From contig NZ_LHZA01000154.1 in assembly GCF_001580535.1 (NCBI RefSeq), positions 1-64,000 of the forward strand: a stretch of DNA of 64,000 nt, written 5' to 3'. A program made the translations under genes and the position numbers. Each line of letters begins with the position of its first letter. Within the stretch, counting starts at the first letter, position 1. Shown piece by piece: positions 1 through 64,000 of the stretch. The notes under the pieces are model-generated. The model did no database searches. It worked only from the letters and a program-made list of their open reading frames with translations, and had not been told where the DNA came from. Origin of the DNA: Acetobacter cerevisiae (GTDB lineage Bacteria > Pseudomonadota > Alphaproteobacteria > Acetobacterales > Acetobacteraceae).

Positions 1-1006
1 CGCAGCGCAGGCCAATCAGCAGGCCGAGGCCGCGCCGTTCTGCAAAAATGGAGGGCGCGCTCTGCACCAGCTCATCCAGCAAACCGTCAAGCAAGGTCGC
101 GCGGGCGCAGACCTGCTCCAGAAAGCCGGGGGCCAGCAGAACATCGAGCACCGCATTGCCTGCCGTGCAGGCCAGCGGGTTACCGCCAAAAGTTGTGCCG
201 TGCGTGCCCGCCGTCATGTTTTTAGCAACAGCTTCCGTGGCCAGAACGGCCCCGATGGGGAAGCCCCCGCCCAGACCTTTGGCAGCGGACATCACATCCG
301 GCGTAATCCCGGCCCATTCATGCGCAAACAGCTTGCCGGTCCGGCCGACGCCGCACTGCACTTCATCCAGTGCCAGTAGCACGCCGGTTTCATCACACAG
401 CGCGCGGACGGCTTTCAGATACTCAGGGCTGGCGACCTTGATGCCGCTTTCCCCCTGAATGGGTTCCAGCATGATGGCGGCCGTCTGCGGGGTGATGGCG
501 GCTTTCAGGGCCGCGATGTCATTAAACGGTACATGGACAAAACCCGGAACAGGAGTGCCGAAGCCTTCCAGATATTTCGGGTTGCCGGTAGCGGAGAGCA
601 TGGCCAGCGTCCGGCCATGGAATGCGCCATCCATGCAGATAATGTCCGTCCGTTCCGGGTGGCCGGACATGGCCTGTGCGCGGCGGGCGAACTTCACCAT
701 GCCTTCATTGGCTTCCGCGCCGGAATTGCAGAAGAACACGCTGTCCGCAAAGCTGTTGGCCACTAACCGTTCCGCCAGCCGTGTGGCCTGCGGGATCTGG
801 AACAGGTTGGACACGTGCATCACACGCCCCACCTGCTCGGTGAGTTCTTTGACCATATGCGGGTGCGCATGCCCGATGGAGCAGGTGGCAATGCCCGCGG
901 CAAAGTCCAGGAATCGTCGCCCGTCCGTCGTGTACAGCCAGGCGCCTTCGCCACGCTCAAAAGCGAGGGGGGCACGGTTGTAGGTCGGTGTCAGGGCTGG
1001 AATCAT
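1..1006 (-). CDS. argD: Acetylornithine aminotransferase, 3' end cut by window edge
   Basis: PLP-dependent class III aminotransferase of arginine biosynthesis: N-acetylglutamate semialdehyde plus glutamate to N2-acetylornithine plus 2-oxoglutarate, cytosolic. On the minus strand the frame opens at ATG 1006 (MIPALTPTYNRAPLAF) and runs off the left edge without a stop. Visible family motifs are NSGAEANEGMVKFAR, GAFHGRT, the LDEVQCGVGRTGK block and the PLP lysine in SAAKGLGGGFPIG, followed by THGTTFGGNPLAC. About 335 of an expected 390-400 residues are present. It is divergent from recX, and the 247 bp between the start codons holds a terminator-like hairpin on the argD strand. An ornithine or succinylornithine aminotransferase is possible, but the motifs fit ArgD best. 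Confidence 0.9.
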   Translation of the reverse strand, partial: MIPALTPTYNRAPLAFERGEGAWLYTTDGRRFLDFAAGIATCSIGHAHPHMVKELTEQVGRVMHVSNLFQIPQATRLAERLVANSFADSVFFCNSGAEANEGMVKFARRAQAMSGHPERTDIICMDGAFHGRTLAMLSATGNPKYLEGFGTPVPGFVHVPFNDIAALKAAITPQTAAIMLEPIQGESGIKVASPEYLKAVRALCDETGVLLALDEVQCGVGRTGKLFAHEWAGITPDVMSAAKGLGGGFPIGAVLATEAVAKNMTAGTHGTTFGGNPLACTAGNAVLDVLLAPGFLEQVCARATLLDGLLDELVQSAPSIFAERRGLGLLIGLRC

Positions 1007-1061
1007 GGAATAATTCTTTGTGTTGCGTGTGAGGTGGTCATCAAAAAAGGAAAAGAGTGCA

Positions 1062-1097
1062 AAACAGAAAAGGCCCGCTGCCTGATTTGGAGCGGGC
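1062..1097 (-). terminator. Terminator-like hairpin in the argD leader (candidate attenuator)
   Basis: On the minus strand GCCCGCT (1097-1091) pairs with AGCGGGC (1079-1073) across an 11 nt loop, followed by CTTTTCTGTTTT. This has the form of an intrinsic terminator, but no minus-strand gene ends here: it lies about 65-90 nt upstream of the argD start. A second GCCCGC at 1138-1133 could pair with the same 3' arm, so an alternative fold exists. Attenuation is inference; the stem and T-rich tail are seen. Confidence 0.45.
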
Positions 1098-1253
1098 GAC
1101 CCGTTTGCACCCGGCATGATGACGGTGTCCTGCGGGCAGAGTCAAACGTCTAAAACGAAAATCTCGCATGAAACTGTCACATTTCTTGCGCAGGGGAGGG
1201 GTAAATGGGTCAGGAATGGTCTTTTTGCAGCAAAGTGAGGCATAAGGTCTGGC

Positions 1254-1931
1254 ATGGGATCTGACACCGCACCCTCTTCCGATGTTCCGCCGCCTGACCG
1301 GAAGGTTTTGAGAGAAGCGGCTCTGGCGCATCTGGCGCGCTTTTCCACCACGCGGCAGGGGCTGGAGCAGGTGTTGCTGCGCCGCATTGCCCGCTGGGAG
1401 CGCAGCGCCCTGAAAGCCGGAGCAGAGCAGGAAGATGTGCGCGCCACAGCCGCCGCTCTGCGTCCGGTGGTGGAAAGTGTTGCGGACGATATGATTCGGC
1501 TGGGCGCAGTGGATGACGCCGCTTTTGCGCAGGCCCGCGCCCGCAGGCTGGTGCGCTCCGGGCGCTCTGGCCGGGCGGTGCAGGCGCATCTGGCCGCCCG
1601 TGGGGTGGAAGCTGATGTGCGTGAGGCTGCCTTGCAGGAGGTGGTCGAAGGGTTTTCTCCTGCGGAAGTTGAACTGTCTTCCGCTCTTGTGCTGGCGCGG
1701 AAGCGGCGGCTGGGGCCATTTGCCGGGCTGCCGTCGCTCCGCCCGCCGCGCGCCTCTGCCGCGAAGGAAGAGGAGGGCGGGCGGGGCCTGAGCCCGGAAG
1801 AGGCTGAGGAACGCCGCGCTATGGGCATTCTGGCCCGTGCCGGGTTTGGGCGGGATGTGGCGCAGCGGGTGCTGGAGATGGACCCTGCGGAAGCGCAGGA
1901 GTGGATGGAGCGTTTGAGGGCCGAGTCGTGA
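1254..1931 (+). CDS. recX: RecX family regulatory protein
   Basis: RecX binds RecA filaments and limits recombinase and SOS activity. The 225-residue protein has the alpha-helical three-repeat look of RecX: an N-terminal repeat (REAALAHLARFSTTRQGLEQ), a middle one (RLGAVDDAAFAQARARRLVRSGRSGRA) and a C-terminal one (AMGILARAGFGRDVAQRVLEMDP). A charged, Pro/Ala-rich insert near residues 160-185 makes it longer than the usual 150-190. Start ATG 1254 has AAGG upstream. Its TGA overlaps the GTG of the next gene (GTGA at 1928-1931), so the two are probably co-translated. recA is not in this window. Confidence 0.88.
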   Translation: MGSDTAPSSDVPPPDRKVLREAALAHLARFSTTRQGLEQVLLRRIARWERSALKAGAEQEDVRATAAALRPVVESVADDMIRLGAVDDAAFAQARARRLVRSGRSGRAVQAHLAARGVEADVREAALQEVVEGFSPAEVELSSALVLARKRRLGPFAGLPSLRPPRASAAKEEEGGRGLSPEEAEERRAMGILARAGFGRDVAQRVLEMDPAEAQEWMERLRAES

Positions 1932-2386
1932 AGCGTTGGAGTGTTCTGTTACTGCCGCTGTTGCTGGCAGCCTGTGCCGGGCATGGCGGATGGGGTGGCT
2001 CTGTGCAGTGCGCGCCTTATGCGCGCGAGCATTCCGGCGTTCAGTTGCGCGGGGCGGCGGCCAGCTGGTGGCGGCAGGCCGGGGGGCATTACACCCGCAC
2101 TTCCGCGCCGGAACCAGGCGAGGTGCTGGTGTTCCGCTCCACCCGGCGTCTGCCGTCCGGGCATGTCTCTGTAGTGCGGGCGGTGAAAAACTCCCGCCTT
2201 GTGCTGGTGGACCACGCCAACTGGGAGCCGGGACGGGTGACGCGCCGCGCGCCGGTGGAGGATATCTCACCGGGGAATAACTGGACGCAGGTGCGTGTCT
2301 GGTGGTCGCCTATTCACGGCATGGGGAAAACCGTCTACCCTACGTATGGATTTATAGAACCTGTGCTGGAGGGCGGCAGCTCCTGA
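1928..2386 (+). CDS. CHAP-domain lipoprotein (putative peptidoglycan amidase)
   Basis: 152-residue lipoprotein starting at GTG 1928, inside the recX stop; a GTG at 1901 is in frame, but only 1928 puts the signal sequence at the N-terminus (VKRWSVLLLPLLLAACAG). The LAAC lipobox predicts lipidation at Cys15. The mature part has the CHAP catalytic pattern: Cys in QCAPYAREHSGV, His in PSGHVSVVRAV and a polar residue in VDHANWEPG. CHAP enzymes hydrolyse amide bonds in peptidoglycan or glutathionylspermidine, so a periplasmic wall amidase is the best guess; substrate unknown. It probably lies in a two-gene unit with recX. Confidence 0.75.
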   Translation: MKRWSVLLLPLLLAACAGHGGWGGSVQCAPYAREHSGVQLRGAAASWWRQAGGHYTRTSAPEPGEVLVFRSTRRLPSGHVSVVRAVKNSRLVLVDHANWEPGRVTRRAPVEDISPGNNWTQVRVWWSPIHGMGKTVYPTYGFIEPVLEGGSS

Positions 2387-2555
2387 GGCTGGCGTCCGCC
2401 GGGTGATCAGTCCGCACGGTGTTTTGCCCCGTTTTTCAGGCCTCACAGAGAGATCGGGCTTGCATGATGGGGGAAGCGCCGCCATGTGGTCAGAACAGAA
2501 ACAGGGAATTTTGGCCGTTCGCAGTGCGCCGGCCTTATAAACAGAGGGCTGTTGA

Positions 2556-2807
2556 ATGGGTAGCTTAAGCATCTGGCACTGGCTGATTGTGCTTGCGGTT
2601 GTGCTGGTGGTTTTTGGCGGTGGCGGCAAGATCAGCTCCATGATGGGTGATTTCGCGAAGGGGATTAAATCCTTCAAGAAGCACATGGCGGATGATGAAC
2701 CGATGGATGAATCGGCTCCCCGCGCCGGTGGCCATATTTCTCCCCCGCCTGCTGCCAAACCGGCAGACCCCGCTGCTGTGCAGCCTGAAAAAACACACCA
2801 GCCCTGA
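2556..2807 (+). CDS. tatA: Sec-independent protein translocase subunit TatA
   Basis: TatA forms the size-variable pore of the twin-arginine translocase for folded, often cofactor-bearing proteins. The 83-residue protein has one N-terminal membrane helix ([20 protein letters not shown]), the FG-hinge, and the amphipathic helix [20 protein letters not shown], then a charged Pro-rich tail; length is typical. A weak promoter (TTGGCC 2511, 18 bp, TTATAA 2535) precedes it. tatB and tatC are not adjacent, unlike the tatABC order of many relatives. It is followed after 76 bp by mtnB. Confidence 0.92.
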
Positions 2808-2883
2808 GGCCAGCCGTACGGCACGGCAGGACGCAGGTCGCCTTCGGGCGGTCCGCAGGCGGATTAAAGGCCGGATTTAAAGC

Positions 2884-3504
2884 ATGAGCGAAACCATGAC
2901 GGATTTTGCACGCGCCACGCAGGACATTCTGGTGGCTGGGCAGCGGATGGATGCGCGTGGCTGGGTGCCCGCTACGGCCGGGAATATCAGCCGCCGCCTG
3001 CCGGATGGGCGCATCGCCATTACACGCTCCGGTTGCCACAAGGGCTTCCTGCAGGCGGCGGATGTCATCACGGTTGATGACGCCGGAAAGCCCCACCGCA
3101 GTGGCGATAAGCCGAGTGCGGAAACCCTGCTGCATTGCCAGATCTATCAGCAGGACCCCACGGCAGGCGCAGTGCTGCACGGGCATTCCGTAGCCGCAAC
3201 CGTGCTTTCCATGGTCGAGAAAGGCCCGGCCCTTCACCTTGCAGACTATGAAGTGCTGAAAGTGTTTGAAGGCCAGACCACGCACGAAACGTCTGTGCCG
3301 GTGCCTCTGTTTGAGAACGATCAGGACATTGCTCGTCTGGCGCAGGTTGTTGCCCCGTCTTTTGGCAACATGGCGGCGGGCTACATCATTCGCGGCCACG
3401 GTGTGTATGTGTGGGGTAAGGATATGCCAACCGCACTGGCACGGCTGGAAGGACTGGAATTCCTGCTGGCGTGCCTGCTGGAAAGAAGGAAGCTGGGCCT
3501 GTGA
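2884..3504 (+). CDS. mtnB: Methylthioribulose-1-phosphate dehydratase
   Basis: Class II aldolase-fold dehydratase of the methionine salvage pathway: 5-methylthioribulose-1-phosphate to 2,3-diketo-5-methylthiopentyl-1-phosphate, Zn-dependent, cytosolic. The 206 residues carry WVPATAGNISRRL near the N-terminus, the substrate segment SGCHKGFL, the metal pair in VLHGHSVAATVLS and the third histidine in IIRGHGVYVWGKD. The first gene of an mtnB-mtnD-mtnC string; its TGA overlaps the GTG of mtnD. mtnA and mtnK are not in the window, so the first pathway steps must be encoded elsewhere. Confidence 0.93.
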   Translation: MSETMTDFARATQDILVAGQRMDARGWVPATAGNISRRLPDGRIAITRSGCHKGFLQAADVITVDDAGKPHRSGDKPSAETLLHCQIYQQDPTAGAVLHGHSVAATVLSMVEKGPALHLADYEVLKVFEGQTTHETSVPVPLFENDQDIARLAQVVAPSFGNMAAGYIIRGHGVYVWGKDMPTALARLEGLEFLLACLLERRKLGL

Positions 3505-4046
3505 GCACGCTGACCATCTATCAGGATACCGTTCCCGAAACCCCGGTTTTGCACACGCAGGACCCGGTGGAAATCGCCAGCCAGCTGCGCCCGCTGGGTG
3601 TGCGGTTTGAGCGGTGGGAAGGCCCGGAAATTCCGCCACGCTCAGCCGATGCGGAAACGGTGCTGGCGACCTATCGCCCGTTTCTGGACAAGCTGATGGG
3701 CGAGACGGGGGCTGGTTCGGCTGACGTCATGCGCGTGGACCCCAACACGCCTAATCTTCCTGCGCTACGGGCCAAATTCCTGTCCGAACATACGCACAGC
3801 GAAGATGAAGTGCGCTTTTTTGTGCATGGCTCCGGCCATTTTATTCTGCATGTGGCGGACAAGATCTACGATGTGGAATGCACCCAGACAGACCTGATTT
3901 CCGTGCCCGAAGGCACAAAGCACTGGTTTGATGCCGGGCCTGCGCCGGATGTGGTAGCTCTGCGGATTTTCACCCACAAGGAAGGCTGGGTTGCGGACTA
4001 TACCGGCACCGACCTTGCAAACCGTTTTATGGCTTACGATCAATGA
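3501..4046 (+). CDS. mtnD: Acireductone dioxygenase (ARD)
   Basis: Cupin metalloenzyme that oxidises acireductone to the 2-keto acid of methionine plus formate (Fe form), or to an off-pathway product with CO (Ni form). The GTG at 3501 is chosen because it overlaps the mtnB stop (GTGA) and has AAGGAAG upstream; an in-frame upstream GTG would run far into mtnB. The 181-residue protein shows the cupin metal set: SEHTHSEDEVRFFVHG (His, His, Glu) and VPEGTKHWFDAG (His). Ends 4 bp inside mtnC (ATGA), so translation is coupled. Confidence 0.93.
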   Translation: MSTLTIYQDTVPETPVLHTQDPVEIASQLRPLGVRFERWEGPEIPPRSADAETVLATYRPFLDKLMGETGAGSADVMRVDPNTPNLPALRAKFLSEHTHSEDEVRFFVHGSGHFILHVADKIYDVECTQTDLISVPEGTKHWFDAGPAPDVVALRIFTHKEGWVADYTGTDLANRFMAYDQ

Positions 4047-4759
4047 GTTCAGTGTCTCACACGCCGCGCGTCGTCCTGCTGGATATTGAGGGCACAACGG
4101 CCCCGGTCTCCTTCGTGCATCAGGTGCTGTTCCCTTATGCCCGCACCCATCTGCCCAAGCTGGTGGCCGAGCAGGCGCATGACCCGGTGGTGCATGAGCA
4201 GCTGGAAGAAATTGCCCGTCTGGCCCCCGGTGTGCCCCCCATGGAACAGCTGACGCGCTGGATGGATGAGGATGCCAAAGTCGGCCCTCTTAAAGCACTT
4301 CAGGGCATTGTGTGGGGGCAGGGCTATCAGCGCGGTGAACTGATTGCCAGCCTGTATCCGGATGTCGTGCCAGCGCTGGAAGCCTGGTCCAGAGCCGGGG
4401 TGACGCTGGCGGTCTATTCTTCCGGCTCTGAGCCTGCGCAAAAGCTGATTTACGGCCATACGCAGCAGGGCGACGTCACACCGCTGTTCAGCCGGTTTTT
4501 TGATCTGCGTGTGGGCGGCAAGAAAGACGCGAAGAGCTATCGGAATATCCTGCTGGAAACCGGCTGGAAGCCTGAGGACGTGCTGTTTCTGTCCGATGTG
4601 ACGGCGGAGCTTGATGCCGCAGCGGATGCCGGGTTGCAGGTCTGCCAGATTGTCCGCCCGGATGATGGCACGGTGGCAGGCAAGCGCCATCCGGTGGCGG
4701 CCACCCTGCCGGATGCGGCGCGTCTGTTCGGTCTGCCCGGTGCGGAGCCGCAGGCGTGA
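4043..4759 (+). CDS. mtnC: Enolase-phosphatase E1
   Basis: HAD-superfamily bifunctional enolase/phosphatase making acireductone, the substrate of MtnD, from the diketo phosphate. HAD motif I appears as VVLLDIEGTTAPVSF, motif II as YSSGSEPAQ, the motif III lysine in VGGKKDAKSYRN and motif IV in VLFLSDVTAELDAAADAG. 238 residues, normal length. Overlaps mtnD by ATGA and ribF by GTGA, tying methionine salvage translationally to a riboflavin kinase gene, which is an unusual join. Confidence 0.92.
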   Translation: MSSVSHTPRVVLLDIEGTTAPVSFVHQVLFPYARTHLPKLVAEQAHDPVVHEQLEEIARLAPGVPPMEQLTRWMDEDAKVGPLKALQGIVWGQGYQRGELIASLYPDVVPALEAWSRAGVTLAVYSSGSEPAQKLIYGHTQQGDVTPLFSRFFDLRVGGKKDAKSYRNILLETGWKPEDVLFLSDVTAELDAAADAGLQVCQIVRPDDGTVAGKRHPVAATLPDAARLFGLPGAEPQA

Positions 4760-5703
4760 TCAGGGCGCAGCTGCACGAGAACTGGAAGGCCATCCCCGAT
4801 GAAGCTCGTGGCTGCGCTGCTGCTCTGGGGAATTTTGATGGGGTGCATCTTGGGCACGCTCATCTGGTGCATACCCTCCATTCCGCCCGGCCTGACCTAC
4901 CTCTGGCTGTGGTGACGTTTGACCCGCACCCGCGTGAACTGTTCCGCCCGCAGGACCCGCCGTTTCGCCTGACCCTGTCAGCTGAAAAGCTGGCAGCGCT
5001 TGAGGCGCTGGGTGTGCGGCATGTCTTCCAGATCAAATTTGATGAAGCCTTCTCCCAGATGTCCGCCGAGCGGTTTGTGGAAGATGTGCTGTATGATGCG
5101 CTGGGCCTGAAGCATGTGGCCTGCGGGCCGGATTTTGCTTTCGGGCACCGGCGCGGGGGCGACGTGACGTTCCTGTCCGAACGTTCTGCGGAACTGGGGA
5201 TGGGCTTTACCCCCGTGCAGGCGCTCTCCGACGGGGCAGGACCGTATTCCTCTTCCCGCATCCGGCGGCTGTTGCAGGATGGCTACCCGGAACGGGCTGC
5301 GGAAGAGCTGGGGCGCCCGTGGTTTATCCGGGGTGAGGTCAAGCATGGCGACAAGCGCGGCCGTCTGCTGGGCTTCCCCACCGCCAATATTCCGCTCGGG
5401 CGGCATCTGGAGCCGGCTCGCGGTGTGTATGCCGTCACGGTGCGCCTGTCCAACGGCCAGACGCGGCCCGGTGTGGCCAATATCGGCCGCCGCCCGACGA
5501 TTAATGACGGGCAGGAAAGCCGGCTGGAAGTCAATCTGTTTGACTTTGATGGCGACCTGTATGGCCAGACCCTCTCCGTAGCGCTGCACCGCATGTTGCG
5601 GGCGGAAAAACGCTTTGAAGGGCTGGACGCGCTGAAAGACCAGATCAGGCAGGATGCCGTGCAGGCCCGTGGCGTTCTGGAAGAAGAACTGCGCGGGAAT
5701 TAA
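4756..5703 (+). CDS. ribF: Bifunctional riboflavin kinase / FAD synthetase
   Basis: Makes FMN from riboflavin and FAD from FMN. The N-terminal nucleotidyltransferase domain has ALGNFDGVHLGHAHLV and the SSSRIRRLLQDG ending; the C-terminal flavokinase domain has GDKRGRLLGFPTANIPL and ANIGRRPTINDG followed by LEVNLFDFDGDLYG. 315 residues, normal. GTG start at 4756 overlaps the mtnC stop. ribF-ileS-lspA is a widely conserved proteobacterial order and is seen here. Confidence 0.95.
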   Translation: MIRAQLHENWKAIPDEARGCAAALGNFDGVHLGHAHLVHTLHSARPDLPLAVVTFDPHPRELFRPQDPPFRLTLSAEKLAALEALGVRHVFQIKFDEAFSQMSAERFVEDVLYDALGLKHVACGPDFAFGHRRGGDVTFLSERSAELGMGFTPVQALSDGAGPYSSSRIRRLLQDGYPERAAEELGRPWFIRGEVKHGDKRGRLLGFPTANIPLGRHLEPARGVYAVTVRLSNGQTRPGVANIGRRPTINDGQESRLEVNLFDFDGDLYGQTLSVALHRMLRAEKRFEGLDALKDQIRQDAVQARGVLEEELRGN

Positions 5704-5725
5704 CCCTGATAATGCCCCTTGCAGC

Positions 5726-5754
5726 TTGACCCTTTGGGCTTGCGCTTGGATAAC
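5726..5754 (+). promoter_or_regulatory. Candidate sigma-70 promoter before ileS
   Basis: TTGACC (5726-5731), a 17 bp spacer and GATAAC (5749-5754) lie in the 128 bp gap between ribF and ileS. Spacing is ideal and the -35 is 5/6 to consensus; the -10 is weaker. It would give a leader of about 70 nt for ileS. Confidence 0.38.
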
Positions 5755-5831
5755 GGATAAACGTGCAGGTCTGCCAGTCTGGCGGGCCTGTTGTTGTGCC
5801 GAACCCGAACCAGAGTGACACCTGCCGTTCC

Positions 5832-8756
5832 ATGTCTAAATCCAGCAGCAGTGATTCAGAGAAAAGCGCTAACGCCGATCTGTATCGCGATACCGTCTTT
5901 CTGCCCCGCACGTCCTTCCCCATGCGTGGCAACCTGCCAAAGCGGGAGCCGGACTGGCTTGCCCGGTGGGCTGAGATTGGGCTGGACGCGCAGATAAAGC
6001 AGCAGGCGGAAGGGCGTCAGGCCTTCACGCTGCATGATGGCCCTCCCTATGCGAACGGCCATCTGCACATCGGCCACGCGATGAACAAGATCAACAAGGA
6101 CGTCATCAACCGCGCCCACCGCATGTCCGGCTATGCCGTGCGGTATGTGCCGGGCTGGGACTGCCATGGTCTGCCGATTGAGTGGAAGGTGGAAGAGGAA
6201 TACCGCAAGGCGAAACGGGATAAGGATTCCGTGCCTGTGCTGGAATTCCGTGCGGAATGCCGCGCCTATGCCGCCAAATGGCTGGGCGTGCAGATGGAAG
6301 AGTTCAAGCGCCTTGGCGTGCAGGCCGAATGGGCCAACCGCTACGCGACCATGGATTTCTCTTCCGAATCCGCCATCGTCGGGGAAATCGGGCGTTTTCT
6401 GCTCAATGGCGGCCTGTATCGTGGGCTGCGTCCGGTGATGTGGAGCCCGGTTGAAAAAACCGCGCTGGCCGAAGCTGAAATCGAATATCACGACCACAAA
6501 TCCACGACCATTCTGGTGGCTTTCCCCATTGTGAAAGATCCCACCCCGGCGCATGCGCTCAAGGATGTGTCCGTGGTGATCTGGACCACCACCCCGTGGA
6601 CCATCCCCGGCAACCGCGCGCTGGCATACGGGCCGGAGATCACCTACGTGGTGCTGCGTGTGGATGAAACGCATGAGGGCGCTCTGCTGGAGCCCGGTGC
6701 CAAGGTTCTGGTGGCCGAAGCATTAGTGGACAGCTTCTGCAACGAAGCCCATATTTCCGCGCACCATATTCTCTACACCCTGCCGGGTGAGGCGCTGAAG
6801 GGTGCCGTCTGCGCGCATCCGCTGCGTGGCTCCGGCTATGACTATGATGTGCCGATGCTGCCGGGTGATTTTGTCACGACGGAAGCCGGCACGGGCCTTG
6901 TGCATATGGCCCCGGCTCATGGTGAGGACGACTTCCGTCTGTGCAAGGATTACGGCGTGGAAGTGCCGGAAACCGTACAGGATGATGGCACATATGCGCC
7001 GTGGGTTCCGGGTTTTGCCGGTGTGCATGTGTTCAAGGCAGCGGACCCGGTCTGTGCGACGCTGACCGCTGTAATGGAGCAGGCCAACGCTGCAGGCACA
7101 GCACCAGCCGGTCTGGTGGCCCGTGGTGAACTGGTTCATTCCTATCCGCATTCCTGGCGCTCCCGCGCCCCGGTGATCTATCGCGCCACGCCGCAGTGGT
7201 TCATCCGCATGGATGGCGAGGCCGCACTCCGTCAGAAGGCGCTGAATGCGCTGGATGATGTGACGTTTGTGCCCGCACAGGCCCGCAACCGCTTGACGTC
7301 CATGATCGAAAATCGCCCCGACTGGTGCATCAGCCGCCAGCGCGCATGGGGCGTGCCCATTGCCGTGTTTGTTGAAAAACGCACCGGCGAAGTCCTGCGT
7401 GATGCAGAAGTGATGCAGCGTGTTGTGGACATCTTCCGTGAGGAAGGGGCTGACGCATGGTACAGCTCTCCGGCCTCTCGCTTCCTTGGGGAAGGGCGCA
7501 ACGCGGACGATTACGAGCAGGTGTTCGACATTGTCGATGTCTGGTTCGAGAGTGGTTCCACGCATTCCTTCGTGCTCGGCCAGCCCGGTCTGTCCTTTCC
7601 GGCCGATCTGTATCTGGAAGGGTCTGACCAGCATCGCGGCTGGTTCCAGTCCTCGCTGCTGGAAAGCGTTGGCACGCGGGGCATCTCACCGTTCAAGGCT
7701 GTTGTGACCAACGGCTTTGTGCTGGATGAGCACGGTCGCAAAATGTCCAAATCTCTGGGCAACGTGATCGCGCCGCAGGAAGTCAATGACAATCTGGGCG
7801 CGGATATCCTGCGCCTGTGGGTCATGAATTCCGACACGAACGAAGATCTGCGCATCGGTAAGGAAATCCTCAAGCAGCAGGGCGAACTCTATCGCCGCCT
7901 GCGCAATACGCTGCGCTGGCTGCTGGGCGCTCTGGATGGCTTTACGGAAGAAGAAGCGCTGCCGTATGACGAGCTTCCGGAACTGGAACGCTGGGTGCTG
8001 CATCGCCTGACCGATCTTGGCGGCCTGATGACCCGCGCTGTGGAAACGCATGAATGGGTTGGCGTCTATCCGGCCCTGCATGGCTTCTGCACAACGGATC
8101 TGTCGGCCTTCTACTTCGATATCCGCAAGGACACGCTCTATTGCGATGCGCCGTCCAGCCTGACGCGCCGTGCGGCTCGCACGGTTCTGGACCATCTGCA
8201 TCGCTGCCTGACCACATGGCTGGCGCCGGTGCTGGTCTTTACGGCGGAAGAAGCGTGGACGGCCCGCTTTGGGGACGGCGAAAGCGTGCATCTGCAGGCC
8301 TTCCCGGATCTGCCGGCTGAATGGAGCAACCCGGAACTGGATGAACGCTGGACGCGCCTGCGCGGTGTGCGGCGTATCATCACTACGGAAATTGAAGGCG
8401 CGCGGCGCGATGGCACCGTTGGCTCCTCGTTGCAGGCCCAGGTGGAACTCACCCTTTCTGAAGAGGAAGCGGCTGAGTTTGCCGGGGTGAACTGGAGCGA
8501 GCTGGCCATTGTCTCGCACGTCGACGTGCTGATCGCTCCGCAGAGCAGCTCGGTTTATGTCGAGGGCGAAGAAGGTGGCGAACTGCATGGGGCTCCGGTT
8601 GTGCGTCCGGCAGAGGGTGAGAAATGCGCCCGCTGCTGGAAAGTTCTGCCGGAAACTGGCACGCGAGACGGTGCGCCGGGCCTGTGCCTGCGCTGTGCCG
8701 ATGTGGTGGCAGAGCGGGAACAGCAGGTGACAACGGCTGTGCAGGAGGGCGCGTGA
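5832..8756 (+). CDS. ileS: Isoleucyl-tRNA synthetase
   Basis: Class Ia synthetase charging tRNA-Ile, with CP1 editing of valine. ATG 5832 (MSKSSSSDSEKSAN) is preferred to an in-frame GTG at 5763, whose extra residues look non-coding. The HIGH motif is at residues 79-82 (ANGHLHIGHAMNK), KMSKS at 637-641 (GRKMSKSLGNV), the editing-domain motif is seen in IWTTTPWTIPGNRAL, and a C-terminal zinc finger has EKCARCWKVLP with LCLRCADVV. 974 residues, normal. Its TGA overlaps the GTG of lspA. Confidence 0.97.
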   Translation: MSKSSSSDSEKSANADLYRDTVFLPRTSFPMRGNLPKREPDWLARWAEIGLDAQIKQQAEGRQAFTLHDGPPYANGHLHIGHAMNKINKDVINRAHRMSGYAVRYVPGWDCHGLPIEWKVEEEYRKAKRDKDSVPVLEFRAECRAYAAKWLGVQMEEFKRLGVQAEWANRYATMDFSSESAIVGEIGRFLLNGGLYRGLRPVMWSPVEKTALAEAEIEYHDHKSTTILVAFPIVKDPTPAHALKDVSVVIWTTTPWTIPGNRALAYGPEITYVVLRVDETHEGALLEPGAKVLVAEALVDSFCNEAHISAHHILYTLPGEALKGAVCAHPLRGSGYDYDVPMLPGDFVTTEAGTGLVHMAPAHGEDDFRLCKDYGVEVPETVQDDGTYAPWVPGFAGVHVFKAADPVCATLTAVMEQANAAGTAPAGLVARGELVHSYPHSWRSRAPVIYRATPQWFIRMDGEAALRQKALNALDDVTFVPAQARNRLTSMIENRPDWCISRQRAWGVPIAVFVEKRTGEVLRDAEVMQRVVDIFREEGADAWYSSPASRFLGEGRNADDYEQVFDIVDVWFESGSTHSFVLGQPGLSFPADLYLEGSDQHRGWFQSSLLESVGTRGISPFKAVVTNGFVLDEHGRKMSKSLGNVIAPQEVNDNLGADILRLWVMNSDTNEDLRIGKEILKQQGELYRRLRNTLRWLLGALDGFTEEEALPYDELPELERWVLHRLTDLGGLMTRAVETHEWVGVYPALHGFCTTDLSAFYFDIRKDTLYCDAPSSLTRRAARTVLDHLHRCLTTWLAPVLVFTAEEAWTARFGDGESVHLQAFPDLPAEWSNPELDERWTRLRGVRRIITTEIEGARRDGTVGSSLQAQVELTLSEEEAAEFAGVNWSELAIVSHVDVLIAPQSSSVYVEGEEGGELHGAPVVRPAEGEKCARCWKVLPETGTRDGAPGLCLRCADVVAEREQQVTTAVQEGA

Positions 8757-9253
8757 GCACACCGCTTGTGCGCCGGCCCTTCGGCATCGGCTTTCTGGTG
8801 CTGATGCTGGCTCTCTCGGCGGATCAGCTCAGCAAATACTGGATTTTGTATGGGCTGGATCTGCCGGACCGGGTTTCCGTCAAGGTCATGCCGGGCCTGA
8901 ACTTCACCATGGTCTGGAACCATGCGGTGACGTTCGGGATGTTCGGTGGGTTAGGCAATGCCGGGCGGATTCTGTTTTCCGTCATCGCGCTCAGCGTGGC
9001 CTCCGGCCTGCTGGTGTGGATGGCCAGAACCCCCAGTAAACTGACAGCCGCCTGCGTGGGGGCTATTACCGGCGGGGCCATTGGCAACGTGATTGACCGC
9101 GTGCGTTATGGCGCGGTGGTCGATTTTATTCATGCACATGCTTTTGGTTGGTCATGGTATGTGTTTAATGTGGCTGACTCTGCTATTGTATGTGCAGTCT
9201 GTGTTCTGGTGTTGCAGAGTGTCTTCTCGGACCGGCAGCAGCAGGCATCGTGA
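8753..9253 (+). CDS. lspA: Lipoprotein signal peptidase (signal peptidase II)
   Basis: Inner-membrane aspartyl protease that removes signal peptides from prolipoproteins. GTG 8753 overlaps the ileS stop and gives a 166-residue protein of standard size; the longer frame from 8624 lies inside ileS and is rejected. Four membrane helices are evident. Catalytic motifs: SADQLSKYW near the N-terminus, GNVIDRVRYGAVVDFIH (first Asp) and FNVADSAI (second Asp). The next gene encodes a likely lipoprotein substrate. Confidence 0.95.
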   Translation: MSTPLVRRPFGIGFLVLMLALSADQLSKYWILYGLDLPDRVSVKVMPGLNFTMVWNHAVTFGMFGGLGNAGRILFSVIALSVASGLLVWMARTPSKLTAACVGAITGGAIGNVIDRVRYGAVVDFIHAHAFGWSWYVFNVADSAIVCAVCVLVLQSVFSDRQQQAS

Positions 9254-9309
9254 TTTATAAAGCAACCTGTCGTACCGGCAGGCTGGGCAGGAAGGATATA
9301 AGACAGAAG

Positions 9310-9840
9310 ATGGCGTGCCGTGTCTCGACACTGATTTCTCCGCTGCTTCTTCTGGGTGGCTGCGTAATGCTGACCGGGTGTTCCGGGACGGAAGCCGCCC
9401 GTGCGTTCGGGCTGGAACGCAGTATGCCGGATGAATACACCGTCACCACTCGTGCGCCGCTGTCCATGCCGCCCATGGATGCGCTGGCCAAGCCGGTAAG
9501 TGGGGCAGACCGCCCGCAGGATGAGAGTGAACGCCTGCAGGCTCTGGAAACGCTCTCTCCCGATGTGGCGCTGCGTGGCACCAACGGGGATACCAGCGGT
9601 GCCCAGTCCATTCTGGTGAATGAAGCGGCAGACGCCTCCGATGCGCCGGATGAAGGCGAGCTTGGGGCTGCGGGTTCCGGCTTTGTGAGCCAGCTGATGT
9701 TCTGGAAAGGTGGCAATGCCGGGTCTGCTGTTGATGCAGATGCGGAAAACCGCCGCCTGAAAGCCAATGCGGCTCTGGGGAACAAGCCGACCAAAGGTGT
9801 CACCCCCACAGTGCATCCCAAAAAATCCGGCCTGTTCTAA
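9310..9840 (+). CDS. DUF3035 (BamF-like) lipoprotein
   Basis: 176-residue predicted lipoprotein resembling DUF3035 proteins, named BamF in alphaproteobacteria for association with the outer-membrane beta-barrel assembly machine. Start ATG 9310 is chosen for its signal peptide (STLISPLLLLGGCVMLTGC), which offers two possible lipidation cysteines, LGGC and LTGC; AGGAAGGA lies upstream. A GTG at 9250 overlapping the lspA stop is an alternative that adds 20 residues. The diagnostic MPDEYTVTTRAPLSMPPM segment follows. The rest is Ala/Asp/Glu-rich and probably disordered. Membership of a Bam complex here is inference. Confidence 0.72.
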   Translation: MACRVSTLISPLLLLGGCVMLTGCSGTEAARAFGLERSMPDEYTVTTRAPLSMPPMDALAKPVSGADRPQDESERLQALETLSPDVALRGTNGDTSGAQSILVNEAADASDAPDEGELGAAGSGFVSQLMFWKGGNAGSAVDADAENRRLKANAALGNKPTKGVTPTVHPKKSGLF

Positions 9841-9855
9841 GGCTAAGGTCTGACC

Positions 9856-11964
9856 ATGTCGGACCCGGTTTCCTCCTTATCTGAAACGTCCGGCACCCTG
9901 CCGTTGCGGCCTGCGCTGCGGCGGTTGCCGGAAGTTCTGGTGAACCGCATTGCTGCGGGTGAGGTGATTGAACGCCCTGCGGCTGCCCTCAAGGAACTGG
10001 TGGAAAACGCCATTGATGCCGGGGCTAAGCGGCTGGATGTCAGTCTGCAAAATGGCGGGATTGACCAGATTATTGTGACGGATGACGGGAACGGCATGTT
10101 CCCGGATGAACTCACGCTGGCGGTTGAACGCCACTGTACGTCCAAATTGCAGGACGAATCCCTCGTTCATATTCGCACCCTCGGCTTCCGGGGGGAGGCG
10201 CTGCCGTCCATCGGGGCTGCGGCGCGGCTGAGCATCACCTCCCGCCCGCGTGGCGAGAGTGGCGCGTGGAAAATCCGCGTCGAAGGCGGCAGGATTTTCC
10301 CGCCCGAACCCAGTGCTGGCGCACCGGGCACCAGTGTGGTGGTGGAAGATCTGTTTTTTGCCACCCCGGCCCGGCGCAAGTTTCTCAAAAGCGCACGGGT
10401 TGAAGGCCGCCACGCGGAAAGTGTCATCCGGCGTCTGGCGCTGGCGGTGCCGGATACGGCCTTTCGCTTCAGCATGGATGACCGCGTGGTGTTTGATTTG
10501 CCCGCGCAGGATATGGCGGCCCGTGCGGCGGCCCTGCTGGGGGCCAATGAGGCCGATGGCTTTCTGAAAATTCACGGCGAGCGCGACGGTATGACGCTGT
10601 CCGGCTATGCCTGCGGGCCGTCCGTGCATCGGGCGACGGCGGCAGGGCAGTTCATGCTGGTCAATGGCCGTCCGGTGGTGGACCCGGTTTTGAAAACCGC
10701 TGTGCGCGTGGCGTATCGGCGGGTCATTGAACATGGACGACATCCCGTGGTGGCGCTGATGCTCACCATCCCGCCCGACCGGGTGGACGTGAACGTCCAC
10801 CCCGCCAAAACAGAATTGCGCTTTGCGGATGAAGCCTCTGTCCGCTCTCTGGTCATCGGCACGCTGGGGCGGGCGCTGGAGGCTGGTGCAGGCAGCGTAG
10901 GCGTCCGGCCTTCGTTTTCCGCCGTCAGGCCGGGTCGCATCTGGTATCCGCCGGAAAACACGCCGCAACAGCCAGCGCCTCCCGCACCGGGCCAGCGGCC
11001 TATGCCATATGGCACGCAGGGAAGCTTTGCCGAGCCGCGCCTTGGGCTGGGGGATACGCCGTCCGCCCGTATGCTGCCGCCTTTGCCTTCAGGGAATGGG
11101 ACGGGGTTGTATGGTAACGGAGCCGGTGCTGAGGACGGGCTGCCGGGTTCAGACATGTCTGGTTCTGGGGGCTTTGGTGGCGGATTAGATGCACCTGCCT
11201 TCTCATCGGATGGGCAGGCTCAGAATGGGCAGGGCGGGAGTGCCTCCGGTTATGCGCCGGGCGCTGGCGGATGGGATGCGGGTAGCAGGGCACCGGGAGC
11301 ATTGCCGGAGTCGTATGCTGCCGGAACTGTCCCTCCATCCGCCGTTTCTGCACAGCAGGCGGCTGCGCACCCCTTGGGGGCGGCGGTGGCGCAGGTGCTG
11401 GATACTTACATTATTGCGGTGGCAGCGGATGGCAGTCTTGTGCTGGTGGACCAGCATGCCGCGCATGAACGGCTTACGCATGAGCGCCTGCGGGAGCAGT
11501 TCCTCAGCGGCAGCATCCGCGGGCAGCGCCTGCTGGTGCCGGATGTGGTGGAACTGCCACGCGGGCAAGTGGACGTGCTGGTGAGCCGGCAGGAGATGCT
11601 GGCCAAACTGGGCATTGAGCTGGAAGCCTTTGGCGGCACCGCCGTGCTGGTGCGCGCGTTGCCCGCCATGCTGAACACCACGGACGCCATTGGCCTGCTG
11701 CGGGACCTGGCCGAAGAGCTGGAAGCGGATGATTCCGGCGCGCCGGATGAAATGCCCTCGCTGGACGGGCGGCTGGATGCGGTGATTGCCCGCATGGCCT
11801 GCCACGGCAGTATTCGCGCCGGGCGACGCCTGAGCCGGGAAGAGATGGACGCCTTGTTGCGGCAGATGGAAGCCACACCGCGCGCTGGCACCTGTTCCCA
11901 CGGGCGGCCCACATGGCTGAAAATGACAAAAAACGATCTGGAAAAACTGTTCGGGCGGCGGTGA
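9856..11964 (+). CDS. mutL: DNA mismatch repair protein MutL (endonuclease type)
   Basis: GHKL ATPase coordinating mismatch repair. N-terminal motifs: ELVENAIDAGA, DDGNGM, TLGFRGEALPSIGA and DLFFATPARRKFLK. A long Gly/Pro/Ser-rich linker (about residues 355-505) separates this from the C-terminal dimerisation domain, which has the metal-dependent nickase motif DQHAAHERLTHE beginning at Asp532, then ACHGSIRAG and TCSHGRPTW. The nickase motif is that of MutL from species without MutH. 702 residues, on the long side because of the linker. Confidence 0.96.
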   Translation: MSDPVSSLSETSGTLPLRPALRRLPEVLVNRIAAGEVIERPAAALKELVENAIDAGAKRLDVSLQNGGIDQIIVTDDGNGMFPDELTLAVERHCTSKLQDESLVHIRTLGFRGEALPSIGAAARLSITSRPRGESGAWKIRVEGGRIFPPEPSAGAPGTSVVVEDLFFATPARRKFLKSARVEGRHAESVIRRLALAVPDTAFRFSMDDRVVFDLPAQDMAARAAALLGANEADGFLKIHGERDGMTLSGYACGPSVHRATAAGQFMLVNGRPVVDPVLKTAVRVAYRRVIEHGRHPVVALMLTIPPDRVDVNVHPAKTELRFADEASVRSLVIGTLGRALEAGAGSVGVRPSFSAVRPGRIWYPPENTPQQPAPPAPGQRPMPYGTQGSFAEPRLGLGDTPSARMLPPLPSGNGTGLYGNGAGAEDGLPGSDMSGSGGFGGGLDAPAFSSDGQAQNGQGGSASGYAPGAGGWDAGSRAPGALPESYAAGTVPPSAVSAQQAAAHPLGAAVAQVLDTYIIAVAADGSLVLVDQHAAHERLTHERLREQFLSGSIRGQRLLVPDVVELPRGQVDVLVSRQEMLAKLGIELEAFGGTAVLVRALPAMLNTTDAIGLLRDLAEELEADDSGAPDEMPSLDGRLDAVIARMACHGSIRAGRRLSREEMDALLRQMEATPRAGTCSHGRPTWLKMTKNDLEKLFGRR

Positions 11965-12091
11965 GACTCCGCAGGTTCTCACAGAGTATTGGCGTGTGCT
12001 CTGCGGAACGTGAACAGCACTTCTCTGGTTTCTCTTTCTAAAAGAGAGCAGGGTCAGAGTGAAGTGATGCAATCTGGATGGTAAAAACGCT

Positions 12092-13609
12092 GTGCCCCAT
12101 GCTCTGCTGTCTCTGATAACTTATGTCCCACTGGCGGGTGCGCTGGTAGCCTGGCTTTTTTGTCGGGGAGGGGAGGCGCAGGACCTTCTGGCCCGGCGGA
12201 TCGGGCTGGGGACCAGTCTGGCCGTTCTGGCGCTGAGCGTTGCGTTGTGGTGCGGTTTTAACCCCGCAACACCGGGCCTGCAGTTTGAAACCCGGCTGGG
12301 CTGGGTCTCGGATGCCGGGATCTCCTACCATACCGGGGTGGATGGCATCTCGCTGGTGTTTATCCTGCTCACAGCGTTTCTTACCCCGCTGGCCATGGCG
12401 GCGGGAGCGCGCAGCATCCGCACGCAGGCACGGGAGTTTGTGACGGCTATGTTGTTGCTGGAAACGGCGCTCTTCGGCCTGTTTTCCGCGCAGGACCTGC
12501 TGCTGTTCTATGTGTTTTATGAAGCAACGCTGATCCCCGCGAGTTTGATGATCGGCATCTGGGGCGGCCCCAAACGGGCATGGGCCTCGTTGCAGTTCTT
12601 CCTGTTCACGTTCGGCGGCTCGCTGTTCATGCTCATCGCTCTGATCGTGATGTGGCAGCAGGCAGGAACGACGGATATTCCGGCACTGATGCAGGCAGGC
12701 TTTTCCCATTCCCTGCAAGGCTGGCTTCTGCTGGCCTTCCTGCTGGCGTTTGGCGTGAAGCTTCCGCTGTTTCCCCTGCATGCCTGGCTGCCGGATGCGT
12801 ATTCTGAGGCTCCGGCTCCGGCCTCCGCCATGCTTTCCGGCGTGCTCTCCAAAACCGGGGCGTATGGTCTGTTGCGCTTCGGTGTTCTGATGTTCCCGGA
12901 TGCTGCCCATCTGTTCGCCCCCTATGTGCTGGCGCTGGGCGTGGTGGCGATTCTCTATGCCGCTTTTGTCGCTTTTGCGCAGACGGATATGAAGCGGGTG
13001 ATTGCCTATTCCTCCTTCTCCCATATGGGCATGATTGCCGTAGGCTTGTTCACGCTGACGGCGGAAGGCATTGATGGCGCCATTTTCCAGATGCTCTCGC
13101 ATGGCGTGGTGATTGCAGCACTGTTCTTCTGTGTTTCAGCGGTCGCCTTGCGGTCGGACACGCAGCAGATTTCTGCTCTGGGGGGCGTGGCCCGGCAAAT
13201 GCCGGTGCTTGCTCTGCTGACCATGCTGTTCACCATGGCCAATATCGGCCTGCCCGGCACCGGCTCCTTTGTGGGGGAGGTGCTGGTGCTGATGGGGGCG
13301 ATTCACGTCTCCTTCTGGGTTGCGCTGCTGGCCGGGGGCACCATGATTATGGGGGCGGTGTATATGCTCTCCCTGTATCGTCGGGTGCTGTTTGGCGGTG
13401 TGCAGGGGGCGGTGCATCTGCTGCGTGACCTGAGTGTGGGGGAAATTGCGGTGCTGGCTCCGCTGGCGCTTGTCACACTCTGGATGGGGATTCACCCCGG
13501 CAGCTTCACCCGCCTGTTTGACCCGGTGGTGATGCAGGCCATGCATCATGGCACTCTCACAGCGACAGCCTCTCTGCCAGACGCCACGCTGCATCTGGCA
13601 GCCCGGTAA
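12092..13609 (+). CDS. nuoM: Solitary NADH-quinone oxidoreductase subunit M (NuoM)
   Basis: Antiporter-like membrane subunit of complex I. The 505-residue protein keeps the charged channel residues: Glu in FYVFYEATLIPASLMIG, Lys in GVKLPLFPLHAWLPDAYSEA, Lys in QTDMKRVIAYSSFSHMG, His in LSHGVVIAALFF and Glu in GTGSFVGEVLVLMG; about 13-14 membrane helices. GTG 12092 is the only sensible start in this frame and has a weak ribosome site. No other nuo gene is adjacent: mutL precedes it and a convergent exporter follows, so it is an orphan. It could serve a split complex I or another membrane complex. Confidence 0.88.
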   Translation: MPHALLSLITYVPLAGALVAWLFCRGGEAQDLLARRIGLGTSLAVLALSVALWCGFNPATPGLQFETRLGWVSDAGISYHTGVDGISLVFILLTAFLTPLAMAAGARSIRTQAREFVTAMLLLETALFGLFSAQDLLLFYVFYEATLIPASLMIGIWGGPKRAWASLQFFLFTFGGSLFMLIALIVMWQQAGTTDIPALMQAGFSHSLQGWLLLAFLLAFGVKLPLFPLHAWLPDAYSEAPAPASAMLSGVLSKTGAYGLLRFGVLMFPDAAHLFAPYVLALGVVAILYAAFVAFAQTDMKRVIAYSSFSHMGMIAVGLFTLTAEGIDGAIFQMLSHGVVIAALFFCVSAVALRSDTQQISALGGVARQMPVLALLTMLFTMANIGLPGTGSFVGEVLVLMGAIHVSFWVALLAGGTMIMGAVYMLSLYRRVLFGGVQGAVHLLRDLSVGEIAVLAPLALVTLWMGIHPGSFTRLFDPVVMQAMHHGTLTATASLPDATLHLAAR

Positions 13610-13611
13610 AA

Positions 13612-13636
13612 CAGGTCTTTTAGACCTGGCCTTTCC
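13612..13636 (+). terminator. Intrinsic terminator after nuoM
   Basis: CAGGTCT (13612-13618), a TTT loop and AGACCTG (13622-13628), then GCCTTTCC. A short, moderately T-rich tail; it lies just after the nuoM stop. Confidence 0.5.
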
Positions 13637-13656
13637 GACGCTGGTGGGTGGCAGTT

Positions 13657-14559
13657 TTACTGCGGTAATTCAGGCTGCTCGTTTACCGGGCCTTTTTTGC
13701 CCGGAGTGAGCACAGTGCCTGCCGAGGCCAGCACAATGCACAGAATGCCGCCCATCCGGAGAGGGGAAAGGGTTTCGTGCAGCAGCAAAATCCCGGCACA
13801 GGTTGCACAGACGGGTTCCAGACTATACAGCACCCCCAGATCCCGTGCGGAGAGGCGGTGCATGGCCTGCATTTCCAGTGCGTAGGGCAGGGCTGAAGAG
13901 CTGATAGCCACCAGCACGGCCATACCCAGCAGAAGCGGGTGGTGCAGGCCGATGATGAACGCTGGGGTAAAGCAGGGCAGGAAGAGGATAACCGCGCTGC
14001 ACAGCAGGCCCAGAGCGCAGGCATGACCCGGGGAAAGCTTGCCGGTCATGCGTTTGCCAAAAACGATGTAGAGCGCCCAGCAGATAGCTGCCCCCCCGGC
14101 ATACCCAACGCCCATCATGTCCGGCAGAGCGGCTGTATCCGGTTTCAGCAGCAGGCACAGGCCCAGCACTGTGAGGGTAATCCAGCCGATGTCAGCCAGC
14201 CTGCGGGAGCCAATAAAGGCCAGAAACAGTGGGCCGGTAAATTCAATAGCGACGGTCATGCCCAGCGGAATGCGTTCCAGAGCCAGATAGAAGCACAGGT
14301 TCATCCCGGCAATGGCAATGCCGTAAGGCAGGACAAGCCGAAGGGTGCGGCGTGAGATGGCATGCCAGCTGCGGAAAAACACAACCAGCGCGACGGCCGC
14401 AAACGCCGTGCGCAGGCCAACCATGCCCCCAGCCCCAAAAAGCGGGAACAGAGATTTAGCCAGAGATGAGCCAAACTGGAGGCAGATCATGCTGCCGACC
14501 AGTTGCGTCAGTGCCAGCACGCGTTCCTTAAGAGGGCTGTTGGGAAAGGAAGCTGGCAT
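13657..14559 (-). CDS. EamA/DMT family exporter, RhtA-like
   Basis: Ten-helix drug/metabolite transporter of 300 residues with two EamA repeats, the first beginning near LVGSMICLQFGSSLAKSLFP and the second near GVGYAGGAAICWALYIVFGKR. The SALPYALEMQAMHRLSARDLGVLYS segment region resembles the threonine/homoserine exporter RhtA, so amino acid efflux is plausible; the substrate cannot be read from sequence. Start ATG 14559. It follows parE on the same strand after 61 bp and converges with nuoM. Confidence 0.82.
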   Translation of the reverse strand: MPASFPNSPLKERVLALTQLVGSMICLQFGSSLAKSLFPLFGAGGMVGLRTAFAAVALVVFFRSWHAISRRTLRLVLPYGIAIAGMNLCFYLALERIPLGMTVAIEFTGPLFLAFIGSRRLADIGWITLTVLGLCLLLKPDTAALPDMMGVGYAGGAAICWALYIVFGKRMTGKLSPGHACALGLLCSAVILFLPCFTPAFIIGLHHPLLLGMAVLVAISSSALPYALEMQAMHRLSARDLGVLYSLEPVCATCAGILLLHETLSPLRMGGILCIVLASAGTVLTPGKKGPVNEQPELPQ

Positions 14560-14620
14560 GCTCAGGCGAGTCCATGAGTCCGGAGCATGCCGAACATGAT
14601 GTTAGAAAAAGGGGGCTGGA

Positions 14621-16645
14621 TCATACATCCAGCAGCTCACCAACAGACTGAGCGTGTTCCTGAATGAAGGCAAAGCGGAGTTCCGGCTTACGGCCCATCA
14701 GGCTTTCCACCCTCTCCCGCGTGGCCAGCCGATCTTCCGGCAGGGCCACTACGCGCAGCAGCGTGCGGCGTTTGGGGTCCATGGTGGTTTCTTTCAGGTC
14801 ACCCGGAGGCATTTCGCCCAGACCTTTAAAGCGGGAGACATCAATCTTGCCCCGCGCCTTGAAGGCGGTTTTCATTTTACGCTCCCGGTCGGCATCATCC
14901 ATCGCATAGACGGTGTGCGCCCCCTGCGTCAGCCGGTAAAGCGGTGGCTGCGCCAGATAGAGCCGCCCGTTGCGGATCAGATCCGGCAGTTCACGGTAGA
15001 AGAACGTCATGAGCAGCGAGGCAATATGCGCGCCGTCCACGTCAGCATCGGTCATGATGATGACGCGGCCATAGCGCAGCTTGCTCAACTCAAACCGGTC
15101 GCCCGAACCGCAGCCGAGCGCTTCAATCAGATCGCGGAGTTCCTGATTGGCGCGGAGTTTTTCCGTGGTGGCGCTGGCCACGTTCAGAATTTTTCCGCGA
15201 AGAGGAAGGACGGCCTGCGTTTCCCGGTTGCGGGCCTGCTTGGCGGACCCACCGGCGGAGTCACCCTCCACCAGAAAGATTTCAGTCTCTTCGGCGCGTT
15301 CCCGCGTGCAGTCGGTCAGCTTGCCCGGCAGACGCAGGCGGCGTGTTGCACTTTTACGCGGCGTGTCTTTCTGCTCGCGGCGGCGCAGACGTTCTTCGGC
15401 CCGCTCAATCACAAAACCGAGCAGGGCATCGGCCTGCGGCGGGTTCTGGGCCAGCCAGTGGTCAAACCGATCCCGCAGCGCGGTTTCCACCAGTTTGCTG
15501 GCTTCGGAGGAAGTCAGCTTTTCCTTGGTCTGCCCCTGAAACTGCGGGTCCCGGATAAAGACGGAGAGCTTGGCGGCAATCATGCCCAGCACGTCTTCCG
15601 CCGTGATGGAGGCGGCTTTTTTGTTGGACCGCTGATCCCCCCATGCCCGCAGGCCTTTGACCAGCGCGTTACGGAAGCCCGTCTCATGCGTGCCGCCCTG
15701 CGGGGTAGGGATGGTATTACAGTAGGAGGCGAGGGCCGCAGTCCCGCTTTCCAGAAAAGCGACGGCCCATTCCACGCGGCCATTATCCGTGCCATCGGCT
15801 GCAGGCGGCAGGTTGGCATCACCGGCCCAGAGCGGGGTGAGCAGCGGCGCAGAGGCACCGAGTTCATCCGTCAGGCTGTCGGCCAGACCGCCGGGGAAAT
15901 GCAGCGTGGCTTCTGTCGGGGTGTCATCCCCCGTCTTGATAAGAGACGGATCACAGGACCAGCGAATGGTTACGCCCCGGAACAGGAAGGCCTTGGACCG
16001 GCACAGCTTGTAGAGTCGGGACGGCACAAAAACGTGCGAGCCGAAAATGAGCGTATCCGGCTGGAATGTAATCTGGGTGCCGCGCCGGTTTTGCGTGGGG
16101 CCAACCTTTTCCAGCGCCGTGACGGGCTTGCCGCGCTCATAGGCCTGACGCCAGATGGCGCGGTCCCGGGCAATTTCCACATCCATGCGGGAGGAGAGGG
16201 CGTTCACCACGGAAGACCCGACTCCGTGCAGACCGCCGGAGGTGGCATAGGCCTTGCCGGAGAATTTGCCGCCAGCATGCAGGGTGGTGAGAATGACTTC
16301 CAGCGCAGAGCGGTCGGGGAAGCGCGGATGCGCATCCACGGGAATACCGCGTCCGTTATCCCGAATGGTCAGACGATTTTCCGGATCCAGCCGCACATCA
16401 ATGGCCGAGGCATGGCCTGCCACGGCTTCATCCATCGCGTTATCCAGCACTTCGGCGGCGAGGTGATGCAGGGCGCCCTCATCCGTGCCGCCGATATACA
16501 TACCGGGGCGGCGGCGGACAGGCTCAAGCCCTTCCAGAACCTCAATGGCGCTGGCGTCATAGGCCTGGGGGCTGGTCTCAGCTTTGGTCGCAGTTTTTCC
16601 CGCAGGCTTGCGGGAAGGCGGGGGCGCAGAAAACAGGTCGCTCAT
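14621..16645 (-). CDS. parE: DNA topoisomerase IV subunit B
   Basis: GHKL ATPase and TOPRIM subunit of the decatenase topoisomerase IV. Motifs: LEPVRRRPGMYIGGTDEGALH, DNAMDEAVAGHA, RDNGRGIPVD, TSGGLHGVGSSVVNALS, and in the TOPRIM domain EIFLVEGDSAGGSAKQ and IIMTDADVDGAHI. 674 residues, without the extra C-terminal insert common in GyrB, which with the TOPRIM sequence favours ParE over GyrB. parC is not in the window. Ends in RFAFIQEHAQSVGELLDV. Confidence 0.95.
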   Translation of the reverse strand: MSDLFSAPPPSRKPAGKTATKAETSPQAYDASAIEVLEGLEPVRRRPGMYIGGTDEGALHHLAAEVLDNAMDEAVAGHASAIDVRLDPENRLTIRDNGRGIPVDAHPRFPDRSALEVILTTLHAGGKFSGKAYATSGGLHGVGSSVVNALSSRMDVEIARDRAIWRQAYERGKPVTALEKVGPTQNRRGTQITFQPDTLIFGSHVFVPSRLYKLCRSKAFLFRGVTIRWSCDPSLIKTGDDTPTEATLHFPGGLADSLTDELGASAPLLTPLWAGDANLPPAADGTDNGRVEWAVAFLESGTAALASYCNTIPTPQGGTHETGFRNALVKGLRAWGDQRSNKKAASITAEDVLGMIAAKLSVFIRDPQFQGQTKEKLTSSEASKLVETALRDRFDHWLAQNPPQADALLGFVIERAEERLRRREQKDTPRKSATRRLRLPGKLTDCTRERAEETEIFLVEGDSAGGSAKQARNRETQAVLPLRGKILNVASATTEKLRANQELRDLIEALGCGSGDRFELSKLRYGRVIIMTDADVDGAHIASLLMTFFYRELPDLIRNGRLYLAQPPLYRLTQGAHTVYAMDDADRERKMKTAFKARGKIDVSRFKGLGEMPPGDLKETTMDPKRRTLLRVVALPEDRLATRERVESLMGRKPELRFAFIQEHAQSVGELLDV

Positions 16646-16701
16646 GGATATGGTCTGTCCCGCTTTGTCGCTGATTCGTCAAGCAGGCCTGATCTGGAAG
16701 G

Positions 16702-16742
16702 GCGACGGATGGCCGGGCCTGAACTGCAATACCATCCGTCGC
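16702..16742. repeat. Perfect 11 bp inverted repeat between parE and the upstream minus gene
   Basis: GCGACGGATGG (16702-16712) and CCATCCGTCGC (16732-16742) are exact complements separated by 19 nt. On the minus strand it lies just past the stop of the gene at 16756-17295 and so may be its terminator, but the tail (CCCTTCC) has few T residues. A smaller hairpin, AGGCT AAA AGCCT, overlaps that stop codon. Confidence 0.45.
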
Positions 16743-16755
16743 AAGGCTAAAAGCC

Positions 16756-17295
16756 TCAGGCGCGATGCGTCGTTTTTGCTTTGGCTTTTGTTGCGCGGCG
16801 TGCCGGGCGGGCCGAATGGGAGGCCGCAGGGGCTGCACAGGTTTCAAAAGAGGCCGGCTGGGTGACGTCCTTGGCTTCCGTATAGTTGGCCAGATCTTCA
16901 GAGCTTTCCAGAGCATTCACTTCGTCAAACATGGCAATGCGCTGCATGCAGAAGATGGTGCCGGACTGAAGGCCTTTTTCAGACTGAATATTGGCCAGCT
17001 GCGTGATGTAATCATCATGTTCACGCTGGGCGCTGCTGCCATAGGTGCTGCGGAAATAGGTGTTGAGCTTCTGCTCTTCATTCAGCAGCGTGGAGCGGAA
17101 TTTGCCGACAAACGCATTGTAACGGTCCTGCGCGTTGCAGGAGAGAGCCGTGACCATCAGCTCACTTTTCAGAGCCTGAATATCGAACGCTTCATGCGCC
17201 GGGGAGTGGCCGCACGGGGTGGCAGCAAGCGTTACGGTGCTGTGCAGCACACCAAAAGCAACGGCACCAGCGGCAAGAAAACGGGAAAAAGACAT
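16756..17295 (-). CDS. Small secreted protein with four cysteines, unknown function
   Basis: I do not recognise a named family. ATG 17295 is chosen because GGAGGA sits 5-6 nt upstream; an in-frame ATG at 17337 adds only basic residues. The 179-residue product has a signal peptide (MSFSRFLAAGAVAFGVLHSTVTLAA) and a mature helical region with cysteines in ATPCGHSP, TALSCNAQD, TIFCMQRIA and FETCAAP, enough for two disulfides. The C-terminus is a basic Ala/Lys/Arg tail. A periplasmic location is likely. It lies upstream of parE on the same strand, with an inverted repeat between. Confidence 0.68.
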   Translation of the reverse strand: MSFSRFLAAGAVAFGVLHSTVTLAATPCGHSPAHEAFDIQALKSELMVTALSCNAQDRYNAFVGKFRSTLLNEEQKLNTYFRSTYGSSAQREHDDYITQLANIQSEKGLQSGTIFCMQRIAMFDEVNALESSEDLANYTEAKDVTQPASFETCAAPAASHSARPARRATKAKAKTTHRA

Positions 17296-17727
17296 GCGGG
17301 TCCTCCGATACAAGCTGGAGCGGGCGTGCCTCTTCACATCAAGGTCTCCCCGGCAGGCTCAGCGTATGAAACGGTTTTCGACAAGGTTTGATGAACGAAA
17401 TAGCGTATTCAGCAGAGAAAGATAGAAGTATTTTTTCATACCGCGTCTCAGCATTACAGCACGCTGGAAGTCTCATCACATTCACGCAGGCCGGAACACA
17501 GGGATGACACAGTGTGGTCTTCCAAACTCTTAATTTCGGGCAAAATGATGTCGCTTTTTCAAAAGCGAGGCAGCCGTGCGGGGAGATGCTCTTTATCCCC
17601 CTTTCTTCCTTCCTCAGTATGTTCTAAACGCAAAGACGAATCATGCGGCACAGCGGGAAGTGGGCATAAGTTTGCCCTATTTGCCCGCAATAGAGTGCGC
17701 AGAAGGTTCATGTGTACTTAATAAATA
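17296..17727. other. 432 bp intergenic region
   Basis: This lies between the divergent genes at 16756-17295 and 17746-18291. It contains a near-palindrome, TCGCTTTT (17551-17558) TC AAAAGCGA (17561-17568), and AT-rich stretches near 17400-17440 and 17710-17728 that could be promoters. Short open frames such as 17512-17721 have no ribosome site or recognisable product. No tRNA or named RNA was found. Confidence 0.5.
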
Positions 17728-17745
17728 GTGAAGCGGAGCTGTCGA

Positions 17746-18291
17746 GTGCGCTTGCGAGGAATTGCCGTTTTGGCGCTAACTGGTGGTATGCTTGCCGGCT
17801 GTGCGACTACAGGTGGGCCAGTTAACTCCGGGTCTCCCAACCCGTTTGGGTATATGAAGAAATCTGCGGTCTGCCAGACCACGCCGCTGAAAAAGGCCGC
17901 TGATGGCAGCCTGAGCACCACCATGACGGTGCGTTCGGACGATGGCCTGTGTGACCTCAAGGTCTCTCAGGACAACGGGAAGGCCTATGCCTCCTTCGGT
18001 GTTTCTCCTGCTCCGGAACACGGTAAGGCGTTCCTGTATAGCCTGGATAACGATACCCATGTGACCTACACGCCGACCATGGCTTATGCCGGTCAGGATA
18101 CGTTCACGGCTATTCTGGTGCCGGGTCCGGGTGAAAAACGCACCCGCCTGACGGTGACGGCTCAGGTTGACGCCACAGGCGTTGTTCTGCCCAGGCCTGC
18201 CGCTCCGGTAGAAACCAAAGCTGCGGAAACGAAAACGACCGCTAAAAATGCCACCATGACCCGCCGTCGGGTGGTAAGCCACAAGAAATAA
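17746..18291 (+). CDS. Small lipoprotein with an Ig-like segment
   Basis: Predicted lipoprotein of 181 residues. GTG 17746 has GGAG (in AAGCGGAGC) upstream; an in-frame GTG at 17728 adds six residues and cannot be excluded. The signal peptide RGIAVLALTGGMLAGC ends in an LAGC lipobox (Cys19). Residues about 105-145 contain HVTYTPTMAYAGQDTFTAIL, the typical strand pattern of cadherin/Ig-like (Big) domains. The tail is Lys/Arg-rich (TRRRVVSHKK), perhaps for binding wall or nucleic acid. Function unknown; followed by a strong terminator, so likely monocistronic. Confidence 0.7.
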   Translation: MRLRGIAVLALTGGMLAGCATTGGPVNSGSPNPFGYMKKSAVCQTTPLKKAADGSLSTTMTVRSDDGLCDLKVSQDNGKAYASFGVSPAPEHGKAFLYSLDNDTHVTYTPTMAYAGQDTFTAILVPGPGEKRTRLTVTAQVDATGVVLPRPAAPVETKAAETKTTAKNATMTRRRVVSHKK

Positions 18292-18305
18292 GTCTCTGAT
18301 GTGTG

Positions 18306-18340
18306 CAGCGCCCCCGGCTTATGGGGGCGCTGCTGTTTTT
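18306..18340 (+). terminator. Strong intrinsic terminator after the Ig-like lipoprotein
   Basis: Ten-base stem CAGCGCCCCC (18306-18315) / GGGGGCGCTG (18323-18332), loop GGCTTAT, tail CTGTTTTT. It lies 15 nt past the stop codon. Confidence 0.85.
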
Positions 18341-18354
18341 GAGACGCTTTTCAT

Positions 18355-18398
18355 AAAAAACGCGCTGTCCCCGGTATTTTCGGGGCAGCGCGTTTTTT
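18355..18398. terminator. Bidirectional terminator between the lipoprotein and the Rrf2 gene
   Basis: AAAAAA-CGCGCTG-T-CCCCG (18355-18373), loop GTATTTT, CGGGG-CAGCGCG-TTTTTT (18381-18398). The A-run and T-run flank the stem, so it works in both directions; it mainly ends the minus-strand Rrf2 gene. Confidence 0.82.
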
Positions 18399-18427
18399 GT
18401 TTGGGGCAGGTTGTATGCCCCCAGAAA

Positions 18428-18877
18428 TCAGATGGAGAAGGTAATCGGTTCGCTCAGCGGGCGCTTGAGACCACAGCTCTCGGTCTTTTTAACCAGATCA
18501 TCCAGCGTGGTTTTCTTCATCTGGGCGGTCAGGTCTTTGTCGAACTGCTTCCAGCACGGTTCGATCACCTTGCTGAACAGCGGACCTTGCGGGCCATCAT
18601 CCCCGTTATTGTCATCCTGCGTGACCGCATTGATGATATCGACCAGAGAAATATCCCGCCGGGGGCGACCCAGACGGTAGCCACCGCGCGGCCCGCGAAT
18701 GCTTTCCAGCAACCCGGTGCGTGAAAGGGCCTGCAACAGTGGCTCAATTCCACGCCGTGCCAGAGCGGAGCGTTCGGCAATATCAGCAGCACTGACCGTG
18801 CCGGAGCGGCCTGCATGAAAGGCGACATCCAGCATGATGAGCACGGCTGTCATGGCTCTGTCCCGACGCAGGATCAT
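18428..18877 (-). CDS. Rrf2 family transcriptional regulator, divergent from cysK
   Basis: 149-residue winged-helix regulator. ATG 18877 (MILRRDRAMTAVLIML) has AAAGGAA upstream and is preferred to a longer frame from 18910. The DNA-binding part includes VSAADIAERSALARRGIEPLLQ and the wing GLLESIRGPRGGYRLGRP, both diagnostic of Rrf2. Only two cysteines occur (Cys108, Cys135), 27 residues apart, so the IscR-type three-Cys Fe-S site is absent. Its divergence from cysteine synthase recalls CymR, the Rrf2 repressor that senses cysteine status; control of cysK is inference. Confidence 0.85.
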   Translation of the reverse strand: MILRRDRAMTAVLIMLDVAFHAGRSGTVSAADIAERSALARRGIEPLLQALSRTGLLESIRGPRGGYRLGRPRRDISLVDIINAVTQDDNNGDDGPQGPLFSKVIEPCWKQFDKDLTAQMKKTTLDDLVKKTESCGLKRPLSEPITFSI

Positions 18878-18972
18878 GGGTCTGGTTCCTTTCACCTCAG
18901 AAAAAGGCAAATCTGCCGTTAAACATGAATGACATCGAGATATAGCAGGCGTTCTCCTGTTTATCTACGCTG

Positions 18973-18986
18973 ATAATTCGTATTAT
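18973..18986. promoter_or_regulatory. Candidate operator or promoter in the Rrf2-cysK gap
   Basis: ATAAT (18973-18977), TCGT, ATTAT (18982-18986) is a symmetric AT-rich element in the 149 bp divergent gap. The overlapping TATAAT on the minus strand could be the -10 of the Rrf2 gene, so protein bound here could govern it and, more weakly, cysK. Seen: the symmetry; inferred: the role. Confidence 0.35.
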
Positions 18987-19026
18987 AAAAGAGCCACGTG
19001 AGAAAACACACAGAAAAGGCAGGTTC

Positions 19027-20013
19027 ATGACAAGTTCGGATAAATCCGGGGGTGGTTACGGCTTTGCTGCACCACGCGGCAAGGTGTACGACTCGGTCCT
19101 TGGCGTCGTTGGTGGAACGCCTCTGGTGGCCCTCCCGCACCTCTCGCGGGACGAAGAGCTGAAATGCCGCCTTTTACTCAAGCTGGAATTTTTTAATCCG
19201 CTGGGTTCCGTCAAGGATCGCATTGGCGCTGCCATGGTGCTGGAAGCTGAGCGGGAAGGGCGCATTACGCCCGGTCGCACGGTGCTGGTGGAGCCGACAT
19301 CCGGCAATACAGGCATCTCTCTGGCGTTTGTAGCGGCGGCGCGTGGCTATCGGCTGATTGTCACTATGCCGGAAGGAGCATCCATTGAACGGCGGCGCAT
19401 GCTGCGGCTGATGGATGCGCAGGTGGAACTGACCCCGGCTCGTCTGGGGATGGCCGGGGCTATTGCTCGTGCGGGTGAAATCCTGCGGGAAACGCCGGAT
19501 GCCTGGATGCCGGACCAGTTTGATAACCCCGCCAACCCGGCCGTGCATGCGGCTACGACGGCAGAAGAAATCTGGATTGATACAGATGGCCAGATTGATG
19601 CTGTAGTTGCCGGTGTCGGCACAGGTGGCACGGCCACGGGCATTGCCGAAGCCCTGAAGCCCCGCCGTAAAGGCTTGCAGGTGTTTGGTGTGGAACCGAC
19701 CGAGAGCGCCATTCTGAATGGGGATGAACCTGGCCCACACGGTATTCAGGGCATTGGTCCCGGTTTTTGCCCGGCCACGCTGAATACGAAGCTGCTGGAT
19801 GGGGTGATCCCCGTCTCTGAGCGCGAAGCCATTGCCGCGGCACGCCGCTGCGCGCGGCTGGATGGTATTCCGGTGGGGATTTCTTCCGGGGCGGCCCTGC
19901 ATGCCGCGCTTCAGGTGGCCAAAAAGCCGGAGTCTGAAGGCAAGACGATTGTTGCCATCGCGCCGTCCTTTGCAGAACGGTATCTGTCGACCTCTCTGTT
20001 CTCCGGGCTCTAA
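19027..20013 (+). CDS. cysK: Cysteine synthase A (O-acetylserine sulfhydrylase)
   Basis: PLP enzyme making cysteine from O-acetylserine and sulfide. The PLP lysine is in FFNPLGSVKDRIG (about residue 62), the substrate loop is TSGNTGIS, and the phosphate-binding loop is VGTGGTATGIAE. The C-terminal SSGAALHAALQVAKKPE segment is typical. 328 residues, normal for CysK, without the tail of cystathionine beta-synthase. Start ATG 19027 with AGGCAGG upstream. Isolated by a strong terminator, so probably monocistronic and controlled by the divergent Rrf2 regulator. Confidence 0.94.
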   Translation: MTSSDKSGGGYGFAAPRGKVYDSVLGVVGGTPLVALPHLSRDEELKCRLLLKLEFFNPLGSVKDRIGAAMVLEAEREGRITPGRTVLVEPTSGNTGISLAFVAAARGYRLIVTMPEGASIERRRMLRLMDAQVELTPARLGMAGAIARAGEILRETPDAWMPDQFDNPANPAVHAATTAEEIWIDTDGQIDAVVAGVGTGGTATGIAEALKPRRKGLQVFGVEPTESAILNGDEPGPHGIQGIGPGFCPATLNTKLLDGVIPVSEREAIAAARRCARLDGIPVGISSGAALHAALQVAKKPESEGKTIVAIAPSFAERYLSTSLFSGL

Positions 20014-20070
20014 AGGTCCGGTAAGCGCTGCGGCGTAGGGCTGGCCTGCTCTCGGGCGGGTCAGCATCAG

Positions 20071-20120
20071 CCAATAAAAAACGCTGCTCCAGCTTGATGC
20101 CGGGCAGCGTTTTTTATTGG
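20071..20120. terminator. Bidirectional terminator, perfect 17 bp stem
   Basis: CCAATAAAAAACGCTGC (20071-20087) pairs exactly with GCAGCGTTTTTTATTGG (20104-20120) across a 16 nt loop. The A and T runs within the stem serve both the plus-strand cysK and the minus-strand ompA-family gene. Confidence 0.88.
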
Positions 20121-20182
20121 AGAGCGAGGAAGCCTATCAGGGTGCTTTTCAGCTTGCCTGACAGGATTTCCGTCCGCGTTGC

Positions 20183-21334
20183 TTAGCGGAAGAGAATTTC
20201 TACGCGACGGTTCTGAGCTTCCTTGGTGTTGGGGCCGGTTTTGACCAGCGGATTTTCTTCACCATAGCCATGAATATCGATGGTGGCCCCCGGTACGCCA
20301 TCACGCACCAGTTCGGCCTTCACCATTTCCGCACGGCGGATGGACAGCTTCACGTTGTAAGCTTCGCCACGTTTCTGGCCGGGGAAGGCGGAAGAGTTAT
20401 CCGTATAACCGGAGACCAGAATGCGGGTGAGGCTGGTATGGGTAGTGGCCTGTGCGGCTACAGCCACAATGGAGCGGGCGCGGTCCGACAGGTCAGACTT
20501 GTCCCAGTCAAAAAACACCAGATAGCTGCGGGCTGGCTGTGGAGCCGGAGCCGCTGCGGGTTCCGCGATCTTCGGCGGCGGCGGCGGAGCCGGATTGAAC
20601 TCATACCGCAGGCCCAGCATCAGGGAGTGGTTGAAATCCGTCTTGGTGTCACGGTTGCCCGTGGCAAAGCTGTAGGACTTGGACTGGTTGGCCCCGCCGA
20701 TGGTGCCCCATGCAGAAGAGCCGTGAGACTGCGGCCCAAGCATCGTCCAGAAGCGATATTCCGCTGTGAAGGACAGCCCTACGACCCACGGCGTGGGGAA
20801 GGCGACACCGAAAATACCCTGATAGGCAAAATTACCGAACGTGCCGCCCACATGCTGGGAAAGCTGGTTCCCCGGTGCCGTGATGGAGGTGTTCATGGCC
20901 GTCCAGCCATAGCCGACACCCGCACCAAAATACGGGAAGATGAACGGGTTGCCGACATCCATGTCAAACAGCGCGTTGGCCATCACGCCATAAGTCTGGC
21001 GGCGGCCATCAGCACGGCTGGTGAGGGAGTTGGTCACAAACCGCTGATACGTCTGGTTGCGGTAGTCGCCTTCTACTTCCACACGGAAGCCGTTGCCCAG
21101 ACCATAGCCGATAGAGCCGATTCCGGTTGCACCGGTGCGCCAGCGGTCACGCCCGTCCGGGAACATGTTGGAGGTGCGGACGCGCTGGTCCTGATTAAAG
21201 GTCGCGCCGCCTTCGCCCGCAATATACAGGCCCTGAACAGGCTGAGCCATGGCAGGCGCGGCACACAGCAGGAAACCTGCCACCAACGGTGCAGAAAGCA
21301 GTGATTGCGCGAGGAGGCCTTGGCGCAGCGTCAT
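20183..21334 (-). CDS. OmpA-family outer membrane protein
   Basis: 383 residues starting at ATG 21334 (MTLRQGLLAQSLL) with GGGAGAAG upstream; an upstream in-frame start at 21442 is rejected. The signal peptide ends in CAAPAMA-Q. Residues about 25-240 form an 8-strand beta-barrel (GLYIAGEGGATFNQD, GIGSIGYGLGNGFRVEVEG), a Pro-rich linker follows (PAPPPPPKIAEP), then the OmpA peptidoglycan-binding domain with LVFFDWDKSDLSDRA, VSGYTDNS, LSIRRAEMVKAELV and IDIHGYGEENP. It anchors the outer membrane to the wall and may be a slow porin. A CRP-like palindrome lies about 170 bp upstream. Confidence 0.9.
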   Translation of the reverse strand: MTLRQGLLAQSLLSAPLVAGFLLCAAPAMAQPVQGLYIAGEGGATFNQDQRVRTSNMFPDGRDRWRTGATGIGSIGYGLGNGFRVEVEGDYRNQTYQRFVTNSLTSRADGRRQTYGVMANALFDMDVGNPFIFPYFGAGVGYGWTAMNTSITAPGNQLSQHVGGTFGNFAYQGIFGVAFPTPWVVGLSFTAEYRFWTMLGPQSHGSSAWGTIGGANQSKSYSFATGNRDTKTDFNHSLMLGLRYEFNPAPPPPPKIAEPAAAPAPQPARSYLVFFDWDKSDLSDRARSIVAVAAQATTHTSLTRILVSGYTDNSSAFPGQKRGEAYNVKLSIRRAEMVKAELVRDGVPGATIDIHGYGEENPLVKTGPNTKEAQNRRVEILFR

Positions 21335-21461
21335 GTTCTTCTCCCTGCTGTGGCACTGTTTCCGCAGTGGCCGGGCATTGTGGTCTTGGTGCACGTGGCA
21401 CATATGCCTGCCTTCTTTGCTGTAAACTGGCCTTGTGTGCAACAGCTTGTGGAAACTGTTT

Positions 21462-21486
21462 TCAAAAACACCCCTGTTTTGAGGGG
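21462..21486 (-). terminator. Intrinsic terminator after the DUF1491 gene
   Basis: On the minus strand CCCCT (21486-21482), loop CAAAAC, AGGGG (21475-21471), then TGTTTTTG. Short stem with a clear T-run; it lies about 50 nt past the DUF1491 stop. Confidence 0.6.
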
Positions 21487-21502
21487 AATCAGCGTGTCAG
21501 GC

Positions 21503-21520
21503 GTGTGACATAAGTCACAC
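21503..21520. promoter_or_regulatory. Perfect CRP/FNR-family-like palindrome upstream of the ompA-family gene
   Basis: GTGTGAC ATAA GTCACAC is fully symmetric over 18 bp and contains TGTGA-N6-TCACA, the core of CRP operators. It lies about 170 bp upstream of the OmpA-type start and 15 bp after the DUF1491 stop. On the minus strand no T-run follows, so it is not a terminator. Which CRP/FNR-type protein binds is unknown. Confidence 0.5.
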
Positions 21521-21534
21521 ACCGTTAAGTATTG

Positions 21535-21873
21535 TCAGACCAGCGTTGCTTCAAACGGAGGTCTGAAGTCCGGCGCTTCCACTTCCAGAACCCATAAATC
21601 CGGATCGTAGCGAAGTTGCCGGTCAATATAGGCCTGTGTGTCTTCGGGTGAGAGCGGGTTTTCTCCTGAGCCTTTAAGCCATGCGGCCTCACCTTCGGCT
21701 GTGCGGGTCTGGCTGAGGACCATGGCCGTGCCATTCCGCCCCAGCAGAACAACCAGAATCCCCCCGGCATCGGCATCCCCCCGCCGGAGCATCATGGCAG
21801 ATCGCCCATCCTGTCCGCACTGGCGGAGCAGGGCACGGGCCACAATGTCGGAGCGCAGACGTGGTGTGGTCAT
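21535..21873 (-). CDS. DUF1491 family protein
   Basis: 112-residue cytosolic protein of the alphaproteobacterial DUF1491 family, function unknown. Family features: RLRSDIVARALLRQ at the N-terminus, a central beta-rich GGILVVLLGRNGTAMVLSQ and the conserved DTQAYIDRQLRYDPDLWVLEVE. The ATG at 21873 overlaps the stop of the S41 protease gene (TAATG), so the two are translationally coupled. Confidence 0.8.
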   Translation of the reverse strand: MTTPRLRSDIVARALLRQCGQDGRSAMMLRRGDADAGGILVVLLGRNGTAMVLSQTRTAEGEAAWLKGSGENPLSPEDTQAYIDRQLRYDPDLWVLEVEAPDFRPPFEATLV

Positions 21874-23636
21874 TAGTGCGTGACCGAAGCGGCTGAGGCA
21901 GAGGCTGAAGCAGAGACAGACGCAGAATCTTCCGGCATGGCGGCAATGGCGGTCTTATACCATTTGGGATTTTGCAGCACGGCGCGGGCGACTTCCAGAT
22001 CCCGGTCGCTCCCCAGTGCGGCCGGGCAGGCTTTGCGGATGGCCAGAATACGCGAGACCGGCAGCGGGAAGCGGGCAAGACGGGAGGCCTCGACTGCTGG
22101 CTGATTCTCCAGCATGCCCGCAGCAAGTTCATGCATCTGGCGCGTCATTTCCGTCTCCCCAAGGCTGGCGCAGAGCTGGGGCATGACGCCGAGGCCCTGC
22201 AGCGGCCAGTGGAGGGGCGCAATCACGCGGCTCCATGTCACAAACAGTTCGCCTTCATCCGGCAGCTGCGCGACGGTTTGCACCAGTCCCTTACCGAGGG
22301 TGGAACTGCCGATCACCACCGCGCGGCGATGATCCGCGAGGGCAGCCGCCAGAATTTCCGCAGCACTGGCTGTGCGCCCATCCACCAGAATGGCAATGGG
22401 CAGGCCGTTGGTCATATCGCCACCCTGCACGGCCCAGATATGGTTGGCCTGCTGGTCTCGCCCATCGGTTACGGCGGCAACACCCCGGTCCAGCAGCAGG
22501 GCCGCAGCCGTCACGGCCTGTTGCAGCACGCCGCCGCGGTTGCCGCGCAGGTCAATAATCAGCCCTTTAAGGGTCGGGTCCTGTGTCGCCTGATCGAGAT
22601 ACTGGCTCATCTCTTCCGCCGTATCGGAGGAGAAAGAGGTCACGCGCAACACCACCAGCGGGCCGCTGGCAAAAGCGAACACGGTTTCCGGCGGCACCTT
22701 GGCGCGGTGCAGCACTACGGTATGGCCTCGCCGCTGCCCGGGAGAAAGCAGGCGCAGCGTGACGCGGGAGTCTTCTTCCCCCCGCAACCAACTGGTGACG
22801 GTTTCAACCGATTGCCCGGCTGTCAGCCTGTTGTTCACAGCCAGCAGCTTGTCACCCGGATCAACCGTGGCGGTCCAGGCAGGGCCGTTGGCGTTGACGG
22901 CGGAGATCACGATATCCCGCCCCTTGCGCGTCAGGCTGAGCCCGGCATCTGCCTCACCCCCCACACGGGCCTGACGGTCCGTGGTGGCGGAGGAGGGGCC
23001 GATATAGCGAGAGTACGGGTCCAGATGGTTAAATAGCTCATCAAAAAACGCCTGAACCAGATCTTCCCGGCTGGCATCCGCGACAGACTCGGAATGGGCG
23101 CGCGCTGCTGAGATAAAGTCCACGGCCAGTCTGGCCCAGTCTTCCGTATTGCCTGCGGCGGGGGCGGCCTGGGAGAGCAGACTGGTCTGCCCGGCCAGCA
23201 GGCGAATATCAGCACCACGTGTGTCAAGCGTGAGCATGGGGTCCAGCGCCGTCAGGCAGCCCAGACCCCATAAGGTAAAGTCCCGGCTGGTGTGAGCCTC
23301 CAGCGTGCGGGGAGCCAGAAATTGCAGCGCCGTCGCAATGACGGAGTGGACCAGCCCCATATCGACGCTCGGTTTGTCCGGTTCCACAGCTTCCGGCGCG
23401 TCTGACGTGGTGGCCGCCGGGGGCGCATCGACCTGGGCGGCAGCTTCTGCTTTGGCCGGGGCGGGCTGTGTGGCGTCGGGCTGGGATGAGGGGAGGCTGT
23501 CCGGGCCGGGCGTGGGGGAGTTGCTCTGCGCACGCACGGGCACCGGCTGGGAGACCAGCAAGGTTGCGATGAGAATGCAGGGCAATGCACGCCGCAACGG
23601 CAGGGGGAAGAGGCGGCGGGCCGTACTAGCTGGCAT
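21873..23636 (-). CDS. S41 family carboxyl-terminal processing protease
   Basis: 587-residue exported serine protease of the CtpA/Prc type. A signal peptide (IATLLVSQPVPVRAQ) leads into a Pro/Ala-rich segment. A PDZ domain is seen at about 225-310 (DAGLSLTRKGRDIVIS, WTATVDPGDKLLAVNN). The catalytic domain follows with LIIDLRGNRGGVLQQAV, the nucleophile Ser in VDGRTASAAEILAAAL and the general-base Lys in SSTLGKGLVQTV. Such proteases trim periplasmic proteins and wall enzymes. Starts inside the rnr 3' end (11 bp overlap). Confidence 0.88.
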   Translation of the reverse strand: MPASTARRLFPLPLRRALPCILIATLLVSQPVPVRAQSNSPTPGPDSLPSSQPDATQPAPAKAEAAAQVDAPPAATTSDAPEAVEPDKPSVDMGLVHSVIATALQFLAPRTLEAHTSRDFTLWGLGCLTALDPMLTLDTRGADIRLLAGQTSLLSQAAPAAGNTEDWARLAVDFISAARAHSESVADASREDLVQAFFDELFNHLDPYSRYIGPSSATTDRQARVGGEADAGLSLTRKGRDIVISAVNANGPAWTATVDPGDKLLAVNNRLTAGQSVETVTSWLRGEEDSRVTLRLLSPGQRRGHTVVLHRAKVPPETVFAFASGPLVVLRVTSFSSDTAEEMSQYLDQATQDPTLKGLIIDLRGNRGGVLQQAVTAAALLLDRGVAAVTDGRDQQANHIWAVQGGDMTNGLPIAILVDGRTASAAEILAAALADHRRAVVIGSSTLGKGLVQTVAQLPDEGELFVTWSRVIAPLHWPLQGLGVMPQLCASLGETEMTRQMHELAAGMLENQPAVEASRLARFPLPVSRILAIRKACPAALGSDRDLEVARAVLQNPKWYKTAIAAMPEDSASVSASASASAASVTH

Positions 23637-25713
23637 GGCGTAGGGGGGCCGTTACCAGAGTCAGTGTGCCCTGGGCTGGATGGGTTGCTGTCAGGACGAC
23701 AGGCAGCAGGCCGCTGTTCAGGAAACGGGTTCCTGAACTGAGGTCTGAGCGCATAGGTAGCGAGTCGTCATGCATCCCTGAGTCATCCGGCAAGGCGAGA
23801 AACGAAAGGAAAGACGGAGTTCCTGTTTTCGTCAATGTCACGGCAAGGCCTGAGCGTGTTGCGGCCGTGACATGAGCTTGGAGAGTGTGCCCGATAAAGG
23901 GGGTCAGAAAAATGGCAGCAAGTCTGTCCTGACAGGTCTGAACGGCAGAGGCGGCCCGGCGTTCCGTCAGTTGCAGATGTTCTGCCAGGGCAGGCAGGTC
24001 TGATCTGTCCGGCTGGAGGGACGCTGCAATGCGTGCGTCCCGCTCAAGGGTGGCCAGCAGGGCGCGATGCGTCACAAGGTCTGCATAGCGGCGGATGGGG
24101 CTGGTGAAATGCGCGTAATGCTCCAGCGCCAACCCATAATGACGCCCGGGTGAGGCCGCATAACGCGCCTGCATGCGGGGGGGCAGACGCGGGCCGCCTG
24201 TGCGTTCGCTGGAGGATGTCGGTGGGGACGGATGCACGCGGAACAGTCCCGCCGCGTTGTGTCGCATCAGCTCGTCCGCTGCAAAACGGTTGGCGGCAAT
24301 CATGAAGGCCGCCACCAGATCATGCGCGGGCTGGCGTTCCCTCAGGCTGAACTCTGCGGGCTGTCCGGCTTCATCCAGCGTGACGCGATACTCTTCTTCC
24401 GGCTGGCTCAGAACGCCACGGGCTTTGGCATCGGCCTGCAACGCCAGAGCCGCAGCCTGTAAGGTCAGGATCAGATCGGGCGGGGTGGCGTTGTCCAGTT
24501 CCTGCTGCACATCCTGATACGTGAGACGCGCCGCGCTGCGCATAATCCCACGGCCCAGTTTGCCGGAACGGATCTGCCCGGTGGGCGTGATCTCAAGCTC
24601 GGTAAACAGGCATAGCCGGTCTTCCCCCGGTTTGAGGGAGCAGACCCCGGCGGAAAGGGCCGGCGGGAGCATGGGCACCACACGGCCCGGCAGATAGACC
24701 GAGTTGCCCCGCTTTCTGGCCTCGGCATCGAGCGCAGAGCCCGGCGCGACATAATGCGCAACATCAGCAATGGCGATAATCAGCCGGAACCCATCCGCCG
24801 TCCGTTCCGCCCAGATCGCATCGTCAAAATCCTCTGCCGTAGCGTCATCAATGGTGACGAGCGGGAGGGAACGCAGGTCCGTGCGTCTTTCGGCGGACGC
24901 TGCGGAGGGAGCCGCAGGGGATTCTGGTCGTAAAGGCGGCTGAGCAACCCGGCACGCTTCTTCTTCCACCTCTGCGGGAAATTTCGTCGGGATGGTGTGC
25001 GTGAGAAGACTCAGGGTGGCGGGCATGCCCGGTGCGGTGGCTGGCCCCAGAATGGCGTGAATACGGGCTTGCGGGGGCTGTCCATCCTGCGTGGGGAGGA
25101 GGTCCGCCAGCACAACATCGCCGGGTGTTGTGCGAGGGGAGGCGGTATCCGGCACGACATCCAGAGATCGGGTGAGCCTGCGGTCACAGGGGATTAACTG
25201 GTCCGGCTTTCCTTCAGACGGTGGGTGCGCCTCACGGGCTGGACGCGCAGGCTGAAAGACGGCGGCAATCTGGCGAGAGGCTGTGGAGAGCAGGCGGATC
25301 GGGCGGCCTTCACGCCGGGTGCGGCCTGTTGCAGGGCGCAGGCGGAGGATCAGCTCATCACCGGGGATGAGCAGGTTTCCGTCCAGATGCGGTGTGACGA
25401 GGGCAACCGTGCTGCCGCGTGGGTCATCCGGCAGATGGGCCAGCGGAAGGCCATCGCGCCCCATGCGGGTGATGATGGCGCGGGCCGTTTCCGGCAGGCC
25501 GGTCACGCCCTTCAGTCTGCCGGGGGGCAGCAGGGCGAGGTCTCCCGCAACCGCCATGGCGTGCAGATGCGTCCGCAGGGCGGCTTTCAGATGCGTGGGC
25601 AGGCCAAAGGCCCGCAGGATATCCGGTGGAGAGACGGGGATGCGGTCTGCTTCCAGAAAAGTCCGGAGGGCCGCAGGGTCAGGCAGAGCTGCGGCCCCCG
25701 ATCTTTTCTGCAC
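23626..25713 (-). CDS. rnr: Ribonuclease R (RNase II/R family exoribonuclease)
   Basis: Processive 3'-5' exoribonuclease that degrades structured RNA. The 695-residue protein has an N-terminal winged-helix-like part, cold-shock domains (RGSTVALVTPHLDGNLLIPGD region), and the RNB catalytic domain with TIDDATAEDFDDAIWAE (metal-binding Asp residues), GNSVYLPGRVVPMLPPALS and HFTSPIRRYADLVTHR. The C-terminal S1 domain is followed by no long Lys-rich tail, so it is shorter than gammaproteobacterial RNase R. It follows topA by 3 bp, the usual alphaproteobacterial order. Confidence 0.92.
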   Translation of the reverse strand: MQKRSGAAALPDPAALRTFLEADRIPVSPPDILRAFGLPTHLKAALRTHLHAMAVAGDLALLPPGRLKGVTGLPETARAIITRMGRDGLPLAHLPDDPRGSTVALVTPHLDGNLLIPGDELILRLRPATGRTRREGRPIRLLSTASRQIAAVFQPARPAREAHPPSEGKPDQLIPCDRRLTRSLDVVPDTASPRTTPGDVVLADLLPTQDGQPPQARIHAILGPATAPGMPATLSLLTHTIPTKFPAEVEEEACRVAQPPLRPESPAAPSAASAERRTDLRSLPLVTIDDATAEDFDDAIWAERTADGFRLIIAIADVAHYVAPGSALDAEARKRGNSVYLPGRVVPMLPPALSAGVCSLKPGEDRLCLFTELEITPTGQIRSGKLGRGIMRSAARLTYQDVQQELDNATPPDLILTLQAAALALQADAKARGVLSQPEEEYRVTLDEAGQPAEFSLRERQPAHDLVAAFMIAANRFAADELMRHNAAGLFRVHPSPPTSSSERTGGPRLPPRMQARYAASPGRHYGLALEHYAHFTSPIRRYADLVTHRALLATLERDARIAASLQPDRSDLPALAEHLQLTERRAASAVQTCQDRLAAIFLTPFIGHTLQAHVTAATRSGLAVTLTKTGTPSFLSFLALPDDSGMHDDSLPMRSDLSSGTRFLNSGLLPVVLTATHPAQGTLTLVTAPLRHAS

Positions 25714-25716
25714 GGG

Positions 25717-28449
25717 TCAGTCCGCCTTTTTCTTCCGTGTGGCGGGCTTTTTGGCCGGAGCCTCAGCGCCATCTTCTGCCGTGGTTTTCTTGGCCGCCGT
25801 TTTACGGGTGGTCGTTTTTTTCGCAGCCGTTGTGGTCTTGCTGGCAGCCTTTTTGGTGGCTGTTTTTGGCTCAGCCTTGGTTGCGGTCTTTTTGGCGGCA
25901 GTCTTGGTCGTGGTTTTCTTTTTGGCCCCGGCTTTGGCTTTCAGGGGTTTGCCCTTTTCAGCCAATAGCGCCACAGCCTCATCCAGCGTGACCTCGTTCA
26001 TATCCGTGCCACGTGGCAGGGTGGCGACCATATTGCCATGCTGCGCATAGGGACCAAAGCGGCCCTTGCGGATCATAACCGGTTCACCATCCTTGGGGTG
26101 CACGCCCATGTTGCGGATGGAGGCCAGCTTTTTGGCCAGCGCATCCACCGCGCGGTTCAGCCCGATGGTCAGAACGTCGTCGTCTTTATCGAGAGAGCCG
26201 TAGATCGCGCCCATTTTCACGTAGGGGCCAAAGCGACCCAGACCCGCTTCAATCGGTTCACCGCTTTCCGGGTGCAGGCCGACAAGGCGCGGGAGGGAGA
26301 GCAGACCTACAGCCTGATCCAGCGTGATAGCTTCTCCATCCATGCCTTTGGGAAGCGAGGCGCGTTTGGGTTTGGCTTTCTTATCCGCCGGGTCCGGTTC
26401 GCCCTGCTGCACATACAGACCATATGGGCCCTGACGCACGGTGATGTCCTCACCCGTATCCGGATGCTGACCCAGCACGCGCATGCCGTCTTTCAGAGCA
26501 GCGCCATCGCCATCTTCCGCGCTGTCGGAGGACAGGCGGCGGGTGAAGGAGCATTCCGGATAATTGGAGCAGCCGATAAACGCCCCGTAACGGCCCAGCT
26601 TGAGGCCGAGACGCCCCGTGCCACAGGCGGTGCAATGGCGCGGGTCAGACCCGTCCTCACGCGGCGGGAAGAAGAACGGCCCAAGATCCTTATCGAGTGC
26701 ATTCAGCACGTCGGTAATGGTCAGATCCTTGGTGTCCGACACCGCTTTGGAGAACGCATCCCAGAAGTTGGCCAGAACGTGTTTCCACTCGGCCCGGCCG
26801 TCGGAAATATCGTCCAGCAGTTCTTCAAGGCTGGCGGTGAAGGTGGTGTCCACATACCGCTCAAAGAACGAGACGAGAAACGCCGTGACCAGACGCCCGC
26901 GCGCTTCGGGGATGAAGCGACGGTTTTCCAGCGTGACGTAGTTGCGGTCTCGCAGCACAGTCAGGATGGAGGCGTAAGTGGAAGGGCGGCCAATGCCGAT
27001 TTCTTCCATCTTTTTGACCAGAGACGCTTCCGAGAAGCGCGGCGGCGGCTGCGTGAAGTGCTGGTCCGCCGCAACGCTTTCGCGCTTCAGCGGGTCCTTT
27101 TCCTTCATGGGCGGCAGCATGCGGGAGTCATCATCCGCAGGCTTGTCGCTATCATCCCGACCTTCGGTGTAGAGGCGCAGGAAGCCGTCAAAGGTAATGA
27201 TGGAGCCGTTGGCGCGCAGCACCGTCTTGCCGGACGGACCAGCAATATCGACGGCAACCTGATCAAGCGCTGCGGATTCCATCTGGCTGGCGACAGCACG
27301 CTTCCAGATCAGCTCATACAGGCGGCGCTGTTCCGGGGTGAGGTGCGAGGCCACGGAAGAAGGCGTGCGGAACACATCCGTCGGGCGGATGGCTTCATGC
27401 GCTTCCTGTGCGTTCTTGGCTTTGGAGCTGTAGAAACGCGGCTGGGCGGGGACATACTCCTCGCCAATATGTTTACCGATATGGCCGCGGATGGCGAACA
27501 TGGCCTCTTTGGCCATCTGCACGCCGTCCGTTCGCATATAGGTGATCAGACCGACGGTCTCGCCGCCCAGATCAATGCCTTCATAAAGCTGCTGCGCCGT
27601 CCGCATGGTGACCTGCGCGCCCATGCCCAGCTTGCGGGAGGCTTCCTGCTGCAAGGTAGACGTGGTGAAGGGCGGCTGCGGGTTACGGCGAACCTTGCGG
27701 CGTTCGACCGACTGAACGGACAGGTTTTCCGCTTCCACTGCCTTTTTGGCAGCGGCAGCCTGTTCCTCGTTGCTCAGATCAAACTGGTCGAGCTTTTTGC
27801 CATCCAGATGCGTAAGGCGAGCGGTAAACGGCGCGCCAGCCGGTGTGGCGAGCGCTGCCTGCACCGTCCAGTATTCGCGCGGTTTGAAGACCTCAATCTC
27901 GGCTTCCCGCTCACAGATCAGCCGCAGGGCGACGGACTGCACACGGCCCGCACTGCGGGAGCCGGGCAGCTTGCGCCACAGAACCGGGGAGAGCGTGAAC
28001 CCTACCAGATAATCCAGCGCACGGCGGGCCAGATACGCCTCAATCAGCGGCATATCGAGGTCACGCGGGTGGGCCATGGCGGTTTTGATGGCGCTTTTGG
28101 TGATCTCGTTGAAGGTGACGCGCTGGACGTCTACCCCCTTCAGCGCTTTCTTTTCTTCCAGCATGGCGCGGACGTGCCAGGAAATTGCTTCCCCTTCACG
28201 ATCCGGGTCAGTGGCGAGATAGAGCGTTTTGGCGCCTTTCAGAGCCTTGATGATGGCGGCAACCTGCTTGTTGCCCCGCTCATCGGCCTGCCAGGACATG
28301 GCAAAATCTTCGTCCGGGCGCACGGAGCCATCCTTGGGCGGGAGGTCCCGCACATGCCCAAAGGAGGCCAGCACCGTATAGTTATCGCCCAGATATTTGT
28401 TGATCGTTTTCGCCTTTGCGGGCGATTCGACCACCACAACGTCAGTCAT
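25717..28449 (-). CDS. topA: DNA topoisomerase I
   Basis: Type IA topoisomerase that relaxes negative supercoils. The N-terminal TOPRIM domain has VVVESPAKAKTINKYLG and ATDPDREGEAISWH; the catalytic tyrosine is in GLITYMRTDGVQM; GRPSTYASILTVLRDR is also present. One zinc ribbon is visible (CTACGTGRLG, FIGCSNYPEC), then C-terminal repeats (ITVRQGPYGLYVQQG, GRFGPYVKMGAIY, GRFGPYAQHGNMV). The final 75 or so residues are a Lys/Ala/Thr-rich, histone-like tail (KAGAKKKTTTKTAAKK) that probably binds DNA. 910 residues. Confidence 0.96.
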   Translation of the reverse strand: MTDVVVVESPAKAKTINKYLGDNYTVLASFGHVRDLPPKDGSVRPDEDFAMSWQADERGNKQVAAIIKALKGAKTLYLATDPDREGEAISWHVRAMLEEKKALKGVDVQRVTFNEITKSAIKTAMAHPRDLDMPLIEAYLARRALDYLVGFTLSPVLWRKLPGSRSAGRVQSVALRLICEREAEIEVFKPREYWTVQAALATPAGAPFTARLTHLDGKKLDQFDLSNEEQAAAAKKAVEAENLSVQSVERRKVRRNPQPPFTTSTLQQEASRKLGMGAQVTMRTAQQLYEGIDLGGETVGLITYMRTDGVQMAKEAMFAIRGHIGKHIGEEYVPAQPRFYSSKAKNAQEAHEAIRPTDVFRTPSSVASHLTPEQRRLYELIWKRAVASQMESAALDQVAVDIAGPSGKTVLRANGSIITFDGFLRLYTEGRDDSDKPADDDSRMLPPMKEKDPLKRESVAADQHFTQPPPRFSEASLVKKMEEIGIGRPSTYASILTVLRDRNYVTLENRRFIPEARGRLVTAFLVSFFERYVDTTFTASLEELLDDISDGRAEWKHVLANFWDAFSKAVSDTKDLTITDVLNALDKDLGPFFFPPREDGSDPRHCTACGTGRLGLKLGRYGAFIGCSNYPECSFTRRLSSDSAEDGDGAALKDGMRVLGQHPDTGEDITVRQGPYGLYVQQGEPDPADKKAKPKRASLPKGMDGEAITLDQAVGLLSLPRLVGLHPESGEPIEAGLGRFGPYVKMGAIYGSLDKDDDVLTIGLNRAVDALAKKLASIRNMGVHPKDGEPVMIRKGRFGPYAQHGNMVATLPRGTDMNEVTLDEAVALLAEKGKPLKAKAGAKKKTTTKTAAKKTATKAEPKTATKKAASKTTTAAKKTTTRKTAAKKTTAEDGAEAPAKKPATRKKKAD

Positions 28450-28482
28450 ACTCTCTCCGACCTGCCGGAAGCAGCACCTAGA

Positions 28483-29829
28483 TCAGCCGTTTTTGCCATG
28501 ACTGGCGGCACGAACAACACGCCCACCGGGGAGTGAGTCCAGACAGCCAGAAAGCTCAAGTTCCGTGAGCACGGTCAAGACGGCGGAAGCTGAGAACTGG
28601 CAGCGCCTAACCAGATCGTCAACCGCTATGGGCGTAAAGGAGAGCAGATCAAGCACTTTTTCCCGCACGGTCTCACACGTTTCTGCGAGGGGTGGGGGTG
28701 GTTGTGTTGTGACAGAAGGGGAACTGGGGACGGACGAGGCGGAGGGACTGGAAACACGCTGCAACGGCGGCAGAGCGCCAGTTTGCGGGTCTCCCGTGGT
28801 CCTGCCGGAAGCGGGTTGTGAGGCTCTGGCGGTGTTCGCTTTTTCTTCTGTTTCAGGCGCATCTGAAATGCTGAGTGAAAAAGAGTGTTGCGGAGTCTGC
28901 GGGCGGTCCGGAACGGTCTGCAAACGCGGGGCTTGCGGGAAAAGTGATGGGGATGAGGTGGTGCGCGAGGGTGCTGGGAACACCACCGGTGGCAGGTGCG
29001 GCAGGATGTCGGCGACGGTCTCTGTCAGCACCGCGCCGTTGCGCAGCAGGTCATTACTGCCCCGGCAGCGGGGGTCCAGCGGGGAGCCGGGGACGGCGAA
29101 GAGTTCCCGCCCATACTCGCCGACCAGCCGGGCGGTAATGAGCGAGCCGGATTTAGGGGCGGCTTCCACCACCACGCAGCCAAGCGTCATCCCGGCAATC
29201 AGCCGGTTGCGGCGCGGAAAATGGCGATTGAGCGGCGCCGTCCCGAGCGGCGCTTCCGTCACCACGGCCCCTTTTTCCGCGATTTCCGCTTGTAGGTGAG
29301 CATTCTGGAGGGGGTAGGGTTTGTCCAGCCCACCGGCAATGGCGGCCACCGTCAGGCCTTGCCGGTGCAGTGCGCCTTTATGGGCTGCGGTATCAATCCC
29401 GCGCGCCAGACCGGAGACGACCGACACACCGGCTTCCACCAGTTCCGTCGCCAGACTTTCCGCCAGCCGCAGGCCGGAGGACGATGCATTACGTGCGCCA
29501 ATCAGGCCGATGCCGGGTTTGCTGAGAGCGGCGACGTCCCCCAGCACGCTCAGAACAGGTGGGGCGTCGGGGATTTCTTTCAGGAGGAAAGGGTAATCGG
29601 CATCCAGTAGCGTGAGGATGCGGCCCCCCATGTGAAGGGTAGCTTCAATTTCCCGCAGAATACTGTCTTGTGAGGGGATAACCAGCGGCACCCGTCCGCG
29701 CTGGGGGAGGCGGGGTAAGGCCTCAAGCGCTGCCTCGGCTGTGTGATACTGGCTGAGCAGCCGCCGCCATGTGCGTGGCCCCACAGACTCGGTGCGGGCC
29801 AGACGCAGGCAGGCGACAAGCGTGTTCAT
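28483..29829 (-). CDS. dprA: DNA processing protein DprA
   Basis: DprA (Smf) protects incoming single-stranded DNA in transformation and loads RecA. The SAM-like N-terminus (LRLARTESVGPRTWRRLLS) precedes a Rossmann domain with GIGLIGARNASSSGLRLA, VVSGLARGIDTAAHKGAL, HFPRRNRLIAG and LFAVPGSPLDPRCRGSNDLL. A Pro/Ser/Thr-rich linker of about 100 residues (roughly 295-390) leads to a C-terminal winged-helix DML1-like domain (VREKVLDLLSFTPIAVDDLV). The linker makes it 448 residues, longer than the usual 360-390. It overlaps plsY by 4 bp; comEC lies 4.3 kb away. Confidence 0.93.
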   Translation of the reverse strand: MNTLVACLRLARTESVGPRTWRRLLSQYHTAEAALEALPRLPQRGRVPLVIPSQDSILREIEATLHMGGRILTLLDADYPFLLKEIPDAPPVLSVLGDVAALSKPGIGLIGARNASSSGLRLAESLATELVEAGVSVVSGLARGIDTAAHKGALHRQGLTVAAIAGGLDKPYPLQNAHLQAEIAEKGAVVTEAPLGTAPLNRHFPRRNRLIAGMTLGCVVVEAAPKSGSLITARLVGEYGRELFAVPGSPLDPRCRGSNDLLRNGAVLTETVADILPHLPPVVFPAPSRTTSSPSLFPQAPRLQTVPDRPQTPQHSFSLSISDAPETEEKANTARASQPASGRTTGDPQTGALPPLQRVSSPSASSVPSSPSVTTQPPPPLAETCETVREKVLDLLSFTPIAVDDLVRRCQFSASAVLTVLTELELSGCLDSLPGGRVVRAASHGKNG

Positions 29830-30470
29830 TTTTGTTTGGGAGGAACCCGGGGTTCGGTGCCGTTGAGGATACGGCCAATATTCGCGCTATGTCGCATGAG
29901 CACCAGCAGGCTGATCAGCAGCACGGCCATAGGCTTGCCGGACGCCTGAAAACTGAACCCGTAAAGAGCCAGCGTAACAAACGGCATGATGATGAAGGCC
30001 GCCAGCGCCCCGGCGGAGGAAATGCGGGTCAGCTTGGCGACACCCAGCCATGCCGCGCAGCCGATCAGCCCCGTAATGGGGGAAAGCGCCAGCAGCGCAC
30101 CAAGCCCGGTGGCAACACCCTTACCGCCTTTAAAGCCGAGGAAGATCGGGTAGCAATGCCCGACCACGACAGCCAGCGCAGTGACGGCGAGAATCCGGTC
30201 TGAAAAGTCCGGCGGCGTCATGATCCACGCAATCATGACAGCCAGCGCGCCTTTGGCTGCATCCAGCCCCAGTGTGGCGGCGGCCAGATCTTTCCGGCCT
30301 GTGCGCAGCACATTGGTAGCCCCGATATTGCCGGAGCCAATTTTGCGCAGGTCGCCCACGCCAGCCACATTGGTCAGGATCAGGCCGAACGGCACACTGC
30401 CCAGCACGTATCCCATGAATGCCATGGCCGCGAGCAGCCACAGCGCATAGGAGGGGAGGTCGGACATCAT
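29826..30470 (-). CDS. plsY: Glycerol-3-phosphate acyltransferase PlsY
   Basis: Inner-membrane enzyme transferring an acyl group from acyl-phosphate to glycerol-3-phosphate, the first step of phospholipid synthesis. 214 residues, several membrane helices. Family motifs: GSVPFGLILTNVAGVGDLR, GSGNIGATNVLR and FLGFKGGKGVATGLGALLAL. The second of a tightly coupled minus-strand set: its ATG overlaps the pyrC' stop and its stop overlaps the dprA start. plsC is at 47680 in this window. Confidence 0.95.
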   Translation of the reverse strand: MMSDLPSYALWLLAAMAFMGYVLGSVPFGLILTNVAGVGDLRKIGSGNIGATNVLRTGRKDLAAATLGLDAAKGALAVMIAWIMTPPDFSDRILAVTALAVVVGHCYPIFLGFKGGKGVATGLGALLALSPITGLIGCAAWLGVAKLTRISSAGALAAFIIMPFVTLALYGFSFQASGKPMAVLLISLLVLMRHSANIGRILNGTEPRVPPKQK

Positions 30471-31759
30471 GCTGCGGAGGCTCCGTAAACGCGGCGTCCG
30501 CCCTTCCAGGTGCCCAGCACACGGCCTTCCAGCGGTCGGCCATCAAAGGGGGTGTTCTGCGCACGGCCCGGCAGTTTGCCAGCCTGCACCAGCCAGCTCT
30601 GGTCCGGCGCAAACAGGCAGAGGTCTGCCGCAGCCCCCGTTGCCAGCGTGCCGCAGGCAGCACCCAGCAGCGCGGAGGGTTTATGCGTCAGCAGGGCAAG
30701 GGCCTGTGGCAGCGTAAGCGTGCCGTCATGCACCCGTGCCAGTGTGACACCCAGTAGCGTGACCATGCCAGTGCCGCCTGTGGCCGCCTGCGCAAACGGC
30801 AGGCGTTTATCATCGGCGTCACGCGGCAGGTGGTCGGACGCGATGGCGTCAATCGTGCCATCGGCCAGTGCCGCACAGATTGCCAGACGGTCTTCTTCAG
30901 AGCGCAGCGGCGGTGAGAACTTGGCGTAGGTGCGGAAGTCGCCAATCGCGTTTTCGTTCAGGTCGAAATAATGCGGTGCGGTGTCACACGTCACACGCAG
31001 CCCCCGCGCCTTCGCCTGACGGATCAGTTCGACACCTTCCCCCGTGGAGACATGCCCAAAATGCAGGCGACCCCCGGTGAGTTCGGCCAGACGAATATCC
31101 CGCGCAATCATGATGGCTTCCGCCACCGGCGGAATGCCTGGCAGGCCCATGCGGGTTGCCAGTTCGCCTGCCGTGGCGCAGCCGGAGCCAGCCAGAGAGG
31201 GGTCTTCCGGGTGCTGCACAACCAGAGCGCCGAAGCCGCCCGCGTAGGACAGCGCCAGACGCATCAGGCGGGCAGGGTCAATAGCGCGGGCCCCATCGGT
31301 AAAGGCGACAGCACCGGCTTCATGCAGCAGGCCGATTTCTGCCAGTTCCTGCCCTTTGCAGCCTTTGGTCAGCGCGCCATAGGGGAGGATGGTAATGGCC
31401 CCGGTTTCTTCTCCGCGGCCACGCAGCAGGCGGACCAGAGCGGGGTTATCAATGGCGGGTTCACAGGTGGGCAGCACGGCAATGGTGGTGATGCCACCGG
31501 CAGAGGCCGCGCGGGCCGCGGAGGCAATGGTCTCACGATATTCGTGGCCCGGTTCACCAATTTCCACGCGCATATCGACAAGTCCGGGGCACAGAACAGC
31601 GCCCTGACCGTCAATCACCTCAGCATTCTCCGGCGCGCCTTCGGCTCCGGCTTTGTCCGTGCCGGCAATCTCGCCATTGCGCACCAGCAGGCGGCCCGGC
31701 TGGTCCAGCCCGGAGGCGGGGTCTATCAGGCGGACATTGTCAAAAAGAAGAGTGCTCAT
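30467..31759 (-). CDS. pyrC': Dihydroorotase homologue lacking the HxH metal motif (pseudo-DHOase)
   Basis: Amidohydrolase-fold protein of 430 residues, immediately downstream of pyrB with a 4 bp overlap. Active dihydroorotases have DxHxH after the first strand; here the segment is [13 protein letters not shown], so the two His are Arg64 and Glu66. Later positions are partly kept: Lys in [11 protein letters not shown], His in [10 protein letters not shown], His in [10 protein letters not shown] and Asp in IASDHLPRD. In Pseudomonas, an inactive homologue (PyrC') next to pyrB is needed for assembly of aspartate carbamoyltransferase; the same structural role is inferred. An active pyrC would be elsewhere. 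Confidence 0.82.
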
Positions 31760-32697
31760 GCGGAATGCCTGCTGCGGGTCAGCCGATCAAGCACGGCCAT
31801 ACGCACAGCCACGCCCATTTCGACCTGTTCCTGAATCACGCTCTGGTCAGAATCGGCCACCAGACTGTCAATTTCCACGCCCCGGTTCATCGGGCCGGGG
31901 TGCATGACCAGTGCGTCCTTGTTCGCCAGAGCCAGACGCCGCTGGTCCAGCCCGTAAAAGCGGAAATATTCCCGCGCGCTGGGGATCATCCCGGAGGACA
32001 TGCGCTCACGCTGCAGGCGCAGCATCATCACCACATCCACGCCACGCAGGCCTTCTTCCATCGTATGGAAGACCTCCACGCCAAGGCTCTTGAAGCCACC
32101 CGGCACGAGCGTTGGCGGGCCAACCACGCGGACCTTGCAGCCCATGGTGGTGAGCAGATGGATATCAGACCGCGCCACGCGGGAATGGGCGACATCCCCG
32201 CAAATAGCGACCGTCAGCCCCCCGAACCCTCCGCAATGGCGGCGGATGGTCAGGGCATCCAGCAGGGCCTGCGTGGGGTGTTCATGCGTGCCATCGCCCG
32301 CATTGACCACACAGGCTTCCACCTTCTGCGCCAGCAGGGCAGGCGCACCGGACTGGGAGTGCCGCACCACTAGCAGGTCTGCCTGCATGGCGTTGAGTGT
32401 GGCCGCCGTATCCAGCAGGGTTTCCCCCTTGTTTACGGAGGACTGCGCCACGGACATGTTGATCACATCCGCGCCCAGACGCTTGCCAGCCAGCTCAAAG
32501 GACGTGCGGGTCCGGGTGCTGTCCTCAAAAAAGAGGTTAATCAGCGTCCGGCCCCGCAGCACGTCTCTTGGCACCTTGCGGGAGCGGTTGAGCAGAGCAT
32601 AGCTTTCGGCCAGATCAAGCAGCGGCTCAATCTGGTCTGGCGTCATGCCTTGCAGACCGAGCAGATGCCGGGAGTGACGGCCGGGGAAGCTAGCCAT
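31756..32697 (-). CDS. pyrB: Aspartate carbamoyltransferase catalytic subunit
   Basis: Joins carbamoyl phosphate and aspartate, the committed step of pyrimidine synthesis. ATG 32697 ([18 protein letters not shown]) overlaps the last codons of gltX by 8 bp; an in-frame start at 32760 would intrude further into gltX. The carbamoyl phosphate loop [13 protein letters not shown], the [11 protein letters not shown] loop, the [17 protein letters not shown] block and the aspartate-binding [11 protein letters not shown] are all intact. 313 residues. No pyrI is present; with pyrC' adjacent, a PyrB-PyrC' holoenzyme is likely. Confidence 0.95.
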
Positions 32698-34096
32698 GCA
32701 GAACAGCTCCGATGCGTGCGAGCGTTTCGTCCTTACCCAGAGCCGCCAGCGTGGCATCAATCCCCGGGGAGGTGTTGGAGCCTGTCACCGCAGCGCGCAC
32801 TGGCTGGGCAACCTGACCGAGCTTGTGCTCGCCAGCTTCCGCAAAGCGGCGCAGGGCGGCATCAATGTTTTCCGGCGTGAAGTCTTCCACCGCAGCCAGT
32901 TCACGCGCCAGACCATCCAGAATGGTGCGGGCTTCCGGCGTGAGGATTTTTTCTGCCTTGGCATTGAAGCTCAGCGGCACGTGGCGGCCGAGGAAGGCGG
33001 CGCTGTCAGCCAGTTCCACCAGCGTGCGGGCGCGCTCTTTCAGGCCGGGCATCAGGGCCAGAACGCGGGCGCGGACGGTGTCATCCGTGCTCACACCCTC
33101 AACGGCTTTCAGGCGATCCATCACGTCATTGGTCAGGCGCTCATCATCAGCCTGACGCATCCAGACGGCGTTGATGTGCAGCAGTTTGGCGTAATCCATG
33201 CGGGAGGGGGAGCGGCCCACGCCGTCCAGATCGAACAGCTTGATCTGTTCTTCACGAGACAGGATTTCCGCATCGCCGTGGCCCCAGCCCAGACGCAGCA
33301 GATAGTTGCACAGGGCTTCCGGCAGGTAGCCTTCATCACGGAATTCCACAACGGACTGTGCGCCGTGACGTTTGGACAGTTTGGCACCATCCGGCCCGTG
33401 GATGAGCGGCAGATGTGCAAAGCGCGGCAGATCCCAGCCCATGGCGCGGTAAATCATGGCCTGACGGAAGGTGTTGGTCAGATGGTCATCACCGCGAATA
33501 ACGTGGGTGATGTCCATGTCATGGTCATCCACCACCACGGCGTGCTGGTAGGTGGGGGTGCCATCGGAGCGCAGGATAATCATGTCATCCAGCTCGGCAT
33601 TGGCTACGCGGACTTCGCCCTGAACCAGATCTTCAATAACAGTTTCGCCCTCACGCGGGGCTTTGATGCGCACGGCATAGGGTGCGCCGGCAGGGGCTTC
33701 GGACGGGTCACGGTCGCGCCACATCCCGTTGTAACGGGGCGGCTTGCCGTTTGCCATTGCGTCCTCACGCATCTGCTTGAGTTCTTCAGGCGTGCAATAG
33801 CACTTGTAGGCCAGACCTTTTTCCAGCAGTTCCAGCGCCACTTCCGTGTGGCGGTCCTGCCGGGTGGACTGAAAGACAGGTTTTTCATCTGCCGTAATGC
33901 CCATCCAGGCCAGCCCGTCGAAAATAACATCGACAGCCTGTTGGGTGGACCGTTCACGGTCGGTATCCTCAATACGCAGGAGGAATTCGCCGCCGTGATG
34001 ACGGGCAAACAGAAAGTTGAACAGGGCCGCGCGGGCGTTGCCGATATGCAGCAGGCCGGTCGGACTCGGGGCAAAGCGTGTGCGGATCGTCGTCAT
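32690..34096 (-). CDS. gltX: Glutamyl-tRNA synthetase
   Basis: Class Ib synthetase charging tRNA-Glu (and probably tRNA-Gln for amidation). ATG 34096 ([20 protein letters not shown]) is chosen since AAGGA lies upstream and the HIGH-like HIGN is then correctly near residue 16. KMSKS-like motif: [13 protein letters not shown]. 468 residues, normal. The C-terminal anticodon-binding domain is helical. Divergent from comEC with a 38 bp gap that must carry both promoters or overlap the coding ends. Confidence 0.95.
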
Positions 34097-34134
34097 GGGG
34101 CGCATCCTTATCACGCACACACGCGGGGAGCCAT

Positions 34135-36435
34135 ATGCCGTTGCTGACGGCTGCCCTTCTTGCTGAGCAACGGCGGCTGGTGCTGTGGGGGCCTGTGGGC
34201 ATGGCGCTGGGGGCGCTGGCCTATTTTCTGCTGCCGCAGGAGCCGGGGGCGCTCTGGGGTGTGGGTCTGCCTGTGGCAGGGCTGGTACTGGGCCTTTGCA
34301 TTCTGGTTGCAGGGTGGCTGTCCCTCTGGGCGCGTCTGGCAGGCGGGGCCTGTGTGGCGGTGGCGCTGGGATTTGTATCGGCGTGGAGTGCGGCGCATCG
34401 CCAGCCGCCCCTGCCGGAGCTGCCGCGTCGGGCGGTTGTGGTGTCGGGCACGGTGCAGTCCGTTATGGTCCTGCCGCCGCGTGGCGCGGAAGATTCCGCC
34501 GGAGCGCGTCGGGCTGTGCTGGCCGGGGCCAGATTCGCAACGCCGCTTGACCACGACATGCGGCCTTTGCAGCGCACGCTAAGCCTCACGTTGCGCCCGG
34601 ATGACCCCGCGACTCTGGCTCCCGGTGCGGCAGTGCAGGTGCGGGCCTTGCTGCGCCCTCCGCCGTTTCCGGCTTTTCCCGGCGGCCGGGACTTTCAGCG
34701 CGAGGCGTGGTTTGCGGGCAGCGCCGGGTCTGGCCGGGCGCTGGGGAGGATGCAGCCGGTGGCGTGCTCAAATGAACAGTCGTTTCATGGCGGTCTGGTG
34801 GGGCAGAGTGGGCGGCCCGATTCTGAGGCGCGCGCTGATGACGGGCGTGCGGGCTTTGAGGCTGACGGGCAGGGCGACCTGGCGGCCTGTGTGGCGTCTC
34901 AACAAGGCTTTTCCATAAGGCTGGAGCCACTGCGGGAGCGGATTGACGCCCGGATCAGGCAGGTTCTGCCGGGGCCTGCGGGAACTGTCGCCTCTACGGT
35001 GCTGACGGGTGAGGGGGCCTCTGTGCCGCGAGACGTGCGTGAAGATTTTGCCGCCTCTGGTCTGGCGCATCTGCTGGCGGTGGCCGGGTTACATCTGGGC
35101 ATTGTGCTGGGCGTGTTGATGGCTGTGTTTCGCATCGGCTTTTCCGCATGGATGTGGGCGGCGTTGCGCTGGCCGTGCAAGGAACTGTCTGCCCTGCTGG
35201 CGTTGCTGGGTGGTGCGGCCTATGTGGCGCTGACCGGCCTGCATTTGCCCGCGACCCGTAGCCTGATGATGGCGGGGGTTGTTGTGCTGGGGCTGGTGGC
35301 AGGGCGACGTGCGGTTTCCATGCGTGGGCTGGCGCTGGCGGCGACCATTTTGCTTCTGGTCATGCCGCAGGAGCTTCTTGGTGCTGCCTTCCAGATGTCC
35401 TTTGCCGCCGTCATGGCGCTGATTGCGGGCTATGAAGTCGCACGCCCGCATCTTGCCCGGTTCCGGGAAGAAGGACGCGGTTTCCGGCGCTGGCTGGCGT
35501 TGCATCTGGTCACCCTGACGTTGACCAGCTTGCTGGCGGGGCTTGCGACGCTGCCTGTCGTGATGGCGCATTTTGGAGAAGTGCAGCCGTTTTTTATTCT
35601 GGCTAATCTGATTGCGGTGCCGCTCATGGCTGTATGGATCATGCCGCTGGGCCTGCTGGCTCTGGTGCTGATGCCGCTGCATCTGGATGCCGTGCCATTG
35701 CATCTGATGGGCTGGGGCATTCAGGTTGTGCTGCATCTGGCTTACAGCATTGCGCACTGGCCCGCAGCCCGCATGCTTGTGCCGCATATGCCCGGATGGG
35801 GGCTGGCGGCTGTGTTGCTCGGGTTGTGCTGGCTGTGTCTGTGGCGGCCGGTGTGGCGACTTGCTGGAGTGGTGCCGCTTCTGGCGGGGGTGCTCTCCCC
35901 GTTTTTTGTCACGCAGCCAGACCTGCTGATCAGCCCGGATGGGGGCCTGATGGCGGTGCGGGAGGGGCGTGCGCTGCTGGTGGGTGGACAATCACGCGAT
36001 GCGTTTCTGGTGCGCGTTGCATGGCAACAGGCTTTGGCATTGCCGCTGCAACCGTTCCCTGCGGAGGGCGAAGAAACGCCGGATGGCGCGCTGGCATGCG
36101 GGCAGGATGGTGTGCCGGATGTGTGCCTGCTCAGCCTGAAAGGGCGTTCCGTGCTGCTCAGGGTGCGGGATCGCTCCGATGGGGCGGCTCTGCTACCCGA
36201 CTCGCTCTGTGCGGGGATGGATCTGGTTATCAGCGCTGCGCCTTTGCGCCAGTCCTGCCCCGGTGTGCGCAAACTGGATCGGTTCACGGCATGGCGCGAG
36301 GGCGCGCAGGCAATCTTCCTGCGTCCGGATGCTGTGCAGGTGGTATCAGATCGTGAGGTTCGGGGTGCTCGTCTCTGGGTGATGAAGCCCGGAGGCCACG
36401 GCATGCCCACGTTGCCGCTGGCCCCGGAGGAATAA
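34135..36435 (+). CDS. comEC: ComEC/Rec2 family DNA uptake channel
   Basis: Inner-membrane channel that takes single-stranded DNA into the cytosol in natural transformation. ATG 34135 has GGGGAG upstream; an in-frame start at 34078 is rejected because it runs into the gltX start. The N-terminal part is a DUF4131-type region with membrane helices, followed by a soluble segment with the OB-like SGTVQSVMVLPPRG, then the competence core with VLTGEGASVPRDVREDFA, LAHLLAVAGLHLGIV, LPATRSLMMAG and GAAFQMSFAAVMAL. The metallo-beta-lactamase domain of Bacillus-type ComEC is absent. 766 residues. Confidence 0.88.
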   Translation: MPLLTAALLAEQRRLVLWGPVGMALGALAYFLLPQEPGALWGVGLPVAGLVLGLCILVAGWLSLWARLAGGACVAVALGFVSAWSAAHRQPPLPELPRRAVVVSGTVQSVMVLPPRGAEDSAGARRAVLAGARFATPLDHDMRPLQRTLSLTLRPDDPATLAPGAAVQVRALLRPPPFPAFPGGRDFQREAWFAGSAGSGRALGRMQPVACSNEQSFHGGLVGQSGRPDSEARADDGRAGFEADGQGDLAACVASQQGFSIRLEPLRERIDARIRQVLPGPAGTVASTVLTGEGASVPRDVREDFAASGLAHLLAVAGLHLGIVLGVLMAVFRIGFSAWMWAALRWPCKELSALLALLGGAAYVALTGLHLPATRSLMMAGVVVLGLVAGRRAVSMRGLALAATILLLVMPQELLGAAFQMSFAAVMALIAGYEVARPHLARFREEGRGFRRWLALHLVTLTLTSLLAGLATLPVVMAHFGEVQPFFILANLIAVPLMAVWIMPLGLLALVLMPLHLDAVPLHLMGWGIQVVLHLAYSIAHWPAARMLVPHMPGWGLAAVLLGLCWLCLWRPVWRLAGVVPLLAGVLSPFFVTQPDLLISPDGGLMAVREGRALLVGGQSRDAFLVRVAWQQALALPLQPFPAEGEETPDGALACGQDGVPDVCLLSLKGRSVLLRVRDRSDGAALLPDSLCAGMDLVISAAPLRQSCPGVRKLDRFTAWREGAQAIFLRPDAVQVVSDREVRGARLWVMKPGGHGMPTLPLAPEE

Positions 36436-36445
36436 GAGGCTGCTT

Positions 36446-36781
36446 TTAAGCAGGCTGATTTTCAAACGCATCCAGCACGCGGCTGGAATAGACCACGGCA
36501 GCCCCCGCGTTCAGCGCCACGGCGACGCCAAGGGCTTCTGCAATTTCTTCCTTTGTCGCTCCGGCTTTTTTGGCAGCGACGGTGTGGACGGAAATGCAGC
36601 CATCGCAGCGCGTGGTGACGGCGACGGCCAGGGCAATGAGTTCCCGTGTTTTGGCGTCCAGATGTTTGTGCTCAGCGGGCACGGTTTCCAGCGTTTGCAA
36701 ACCCTTCATCGTGTTGGGGGAAAGCTGCGCGAAAACCTTTGTGTTGGCACCCAGATGGGTGCGGTAGGCGTTCCAGTCCAT
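36446..36781 (-). CDS. Carboxymuconolactone decarboxylase / AhpD-like protein
   Basis: 111-residue, all-helical CMD-family protein. It carries the redox motif RCDGCISVHTVAAKKAGAT (CxxC followed by His), as in AhpD and other peroxidase-linked disulfide reductases, so peroxide defence rather than aromatic decarboxylation is likely. KHLDAKTRELIALAVAV is the usual preceding helix. It ends 10 bp from the convergent comEC stop and is divergent from zapE. Confidence 0.85.
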   Translation of the reverse strand: MDWNAYRTHLGANTKVFAQLSPNTMKGLQTLETVPAEHKHLDAKTRELIALAVAVTTRCDGCISVHTVAAKKAGATKEEIAEALGVAVALNAGAAVVYSSRVLDAFENQPA

Positions 36782-36910
36782 AAGTCCTGCTCCTGCTTGG
36801 AAAAAGGGTCTCCAAGAGTGCCGCGGGCGGCCCGGAGTCTGTCACGACACAGTTACGAGAGGCTCTGACCCTTGCGGAAGGGCATATGTCCCCGCTATCC
36901 GCCTATAGTT

Positions 36911-38107
36911 ATGACGTATATCAACAAGGACGAGGCCTCGTCTTTTAGCGGGCGCGGGCCTCTTGCTGTCTACCGGGAGCGTATTGCGTCCGGAGACCTG
37001 AAGAATGATCCGGATCAGGCCCGTGTGGTGGACCGGCTGGACCAGCTCTGGCACGAGCTGGCCACCATGCCGCCGCTGGCCCCTCCCGCTAAGGGCGGGC
37101 TGCTGGCGGGCCTTGCGCGCAGGCTGAAGCCACAGGCTCCGCCACCACGCCCGCGCGGGCTATATATTGTGGGGCGGGTTGGCCGTGGCAAAACCATGGT
37201 GATGGACCTGTTCTTCAGCTGTGCGCCGGTGCAGAAAAAGGAGCGCATCCATTTCCTGCGCTTCATGCAGGATGTGCATCAGAAACTGCATGACCTGAAA
37301 GCCGCCAACCCCGGCATGACGGACCCCATCCCACCGCTGGCCGCTGCCATTGCCGCCCGCGCCCGGTTACTGTGCTTTGATGAATTTCAGGTCAATGACA
37401 TTGCCGACGCCATGATTCTGGGGCGGCTGTTCGAGGCCCTGTTTGCGCAGGGGGTGGTGATTGTCGCCACATCCAACACCGAGCCGGGTGAGCTGTTCCA
37501 GAACCGCCCCGGTGCGGATGCCTTCAAACCGTTTATCGCCATCATCCGGCGGGAGCTGGATACGGTGGAACTGGACTCCCAGCGGGATTACCGTCGTGGG
37601 CGGCAGCAGGACCGGGAGACATGGCTGGTTCCCGCAGATGCACAGGCGCGTGCCCGGCTGGACGCTATTTTCACCCGCTATGCGGAGGGCGAGAAGGCCA
37701 CGCCTGTCACGCTGGAATTCAGTGGGCGCACGTTTGAGGTGGATCAGGCGGCGGGTTCCGTGGCCCGGTTCGATTTCAACTCTTTGTGTGGCACGCCGCG
37801 CGGGCCGAACGATTATCTGGCGCTGGCCAGACGCTTCCCCGTGCTGATTATCGACGGAATTCCCAGCATGGGGCAGGACGAGGCCAATCTCGCCCGGCGG
37901 TTTATTACCCTCGTAGATGCGCTATACGATAACGGAAACCTGCTTTTTGCCTCGGCAGAAGCGGCACCTGACCAGCTTTTTACCACGGGTGAGGGATCTG
38001 ACGCGTTTGCCCGTACCGCATCACGCCTCGCAGAGATGGGAAGTGAAAGCTGGCTGGCGCGTGGGGCAGCGGCTGCACAGGCCGCGCATCGCCTCTCCAC
38101 ACCGTGA
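36911..38107 (+). CDS. zapE: Cell division protein ZapE (AFG1-like ATPase)
   Basis: AAA-type ATPase that binds FtsZ and affects the Z-ring under stress in E. coli. ATG 36911 (MTYINKDEASSFSG) is preferred to an in-frame upstream start at 36872. Walker A is GRVGRGKTMVMDLFF, Walker B is RLLCFDEFQVND, sensor region ATSNTEPGELFQNR, all typical of the AFG1 family; the C-terminus has FPVLIIDGIPSMGQDEANLA. 398 residues, near normal. It precedes the sucA operon with a 218 bp gap. Confidence 0.93.
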   Translation: MTYINKDEASSFSGRGPLAVYRERIASGDLKNDPDQARVVDRLDQLWHELATMPPLAPPAKGGLLAGLARRLKPQAPPPRPRGLYIVGRVGRGKTMVMDLFFSCAPVQKKERIHFLRFMQDVHQKLHDLKAANPGMTDPIPPLAAAIAARARLLCFDEFQVNDIADAMILGRLFEALFAQGVVIVATSNTEPGELFQNRPGADAFKPFIAIIRRELDTVELDSQRDYRRGRQQDRETWLVPADAQARARLDAIFTRYAEGEKATPVTLEFSGRTFEVDQAAGSVARFDFNSLCGTPRGPNDYLALARRFPVLIIDGIPSMGQDEANLARRFITLVDALYDNGNLLFASAEAAPDQLFTTGEGSDAFARTASRLAEMGSESWLARGAAAAQAAHRLSTP

Positions 38108-38214
38108 CAGCTGGCTCTCTTGTCCCCGCTTCTGGCGCGGTCTAGCAAAATCATCAGAGCGGCTGAGGGCAGTAAGGTCTTCAGCCTCACGGAATTCAGA
38201 CTATGCGGGCAGGG

Positions 38215-38236
38215 CACCCTGCAACGCCGCAGGGTG
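38215..38236 (+). other. Hairpin between zapE and sucA
   Basis: CACCCTGC (38215-38222), loop AACGCC, GCAGGGTG (38229-38236), followed by AGAGAAAAAA but no T-run. It may be a weak zapE terminator or part of the sucA leader; nothing else recognisable lies in the 218 bp gap except GGGAGG before the sucA ATG. Confidence 0.3.
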
Positions 38237-38325
38237 AGAGAAAAAATGAACCGGCTTACGTTCGGGACTAACACAACCGCTGGCTGCCAGAACGGGCTTG
38301 CCCGGCAGCAGGGAGGACTCTGATC

Positions 38326-41220
38326 ATGGCAGCTTCAGACGTGCTGACAACCGCGCTTAACGGAGCGAATATCGCGTATCTGGCGGACCTGTATGCCCGC
38401 TGGGCGCAGGACCCCAAAAGCGTTGATCCTTCATTCGATACGCTTTTCGGCTCTCTGGATGATGATGAAGCCGCTGTGCTGAAAGACGCCGTGGGAGCCT
38501 CCTGGGCCCCGCGCCCGTCCATCATCACGGGTGAAGAGCCGGCAGCACCGGCCAAAGGTGTGGCAGGCAGCCCCGCAGGTGGGCTGGCCGCAACGGACAG
38601 TCTGGCCATTGCCCGGCTGATCCGCGCCTTTCGCGTTTACGGGCATCAGGAAGCCCGGCTGGACCCGCTGGGCCTGCATGAACCGCATGCAACCGCGGAA
38701 CTGGACCCGGCCACGTATGGCTTTGCGCAGAAAGATCTGGGCCGCGAGGTCTTTATCGGCTCTCTGATGGCACCGCTGCTGAAAGGCCGCACCACGGCCA
38801 AAGTGAGCGAAGTGGTAGACGCGCTGCGTGCAGTCTATTGCGACACCATCGGCGCGGAATACATGTATGCCCGCAACGCCGAGCAGCGTGACTGGCTCCG
38901 CACCCGGCTGGAAGGCGACCAGTGGCGTACACAGGTGACGGTGGATGAGCAGAAAGCCATCCTGAAAAACCTGACGGAAGCGGAAGGTTTTGAAAGCTTC
39001 TGCCAGAAACGCTACGTGGGCGCGAAACGCTTTGGTCTGGAAGGCGGGGAAATTTCCATCCCCTCCCTGCATGCCATTATTGATCAGGCCGCCGCACAGG
39101 GCGTGACCTCTGTCACCATCGGCATGGCGCATCGCGGGCGTCTGAACACGCTGGTGAACGTGGTTCGTAAACCGTATGTGGCCATCTTCAATGAATTTGC
39201 CGGTGGGTCTTTCAAACCGGATGACGTGGCAGGCTCGGGCGATGTGAAATATCACCTTGGCTCCTCCACGGATGTGGAAGTCAGCGGCAAGTCCGTGCAT
39301 ATCGCGCTGCAACCCAATCCGTCCCATCTGGAAGCGGTTGACCCGGTGGTGTGCGGTAAAGTGCGCGCCATTCAGGATGATGCGGGCGATACGGAAACCC
39401 GCACCGGCCATATGGGCGTGATTATCCATGGTGACGCCGCGTTTGCAGGGCAGGGGCTGGTGTATGAGACCCTCTCCATGTCCCAGCTTCCCGGTTACCG
39501 CACGGGTGGCACCATCCATATGGTGGTGAACAATCAGGTGGGCTTTACCACCGACCCGAAAAACGGCCATTCCGGCATTTACGGCACCGACGTTGCCAAA
39601 TCCATTGAAGCCCCGGTGCTGCATGTGAATGGTGATGACGCTGAGGCGGTGATTTATGTCTCGCGTCTGGCAGAAGATTACCGGCAGGCTTTTGCCAGTG
39701 ACATCGTTCTGGATATCGTCTGCTACCGTCGCCACGGGCACAATGAAACGGATGAACCCGCTTTCACGCAGCCAGTGATGTATAAAGCGATTGCGAACCA
39801 TGAAACGCCGCACACGCTTTATTCAAAACGCCTTGTAGCAGCAGGCGTTGTGACGGACGACGAGGTGAAGGCCCAGTGGGATGCCTTCTTCCAGAAGCTG
39901 GATGAAGACTACAAGGCCGCGCAGTCCTACAAGGTGAACAAGGCGGACTGGCTGGAAGGCGGCTGGTCCGGGCTGACCGCCCCGACATCCGGCAAGGTGG
40001 ACGCTGCTTATCCGGAAACAGGTGTGGCTGTTGAAACGCTCCAGAAAATCGGGGCTGCCATTACCAAAGTGCCGGGTGATTTTGACCTCAATTCCAAAAT
40101 TGCCCGTCAGCTTAAAGCAAAAGCCGGGATGTTCTCCTCAGGTGAAGGGTTTGACTGGGCAACCGGTGAGGCTATGGGCTTTGGCTCTCTGCTGGTGGAA
40201 CAGCATCGGGTGCGTCTCTCGGGTGAAGATTGCCAGCGCGGCACCTTCAGCCAGCGTCATGCGGTGCTGATTGACCAGACAAACCAGACGCCGTTTACAC
40301 CGCTGAACCATATTGAAGACGATCAGGCCAAAATCGAGATCTGGAATTCCCACCTCTCGGAATACGGCGTGCTGGGCTTTGAGTATGGCTACTCTCTGCG
40401 GAACCCGAAAACGCTGGTGCTGTGGGAAGCGCAGTTTGGTGACTTTGCCAACTGTGCGCAGGTGATTATCGATCAGTTCATCGCCTCGGGGGAAACCAAG
40501 TGGCTGCGGATGTCCGGTCTGGTGATGCTGCTGCCGCACGGGTACGAAGGGCAGGGGCCGGAACATTCTTCCGCACGCCTTGAGCGGTATCTCCAGCTTT
40601 GCGCTGAAGACAATATGTTCGTGTGCAATATCACAACCCCGGCCAACTATTTCCATGCCCTGCGCCGCCAGTTGAAGCTGGATTATCGCAAGCCGCTGAT
40701 CCTGATGGAGCCGAAATCTCTGCTGCGTCACAAGCTGGCGGTCTCTGCTCTGTCCGATTTCGGGCCGGGCACGCGCTTCCAGCCGGTTTTGGCGGATGTG
40801 AATGATGCGGAACTGGACGGCATGGCGGCTGATGCCAGCATCAAGCGCGTCGTCATCTGCTCTGGTAAGGTCTATTATGATCTGTTGGCTGCGCGCCGGG
40901 AGAACAAGCTGAAAGATGTGGCGATCCTGCGTCTGGAACAACTCTACCCGTTCCCGGAAGCAGCCCTCGCGGCCGAGCTGAAGCGTTATCCTGAAGCCGA
41001 AGTGATCTGGTGCCAGGAAGAAACGGAAAATGGCGGGGCCTGGCACTTTGTGGATCGTCGGATTGAGGGCGCCTTGCAGGCTGCACAGCATAAGGCGGGT
41101 CGTCCGCGTTATGTGGGCCGTGCCGCAGCGGCCAGCCCGGCCACAGGTCTGGCGCGCATCCATGCGGCAGAACAGGCGAACCTTGTGGAAAGGGCCTTGG
41201 GTTTGAAAAAAACGGACTGA
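38326..41220 (+). CDS. sucA: 2-oxoglutarate dehydrogenase E1 component
   Basis: Thiamine diphosphate decarboxylase of the TCA cycle; reductively succinylates lipoyl-SucB. The 964-residue protein starts with the peripheral E1o segment (NIAYLADLYARWAQDPKSVD). Motifs: VTIGMAHRGRLNTLVNVV, the ThDP/Mg site GDAAFAGQGLVYETL with VNNQVGFTT, DIVCYRRHGHNETDEP, LLPHGYEGQGPEHSSARLER and the C-terminal EVIWCQEETENGGAWHF. GGGAGG precedes the ATG. First gene of sucA-sucB-lpd; hairpins lie in both downstream gaps. Confidence 0.97.
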   Translation: MAASDVLTTALNGANIAYLADLYARWAQDPKSVDPSFDTLFGSLDDDEAAVLKDAVGASWAPRPSIITGEEPAAPAKGVAGSPAGGLAATDSLAIARLIRAFRVYGHQEARLDPLGLHEPHATAELDPATYGFAQKDLGREVFIGSLMAPLLKGRTTAKVSEVVDALRAVYCDTIGAEYMYARNAEQRDWLRTRLEGDQWRTQVTVDEQKAILKNLTEAEGFESFCQKRYVGAKRFGLEGGEISIPSLHAIIDQAAAQGVTSVTIGMAHRGRLNTLVNVVRKPYVAIFNEFAGGSFKPDDVAGSGDVKYHLGSSTDVEVSGKSVHIALQPNPSHLEAVDPVVCGKVRAIQDDAGDTETRTGHMGVIIHGDAAFAGQGLVYETLSMSQLPGYRTGGTIHMVVNNQVGFTTDPKNGHSGIYGTDVAKSIEAPVLHVNGDDAEAVIYVSRLAEDYRQAFASDIVLDIVCYRRHGHNETDEPAFTQPVMYKAIANHETPHTLYSKRLVAAGVVTDDEVKAQWDAFFQKLDEDYKAAQSYKVNKADWLEGGWSGLTAPTSGKVDAAYPETGVAVETLQKIGAAITKVPGDFDLNSKIARQLKAKAGMFSSGEGFDWATGEAMGFGSLLVEQHRVRLSGEDCQRGTFSQRHAVLIDQTNQTPFTPLNHIEDDQAKIEIWNSHLSEYGVLGFEYGYSLRNPKTLVLWEAQFGDFANCAQVIIDQFIASGETKWLRMSGLVMLLPHGYEGQGPEHSSARLERYLQLCAEDNMFVCNITTPANYFHALRRQLKLDYRKPLILMEPKSLLRHKLAVSALSDFGPGTRFQPVLADVNDAELDGMAADASIKRVVICSGKVYYDLLAARRENKLKDVAILRLEQLYPFPEAALAAELKRYPEAEVIWCQEETENGGAWHFVDRRIEGALQAAQHKAGRPRYVGRAAAASPATGLARIHAAEQANLVERALGLKKTD

Positions 41221-41242
41221 AAGCAGACCATCTGAAAAGACC

Positions 41243-41306
41243 GCCTGCCGCAATAACGGCAGGCATGCCAGCCCGGCAGATTTGAAAAACAGAAGACTCT
41301 GCCGGG
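41243..41306 (+). other. Tandem hairpins in the sucA-sucB gap
   Basis: Hairpin 1: GCCTGCCG (41243-41250) / CGGCAGGC (41257-41264), 6 nt loop. Hairpin 2: CCCGGCAGA (41272-41280) / TCTGCCGGG (41298-41306), 17 nt loop. Neither has a T-run, so they are more like mRNA-stabilising or processing stems than terminators; the latter ends 28 nt before the sucB ATG. Confidence 0.45.
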
Positions 41307-41334
41307 GAGTGTTTGAAGGAAATGGGGACATAGG

Positions 41335-42582
41335 ATGTCAGTCGAAATCAAGGTGCCGACACTGGGTGAAAGCGTAACAACGGCTACGGTGGCCAAATGG
41401 CTGAAAAAAGCTGGGGACACTGTGGCGGCTGATGAGCCGATTGTTGAGCTGGAAACCGACAAGGTGAGTGTGGAAGTTCCGGCACCGCAGGCTGGTGTAC
41501 TGGGCACGGAAGTGGCCAAGGTAGGGGATGAGGTGGAAGTTGGCGCGCTGCTGACGACGCTGGAACCCGGTGCCGCTGGCGCAGCGAAGCCCGCAGCCAA
41601 AGCTGCTCCGGCTGAAAAGAAGGCTGCTCCGGCTGCCTCCGCACCTGCCGCAGCACCTGCGCCTGCACCCAAAGCCGCCCCGGCCTCTGCCCCGGCAGTG
41701 GACGCTGCTGCGGCTCTGCCTGCTGCCCGCAAGATAATGGCGGAAAACGGCCTGAGCGCAGGACAGCTTGGCGCTGGCACCGGCAAGGATGGACGGATTA
41801 CCAAAGGCGACGTTCTGGGCTTCCTCTCCCAGCCGCCGGTGGCTCAGGCTCCCGCAACTCCCAAACCGGCCCGTAATGATGACCCGCGTGAAGAACGCGT
41901 GAAGATGACGCGCCTGCGCCGCACCATTGCCCGCCGCCTGAAAGATGCGCAGAACACCGCAGCTATTCTGACGACCTTTAACGAGGTTGACCTTTCCGAA
42001 GCCATGGCGCTGCGGAAGGAATATCAGGACGCATTTGTGAAAAAGCATGGTGTGAAGCTGGGCTTTATGTCCATTTTCTCCCGCGCTGTGATTGCGGCTC
42101 TGAAAGAATTCCCGGCGATTAACGCTGAAATTGACGGCGATGACGTGATTTATCGCGACTTCGTCAATCTCGGTATTGCCGTGGGTGGCCCGAACGGGCT
42201 GGTGGTGCCGGTTATTAAAAATGCCGACAAGCTGGGCTATGCCGAAATTGAAAAAACCATTGCAGGCTTCGGTAAAGCTGCGCGTGAAGGCACGCTGAAG
42301 ATTGATGATCTGGCGGGTGGCACGTTCTCCATCACCAATGGCGGGATCTATGGATCTCTGCTGTCCACGCCTATTCTGAATGCACCGCAGTCCGGTATTC
42401 TGGGCATGCACGCCATTCAGGAACGCCCGGTGGCAGTGAATGGTCAGGTGGTGATCCGCCCGATGATGTATACCGCGCTGTCTTATGATCATCGCATTGT
42501 GGACGGGAAGGAGGCGGTCAGCTTCCTCGTCCGCATCAAGCAGAATGTGGAAGACCCGCGTCGTCTTCTGATTGACGTCTGA
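41335..42582 (+). CDS. sucB: Dihydrolipoyl succinyltransferase, E2 of 2-oxoglutarate dehydrogenase
   Basis: Core acyltransferase of the complex. The lipoyl domain is at about residues 2-77, with the modified Lys in [16 protein letters not shown] (residue 43 region). An Ala/Pro-rich linker precedes the subunit-binding domain ([17 protein letters not shown], residues about 125-160), then the catalytic domain with [37 protein letters not shown] and the active-site [17 protein letters not shown]. 415 residues, standard. The [10 protein letters not shown] block is typical of succinyl rather than acetyl transferases. Confidence 0.96.
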
Positions 42583-42592
42583 GACTGCTCAG

Positions 42593-42630
42593 GGCTGGCC
42601 GAAACATAGTCGGCCAGCCTTTTTCTTTTT
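42593..42630 (+). terminator. Strong intrinsic terminator between sucB and lpd
   Basis: GGCTGGCCGA (42593-42602), loop AACATAG, TCGGCCAGCC (42610-42619), then TTTTTCTTTTT. Only 31 nt separate the T-run from the lpd ATG, too few for a normal promoter, so lpd probably depends on read-through. Confidence 0.85.
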
Positions 42631-42661
42631 CTGACCCCTGAATGCGAACGAGAGCGAAGCC

Positions 42662-44404
42662 ATGCCGATTGAAATCAAAGTTCCGTCCCTTGGAGAGAGT
42701 GTCACCACCGCCACCGTGGGGAAATGGCTGAAGCAGCCGGGCGATGCCGTGAAAACGGATGAGCCGGTTGTGGAGCTGGAAACGGACAAGGTGAGCGTGG
42801 AAGTCCCCGCTCCGGCGGATGGTCGGCTGGCTGCGCACGCGGTTGCAGAAGGGGATGAAGTGGACGTGGGTGCCGTGCTGGCAACACTGGAGCAGGGGGC
42901 TGCGGGTGCGTCTGCACCGGCCAAAGCGGCTCCGGCAACGGCAAAGACTGATAAGCCTGCTGCTCAGCCCGCCGCAGCAGCCAAACCTGCAGCGGCGCAG
43001 GCAGAAGCCCCGGCTGAAACAGATTATGATGTGCTGGTGATTGGCGCTGGCCCCGGTGGCTATGTGTGCGCCATTCGTGCTGCGCAGCTTGGCTTCAAAG
43101 TGGCCTGCGTGGAAAAACGCGCCACACTGGGCGGCACGTGTTTGAACGTGGGCTGTATCCCGTCCAAGGCGCTGTTGCAGTCTTCTGAAAACTACCATGC
43201 GGCAGGCCATGATTTTGCAGCGCATGGCGTGGTGATTGACAGCGTGAAGCTGGATCTGGCTCGCATGCAGGCCCGCAAGGCCGATATTGTTGGTGCGAAC
43301 GTGAAGGGTGTTGAATACCTCTTCAAGAAAAACGGCATCACCTGGCTGAAAGGCCACGGCAAGGTGGAAGGCACAGGCCGCATTACGGTGGATGGCAAGC
43401 CGGTTACGGCGAAGCACATCATCATCGCCAGCGGTAGTGACAGTGCCAACCTGCCGGGCATTGAGGTGGATGAAAAAACCATCGTCACCTCAACCGGCGC
43501 ACTGGAACTCTCTGAAGTGCCGAAGCGTCTGGTCGTGATTGGTGGCGGCGTGATTGGTCTGGAGTTGGGCAGCGTCTGGCAGCGTCTGGGTGCTGAGGTC
43601 ACGGTCATTGAATATCTGAACCGTCTGGTGCCGGGCACGGATAACGAGGTCGCCTCGCAGTTCCAGAAGCTGCTGGTCAAGCAGGGCTTCAAGCTCAAGC
43701 TGGGCCATAAGGTCACCAAAGCCGAAAAAACCAAAAAAGGCGTGGTGCTAACGGTTGAGCCTGCTGCCGGTGGCGCAGCCGAAACGCTGGAAGCGGACAT
43801 TGTGCTGCTGGCAGTCGGCCGCACCGCCGCCAGCAAAGGCATGGGGCTGGAAGAAGCCGGGATTGAGCTGGACAAGCGCGGCCGTGTGGTAACGGACGCT
43901 CACTTTGCCACCAACGTTCCGGGCATTTACGCCATTGGCGACGTGATTGCCGGACCGATGCTGGCGCACAAGGCTGAAGAAGAAGGCGTTGCGCTGGCTG
44001 AAATTCTGGCCGGGCAGGCTGGCCATGTGAACTACGATGCCATTCCGGGCGTGATTTACACCTGGCCGGAAGTGGCCTCCGTGGGCTTTACGGAAGAGCA
44101 GCTCAAGGAAAAAGGCACCGCTTACAAAATCGGCAAATTCCCCTTCATGGCCAATGGCCGTGCGCGGGCGCTGGGCATGACGGACGGATTCGTCAAAGTG
44201 CTGGCTTGTGAGAAAACAGACCGCGTTCTGGGCGTGCATATCATCGGCCCGTGTGCGGGTGAACTGATTGCCGAAGCCACCATGGCCATTGAGTTTGGGG
44301 CGTCCGCTGAGGATATCGGTCGGGTTTGCCATGCTCACCCCACACTGAGTGAAGCTGTGAAGGAAGCAGCTCTGGGTGCAGATAATCGCTCCATCAATAT
44401 TTGA
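42662..44404 (+). CDS. lpd: Dihydrolipoyl dehydrogenase with an N-terminal lipoyl domain
   Basis: E3 flavoprotein reoxidising dihydrolipoyl groups with NAD+. Residues 1-78 are a lipoyl domain ([18 protein letters not shown]) very like that of SucB, then an Ala/Pro/Lys linker to about residue 118, then E3: FAD motif [20 protein letters not shown], redox disulfide [19 protein letters not shown] motif [16 protein letters not shown], and the C-terminal [17 protein letters not shown]. 580 residues against about 465 for plain E3. Lipoyl-E3 forms are known in some proteobacteria. Similarity to the SucB domain suggests local duplication. Confidence 0.96.
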
Positions 44405-44408
44405 CGAT

Positions 44409-44428
44409 TTCCTTCCTGCGGGAAGGAA
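44409..44428 (+). terminator. Hairpin after lpd
   Basis: TTCCTTCC (44409-44416), loop TGCG, GGAAGGAA (44421-44428), perfect 8 bp stem. The T-run (TCTCTTTT) begins about 8 nt later, so it is a weak terminator. Confidence 0.42.
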
Positions 44429-44469
44429 TGCCATAATCTCTTTTGATAGTGATGCAGGAGAGACTTGGT

Positions 44470-45486
44470 ATGTCAGGGGCAAGGTGTCCGACACTTCTTT
44501 TTATAGCCGGCAGCTTGCTCCTTGTGCCGGGACTGGCATACGCAGCGGGAACGGGGTCTTCTGATCCCGTTTCGTCGTCCGGGCAGACAAGCGCTCAGCC
44601 CGCACAGCCTGATCAGGAAGGGGCGCCGTCCCCCACACTCACTCCGACGGAGCCGGTGCTGAAGGAAGCGCCGCCACTGCCGGAGATTCCGGTTCTGAAT
44701 GAAGAGGATGCTCGGGCGGAAGCCACGCGTCTGAACAGTGCGTTCCGGCATGAAGTGCCTGTGGCGCTTAAAGTCTCATCCGCACAAAAAGCCGCATGGA
44801 TTATGCTGGCGCAGGAACAGATCCAGCAGGCATCTTTCCCGCTGGACCGCCCGCAGGTGGTGCTGGTGGTGGACCGGAACCCTGCCGTGCAGCGCATGTG
44901 CCTGATGCTGGCGCTGCCGGGGCAGTCAGACTGGCAGGTGATTGGCAGCACTAAGGTCTCCACCGGCACAACCGGGCGGAAATTCTACTACATCACCCCC
45001 ACCGGCGTGTTTAACAATACGGCGGATATTCTCGGCTATCGCGCTCTGGGCACCAAGAACGAGAACGGCATTATGGGGAACGGCACCAAAGGCATGCGGG
45101 TGTGGGATTTCGGCTGGCAATGGGCCGAAAAAGGCTGGTTGCCTGTGCCGCGTGAAAAAGGGCAGATCCGGCTCGAAATGCACGCAACGGACCCGGTCTA
45201 TCTGGAAAGCCGTCTGGGTCATGTAGCGTCCGAGGGCTGTATCCGCATCCCGTCATCGCTGAATGTGTTTATCGACAAGCACGGGCTGATTGATGTGGAG
45301 GATGAGCAGATGGCGGTGATTGATAACCGCTTCCGCGCGCTCCTGCGGCCAGACCGTGTGGCGTCTCCGCTGGCAGGCTCTGCCGTCATTGTGGTGGACA
45401 GCGCCAACAGGCCTGATCTGGCGCATGTGAATATCAGCGAGAACAAGACCGCCTCGAGCCGCCATACGCCGCAAACGCATAGTTAA
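44470..45486 (+). CDS. L,D-transpeptidase family protein, secreted
   Basis: Periplasmic cysteine transpeptidase that would cross-link or modify peptidoglycan. ATG 44470 has AGGAGA upstream; the in-frame start at 44443 is less likely. A signal peptide (FIAGSLLLVPGLAYAA) precedes a Pro/Ser/Gln-rich linker (about residues 26-70). The catalytic region has EMHATDPVYLESRLG (His238) and VASEGCIRIPSSLN (Cys257), close to the YkuD HxxG...SxGCIR motif but with an unusual context. Acetobacteraceae are known for L,D-transpeptidases distant from classical YkuD that make 1-3 cross-links; this is a candidate, not proven. 338 residues. Confidence 0.78.
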   Translation: MSGARCPTLLFIAGSLLLVPGLAYAAGTGSSDPVSSSGQTSAQPAQPDQEGAPSPTLTPTEPVLKEAPPLPEIPVLNEEDARAEATRLNSAFRHEVPVALKVSSAQKAAWIMLAQEQIQQASFPLDRPQVVLVVDRNPAVQRMCLMLALPGQSDWQVIGSTKVSTGTTGRKFYYITPTGVFNNTADILGYRALGTKNENGIMGNGTKGMRVWDFGWQWAEKGWLPVPREKGQIRLEMHATDPVYLESRLGHVASEGCIRIPSSLNVFIDKHGLIDVEDEQMAVIDNRFRALLRPDRVASPLAGSAVIVVDSANRPDLAHVNISENKTASSRHTPQTHS

Positions 45487-45525
45487 AGAGGGTGAGGCCG
45501 GGTTGCCCGGTCTTCCATAGGAAAA

Positions 45526-45558
45526 GGCGTGCGAGGTTTCCCCCGCACGCCTTTTTTG
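45526..45558. terminator. Bidirectional terminator between the L,D-transpeptidase and DUF3597 genes
   Basis: GGCGTGCG (45526-45533), 10 nt loop, CGCACGCC (45544-45551), then TTTTTTG; preceded by GAAAA. Serves the convergent pair. Confidence 0.82.
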
Positions 45559-45578
45559 TGTCTGTTTGGCTGTAAGAC

Positions 45579-45977
45579 TTACAGACCAGCAGGAACCTTG
45601 CCGCCGTTGGCAGCCAGTTTGGCGCGGACTTCCTTGATCAGCCAGACGTTCATGCTGGCGGAATCATTGGTGTCGCCCGTGTAGCCCAGTTCTGCAGCCA
45701 GCTTCTTGCGGGCATCCAGAGAGCTGTCCAGACCCAGCAGCTTCAGCAGGTCAACGATGGACTCTTTCCAGTTAAGGTTCTGTCCGTTCTGGGCAGCCAG
45801 ACCGGTCAGAACGGCATCAATGTCCACCGGAGCAGCCGGGGCAGCGGCAGCAGCAGCTTCCGGGGAAGCAGACGGTGCAGCAGCCTGCGTGGCCGGTGCG
45901 TCAGCCGGAGCGGCAGACGGCGTAGCCGCGTTGGCGTGGTGGAAAATGGTGGAGAGAATGGTGCCGAAAATGCTCAT
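45579..45977 (-). CDS. DUF3597 domain-containing protein
   Basis: 132 residues from ATG 45977 (MSIFGTILSTIFHHANA), with AAAGGA upstream; the longer frame from 46265 runs into the ahcY terminator and is rejected. The Ala/Pro-rich N-terminal half is probably disordered. The C-terminal half is the DUF3597 fold, marked by NWKESIVDLLKLLGLDSSLD, ARKKLAAELGYTGD and NVWLIKEVRAKLAANGG. Function unknown; abundant small LysM-independent proteins of this type are often stress related, though nothing here shows it. Monocistronic between two terminators. Confidence 0.84.
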   Translation of the reverse strand: MSIFGTILSTIFHHANAATPSAAPADAPATQAAAPSASPEAAAAAAPAAPVDIDAVLTGLAAQNGQNLNWKESIVDLLKLLGLDSSLDARKKLAAELGYTGDTNDSASMNVWLIKEVRAKLAANGGKVPAGL

Positions 45978-46160
45978 TCTAAAAGTCCTTTCGCAGCAGA
46001 TAACGCTCAGCTGCCAACACGAAAGCGTGCTCGCATACTGAATCATCTTCTTACAAACCATACACCAATAGGAATGGTTGCAAAGAAGTGTGATGAACGA
46101 TTTGCATATCTGGGAAGCATTCCCTGCCTGCCAGATGGGCAGAGCAGGGTAATGCGGGGA

Positions 46161-46195
46161 GAGAAACAGCCGCCAGCCGGAAGGGCAGGGGCGGC
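46161..46195 (-). terminator. Terminator after ahcY
   Basis: On the minus strand CAGCCGCC (46195-46188) pairs with GGCGGCTG (46172-46165) across 15 nt, then TTTCTC. It starts about 20 nt after the ahcY stop. Confidence 0.6.
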
Positions 46196-46215
46196 TGCTT
46201 CGCTCCGGGGTCGTC

Positions 46216-47505
46216 TTAGTAGCGGTATTCTTCGTGCTTGAACGGGCCGTTAACCGGCACGTCAATATAGTCAGCCTGCTTCTGAGACATTTTGCTCAGC
46301 TGCGCGCCAACTTTGGCAAGGTGCAGGAAGGCCACTTTCTCATCCAGCTTTTTGGGCAGGGTGTAGACTTTGGCTTCGTACTTGCCTTCCGGAGCTGTCC
46401 ACAGTTCGATCTGGGCCAGCGTCTGGTTGGTGAAGGACGCAGACATCACGAAGGACGGGTGGCCCGTGGCGTTGCCGAGGTTCACCAGACGGCCTTCGGA
46501 CAGGATGATCAGGCGCTTGCCATCAGGGAACACAACTTCGTCCACCTGCGGCTTGATGTTGTCCCACGTGAAGTTGCGCAGGGCACCGATCTGAATTTCA
46601 GAATCAAAGTGGCCGATGTTGCACACAATCGCGCGGTGCTTCATGGCGCGCATGTGGTCCAGCGTGATGACGTCCACGTTGCCGGTTGCGGTCACGAAGA
46701 TGTCGCCACGGGGGGCGGCTTCTTCCATGGTCACAACTTCATAGCCTTCCATGGCGGCCTGCAGAGCGCAGATCGGGTCAACTTCCGTCACCAGCACGCG
46801 GCAACCTGCGTTGCGCAGGGAGGCAGCGGAGCCTTTGCCCACGTCACCATAACCCGCAACAACGGCAACCTTGCCGGCCATCATCACGTCCGTGCCACGG
46901 CGGATGGCGTCAACAAGGCTTTCACGGCAGCCATACAGGTTGTCGAACTTGGACTTGGTGACGCTGTCATTCACGTTGATGGCCGGAACCTTCAGCGTGC
47001 CTTTTTTCTGCATTTCCCACAGGCGATGCACACCCGTCGTGGTTTCTTCAGAAAGGCCCTTAACGTTCTTCAGCAGTTCCGGGAACTTGTCGTGCATCAT
47101 AACGGTGAGGTCACCGCCATCATCCAGAATCATGTTCGGGGTCCAGCCATCGGGGCCCTGAATGGTCTGCTCAATGCACCAGTTGAATTCGTCTTCCGTC
47201 AGGCCTTTCCAGGCGAATACGGGGATGCCGGCAGCAGCAATGGTCGCAGCAGCCTGATCCTGCGTGGAGAAGATGTTGCAGGAAGACCAGCGCACCGTGG
47301 CACCCAGAGCAACCAGCGTTTCAATCAGAACGGCGGTCTGGATGGTCATGTGCAGGCAGCCCGCAATGCGTGCGCCCTTCAGCGGCTGGCTGGCGCCGTA
47401 TTCCTCGCGGAGCGCCATCAGGCCCGGCATTTCGCCTTCTGCGATGGAAATTTCTTTACGGCCCCACTCTGCGAGCGAGAGGTCCTTAACCTTGTAATCG
47501 GTCAT
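46216..47505 (-). CDS. ahcY: Adenosylhomocysteinase (S-adenosylhomocysteine hydrolase)
   Basis: NAD-dependent hydrolysis of S-adenosylhomocysteine to adenosine and homocysteine, relieving methyltransferase inhibition. 429 residues from ATG 47505 ([15 protein letters not shown]). Motifs: [50 protein letters not shown] (catalytic Lys and Asp), the NAD loop [20 protein letters not shown], and C-terminal [20 protein letters not shown] with KHEEYRY. The leader on the minus strand contains hairpins; the plus-strand plsC is divergent. Confidence 0.97.
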
Positions 47506-47546
47506 GATTGTCCTGCTTCCTGATCAAAATCGAGGGTTTCTATACA

Positions 47547-47622
47547 GGCTGGAAGGCACTCAGGCCAGCCGTAACCCGCATCAGCCCTGCGCAAACGTGC
47601 GCGCAGCTTGCAAGACGGGCTG
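47547..47622 (-). promoter_or_regulatory. Structured region in the ahcY leader
   Basis: Minus-strand stems about 40-115 nt upstream of ahcY: GGCTGG / CCAGCC (47570-47565 with 47552-47547, 12 nt loop), and a nested pair with inner CTGCGC / GCGCAG (47606-47601 with 47592-47587) and outer CAGCC / GGCTG (47622-47618 with 47586-47582). I do not find the conserved sequence of an SAH, SAM-II or SAM/SAH riboswitch, so the element is unclassified. Confidence 0.3.
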
Positions 47623-47679
47623 TTTTCTGGTCTCCACAGGGCAGAATATCCCTTTGAATTTTGCTGGTCTGGCTCGCTT

Positions 47680-48420
47680 ATGGCTTTGCTTCGCTCCATC
47701 CTGTTCAATGTTATGGCCTTTGTGCTGACCCTTATCATGGGGGTTGGTGCGTTTCCCATTCGCTGGTTCGCCAGGCGGCTGGCGTTGCCGTACGCCAAGC
47801 TATGGACCCGGCTGGTGCTGATGCTGTTCCGCGATATCTGCGGGGTGGAAGTGCGCATTACTGGCCTTGAGAATCTGGCCGCAGCTGGTGGCGGCCCCAT
47901 GCTGATTGCCTCCCAGCATCAGTCCGCCTTTGATACGCTGATCTGGATGTTGCTGGTGCCGTATCCGTCCTACGTGATGAAAGGCGAGTTGCGCCGTATT
48001 CCGCTGTTGGGGCCGATGTTGATTCTGGCGGGCATGATGCCAATTGAACGTGCTGCCGGGGCGAAAGCCATGCGGGTTCTGCTGCGGGAGACGGAAAAGG
48101 CCGTTAAGGCGGGCAAGCAGATTGTCATTTTCCCTGAAGGCACCCGCACGGCCCCCGGTGAGCATGTGGCGCTCAAACCCGGCATTGCCGCCATGGCAGC
48201 GCATGCCGGGCTTCCGGTTGTGCCGGTGGCGACTAATTCCGGCTTGTTCTGGGGACGCAATGCCTTCCTCAAGCGCTCCGGTGTGCTGCATGTCGCTATT
48301 GGTGCTCCTCTCGCGCCCATGAACCGGAAGCTTTTACTGGGTGAGATTGAGAAAAGCTGGCGCGGGCTGGAGCAGGACTTTGCCGCGCAGGACCGGATTG
48401 TAGACGGCAAGGTCGTCTGA
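47680..48420 (+). CDS. plsC: 1-acyl-sn-glycerol-3-phosphate acyltransferase
   Basis: Membrane enzyme adding the second acyl chain to lysophosphatidate. ATG 47680 (MALLRSILFNVMAFVLTLIM) gives a natural N-terminal membrane anchor; the in-frame start at 47608 adds non-family residues. The HX4D motif is in IASQHQSAFDTLIW, the substrate motif in VIFPEGTRTAPGE, and MKGELRRIPLLGPMLILAGM matches the family. 246 residues. Divergent from ahcY with a 174 bp gap. Partner of plsY (29826) in phosphatidate synthesis. Confidence 0.93.
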   Translation: MALLRSILFNVMAFVLTLIMGVGAFPIRWFARRLALPYAKLWTRLVLMLFRDICGVEVRITGLENLAAAGGGPMLIASQHQSAFDTLIWMLLVPYPSYVMKGELRRIPLLGPMLILAGMMPIERAAGAKAMRVLLRETEKAVKAGKQIVIFPEGTRTAPGEHVALKPGIAAMAAHAGLPVVPVATNSGLFWGRNAFLKRSGVLHVAIGAPLAPMNRKLLLGEIEKSWRGLEQDFAAQDRIVDGKVV

Positions 48421-48840
48421 GGCGGGGATAAGTCAGACTATCCTGTGGATAACTTTGTGGATGCAGGAGGCGGTGCTTTGACGTGCCGCAGGTAAAACAT
48501 CCTTTTTCATGTGGCATTCCAGTAAAGGCCAGCATGAATACTGGCAGAGAAACGAAATGGATTTTTGTTGAAAATTAAGAAAGTCCTTGAAAAATAAGCC
48601 TGTTTCAATTTTTAAATTTTTATGAAGGACTGTCTGAAAACTGTCATTTTTGAAACACAATTCGGACGCGCTGCTTCTTGCAGGAACGGTGGACCAATGT
48701 GGACGAAATGCCGGATTTTCCGAAAGAACAGTGGGACGCTGGCAGTTCCTCCAGCGGAATCTCGCGCATATGACCCTGCATTTGAGGGGACATGAAAGTC
48801 TGGTAAGCTAACCATCTTCTTCGCTCAGCCAGAGTTTTTC
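48421..48840. other. 420 bp AT-rich intergenic region
   Basis: Between plsC and a methyltransferase, both plus strand. The central part (about 48540-48660) is much more A+T rich than the surroundings, with runs such as CAATTTTTAAATTTTTATG. A long imperfect hairpin joins AGTCCTTGAAAAAT (48582-48595) to ATTTTTATGAAGGACT (48616-48631). TGTGGA motifs occur at its ends. No credible protein was found; the 48612-48815 minus frame has no family signature. Confidence 0.55.
48444..48464 (+). promoter_or_regulatory. Pair of DnaA-box-like sequences
   Basis: TGTGGATAA at 48444-48452 is an exact complement of the consensus DnaA box TTATCCACA. A second TGTGGAT starts 12 bp later (48456-48462). A third TGTGGAC lies at 48698-48704, past the AT-rich stretch. 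Two boxes plus an AT-rich tract resemble part of an origin or a DnaA-controlled promoter; neither is shown. Confidence 0.4.
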
Positions 48841-49530
48841 ATGTCTCAGATGATGCCTGCCGCACCCCTTCCAGCGTTTTTACTGCGCAATGTCCGGATG
48901 CTGCCAAACCGGGATGATATTTTGCCGCTTCTGCCCAAAAACGCAGTGATTGCGGAGGTGGGGGTGATGACGGGTGATTTCTCTCAGAAAATTCTCGATA
49001 TCTGCAAACCCCGGCAGTTTTACGCGTTGGATATTTTCAATGTGCATGAACTGCCGGAAGTGTGGGGCCGGCCGTCGGCTGAAATGTTCGATAATAAAAC
49101 GCAGCAGGCGTTCTATGAATCCCGCTTTGCGGACGAGATTGCGCGCGGGCGGGTCAAGGTGCTGGCGGGCGATAGTGGCGTGATGCTGGATCAGTTGCCA
49201 GACCATGGTGTGGACGTGATTTATCTGGATGCCGACCACAATTATCAGGCCGTTGTGCGGGATCTGGAGCTGTGCGAGCGCAAGCTGAAACCGCATACCG
49301 GCCTGCTGATCCTTAATGATTACATCATGGCGGATGGTGGCGGTCCGTACGGCGTCATTCAGGCGGCCCATGAGTTCATGCTGCGTCATGGGTGGGAAAT
49401 GGTCGTTTTTGCACTGCAGGAATACATGTATTGCGATATCGTTTTGCGCAAGCATCCCGCAACGCGCCCACGCCGTATTCTGCAAAGGCTTGTGCAGAAA
49501 ATGGGTTATACCAAGCTGGGGCGTTTTTGA
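48841..49530 (+). CDS. Class I SAM-dependent methyltransferase
   Basis: 229-residue protein of the Methyltransf_24 type. SAM-binding motif I is AVIAEVGVMTGDFSQKIL, with later VDVIYLDADHNYQAVVRDLEL (acidic motif and metal-like His) and ILNDYIMADGGGPYG. Similar proteins occur in cell-surface glycan loci, but nothing nearby confirms a substrate. It is preceded by the AT-rich gap and followed after 57 bp by the DUF2125 gene. Start ATG 48841. Confidence 0.72.
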   Translation: MSQMMPAAPLPAFLLRNVRMLPNRDDILPLLPKNAVIAEVGVMTGDFSQKILDICKPRQFYALDIFNVHELPEVWGRPSAEMFDNKTQQAFYESRFADEIARGRVKVLAGDSGVMLDQLPDHGVDVIYLDADHNYQAVVRDLELCERKLKPHTGLLILNDYIMADGGGPYGVIQAAHEFMLRHGWEMVVFALQEYMYCDIVLRKHPATRPRRILQRLVQKMGYTKLGRF

Positions 49531-49587
49531 GTGCGGCTTTTCAGGTCTTCGCTGTCTGGGCCAGCGCTTTGTCTGGCCGGGGGCTGA

Positions 49588-50877
49588 ATGCGTAAATCTT
49601 TAGGACTGCTGGCCTGTGCCGGAGCGAGTGTGCTGGCGCTGGATAGTCTGCTCTGGTGGGGTGGTATTCAGTTTCTGGAGCATCGACTGGCCAGTGCCAG
49701 TGCCAGTGCCAGTGCCAGTGCCAGTGCCAGTGCCAGTGCCATTGGCGGGGAAGGCGTGGCGCAGTCTGTCGGCTGTCCGGTGGTTTTTCAGCACAAACAA
49801 CGGGGCGGCTGGCCGTTTCGAGCTCAGGTATTGCTGGAGGGTGTGCAGATAATGTGTGGAGCCTCAGCCGGGCAGGGTGGCGTGTCTTATGCTGTAAGCC
49901 ATGCCGTGCTGGATCTGGCCCCATGGCATCCGCTCACAGTTCAGGGCACGCTGGACGGTGGGCAGGCACTGGCTGTGCAAGCAGAAAAGGGGCCTGCGGG
50001 CGGTCAAAAGCCGGGGTATCTCCTGCTCAAAACAGATGGCGCACCCGTGCGGATTTCTCTGCCGTTGCGGGCGGCTGAGGCGGGCACTCTCCTGTTCCAC
50101 ACCGACTTTTTGCATCTGGTGCCGCAACGTGGCGTGGCGGAAGCGCATCCGGTTACGGCGCGAGGTGTGAGCGGAAAGCTGGTCTGGAATAGCCATGCGG
50201 ATGCGCAGGCCAGCGCCCTTGCTCTGTCTTTTGCAGCTAAACGTGCCGTGGTGGCTCCCTGGGGGGACAGCGTGGACGATGTGCAAGGCGCGGCCTCCCT
50301 CCCCGGGCCGATGGGAAGGCTTGTAGCGCTGTGGTCGCTGGATGAGGCTGCTTCCAATGGTCCACCGGCTTCAGATGCTGGAAATCTGGGCGGGGGAGAG
50401 AGCCCCGACGGTGGGATGGGTTCGACGTCTAAGGACCAGTTGACGTCGTCCGATCATGGGGCGACGGATGCCGGATCTCCCTCGGTTTTACCGTCTTCGC
50501 CTTCCGGGGCATCGCCCGGTTACGCGGAAATTTTGGTGCAGCATGTAAGTGGGCGCTGGCGTGGGCTGGGCATCTCATGGTCGGGTCGGCTGGTCATGGC
50601 CCCCGGAGGCACGCCGCTGGGCGAGACATGGCTGACTCTGAGTAACTGGCGACCTTTTCTAGCGCGTTTGCAGCAGGACAAAACGCTAAGCCCGGCGCAA
50701 ACGGTGCTTTTGTCAAAACTGACCGACCAGCTTGAGCAACGCACCGGTGGCACAGAAGGGCCGCTGAGCGTGCCTTTGCAGGTGCGGGACGGGGCTGTGC
50801 AGCTTGGCGGAGTGCCGCTTCTGTCTGTGCTGGCGACGCTGCACAATGTTTCGCTATCGGGTGCGAGCGCGCCCTGA
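49588..50877 (+). CDS. DUF2125-like membrane-anchored protein with an Ala-Ser repeat
   Basis: 429 residues with one N-terminal signal anchor (SLGLLACAGASVLALDSLLWW) and the rest predicted periplasmic. The layout, with beta-rich segments such as GGWPFRAQVLLEGVQIMCG and PWHPLTVQGTLDGGQAL, resembles DUF2125 proteins of alphaproteobacteria; function unknown. Residues about 35-52 are an (Ala-Ser) run encoded by a hexanucleotide repeat. A Gly/Ser/Asp-rich disordered region lies at about 255-310. Start ATG 49588; the frame stays open across the repeat. Confidence 0.6.
   Translation: MRKSLGLLACAGASVLALDSLLWWGGIQFLEHRLASASASASASASASASAIGGEGVAQSVGCPVVFQHKQRGGWPFRAQVLLEGVQIMCGASAGQGGVSYAVSHAVLDLAPWHPLTVQGTLDGGQALAVQAEKGPAGGQKPGYLLLKTDGAPVRISLPLRAAEAGTLLFHTDFLHLVPQRGVAEAHPVTARGVSGKLVWNSHADAQASALALSFAAKRAVVAPWGDSVDDVQGAASLPGPMGRLVALWSLDEAASNGPPASDAGNLGGGESPDGGMGSTSKDQLTSSDHGATDAGSPSVLPSSPSGASPGYAEILVQHVSGRWRGLGISWSGRLVMAPGGTPLGETWLTLSNWRPFLARLQQDKTLSPAQTVLLSKLTDQLEQRTGGTEGPLSVPLQVRDGAVQLGGVPLLSVLATLHNVSLSGASAP
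49690..49740 (+). repeat. Hexanucleotide tandem repeat (GCCAGT)8.5
   Basis: Eight perfect copies of GCCAGT plus GCC, 51 bp, encoding alternating Ala-Ser just after the signal anchor of the DUF2125-like protein. The unit is a multiple of three, so slippage changes the length of the linker without a frameshift. Confidence 0.95.
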
Positions 50878-50952
50878 TTTAACGTATGATTATGCACGCT
50901 GAGACCCCTGCCATGATGTCCAGGGAGTGCTCGTTGCGTTTGTCATCCTTCC

Positions 50953-51678
50953 TTAAAACGTATCCTTCTCACGCCGTAATCTGGCGAGGGTCGGCACATC
51001 AGGGGCGCGCAGGAACGGGTTTGTGGCGCGTTCTTCGCCAAGTGTGGAAGGCACGGTTGCGCGGCCTTCAGTCCGCAGGCGTTTAACCTCCGCCACGCGG
51101 GTTTTCAGGGCGGCGTTGTCTGGTTCGGCATGCAGGGCAAAGGCGGTGTTGCCCTCGGTGTATTCATGCCCGCAGCAGACCAGCGTTTCATCCGGCAGGT
51201 CCGCAAAGCGTTTCAGGCTTTCAAAAAGCTGCTCGGCCGTGCCTTCAAACAGACGGCCACAACCCAGACTGAACAGGGTGTCCCCACAGAACAGGGTCGG
51301 CGGTTCCGCAAAATAATAGCTGATATGGCCGCGTGTGTGGCCCGGCACGGCAATGACCCGGCCCTGAGACTGGCCAACGGCAATCGTCTCATTGTCATGC
51401 AGCGCAATATCCAGTGCAGGCATGCGGGCTGCTTCGGAGGCCGGGCCAGCCACGCGGGCATTGTAGCGGGTGCGCAGGGCATCCGTGCCGCCAAGATGGT
51501 CGGCATGGTGATGGGTGAGCAGGATCAGGTCCAGTCGCCCGCCGGTCTCATCCAGCACAGCCTGAATGGGGGCGGCTTCTCCGGGGTCCACAATGGCGGT
51601 GCAGCCGGTTTCCGTGTCTCGCAGAAGCCAGCTGTAATTGTCTGACAAAACCGGAATGGCGCGGGTTTGAAGAGACAT
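50953..51678 (-). CDS. gloB: Hydroxyacylglutathione hydrolase (glyoxalase II)
   Basis: Metallo-beta-lactamase-fold enzyme hydrolysing S-D-lactoylglutathione to glutathione and D-lactate in methylglyoxal detoxification. Metal motifs: LTHHHADHLGGTDAL, VPGHTRGHISYYF, LFCGDTLFSLGCGRLFEGT (bridging Asp) and CCGHEYTEGNTAFA. The C-terminal glutathione-binding part ends in RATNPFLRAPDVPTLARLR. 241 residues. Divergent from a methyltransferase gene, an arrangement common in alphaproteobacteria. Confidence 0.95.
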   Translation of the reverse strand: MSLQTRAIPVLSDNYSWLLRDTETGCTAIVDPGEAAPIQAVLDETGGRLDLILLTHHHADHLGGTDALRTRYNARVAGPASEAARMPALDIALHDNETIAVGQSQGRVIAVPGHTRGHISYYFAEPPTLFCGDTLFSLGCGRLFEGTAEQLFESLKRFADLPDETLVCCGHEYTEGNTAFALHAEPDNAALKTRVAEVKRLRTEGRATVPSTLGEERATNPFLRAPDVPTLARLRREKDTF

Positions 51679-51762
51679 GAGGCAATTCTCCAGAGTGGAA
51701 ACTTTGAGGGGACGCGTGCGCAGTCATGGCGCCGGGAGCGGATATCATGGTACACATCCGCT

Positions 51763-52563
51763 ATGCATAAGGCCATTCCTCCCTCGGCAGACGCCTTTTA
51801 TCAGACCCATGAGGGCCAGACCTGCGCGGCTTTGCTGCGTGAGCGGCTCCAATGGTTCTGGCCTGATCTGCGCGGCCAGCGCGTGCTGGGGCTGGGCTAT
51901 GCCGGGCCGTATCTGGGGGCATGGCGCGGGCGCGGAGCCCTTTGCATTTCCGCCCGGACGCCGGACCACCGGCCTGAGAGTGCCAACGTGCAAACGTCCA
52001 TGCCGTTTTCGGCTTGCGACCGGGAATGCGTGGTGGACCCGTATGCTCTGCCGTTTGATGAAGATGCCTTTGACCGGATCGTGCTGGTGCATGCCTGTGC
52101 GGAGGAGGACCAGATGGTGCCTCTGTTGCGGGCGGCTGGCCGGGTGCTGAAAGATGACGGACGACTGCTGATGATCCTGCCTAACAGGCTGGGCGGGCGG
52201 CTGCGGCAGAAAAATACGCCTTTTGCGCAGGATGTCGCCTGTTCCCGCACAGGCCTGCGCACCATGCTGGGCCATGCCATGCTGCTGGCAGAGCGGCGGG
52301 ATGAGGCTTTGTTTCTGCCTGCCCGGCAGGCCTGTACCAGTATGGGCCGGGGGCGCCGGTCCGATATTGCTGGAAAAGTTCTCTCACCGGGGCTTGGCAG
52401 CCTGATGCTGGTGGAAGCCGTGAAAGATGTCTTTTCCGGCACGCCGCTGCCCGTCCGCTCTCCCCGGACATGGTTTAAAAAGATGCTCTGCCCGGCGCAG
52501 GAGACGGCAACCCAAAAGAGCGGTGGCCCGCCGGAGGGTGCGAGCCGTATACCGGAGACATAA
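51763..52563 (+). CDS. Class I SAM-dependent methyltransferase divergent from gloB
   Basis: 266 residues from ATG 51763 (MHKAIPPSADAFYQTHEG); the longer frame from 51667 overlaps the gloB start and is rejected. SAM motif I reads RVLGLGYAGPYLGAWRG; PFDEDAFDRIVLVHACAEED and AGRVLKDDGRLLMILPNRLGG match Methyltransf_11. Substrate unknown. The gap to the hyf-like operon is 42 bp, so the methyltransferase could share its transcript. Confidence 0.78.
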   Translation: MHKAIPPSADAFYQTHEGQTCAALLRERLQWFWPDLRGQRVLGLGYAGPYLGAWRGRGALCISARTPDHRPESANVQTSMPFSACDRECVVDPYALPFDEDAFDRIVLVHACAEEDQMVPLLRAAGRVLKDDGRLLMILPNRLGGRLRQKNTPFAQDVACSRTGLRTMLGHAMLLAERRDEALFLPARQACTSMGRGRRSDIAGKVLSPGLGSLMLVEAVKDVFSGTPLPVRSPRTWFKKMLCPAQETATQKSGGPPEGASRIPET

Positions 52564-52605
52564 AGGCAAATTCGCTACGCGTAGCCTTGCCTTCTGCCAC
52601 GAGCG

Positions 52606-54402
52606 TTGCCACAGAACCGCGCTCATGGTGTTATCCGCCCGTCTTTACATCCCGTCTGGAGCCAGAGTTCCATTTTCACCTCTTTTGTTCTTTGCAGTTT
52701 GTTCGTGCTGTTTGTGGTGGCGGGGGTTCTGGCTGTGCTGCCAGAGCGCCTGTTGCGGCGGTGCGCTCCGTGGCGTTCTGAAATTCTGGCCGGGGTCTGG
52801 GGTTGCTTAGGCCTGCTGGCGCTGGTCGGCGCGGTGTGCAGGCTGGAAGGCGGGGTGAGCTGGTTCCCGGTGTTCGGCATGGATGGGCCGGCTCTGCCCA
52901 TGCTGGTGCTGCTGGCCTTTGCCGGCGGACTGATGGGCGTGGGGCAGCGTGGGCTGGCCTGTGCGCTTACCGGACTGGCGTTTCTGGCTCTTTCTCCCTT
53001 GGTTTTCGGGCTCCTTGCAGGCACGGCGCTGGTGTTGCTGGCCGACCGTGGGCGGCAGGGCGTGTGTCTGCCTTTTGCTGTGATTCCGGCCTGTATTCCC
53101 GCAGATAGTCCTCTTTCTCCGCCCGCCTTGTGCCTGATGGTGCTGTTGCTGGGCTGGGCGGTTTCTTCACAAAAAGGGCCGGAGGCTGTGTTGCCTGCGG
53201 GCATTGGCCTGTTTCTGCTTGGGCGGTTGCTGGCGGAAGTCGGTGTTCTGCCACCGGTGCAGCAGGGCTTGCTGATGGTCAGCGGTGGCGCTGTGGCGCT
53301 CTGGGGTGCCGTGCAGGCTGTGCGCAGTCCAGCGGCCTGCGGTATCCTCGCCGGTGTGGCGAGTGCTGGTTATGGCGGGCTAGTGGTCATGCTGACACTG
53401 GCTCTGGCTGCTCCTGTGAAAGGCGGAGAGTTCTTTCGCACAGCAACACTTCTGGCAACGGGTGCGCCGTTTCTGGCGTTGCTGGCAGCCCTCTGGCTTT
53501 CCCGGCAGGACGGCGGATTGTTTACGCCAAACAGTGCTGTGGCGCAGGCCCGTGGTAGTCGGCTTGCGCTGGGAGGCAGCCTTTTGCTGCTCTCCGCTGT
53601 GCCGCCGCTCGGGGGCTTTTCTGTTTTCTGGAGCCTGCTGAACGCGGGTGAAGTGGCCGCTGCCCATACGCATCCTGCGCAGGCTTTGTGCCTTTTACTG
53701 GTTCTGGTCGGGGCCGCCTGTGTCATGGCGCTGGGGATGATCGGTCTGTTGCGGGTGGGGTTTGCAACCTTTGTGCAGCAAATGCCCGCTTCCGTGCCAC
53801 AGGGCAGCCGAACGGCCGATGATGCCCCATCTCTCAGCAGCGTGCTTCTGCTTCCGGCATGGATCTGCGCAGGGGGTGCGGTGCTGATTACGTTACTGCC
53901 TGGTGGCTGGCTGGCGCTGGTGGACCATCTGTTTGCAGGGGATACACCGCGTGACTTTGCCTGGAAGACGCTGGCGCGGGTGCAATTTGCCGGATCTGAT
54001 ATCACGTTGACGCCTGTGTTTTCGGTGCTTGCACTAGCGGTCTGTGTGGTGGGTGCCGGTTTGCTGGGGCGAGCGTTTGGCGTGTTCCCACTACGTCCGG
54101 CGGTGCCCGGTGCAGCCGCATGGCGAGACGGTGCCCCAGTCGTCCAGCAGGATGACGAAGTGCAGTCTGCTCCAATTTCCGAGCCCTCCATGCCTGTGGT
54201 CTGGACCGCATTCGGGGTTCTGCTGGGTGCTGCGGAGCAGAAGCCAACCGACTGGCCTGTGGTGGAAAAGACGAGCGCCGGGGCGCGGTATCTTCAGGCT
54301 GTGCTGTTCAGAACCGTGGCATGGTGTGAGGCGCAGGGCATGGTTCTCATCCTGCTCTTTCTGGGGGCCGGGCTGCTGCTGGGGCTGTTTGCTGCAAAAT
54401 GA
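52606..54402 (+). CDS. HyfB-like membrane subunit, divergent and shortened
   Basis: About 598 residues and about 15 membrane helices. It resembles HyfB/NuoL antiporter-like subunits in overall layout (N-terminal FVLCSLFVLFVVAGVLAVLP and SEILAGVWGCLGLLALVGAV) and in SAVPPLGGFSVFWSLL (about residues 330-345), which matches PPLNGF in HyfB. The lysine/His motif of the proton channel (K..PLHxWLPxAHPxAP) is missing and I see no lysine inside a predicted helix. TTG 52606 is the furthest sensible start; GTG 52705 is an alternative, so the N-terminus is uncertain. First of a six-gene coupled set; its stop overlaps the next ATG (ATGA). Confidence 0.6.
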   Translation: MPQNRAHGVIRPSLHPVWSQSSIFTSFVLCSLFVLFVVAGVLAVLPERLLRRCAPWRSEILAGVWGCLGLLALVGAVCRLEGGVSWFPVFGMDGPALPMLVLLAFAGGLMGVGQRGLACALTGLAFLALSPLVFGLLAGTALVLLADRGRQGVCLPFAVIPACIPADSPLSPPALCLMVLLLGWAVSSQKGPEAVLPAGIGLFLLGRLLAEVGVLPPVQQGLLMVSGGAVALWGAVQAVRSPAACGILAGVASAGYGGLVVMLTLALAAPVKGGEFFRTATLLATGAPFLALLAALWLSRQDGGLFTPNSAVAQARGSRLALGGSLLLLSAVPPLGGFSVFWSLLNAGEVAAAHTHPAQALCLLLVLVGAACVMALGMIGLLRVGFATFVQQMPASVPQGSRTADDAPSLSSVLLLPAWICAGGAVLITLLPGGWLALVDHLFAGDTPRDFAWKTLARVQFAGSDITLTPVFSVLALAVCVVGAGLLGRAFGVFPLRPAVPGAAAWRDGAPVVQQDDEVQSAPISEPSMPVVWTAFGVLLGAAEQKPTDWPVVEKTSAGARYLQAVLFRTVAWCEAQGMVLILLFLGAGLLLGLFAAK

Positions 54403-55436
54403 CGCATGAACTCACATGGGGCTGGGCTTTTGCCTGCCTGCTGGCTCTGGCCCTGCAAACTGTTCTGATGGTTCTGGCAGCCCCCTGGTTTAGTGGCTGG
54501 GTCAATCGTCTGGCAGGTCGTCTGACGGGCGAGCATCGTTTTCTGGCCGGTGGTCGCTGGCAGGATATTCATCATCAGTTCCGCAGGCCGGCCCTGCGCC
54601 AGCGCGGGGATGGGCTGAGTAGTCTGGCCTGCCGGGGCGCGCTGGTTCTGGCTGTTTTTGCAGCGTGCATGACACCGGTTTTCACGCTGGTTCCGGCAGG
54701 TTTTCCCGCACCGGGCTTTTTCCTGCTGTGTTCAGCACTGGTCGGCGCATCGCTTCTGCTGGGCCTGCCGCTGGTGGTGCAGGGTGGCACAACAACTCTG
54801 GCGGGGTATGCGGCGCTGCTGGCGGAGAGCCTGCTCTTGCCTGCGCTGGTGCCGGTGCTGGTTATGGCGGGTGGTCAGGATTTTTCCGCCTTTCTTGCGC
54901 ATTTACGCCAGCTTTCCCCGGTAGGGGATGGCGCACCGTTTGTGCTGATGGGCGTCGCTCTCTTTCTGGTCACGGCATGGAAAGGGCGGCAGGCCGGTGC
55001 GGAACTGCCGTGCCAGCTTTCAGGGGCTGATCGTGCCTTGTGGATGCTGGCTACGGATTGCGTGCAACTGGTCTGGATTACACTGGCCGGGGACGTTGCA
55101 TGGGCCAGTAGCCTCGCTCTGCCGGGTGAAAGCGGTGTGGAGCCCTGGCTCGCGCAATGTCTTGCAGGCGGCGCGTTCTGGGTGGCGAAGCTGGCGATTG
55201 CGGCTCTTCTGCTGGCAGGCACGCAGTTGATGGTGCTCACTTTCCCGCGTCGGGCGCGTGTGCGTCTGGCTGCGGTGTTCCTGCTGGGGCTGCTGGCCTG
55301 GCAGGTCGCGTATGCGGGCCAGTCCGGTGCAATCGGGCAGGACAGAACGGCCTCCGCGCAGGATGAGCAGGATGAGCAGGATGAGCAGGATGAGCAGGAT
55401 TCTGCATGGAGTGATGAAGGGAACGCAACACCATGA
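54399..55436 (+). CDS. HyfC/NuoH-like membrane subunit
   Basis: 345 residues, about 8 helices. The first cytosolic loop RFLAGGRWQDIHHQFRRPAL aligns in position with the GPxxxQxYxDxxKL loop of HycD/HyfC, and GAELPCQLSGADRALWMLATD with the ExxEGPLxEYSG..L.KWG segment. The second glutamate of that motif is Gln here (CQLSG). The C-terminus carries a DEQ tripeptide repeat from a 9 bp tandem repeat. The NuoH-like subunit normally connects the quinone site to the membrane arm. Overlaps both neighbours by ATGA. Confidence 0.65.
   Translation: MTHELTWGWAFACLLALALQTVLMVLAAPWFSGWVNRLAGRLTGEHRFLAGGRWQDIHHQFRRPALRQRGDGLSSLACRGALVLAVFAACMTPVFTLVPAGFPAPGFFLLCSALVGASLLLGLPLVVQGGTTTLAGYAALLAESLLLPALVPVLVMAGGQDFSAFLAHLRQLSPVGDGAPFVLMGVALFLVTAWKGRQAGAELPCQLSGADRALWMLATDCVQLVWITLAGDVAWASSLALPGESGVEPWLAQCLAGGAFWVAKLAIAALLLAGTQLMVLTFPRRARVRLAAVFLLGLLAWQVAYAGQSGAIGQDRTASAQDEQDEQDEQDEQDSAWSDEGNATP
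55362..55400 (+). repeat. Nonanucleotide tandem repeat (GATGAGCAG)4 + GAT
   Basis: Four perfect copies plus GAT (39 bp), encoding Asp-Glu-Gln repeats in the acidic C-terminus of the HyfC-like protein. The unit keeps the frame. Confidence 0.93.
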
Positions 55437-56659
55437 CGCTTGCTGTCATTCTGGCGCCGCTGCTGGCGCTGTGTGTTGTGGCCCGAGGCATTGGCTTTTT
55501 GCCCGCGCTGGGCGTGGTGACAGCGGTGGCCATGCTGGTAGACGCGCGGGAACCTTTGCAGGAATTTGGCGCGGTCTGTGTGGTGCTGTTTTCCGTGCTG
55601 CCGGTCTGGTTTGTCAGCCGATATCAGGATGATGGCGCACGCGAGCGCACCGGCCCGATGGTGCCGTTTCTGGCGCTCGGGCTGATGGTCATTCTGCAAC
55701 TTGCTACGGGCACGCCTGCGGCTATGGGGGAAGCTCCCGGCCATGCTGGAGCGGCCTATTTGCCTGCCGGACTGTGCGTGGCTCTCGCCGGACTGGTGGC
55801 CGTAACCTGTCGTCAGGCTATGGTCTGGCAGTGGGCTGGCCTGCTGGCCTGTGTGGATGGCGTCATGCTCTCCGGCGTCATTGAAAATCAGGTCATGGTG
55901 GTGGGCGTTACAGCGCTGGCGGGCTGCGTGGTGGCTCTGCTGGGTGGCATGTGCGTGCATCGCGTCATGCTGCGGGTTGCGGTGGCACCGGCGCAGGACG
56001 GGGCAGGGGCTGAGCGCCCTTCCGCCCAGTCCGCAGGGTTTGAACTGGGCGATGTTGAGCAAACAGGCCCGGAACCGCGAGGGCTGGGGCCCGAAGCCGT
56101 GGTGGCCCCGCGCATCTGGACAGAAGCTGAAGCAGCGGCTGAGGACGAAGAGCCGCTTCCCCGGCCAGACAAGGCGGCAAAAAAAGCCGTACCTTCCGAT
56201 GGAGAAGCAAAGGCAGACGTTGATCAGCCGCCAGCAGGGACGGGTGCGCTGCAGGATAAGAGGGCTTCGGATGCAGAAACGGTCGCCTCTGATGATGATG
56301 CTGAAACGGTGAAACAGAAGGACGTCCCGGACGCCAGTCATGACACTGCTAAGCCGACAGAAACGGAAAGCATCGAGACCGGCGTAATGAAAACAGACCC
56401 TTCTGAAGACGCCCTCTCTGAAGACAAGGCGCAGGACCGTAAGGCTGGGCTGAATCCAGCGGCTCCTGATGCTGAAGCCTCTGAGAAAATACCGGAACAC
56501 ACATCGGACACGGCGACCTCCAGCGCGGCGGATCAGCCCGAGCCGTTTGGCCCGGAAGAGAAAGAGCCTGAGGCCGAGCCAGTGCCGCGCACGCCGGAAA
56601 TGATTGCGCGGGATGTCTGGTTGAGAGGCTATCTGACCGAGCGCGGGAGGGACGCATGA
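55433..56659 (+). CDS. HyfE-like membrane domain fused to a long acidic tail
   Basis: 408 residues. The first 185 or so are hydrophobic with 6-7 helices (AVILAPLLALCVVARGIGFLPA, GVVTAVAMLVDAREPLQEFG, VVGVTALAGCVVALLGGMC), the size and layout of HyfE (about 216 residues). From about residue 195 to 395 follows an Asp/Glu/Ala/Lys/Pro low-complexity region (AEAAAEDEEPLPRPDKAAKK and so on), ending in RTPEMIARDVWLRGYLTERG. This tail is not a feature of HyfE that I know and is probably disordered and cytosolic or periplasmic. Overlaps both neighbours by 4 bp. Confidence 0.55.
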   Translation: MTLAVILAPLLALCVVARGIGFLPALGVVTAVAMLVDAREPLQEFGAVCVVLFSVLPVWFVSRYQDDGARERTGPMVPFLALGLMVILQLATGTPAAMGEAPGHAGAAYLPAGLCVALAGLVAVTCRQAMVWQWAGLLACVDGVMLSGVIENQVMVVGVTALAGCVVALLGGMCVHRVMLRVAVAPAQDGAGAERPSAQSAGFELGDVEQTGPEPRGLGPEAVVAPRIWTEAEAAAEDEEPLPRPDKAAKKAVPSDGEAKADVDQPPAGTGALQDKRASDAETVASDDDAETVKQKDVPDASHDTAKPTETESIETGVMKTDPSEDALSEDKAQDRKAGLNPAAPDAEASEKIPEHTSDTATSSAADQPEPFGPEEKEPEAEPVPRTPEMIARDVWLRGYLTERGRDA

Positions 56660-57777
56660 CCGTTCCTGTTTTTCTGGCTGCTCTGGCCTTTGCTTGGCCT
56701 TTGCTGGGGGCTGCCATTGTCATGGCCGCGCCCACACCGCGCAGCCGCGAGATTGCCATCTGGATGGCCGGGGCTGGCTGTGCGCTGGCTGTGGCCGTGT
56801 TCCTGTTCCCCGCGACCAGTGCCGCGGCGGAAGGCTGGGATGATGACCCGGTCCAGCGGGCAGGCCGTGTGATGTTGGCGTTTGGCCTGCTGCTGACGGT
56901 GATGGAAAACGGCATCTTGCAGGACCGTCTGTTGCGCGGTCTGCCACACATTTCGACGGCACTGACGGGGCTGGCCTGCGTCGCCCCGGACCCGATTATC
57001 GGGCTTGGTATTCTGGAAGCCGCACTGGCTTACGGCGTGTTTGTGTTCAGCCGCCCCGCCGGGCAGGCGCGGGCCGGATGGGCGCTGGTGCGCACCGGGT
57101 CTGTGGGAATTTTTCTGGTGCTGTCTGGCCTGCTGTTGCCGTCAGGTTCTGCACCAGCTGGCCTAATGATGGCCTGTGGTCTGGTCATGCTGGCGGGGCT
57201 GACGCCGTTTGGTCAGTCATGGCGTGAGGAAAATGATACCTATCTGTTCCTGCCATTTGCCGGGGCTGCCCTGCTGCTGTCCATGCGGCTGCGGGTGCAT
57301 GGTGGGGAGGCGTTTGAGACGGCGCTGGTTGCGGCGGGTCTGGCCTCGGTCTGGCTGACAGCCTGCGCGGGTCGCTCCGATGAGGGGCTGCGCCTGTTCC
57401 GCACCTTTCCGTCTGCTCTGGCCCTGATGGCGGTTGGGGCAGGCGCCGATGTGGCGGCGTTGCTATTCCTGTGTGGCTGGTGTCTGGCCGGGGGCAATCG
57501 CTCTGGCCGGTCATGGGCGGCGCGGGCGCTGGCCTGTTTCCCGCCGGGTGCGCCGTTTGTGGGCTGTCTGCTGCTGCTCTCCATGCTGAGCGACTGGTCC
57601 TGGAGTGTCACGGTGCTGACCGTGGCCGGGATTTTGTGCGCGGTGGTGCGTTCCGTGCCGGTGGAAGGGTTCACGCAGGATTTGTGGCCTGAAGATGCTG
57701 CGGGTCGGGTGGCCTGTTCCGTGCTGGTGCTGACCGGATTTCTGGTGCCGCTGGCCATGATGCTGGGAGCGTTCTGA
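56656..57777 (+). CDS. HyfF-like membrane subunit with no lysine
   Basis: 373 residues, about 10-11 helices, against about 525 for HyfF. The segment AGLTPFGQSWREENDTYLFL (residues about 180-199) sits where HyfF/NuoN have K-x-G-L-x-P-x-H-x-WLPDAHSEAP, so the channel Lys is Leu-like and the His is Gly. I count no Lys in the whole protein. Identification rests on gene order, hydrophobicity and this one segment, so it is moderate. Overlaps the upstream gene by ATGA and the downstream one by a single base (TGATG). Confidence 0.55.
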   Translation: MTVPVFLAALAFAWPLLGAAIVMAAPTPRSREIAIWMAGAGCALAVAVFLFPATSAAAEGWDDDPVQRAGRVMLAFGLLLTVMENGILQDRLLRGLPHISTALTGLACVAPDPIIGLGILEAALAYGVFVFSRPAGQARAGWALVRTGSVGIFLVLSGLLLPSGSAPAGLMMACGLVMLAGLTPFGQSWREENDTYLFLPFAGAALLLSMRLRVHGGEAFETALVAAGLASVWLTACAGRSDEGLRLFRTFPSALALMAVGAGADVAALLFLCGWCLAGGNRSGRSWAARALACFPPGAPFVGCLLLLSMLSDWSWSVTVLTVAGILCAVVRSVPVEGFTQDLWPEDAAGRVACSVLVLTGFLVPLAMMLGAF

Positions 57778-59276
57778 TGGATGCTGTAAGCCTGATCCGC
57801 GCCGGGCAGGAGACGGACACCCCCTGGCGCTTCCGGCTGGATGAACTCGGCTGGCGCGATATGGTCGCAGCGCTTGAAAAGGATACGCTGCCGTTTGTCG
57901 GCCTGTGGTGTGACGGCACGGATGTGCATGCCCTGTTCATGCTCTCCCCCACGCAGCCGCTGGCAGCCACGCTGGCACTCGAGGATGGGCGGTATCCGGC
58001 ACTTTCCCCCGTAAGACCGGTCTCGAGCCTATATGAGCGCAGAGCGTATGATCTGTATGGTGCGGAAGGCATGTGGGCGGTCGATGTGCGCTCGCTGGTG
58101 GACCATGATGTCTGGTCCGCGACTGCACCGCTGGCCGCCACCCCCGGTCCTGCTGGCGGCCATAAAGGGCAGATCGGCTTTCAGCCGTCTGACGCCTTGC
58201 TGGCGGCTGGCGGTGTGAACGCGGGCGCGGGGCCAGCAACCGGCGGCATGGAAACGCCCTTGCATGTGGCGATGGCCGTGGCGGGCGAGACCATCGCGCA
58301 GGCGGAAACGGTGTCCGGCTATGCGCATCGGGGGCTTGCGGCCCGCTGGCGGAATAGCCGTCTGGAGGATGCCTGCCGGTTGAGCGGGCGTGTGGCGGCC
58401 GGGTGCTCTGTGGTGCATCAGGCGGCCTTCTGTCAGGCCGTTGAAGCCGCGTGTGGTAGTGCTGTGGGGCCGGAAACGTCGCTGATCCGTGTGGTGTTGC
58501 TGGAACTGGAACGCATTCTGCTGCATCTGCACACGCTGGCCGGGCTGGCGCGGCGGGCCGGAGCGCTGGTGGTGGCGTCGCGTTGTGCGTGGTTTCGGGA
58601 ACAGTTGCTTGCAAAGTCTGCGCCGATCATTGGGTCGCGTTTGCTCATGGACCATTGTGTGCCCGGCGGCACCAGTTTGCGTGAGGCGACAGGTCTGGGC
58701 GATCTCTGCATCAGTCTGGCAAAGCTCGGTGAAGAGATTTATCCCGGACTGGCCACGCTCTGGCGCACCTATCCAGCACTTTCTGTTCGTCTAAGTGGGG
58801 TAGGCAAGGTGGATGCTGCCCTGCTTGACCGTGTGGGGCTGGATGGGCCGGTGGCACGAGCCAGTGGGAAGGATTGTGACGGGCGGCGCACGCAGCGCGT
58901 TTACCAGACCCTCTGGCGGCTGACCGCTGGCCGACACGGCGGCACGGCGGAAGATCGGGCTCTGGTTCTGCTGGATGAAATTGGTGAAAGCCTGCGCATG
59001 CTGGGCGAAGCAGGCCCCCGGTTGGGGCTGACTGCCGGTGGCCGTGTGGACCTTACTCTTGAGGATGGAGAAGGGCTGGGGATGACGGAAGGCCCGTGGG
59101 GTAACGTCCTCTATTGGGTGCGTCTGCATGCTGGCCGCGTCGCGCAGGTCTTTGTGCATGACCCGGCCCCTGCCGCGCTGATGGTCTTTGAAGAGACGCT
59201 GGCAGGGCAGGATGTGGCGGATCTGGCTCTCGTGCGCCAGTCCCTCGGGGTGAATGCGGCGGCACTTGATGGCTAG
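57777..59276 (+). CDS. HyfG-like (NuoC-NuoD fusion) large subunit lacking the NiFe site
   Basis: 499 residues. The NuoC-like part ends with YPALSPVRPVSSLYERRAYDLYG (Tyr86-Gly95 region), the ERExxDLFG signature. The NuoD-like part has VSGYAHRGLAARWR and GRVAAGCSVVHQAAFCQAVE; group 4 hydrogenases have RVCGICSxxH here, so the first Cys is Ala207 and only Cys210 remains. The C-terminus ADLALVRQSLGVNAAALDG lines up with the region that ends in DPCxSC in hydrogenases, and both Cys are gone. Thus no [NiFe] centre can form. The Tyr of the NuoD quinone site is also not apparent. About 60 residues shorter than HycE. Confidence 0.78.
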   Translation: MDAVSLIRAGQETDTPWRFRLDELGWRDMVAALEKDTLPFVGLWCDGTDVHALFMLSPTQPLAATLALEDGRYPALSPVRPVSSLYERRAYDLYGAEGMWAVDVRSLVDHDVWSATAPLAATPGPAGGHKGQIGFQPSDALLAAGGVNAGAGPATGGMETPLHVAMAVAGETIAQAETVSGYAHRGLAARWRNSRLEDACRLSGRVAAGCSVVHQAAFCQAVEAACGSAVGPETSLIRVVLLELERILLHLHTLAGLARRAGALVVASRCAWFREQLLAKSAPIIGSRLLMDHCVPGGTSLREATGLGDLCISLAKLGEEIYPGLATLWRTYPALSVRLSGVGKVDAALLDRVGLDGPVARASGKDCDGRRTQRVYQTLWRLTAGRHGGTAEDRALVLLDEIGESLRMLGEAGPRLGLTAGGRVDLTLEDGEGLGMTEGPWGNVLYWVRLHAGRVAQVFVHDPAPAALMVFEETLAGQDVADLALVRQSLGVNAAALDG

Positions 59277-59303
59277 AGAACAGGACAGGAAGGGTTTGCA
59301 GTC

Positions 59304-59816
59304 ATGGGGCTGATCCGTGCAGTGTTTGATGCCGCTTTCCGGCAGGGTGGCCCGCGTCTGAAACCCGTTGGGCCGCGCTGGCCGTTGCTGCTGTTCCATG
59401 TGGATACCGGTGGTTGCGGCGGGTGCGGGATGGAGTTGGAAGCCCTGGCGACTGGCCCGTATGACATGGAAGGCGCAGGCTTTGGGTTTGTGCAGTCTCC
59501 ACGCTCTGCGGATGTGTTGCTGGTGACAGGCACGCTCACCCGCACCATGGCCCCCGTGCTGGAAGCGGCGTGGCAGGCTATGCCGAAACCCAAAGGGGTG
59601 ATTTGCGTGGGGGGCTGCGCCATGGATGGCGGCTATTTCCCGGAAAATTATTCCGTTCTGGGTGGGCTGGACCGCAAGGCGAAAATTGACCTGCAAATTC
59701 CCGGTTGCCCACCATCCCCCCAGCAGGTGCTGGACGGATTGTGTTCTCTGTTCGGGCAGCGCGTGCCGCCCGCCAGAGGGGCTCAGGCTGAGGGGTCGTC
59801 CTCAACCTCTTCCTGA
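59304..59816 (+). CDS. HyfI/NuoB-like small subunit with intact [4Fe-4S] ligands
   Basis: 170 residues. Cluster (N2-type) ligands are seen: Cys38 and Cys41 in DTGGCGGCGMELEAL, Cys105 in CVGGCAMDGG and Cys135 in IPGCPPSPQQVLDGL; TGTLTRTM matches the family TGxLTR. This is the best-conserved subunit of the operon. AGGAAGGG lies upstream of ATG 59304, 27 bp after the HyfG-like stop. The last 34 bp overlap the convergent pssA gene. Confidence 0.82.
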   Translation: MGLIRAVFDAAFRQGGPRLKPVGPRWPLLLFHVDTGGCGGCGMELEALATGPYDMEGAGFGFVQSPRSADVLLVTGTLTRTMAPVLEAAWQAMPKPKGVICVGGCAMDGGYFPENYSVLGGLDRKAKIDLQIPGCPPSPQQVLDGLCSLFGQRVPPARGAQAEGSSSTSS

Positions 59817-60688
59817 AGATCTTCAGCCGCTTTTTTCAGCTTGAGAAAGCTGAAATGGCTGAGGGGCAACAGGATCATATAAATCACGCCAGCGGCGGCC
59901 AATGCGCCCCAGGGGTCTGCTACCAGCACGGCTGTATAAGCCCCCGTGCCCAGCATGACGGGCAGCACATACTGTGCCGGCACCTTGAAGTTCTTGAAAG
60001 ACCAGACCCGCAACGTGGACACCAGCAGAAATGCTGTGCTGATGAGTGTGAAGGCAGGCAGCCAGGGCAGGCGGGTCAGGCGATAGAGCCAGTCGATCCC
60101 CAGCTTTTGCGCTTCCAGCCCCAGAAAGAGCGGGAAAAGCGCCAGACCGGCCCCGGCAGGTGCTGGAACGCCCGTAAAGAAGTTACTGGCGTATTTCGGC
60201 TTTTCTTCCTCACCATCCAGCGTGGCGTTAAAGCGCGCCAGACGCAGGGCCATACAGACCGTAAACATCAGGCACGGCAGAAACGCGTAGCGTCCGCCAT
60301 CCTGCAACGCCCAGAAAAACAGCAGGAACGAGGGGGCTACGCCAAAGCAGACAAAGTCTGAAAGGCTGTCAAACTCTGCGCCAAACCGTGTGGAACCCCG
60401 CAGCAGGCGCGCAATGCGCCCGTCCAGCCCATCAATAAAGGCGGAAAGCAGTAAGGCGATCCCGGCTGCCTGAAAGCGGCCTTCCACAGCAAAGCGCATG
60501 CCCGTCAGGCCCGAGCAAAGCCCCAGCATGGTGAGAATGTTGGGGATCAGCCGGTTGAAGGACGGGCCACGGATTTTTTTGGTCCGCACCCGTTTGCGCA
60601 GCCGTTTGCGGCGCAGCCCTCGGGGGGTAAGCGGTGCCTGAGATGGCGAGGCAGCGGGAAGCTGCGCTGGTGTCTGCGGATCTGTCAC
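59783..60688 (-). CDS. pssA: CDP-diacylglycerol-serine O-phosphatidyltransferase
   Basis: Integral membrane CDP-alcohol phosphatidyltransferase making phosphatidylserine. The signature is complete: DGLDGRIARLLRGSTRFGAEFDSLSD. A basic N-terminus (RGLRRKRLRKRVRTKKIRG) precedes the first helix; 301 residues, with about 8 helices. GTG 60688 starts four bases after the psd stop, so psd-pssA are coupled. The acidic C-terminus (EDLQEEVEDDPSA) lies in the 34 bp overlap with the HyfI-like gene. Confidence 0.93.
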   Translation of the reverse strand: MTDPQTPAQLPAASPSQAPLTPRGLRRKRLRKRVRTKKIRGPSFNRLIPNILTMLGLCSGLTGMRFAVEGRFQAAGIALLLSAFIDGLDGRIARLLRGSTRFGAEFDSLSDFVCFGVAPSFLLFFWALQDGGRYAFLPCLMFTVCMALRLARFNATLDGEEEKPKYASNFFTGVPAPAGAGLALFPLFLGLEAQKLGIDWLYRLTRLPWLPAFTLISTAFLLVSTLRVWSFKNFKVPAQYVLPVMLGTGAYTAVLVADPWGALAAAGVIYMILLPLSHFSFLKLKKAAEDLQEEVEDDPSA

Positions 60689-60692
60689 GGGA

Positions 60693-61382
60693 TCAGAGGC
60701 GCGCCATCACGGTTTCACCACCCACCATGGTCTGGCCGGCTGAAACCAGCGGTTCCACGCCCGGCGGCAGATACAGGTCCGTGCGGGAGCCAAAGCGGAT
60801 CAGGCCGAAGCGTTCACCAGCCTCCACCTTCATGCCTTCGGACACGCTGCACACAATACGGCGGGCAATCAGACCGGCAATCTGCACCACGGCCATCATT
60901 CGGCCATCGGGCAGGGTCAGGCTGAGGGCATTACGCTCGTTCAGTTCAGACGCCTTATCAAGGCTGGCATTCAGGAACTGGCCGGGGTGGTAGGCAATGC
61001 GCGTCACCGTGCCAGCGGCGGGCATGCGGTTGATATGCACATCCAGCACGGACAGGAACGTGGCAATGCGCCAGACCGGAGCCGTGCCCATGCCCAGCTC
61101 GGCCGGGGGAGCAATTTTTTCAACAGACACCACACGGCCATCAGCCGGGGCCACAGCAACATCGCTGCGGGCAGGGGTGGTGCGTTCCGGGTCCCGGAAG
61201 AAATACAGGCAGAAGCCAAAGAACAGGCCGCTGGCGGTGCCCACATGGCGCAGCACCGGGCAGGAGAGCTTCTTGCCCAGAAAACGTGTGACCAGCGTGG
61301 TCGCGCCAGAGGCGAGCAGGAACGGCTTCGCTTCCGGGTGGGGGGGCGCCAGAACAAGTTTGAAAGAGTCGATCAGGGACAT
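60693..61382 (-). CDS. psd: Phosphatidylserine decarboxylase, short type
   Basis: Makes phosphatidylethanolamine from phosphatidylserine. The 229-residue proenzyme from ATG 61382 (MSLIDSFKLVLAPPHPEA) belongs to the short class common in alphaproteobacteria; the self-cleavage Ser that becomes the pyruvoyl group is in LIRFGSRTDLYLPPG. SVLDVHINRMPAAG and YFFRDPERTTPA are conserved. Upstream gene of pssA in a two-gene phospholipid operon. Confidence 0.93.
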   Translation of the reverse strand: MSLIDSFKLVLAPPHPEAKPFLLASGATTLVTRFLGKKLSCPVLRHVGTASGLFFGFCLYFFRDPERTTPARSDVAVAPADGRVVSVEKIAPPAELGMGTAPVWRIATFLSVLDVHINRMPAAGTVTRIAYHPGQFLNASLDKASELNERNALSLTLPDGRMMAVVQIAGLIARRIVCSVSEGMKVEAGERFGLIRFGSRTDLYLPPGVEPLVSAGQTMVGGETVMARL

Positions 61383-61424
61383 GGAGGGGTCCTCATGCAA
61401 ATGGCCGGAGTGTGGGAAGAAAAC

Positions 61425-61449
61425 AGGGGACCGTGCCAGACGTTCCCCT
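61425..61449 (-). terminator. Terminator after alaS
   Basis: On the minus strand AGGGGA (61449-61444) pairs with TCCCCT (61430-61425), 13 nt loop, then GTTTTCTT. It lies about 15 nt past the alaS stop and upstream of psd. Confidence 0.6.
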
Positions 61450-61463
61450 GCGCCGGAGAAGGA

Positions 61464-64000
61464 TCAGACCAGACCGGCCAGAGTTTCCCGCACGGCTGCA
61501 AAAGCGGCATCGGCTGCACCGGCATCCGGGCCGCCAGCCTGCGCCATATCGCGCCGGCCACCGCCGCCCTTGCCACCCATGGCAGCACTGGCTGCGCGGA
61601 CGAGGGCAACGGCATCGATTTTTTCCGTCAGCGCCGGGGCAACGGCGGCCACAACGCTACCTTTGCCATCGGCGGTGGAAATCAGCACGACCACATCCGC
61701 ATTGCCCTGTTTGAGGATGGTTTCTGCCAGCCCCTTGAGTTCACGCGGCGCGGTCTCCCCTACATTGCGAGTGGCGAGACGCGCGGCACCGACCTGTTCC
61801 ACACCGGCGGATTCAACAGAGCCCGCCGCCAGCTTGCGCTGAAGAGCGGAAATCTGCCGTTCCATGGTACGGCGTTCTTCCAGCAGCAGGGCCAGACGTT
61901 CCGGCGCATCGGCCACGCTGACTTTCATCATGGCGGCCATCTGTGTCAGGCGCTGTTCATTCGCAATGGAGAGGGCTTCCGCTGCGGTGCCGGCCACGGC
62001 TTCAATCCGCCGCACGCCAGCGGAGACACCGCTTTCAGACGTGATGCGGAAATGGCCGATGTCCCCGGTGCGGTCCACATGCGTGCCGCCGCAGAGTTCC
62101 AGAGACCATGCGGACTTGTTCTCATCCGGGCCACCCATGGAGACAACACGGACTTCATCACCGTATTTTTCCCCAAACAGGGCCATAGCGCCTTCTTCCA
62201 CGGCCTGTTCCGGCGTCATGGAGCGGGTGACAACCTGAGAGTTTTCGCGCACCCGGCGGTTCACCTCGGCCTCAATCTCCGCCAGCTCTTCCGGCGTGAT
62301 GGGGCGCGGCTGGCTGACGTCAAAGCGCAGACGGTCCGGCGTGTTCAGGCTGCCTTTCTGGGCAACATGGTCGCCAAGGCGGCGGCGCAGGGCCTCATGC
62401 AGCAGATGGGTCGCGGAGTGATGCGCGCGGATGGCGGAACGACGGTCGTGATCCACCGTGGCCGTTACGGCCAGACCGGGGCGCAGGGTGCCTTCGGTCA
62501 CGGTGCCGTAATGCACAATCAGATCGCCCGCTTTTTTCTGCGTATCCGTAATGGCAACACGCAGGCCTGCGGCTGTCAGGAAGCCGGTATCACCAGCCTG
62601 ACCGCCGCTTTCGCCATAGAACGGTGTCTGGTTGAGCAGCACAGCAACTTCCGTGCCCACGCCGGCGTCTTTCAGGAAGCCGTTATTGGCGATAACGGCC
62701 AGAACCTCACCATCAGCCTGTTCCGTGCTGTAGCCGAGGAATTCGGTGGCCCCGAATTTGTCCCGTGCTTCAAACCAGACGGTTTCCATTGCCGTATCAC
62801 CAGAGCCAACCCATGCCGCGCGGGCGCGCTGGCGCTGTTCGTTCATGGCGGCGTCAAACCCGTCTACGTCTACGCCATGCCCGCTGCCGCGCAGGGCGTC
62901 CTGGGTGAGATCCAGCGGGAAGCCGAACGTGTCATACAGGCGGAAGGCGACATCACCCGGCAGAGCGGCACCGCTGGACAGCTTGGAGGTTTCTTCCTCC
63001 AGCAGGCCCAGACCGCGATCCAGCATGGCTTTGAAGCGTTCTTCCTCATTGCGCATGGTTTCACGGATGAGGGCTTCACCCTGCACCAGTTCCGGATACG
63101 CACCGCCCATCTGCTGGATAAGGGCCGGGAGCAGCTTGTAGAAAACCGGCTCCTTGGTGCCCATCATGTGCAGGTGGCGCATGGCACGGCGCATGATGCG
63201 GCGCAGCACGTAACCCCGGCCATCCTTGGACGGCAGAACGCCATCGGCAATCAGGAAGGCTGTGGAGCGCAGATGGTCGGCCACAACGCGGTGGCTGGAT
63301 TTGAACGGGCCATCGGCAGCCTGCTGCGTGACTTCGGCAGAAGCCTTAATGAGCGCAACGAAGGTGTCCGTATCATAGTTGTCGCGCTTGCCCTGCATGA
63401 TGGCGGCAAAGCGTTCCAGACCCATACCGGTATCAATGGAGGGGCGGGGCAGCGGAGAGCGCACGCCCGGCGGATCTTCAAAGAATTGCATGAAGACCAG
63501 ATTCCAGATCTCGACAAAGCGGTCGCCATCTTCATCCGGGGAACCGGGCGGCCCACCGGGAACATCCGGGCCATGGTCAAAGAAGATTTCAGAACAGGGG
63601 CCGCAGGGGCCGGTGTCACCCATCCGCCAGAAGTTGTCGGACGTGGGGATGCGGATAATGCGGCTGTCATCCAGCCCGGCAATCTTGCGCCACAGGCCAG
63701 CGGCATCCTCATCTTCGGAATACACGGTGACGAGCAGCTTGTCCTTGGGCAGGCCAAAGTTGCGGGTAATGAGGGTCCAGGCCAGTTCAATCGCTTCGGG
63801 CTTGAAATAATCGCCGAAGGAGAAGTTGCCCATCATTTCAAAAAAGGTGTGATGGCGGGCCGTATAACCCACGTTATCCAGATCGTTATGCTTGCCGCCT
63901 GCCCGAACGACCTTCTGCGCGGTGGTAGCGCGGGAGTAGGGGCGGGTTTCCTGCCCCGTAAAGACGTTCTTGAACTGCACCATCCCCGCATTGGTGAACA
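61464..64000 (-). CDS. alaS: Alanyl-tRNA synthetase, 5' end cut by window edge
   Basis: Class II synthetase charging tRNA-Ala, with an editing domain. The frame is open to the right edge; the first visible family residues are [17 protein letters not shown], so about 40 N-terminal residues are missing. Motifs: [36 protein letters not shown], editing-site [15 protein letters not shown] and [17 protein letters not shown], and a C-terminal DHHA1-like Gly-rich segment ([19 protein letters not shown]). About 845 residues are present. Confidence 0.96.

Follow-up and report, generated by a model that had tools for sequence, protein, structure and literature searches.

A six-gene complex I-related operon of Acetobacteraceae that appears to have lost its known ion-pumping route

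Acetobacter cerevisiae carries a six-gene operon of the complex I and group 4 hydrogenase superfamily, and belongs with it to a clade that, judged from alignments, has lost the known ion-pumping route of these machines, a loss that is new relative to the canonical six-gene relatives. The operon lies in what we call the window, the whole stretch of DNA analysed here (64,000 nucleotides of contig NZ_LHZA01000154.1). Since the metal site and the usual pumping residues have been lost and one iron-sulfur cluster has been kept, the job of this operon is probably new. Taking sequences and structural models together, we suggest that its product may be a membrane-anchored, non-pumping [4Fe-4S] redox relay or redox sensor, a tentative reading to which we give slightly less than an even chance.

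Operon layout and subunit families

As initially annotated, six intact, coupled genes occupy positions 52606-59816 of the window in the order B-C-E-F-G-I, which is the order expected of a Hyq six-subunit complex. All frames are open, with overlaps of 4, 4, 4 and 1 bp at the B-C, C-E, E-F and F-G junctions and a gap of 27 bp between G and I:

52606..54402, + strand: B gene, HyfB/HyqB-like (NuoL/MrpA-type) membrane subunit, 598 aa, putative TTG start
54399..55436, + strand: C gene, HyfC/NuoH-like membrane subunit, 345 aa, acidic cytoplasmic loop mostly absent
55433..56659, + strand: E gene, HyfE-like membrane subunit with an acidic C-terminal extension, 408 aa
56656..57777, + strand: F gene, HyfF-like (NuoL/M/N-type) membrane subunit, 373 aa, without lysine
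57777..59276, + strand: G gene, HyfG/HyqG-like large subunit (NuoC-NuoD fusion), 499 aa, without the NiFe ligand set
59304..59816, + strand: I gene, HyfI/HyqI/NuoB-like [4Fe-4S] small subunit, 170 aa

Against Pfam, window G matched Complex1_49kDa (1.1e-15) and window I matched Oxidored_q6 (4.2e-27), while B, C, E and F gave no match at E<=1 and no ferredoxin subunit was found among the six genes. When the Acetobacter set was compared with canonical relatives by HHalign profile-profile alignment, the best matches fell on the diagonal (P of 99.8 for B-B, 99.7 for C-C, 93.9 for E-E, and 100 for both G-G and I-I); for F-F the P was 13.3, yet canonical F was the best match of Acetobacter F. Similarity of the Gluconobacter-set B, E and F to canonical subunits was undetectable by the same means (P under 1). 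Searches of the PDB matched the C profile to formate hydrogenlyase subunit 4 (4e-22) and gave formate hydrogenlyase subunit 5 as the best match of the G profile (1.4e-57), each of these profiles including one canonical row; the B profile, built without canonical rows, gave weak matches (best E 0.017).

AlphaFold models were generated for F (pLDDT 83.4, pTM 0.85) and, with middling confidence, for B (pLDDT 73.3, pTM 0.76), and both resemble antiporter-type subunits of complex I, Mrp and formate hydrogenlyase. The B model superimposes on chain C of E. coli formate hydrogenlyase (VIA Z 29.5, rmsd 4.0, 502 residues) and the F model on chain L of mycobacterial complex I (VIA Z 32.8, rmsd 3.4, 364 residues). 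We therefore reject the idea of unrelated membrane proteins, for Acetobacter B and C by the profile matches (for B by the fold match as well) and for F by the structure model alone. The profile matches and the Nuo/Hyf folds bear out the superfamily membership proposed in the initial annotation, and the outcome that it had named as damaging, membrane proteins unrelated to Hyf/Nuo, did not come true in the B and F models.

Residues lost and kept

In the antiporter-type subunits, we compared the aligned Glu and Lys positions, which we take to be ion-path residues, between canonical relatives and the window clade. Canonical B keeps its Glu and three Lys in 10/10 rows and canonical F its aligned Glu and two Lys in 11/11, whereas clade B has E in 0/60 and K in 3, 0 and 0 of 60, and clade F has K in 0/65 and 0/65 at its two Lys sites and retains the TM5 Glu in 15/65, window included. 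Likewise, the six positions of the HyfC loop are all kept in 10/10 canonical rows and in 1, 0, 6, 0, 1 and 18 of the 62 other rows, the position retained in 18 being a Glu. Because F aligns to canonical F with weak sequence similarity and Gluconobacter B, E and F have no detectable similarity, these counts over 60-65 rows deserve less trust than those restricted to Acetobacter, which are E 0/31 and K 2, 0 and 0 of 31 in B, E 14/33 and K 0 and 0 of 33 in F, and 1, 0, 2, 0, 1 and 9 of 31 for the loop. Here 'eroded' denotes any row with non-canonical membrane subunits, a label that some rows, their B call having been removed, owe solely to F and C; the comparison left out eleven subunit entries as bad calls (two never called), and clade counts exclude L209, a true hydrogenase.

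An alignment-free count of lysines in hydrophobic segments gave none in 24/60 clade B proteins, one in 23/60 and three or more in 7/60, and for F none in 47/65 and three or more in 3/65, against 3-6 in B and 3-5 in F of canonical rows. Window B has no lysine inside any hydrophobic segment and window F has zero lysines; E121 of window F lies in the middle of the fifth helix and aligns with the canonical TM5 Glu. The annotated extension of erosion to membrane channel residues thus agrees with the loss of most aligned Glu/Lys and HyfC loop positions relative to canonical rows. Its absence of pump lysines holds for window F and B and needs qualifying in that F keeps E121 and lysines do occur in the hydrophobic segments of some members.

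These residues also bear on the idea of a working enzyme, ion-coupled via replacement residues and acting on a substrate other than H+, which could draw on the TM5 Glu aligned in 15/65 F rows, on the acidic residues still present in hydrophobic segments of B, C and F and the lysines found there in some members, on a fold that is intact in the models, and on the H2-linked phenotypes reported for canonical Hyq despite its having no NiFe motifs (PMC3357923). We nevertheless consider it improbable, given the lysine-free aligned sites of F (65/65), the B counts given above, a HyfC loop that is mostly absent, and four Gluconobacter loci with short membrane subunits (B 393-450 aa, F 362-363 aa).

At the four NiFe positions window G carries A, C, N and A, where the true formate hydrogenlyase (FHL) control L209 has four Cys; across the 65 members Cys occurs in 2, 7, 0 and 0, and the two CxxC pairs of group 4 [NiFe] hydrogenases are absent from window G. 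The window's genome gave no match to the NiFe maturation gene HypD, and the matches in 2/18 genomes were to G353, the source of the FHL control, and G011, in which an eroded operon accompanies a HypD split over two frames. A NiFe hydrogenase identity is rejected on both grounds, the missing four-Cys set and the lack of HypD in the window's genome. Canonical relatives have S, mostly S, S and G at the NiFe positions, plus a Cys near the C-terminus, and these are unconserved in the clade. The annotated absence of NiFe cysteines and ferredoxin subunits thus stands, but not as part of this erosion: canonical six-gene relatives already show both, so these losses are ancestral (PMC2650096, PMC3357923). 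Among the three Cys reported to be fully conserved in HyqG, located through spacing-matched columns, two are lost in 65/65 clade members and the third in 64/65, and a Cys column close by persists in 38/65, window included; in canonical rows the HyqG columns survive in 6/7 from beyond the family and, within it, in 2, 2 and 1 of 4.

The positions of G that presumably face quinone in NuoD retain His in 1/65 clade members and Tyr in 0/65, the window having E and A. This weakens the earlier proposal of electron exchange with ubiquinone near the cluster and argues against a quinone site of the complex I type, although a different site may exist. What is kept in G is a charged shell (H184/R185, R205, E243/E245/R246, H250, R288, D292, R361, D368, R370 and R394), conserved at 97-100% across the 65 members and shared by canonical rows except for K in place of R185 in 9/11 and a single R for H184.

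The small subunit is similarly constant. Its cluster ligands in the window, Cys 38, 41, 105 and 135, are all kept in 57/58 clade members with a small subunit (the exception being L194) and in 11/11 canonical rows, and Glu44 is found in 58/58 and 11/11. We reject the idea that genera without I downstream of G have lost the small subunit, as the gene lies 0.9-4 kb away or elsewhere; it was found in 11/11 genomes checked, including those with I unlinked from the operon, using a search profile (alignment A4) that included one out-of-frame row, L049, which the local HMM excluded.

Distribution, descent and selection

All 37 same-genus genomes searched (37/37) carry the large subunit. A large-subunit match was obtained in 264/299 genomes, a tally that includes canonical copies and NuoD-only genomes; when 35 genomes were rechecked by match position, the operon-type gene was present in 30, with NuoD only in G368, G419 and G438, nothing in G292 and a true hydrogenase in G353. 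The set is recurrent, a gene caller returning all six genes in 57/65 clade loci. The long E tail is restricted among same-genus loci to L031-L033 and, separately, L044. In the tree, which comes from a quick search, has long branches and leaves out nine near-duplicate rows, the window clade lies inside Acetobacteraceae (56 rows, SH-aLRT 97), nested within the canonical six-gene group. At the level of sequence, this places a single origin of the eroded clade inside the family.

For the six genes, dN/dS against the two nearest species ranges over 0-0.25, with values of 0.006 and 0.029 for F, and over all computed pairs it is 0-0.31, figures obtained without control genes and, in distant pairs, with saturated dS. 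The sequences thus indicate that the six genes are kept under purifying selection; evolution is not neutral, and random decay, which had been doubted from the outset, is rejected by the low dN/dS, retention across genera pointing the same way. Frames are open in most relatives, the exceptions being G, split in three JCM draft assemblies, and C, frame-shifted in locus L039, whose source genome is in few contigs. A relic heading for loss might find support in these broken frames, in rapid divergence and in family members, G292 and G438 among them, that lack an operon-type large subunit. We judge it very improbable in view of the dN/dS range over all pairs, the unbroken G of A. okinawensis in a second assembly and the presence of the operon in reduced genomes, Acetobacter MAGs of 1.5 and 1.7 Mb.

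The window's genome has a separate complex I (nuo) cluster in which, read by eye, the NADH-oxidising module sits; no such module was detected among the six operon genes or the scanned flanking genes. Homologous subunits and this co-occurrence would fit a module accessory to respiratory complex I or serving its assembly. This role is hardly credible and was rejected, since the distribution is independent of complex I: in 7/14 genomes tested the operon large subunit is the sole Complex1_49kDa match, so that seven genomes without complex I keep it, and G438 has the reverse arrangement.

The main rival to our reading, possible if rather unlikely, is that the complex is instead a scaffold that organises or stabilises other membrane proteins, its cluster being merely structural. 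Conserved residues are gone from pocket and ion path alike, and a degenerate bc1 and a COX1-like protein, for which structural roles have been proposed, are kept in Acetobacteraceae (PMC10715153). However, complex I, the proposed bc1 client, is missing from the seven genomes just described, and near-invariant cluster ligands and charged shell are not readily explained by scaffolding.

Interpretation and comparison with known systems

Our proposal for the product of the operon is a derived six-subunit membrane complex of Hyq/Ehr type, without the known ion-pumping route and without a NiFe site. In this complex G and I would pair into a heterodimer that carries one cluster and rests on C; the remaining subunits, B, E and F, would serve as a membrane foot, not a pump; and the single cluster would swap electrons with some partner, independently of ion translocation. 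A relay or sensor is favoured by the cluster Cys (57/58) and charged shell (97-100%), by ion-path residues that no canonical row lacks and that disappeared jointly in a single clade, by low dN/dS (0-0.25), antiporter-type folds and retention in the 1.5 and 1.7 Mb MAGs, and by the small-subunit gene in 11/11 genomes and the large subunit in seven genomes without complex I. Counting against it, the unconserved G pocket fits a structural role about equally well, some members have three or more hydrophobic-segment lysines (B 7/60, F 3/65), and Gluconobacter B, E and F have no detectable canonical similarity. Furthermore, no redox partner gene was recognised next to the operon in neighbour clusters read by eye and partly scanned, among which genes reading as pssA and psd, on the opposite strand, were the most frequent.

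We see an even chance that Acetobacteraceae hold a NiFe-free, non-pumping, one-cluster assembly that is selected even without complex I and forms a new class, most boldly a redox sensor. If so, a machine of the complex I superfamily would have been remade as a new functional class in one clade of this family, vinegar bacteria included. In industrial Acetobacter and Gluconobacter strains, naming these genes 'NADH dehydrogenase' or 'hydrogenase subunit' would be misleading. The coupling of redox chemistry to ion movement in complex I is a matter of continuing debate, and a clade with antiporter-type folds and a cluster, in which charged residues have been dropped, offers an evolutionary 'dead-pump' series for studying it. 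As Acetobacter and Gluconobacter strains are culturable and a knockout collection exists for Gluconobacter oxydans B58 (PMC8602642), a deletion phenotype is within reach. No publication on the Acetobacteraceae operon was found in the open-access PMC literature, and term searches of three G. oxydans main texts (PMC8602642, PMC12041372, PMC5756330) yielded nothing about these genes.

Among known systems, complex I has homologues of its NuoB, C/D, H and L/M/N families in the window operon, which differs in having no NADH module and in its unconserved NuoD quinone His/Tyr. Hydrogenase-4 and formate hydrogenlyase (Hyf/Hyc) share subunit families and folds with it, but the window has no NiFe ligand set, HypD match or operon ferredoxin subunit. 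The archaeal membrane-bound sulfane reductase (MBS/Mbx), a relative of solved structure (6u8y), appears among both sequence and fold matches. Ehr complexes are described as related to group 4, without NiFe ligands and with Mrp-antiporter-like subunits (PMC6349859, PMC10284858), and are suspected of ion translocation (PMC6349859); the window operon has in common with them a NiFe-ligand-free, group 4-related large subunit and, in the models, antiporter-like folds, whereas its clade lacks the ion-path residues. Of the characterised relatives, the closest is Hyq, a NiFe-less 'endo-hydrogenase' of Azorhizobium that has six genes and counts as an Ehr-type complex. Reports on Azorhizobium caulinodans hyqRBCEFGI (PMC2650096, PMC3357923) describe six structural genes in the order B-C-E-F-G-I, a HyqG that fuses NuoC with NuoD and has neither CxxC pair, and a HyqI bearing four cluster Cys, all features in common with the window operon. 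The two differ in the tested ion-path residues and the HyfC loop, which canonical members retain in full and the window clade has mostly lost, and in the Cys reported as conserved in HyqG, which are all but gone from this clade, a comparison made with Azorhizobium by description and with columns matched by spacing.

Operon layout and subunit identity

The window's genome belongs to Acetobacter, and the nearest named records are two of A. malorum, with 98 and 95% identity in the HyfG-like large subunit. The six frames of the initial annotation were borne out, with overlaps of 4, 4, 4 and 1 bp followed by a gap of 27 bp (the suffix '-like' is dropped below).

52606-59816, forward strand: six-gene operon, in the order HyfB, HyfC, HyfE, HyfF (membrane subunits), HyfG (large subunit) and HyfI (small subunit)
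59783-61400, reverse strand: pssA and psd, convergent, beside the operon
12092-13609, forward strand: free-standing nuoM (NDH_I_M, E 1.2e-161), adjoining mutL

A Pfam search matched HyfG and HyfI and recognised none of HyfB, HyfC, HyfE or HyfF. In L060, a six-gene operon from another alphaproteobacterial family, HyfB, HyfC and HyfF match Proton_antipo_M or NADHdh (E-values 2.9e-39 to 2.2e-53). L060 belongs to the relatives that we call canonical, which lack NiFe ligands and keep the ion-path residues; the window's clade comprises the Acetobacteraceae relatives in which those residues are eroded. In profile-profile comparisons with the canonical subunits, the Acetobacter set fell on the diagonal for HyfB, HyfC, HyfE, HyfG and HyfI, with a match for HyfF that was suggestive only, and the Gluconobacter set matched for HyfC, HyfG and HyfI only. 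The HyfC profile, one canonical row included, retrieved formate hydrogenlyase subunit 4 (4e-22). AlphaFold models were superimposed for HyfF on chain L of mycobacterial complex I (VIA Z 32.8, 364/373 residues) and for HyfB on chain C of E. coli formate hydrogenlyase (VIA Z 29.5, 502 residues), and these predicted structures support the putative identity of both as membrane subunits. HyfC ends in a short DEQ repeat (55360-55400, forward strand), shorter or absent in close relatives, while HyfE bears a long, fast-evolving acidic C-terminal tail (55990-56659, forward strand), also seen in loci L031-L033 and, separately, in L044.

Proton_antipo_M has only three matches in the window's genome. Inspection by eye of the nuo cluster, which lies on another contig, showed nuoL and then a nuoN-like gene, nuoM being absent from between them. 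PMC10715153 distinguishes 'nuo13' from 'nuo14' operons, and the free-standing nuoM may reflect that distinction.

Ancestral and clade-specific losses

Of the three losses named in the initial annotation, those of the NiFe site and the ferredoxin subunits are class-wide, since canonical relatives also lack them and the Azorhizobium Hyq endo-hydrogenase matches; loss of the ion path stands as new to the clade. Canonical large subunits carry Ser (11/11), Ser (9/11), Ser (11/11) and Gly (11/11) at the four NiFe positions, and the ferredoxin subunit is likewise missing from L060. HypD gave no match in the window's genome or in the six canonical genomes tested. L209, from a 1.9 Mb genome (G353) of the window's own family, is a true formate hydrogenlyase with Cys at all four positions of its formate-hydrogenlyase-type large subunit, and its genome also has HypD. 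A 1.7 Mb sheep-abomasum Acetobacter MAG (G011) holds an eroded operon together with a HypD gene broken across two frames.

Canonical proteins keep one Glu and three Lys in HyfB (10/10), one Glu and two Lys in HyfF (11/11) and six loop positions in HyfC (10/10). At the aligned positions, clade HyfB keeps the Glu in 0/60 and the lysines in 3/60, 0/60 and 0/60; HyfF keeps the lysines in 0/65 and 0/65 and the Glu in 15/65, the window among them (E121); and the HyfC positions are kept in 1, 0, 6, 0, 1 and 18 of 62. Counts for these three proteins in Acetobacter only, where homology is best supported, give the same picture. Lysines elsewhere in the hydrophobic segments are fewer, yet not absent: 24/60 clade HyfB and 47/65 HyfF have none, whereas canonical rows have 3-6 and 3-5, respectively. 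At three columns that fit the Cys reported in HyqG, the residue is retained in 1/65, 0/65 and 0/65 clade members, and a Cys near such columns in 38/65.

In a HyfG tree from a quick search, with several long branches, the 56 eroded rows fall together, set apart by a branch with SH-aLRT 97 and adjoined by canonical copies of the same family (L184, L191, L192 and L212), which suggests that the ion path was lost in a single event inside the Acetobacteraceae.

Selection, frame integrity and distribution

Against the two nearest species, dN/dS was 0.000-0.17 and 0.03-0.25, lowest for HyfF and HyfI and highest for HyfE. All six genes were called in 57/65 clade loci; HyfI was not called beside the operon in seven of the 65. 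L047, from a goat-abomasum Acetobacter MAG (G015), lacks HyfB and HyfC calls, tblastn placing both farther upstream, and has ~1.5 kb between HyfC and HyfE. HyfC is frame-shifted over two frames at about 4318-4540 of L039 (same-genus G013, contig of 2.66 Mb) and open in its near relative L062. Three JCM draft assemblies (L022, L023 and L024) have HyfG broken across two frames, likely a sequencing error, since A. okinawensis HyfG is intact in another assembly.

HyfG was found in 37/37 same-genus genomes, the window's own counted (one copy is a fragment, and the three split copies come from draft assemblies), including Acetobacter MAGs 1.5 and 1.7 Mb in size. Gluconobacter oxydans and Neokomagataea thailandica are among the named carriers; in six loci of this type, HyfB measures 393-450 aa and HyfF 362-376 aa. 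The small-subunit gene does not directly follow HyfG in L187, L198, L200, L204, L206, L207, L208, L210 and L211, lying ~0.9 kb from it in L204 and L207, ~4 kb from it in L200 (G356) and elsewhere in the genome in the rest. The small subunit is retained even when unlinked: a HyfI-type match was present in 11/11 genomes checked, those where HyfI is not beside HyfG included, and was stronger than the NuoB-type match in the 10 genomes having both. Among up to 118 fetched loci, many of them the same place twice, gene clusters read as pssA occur in 82 and those read as psd in 66, and neither occurs in a canonical locus.

Conserved residues and possible function

A small subunit is available for 58 clade members, and 57 of these (all but L194) carry all four cluster Cys, as do 11/11 canonical rows; Glu44 is invariant in both groups. 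Thirteen HyfG residues are 97-100% conserved across 65 members (H184, R185, R205, E243, E245, R246, H250, R288, D292, R361, D368, R370 and R394). The data fit a complex that has lost its known energy coupling and retains its cluster. Our tentative preference for the operon's product is a redox relay or sensor anchored in the membrane; a scaffold is somewhat less likely. Degenerate bc1 complexes of Acetobacteraceae are discussed in PMC10715153 as possible stabilisers of complex I. Such a role for the operon is disfavoured by its distribution, clade HyfG being the sole Complex1_49kDa match in 7/14 genomes tested; G438 has complex I only, and G292 neither complex I nor HyfG.

No publication on the Acetobacteraceae operon was found in the open-access literature searched. 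The quinone-facing His and Tyr that are a feature of NuoD in complex I are kept in only 1/65 and 0/65 clade HyfG proteins. Azorhizobium Hyq, which PMC3357923 and PMC2650096 present as a core form of complex I with six subunits and without either CxxC motif, agrees with the canonical operons in NiFe-ligand loss and in six-subunit make-up.
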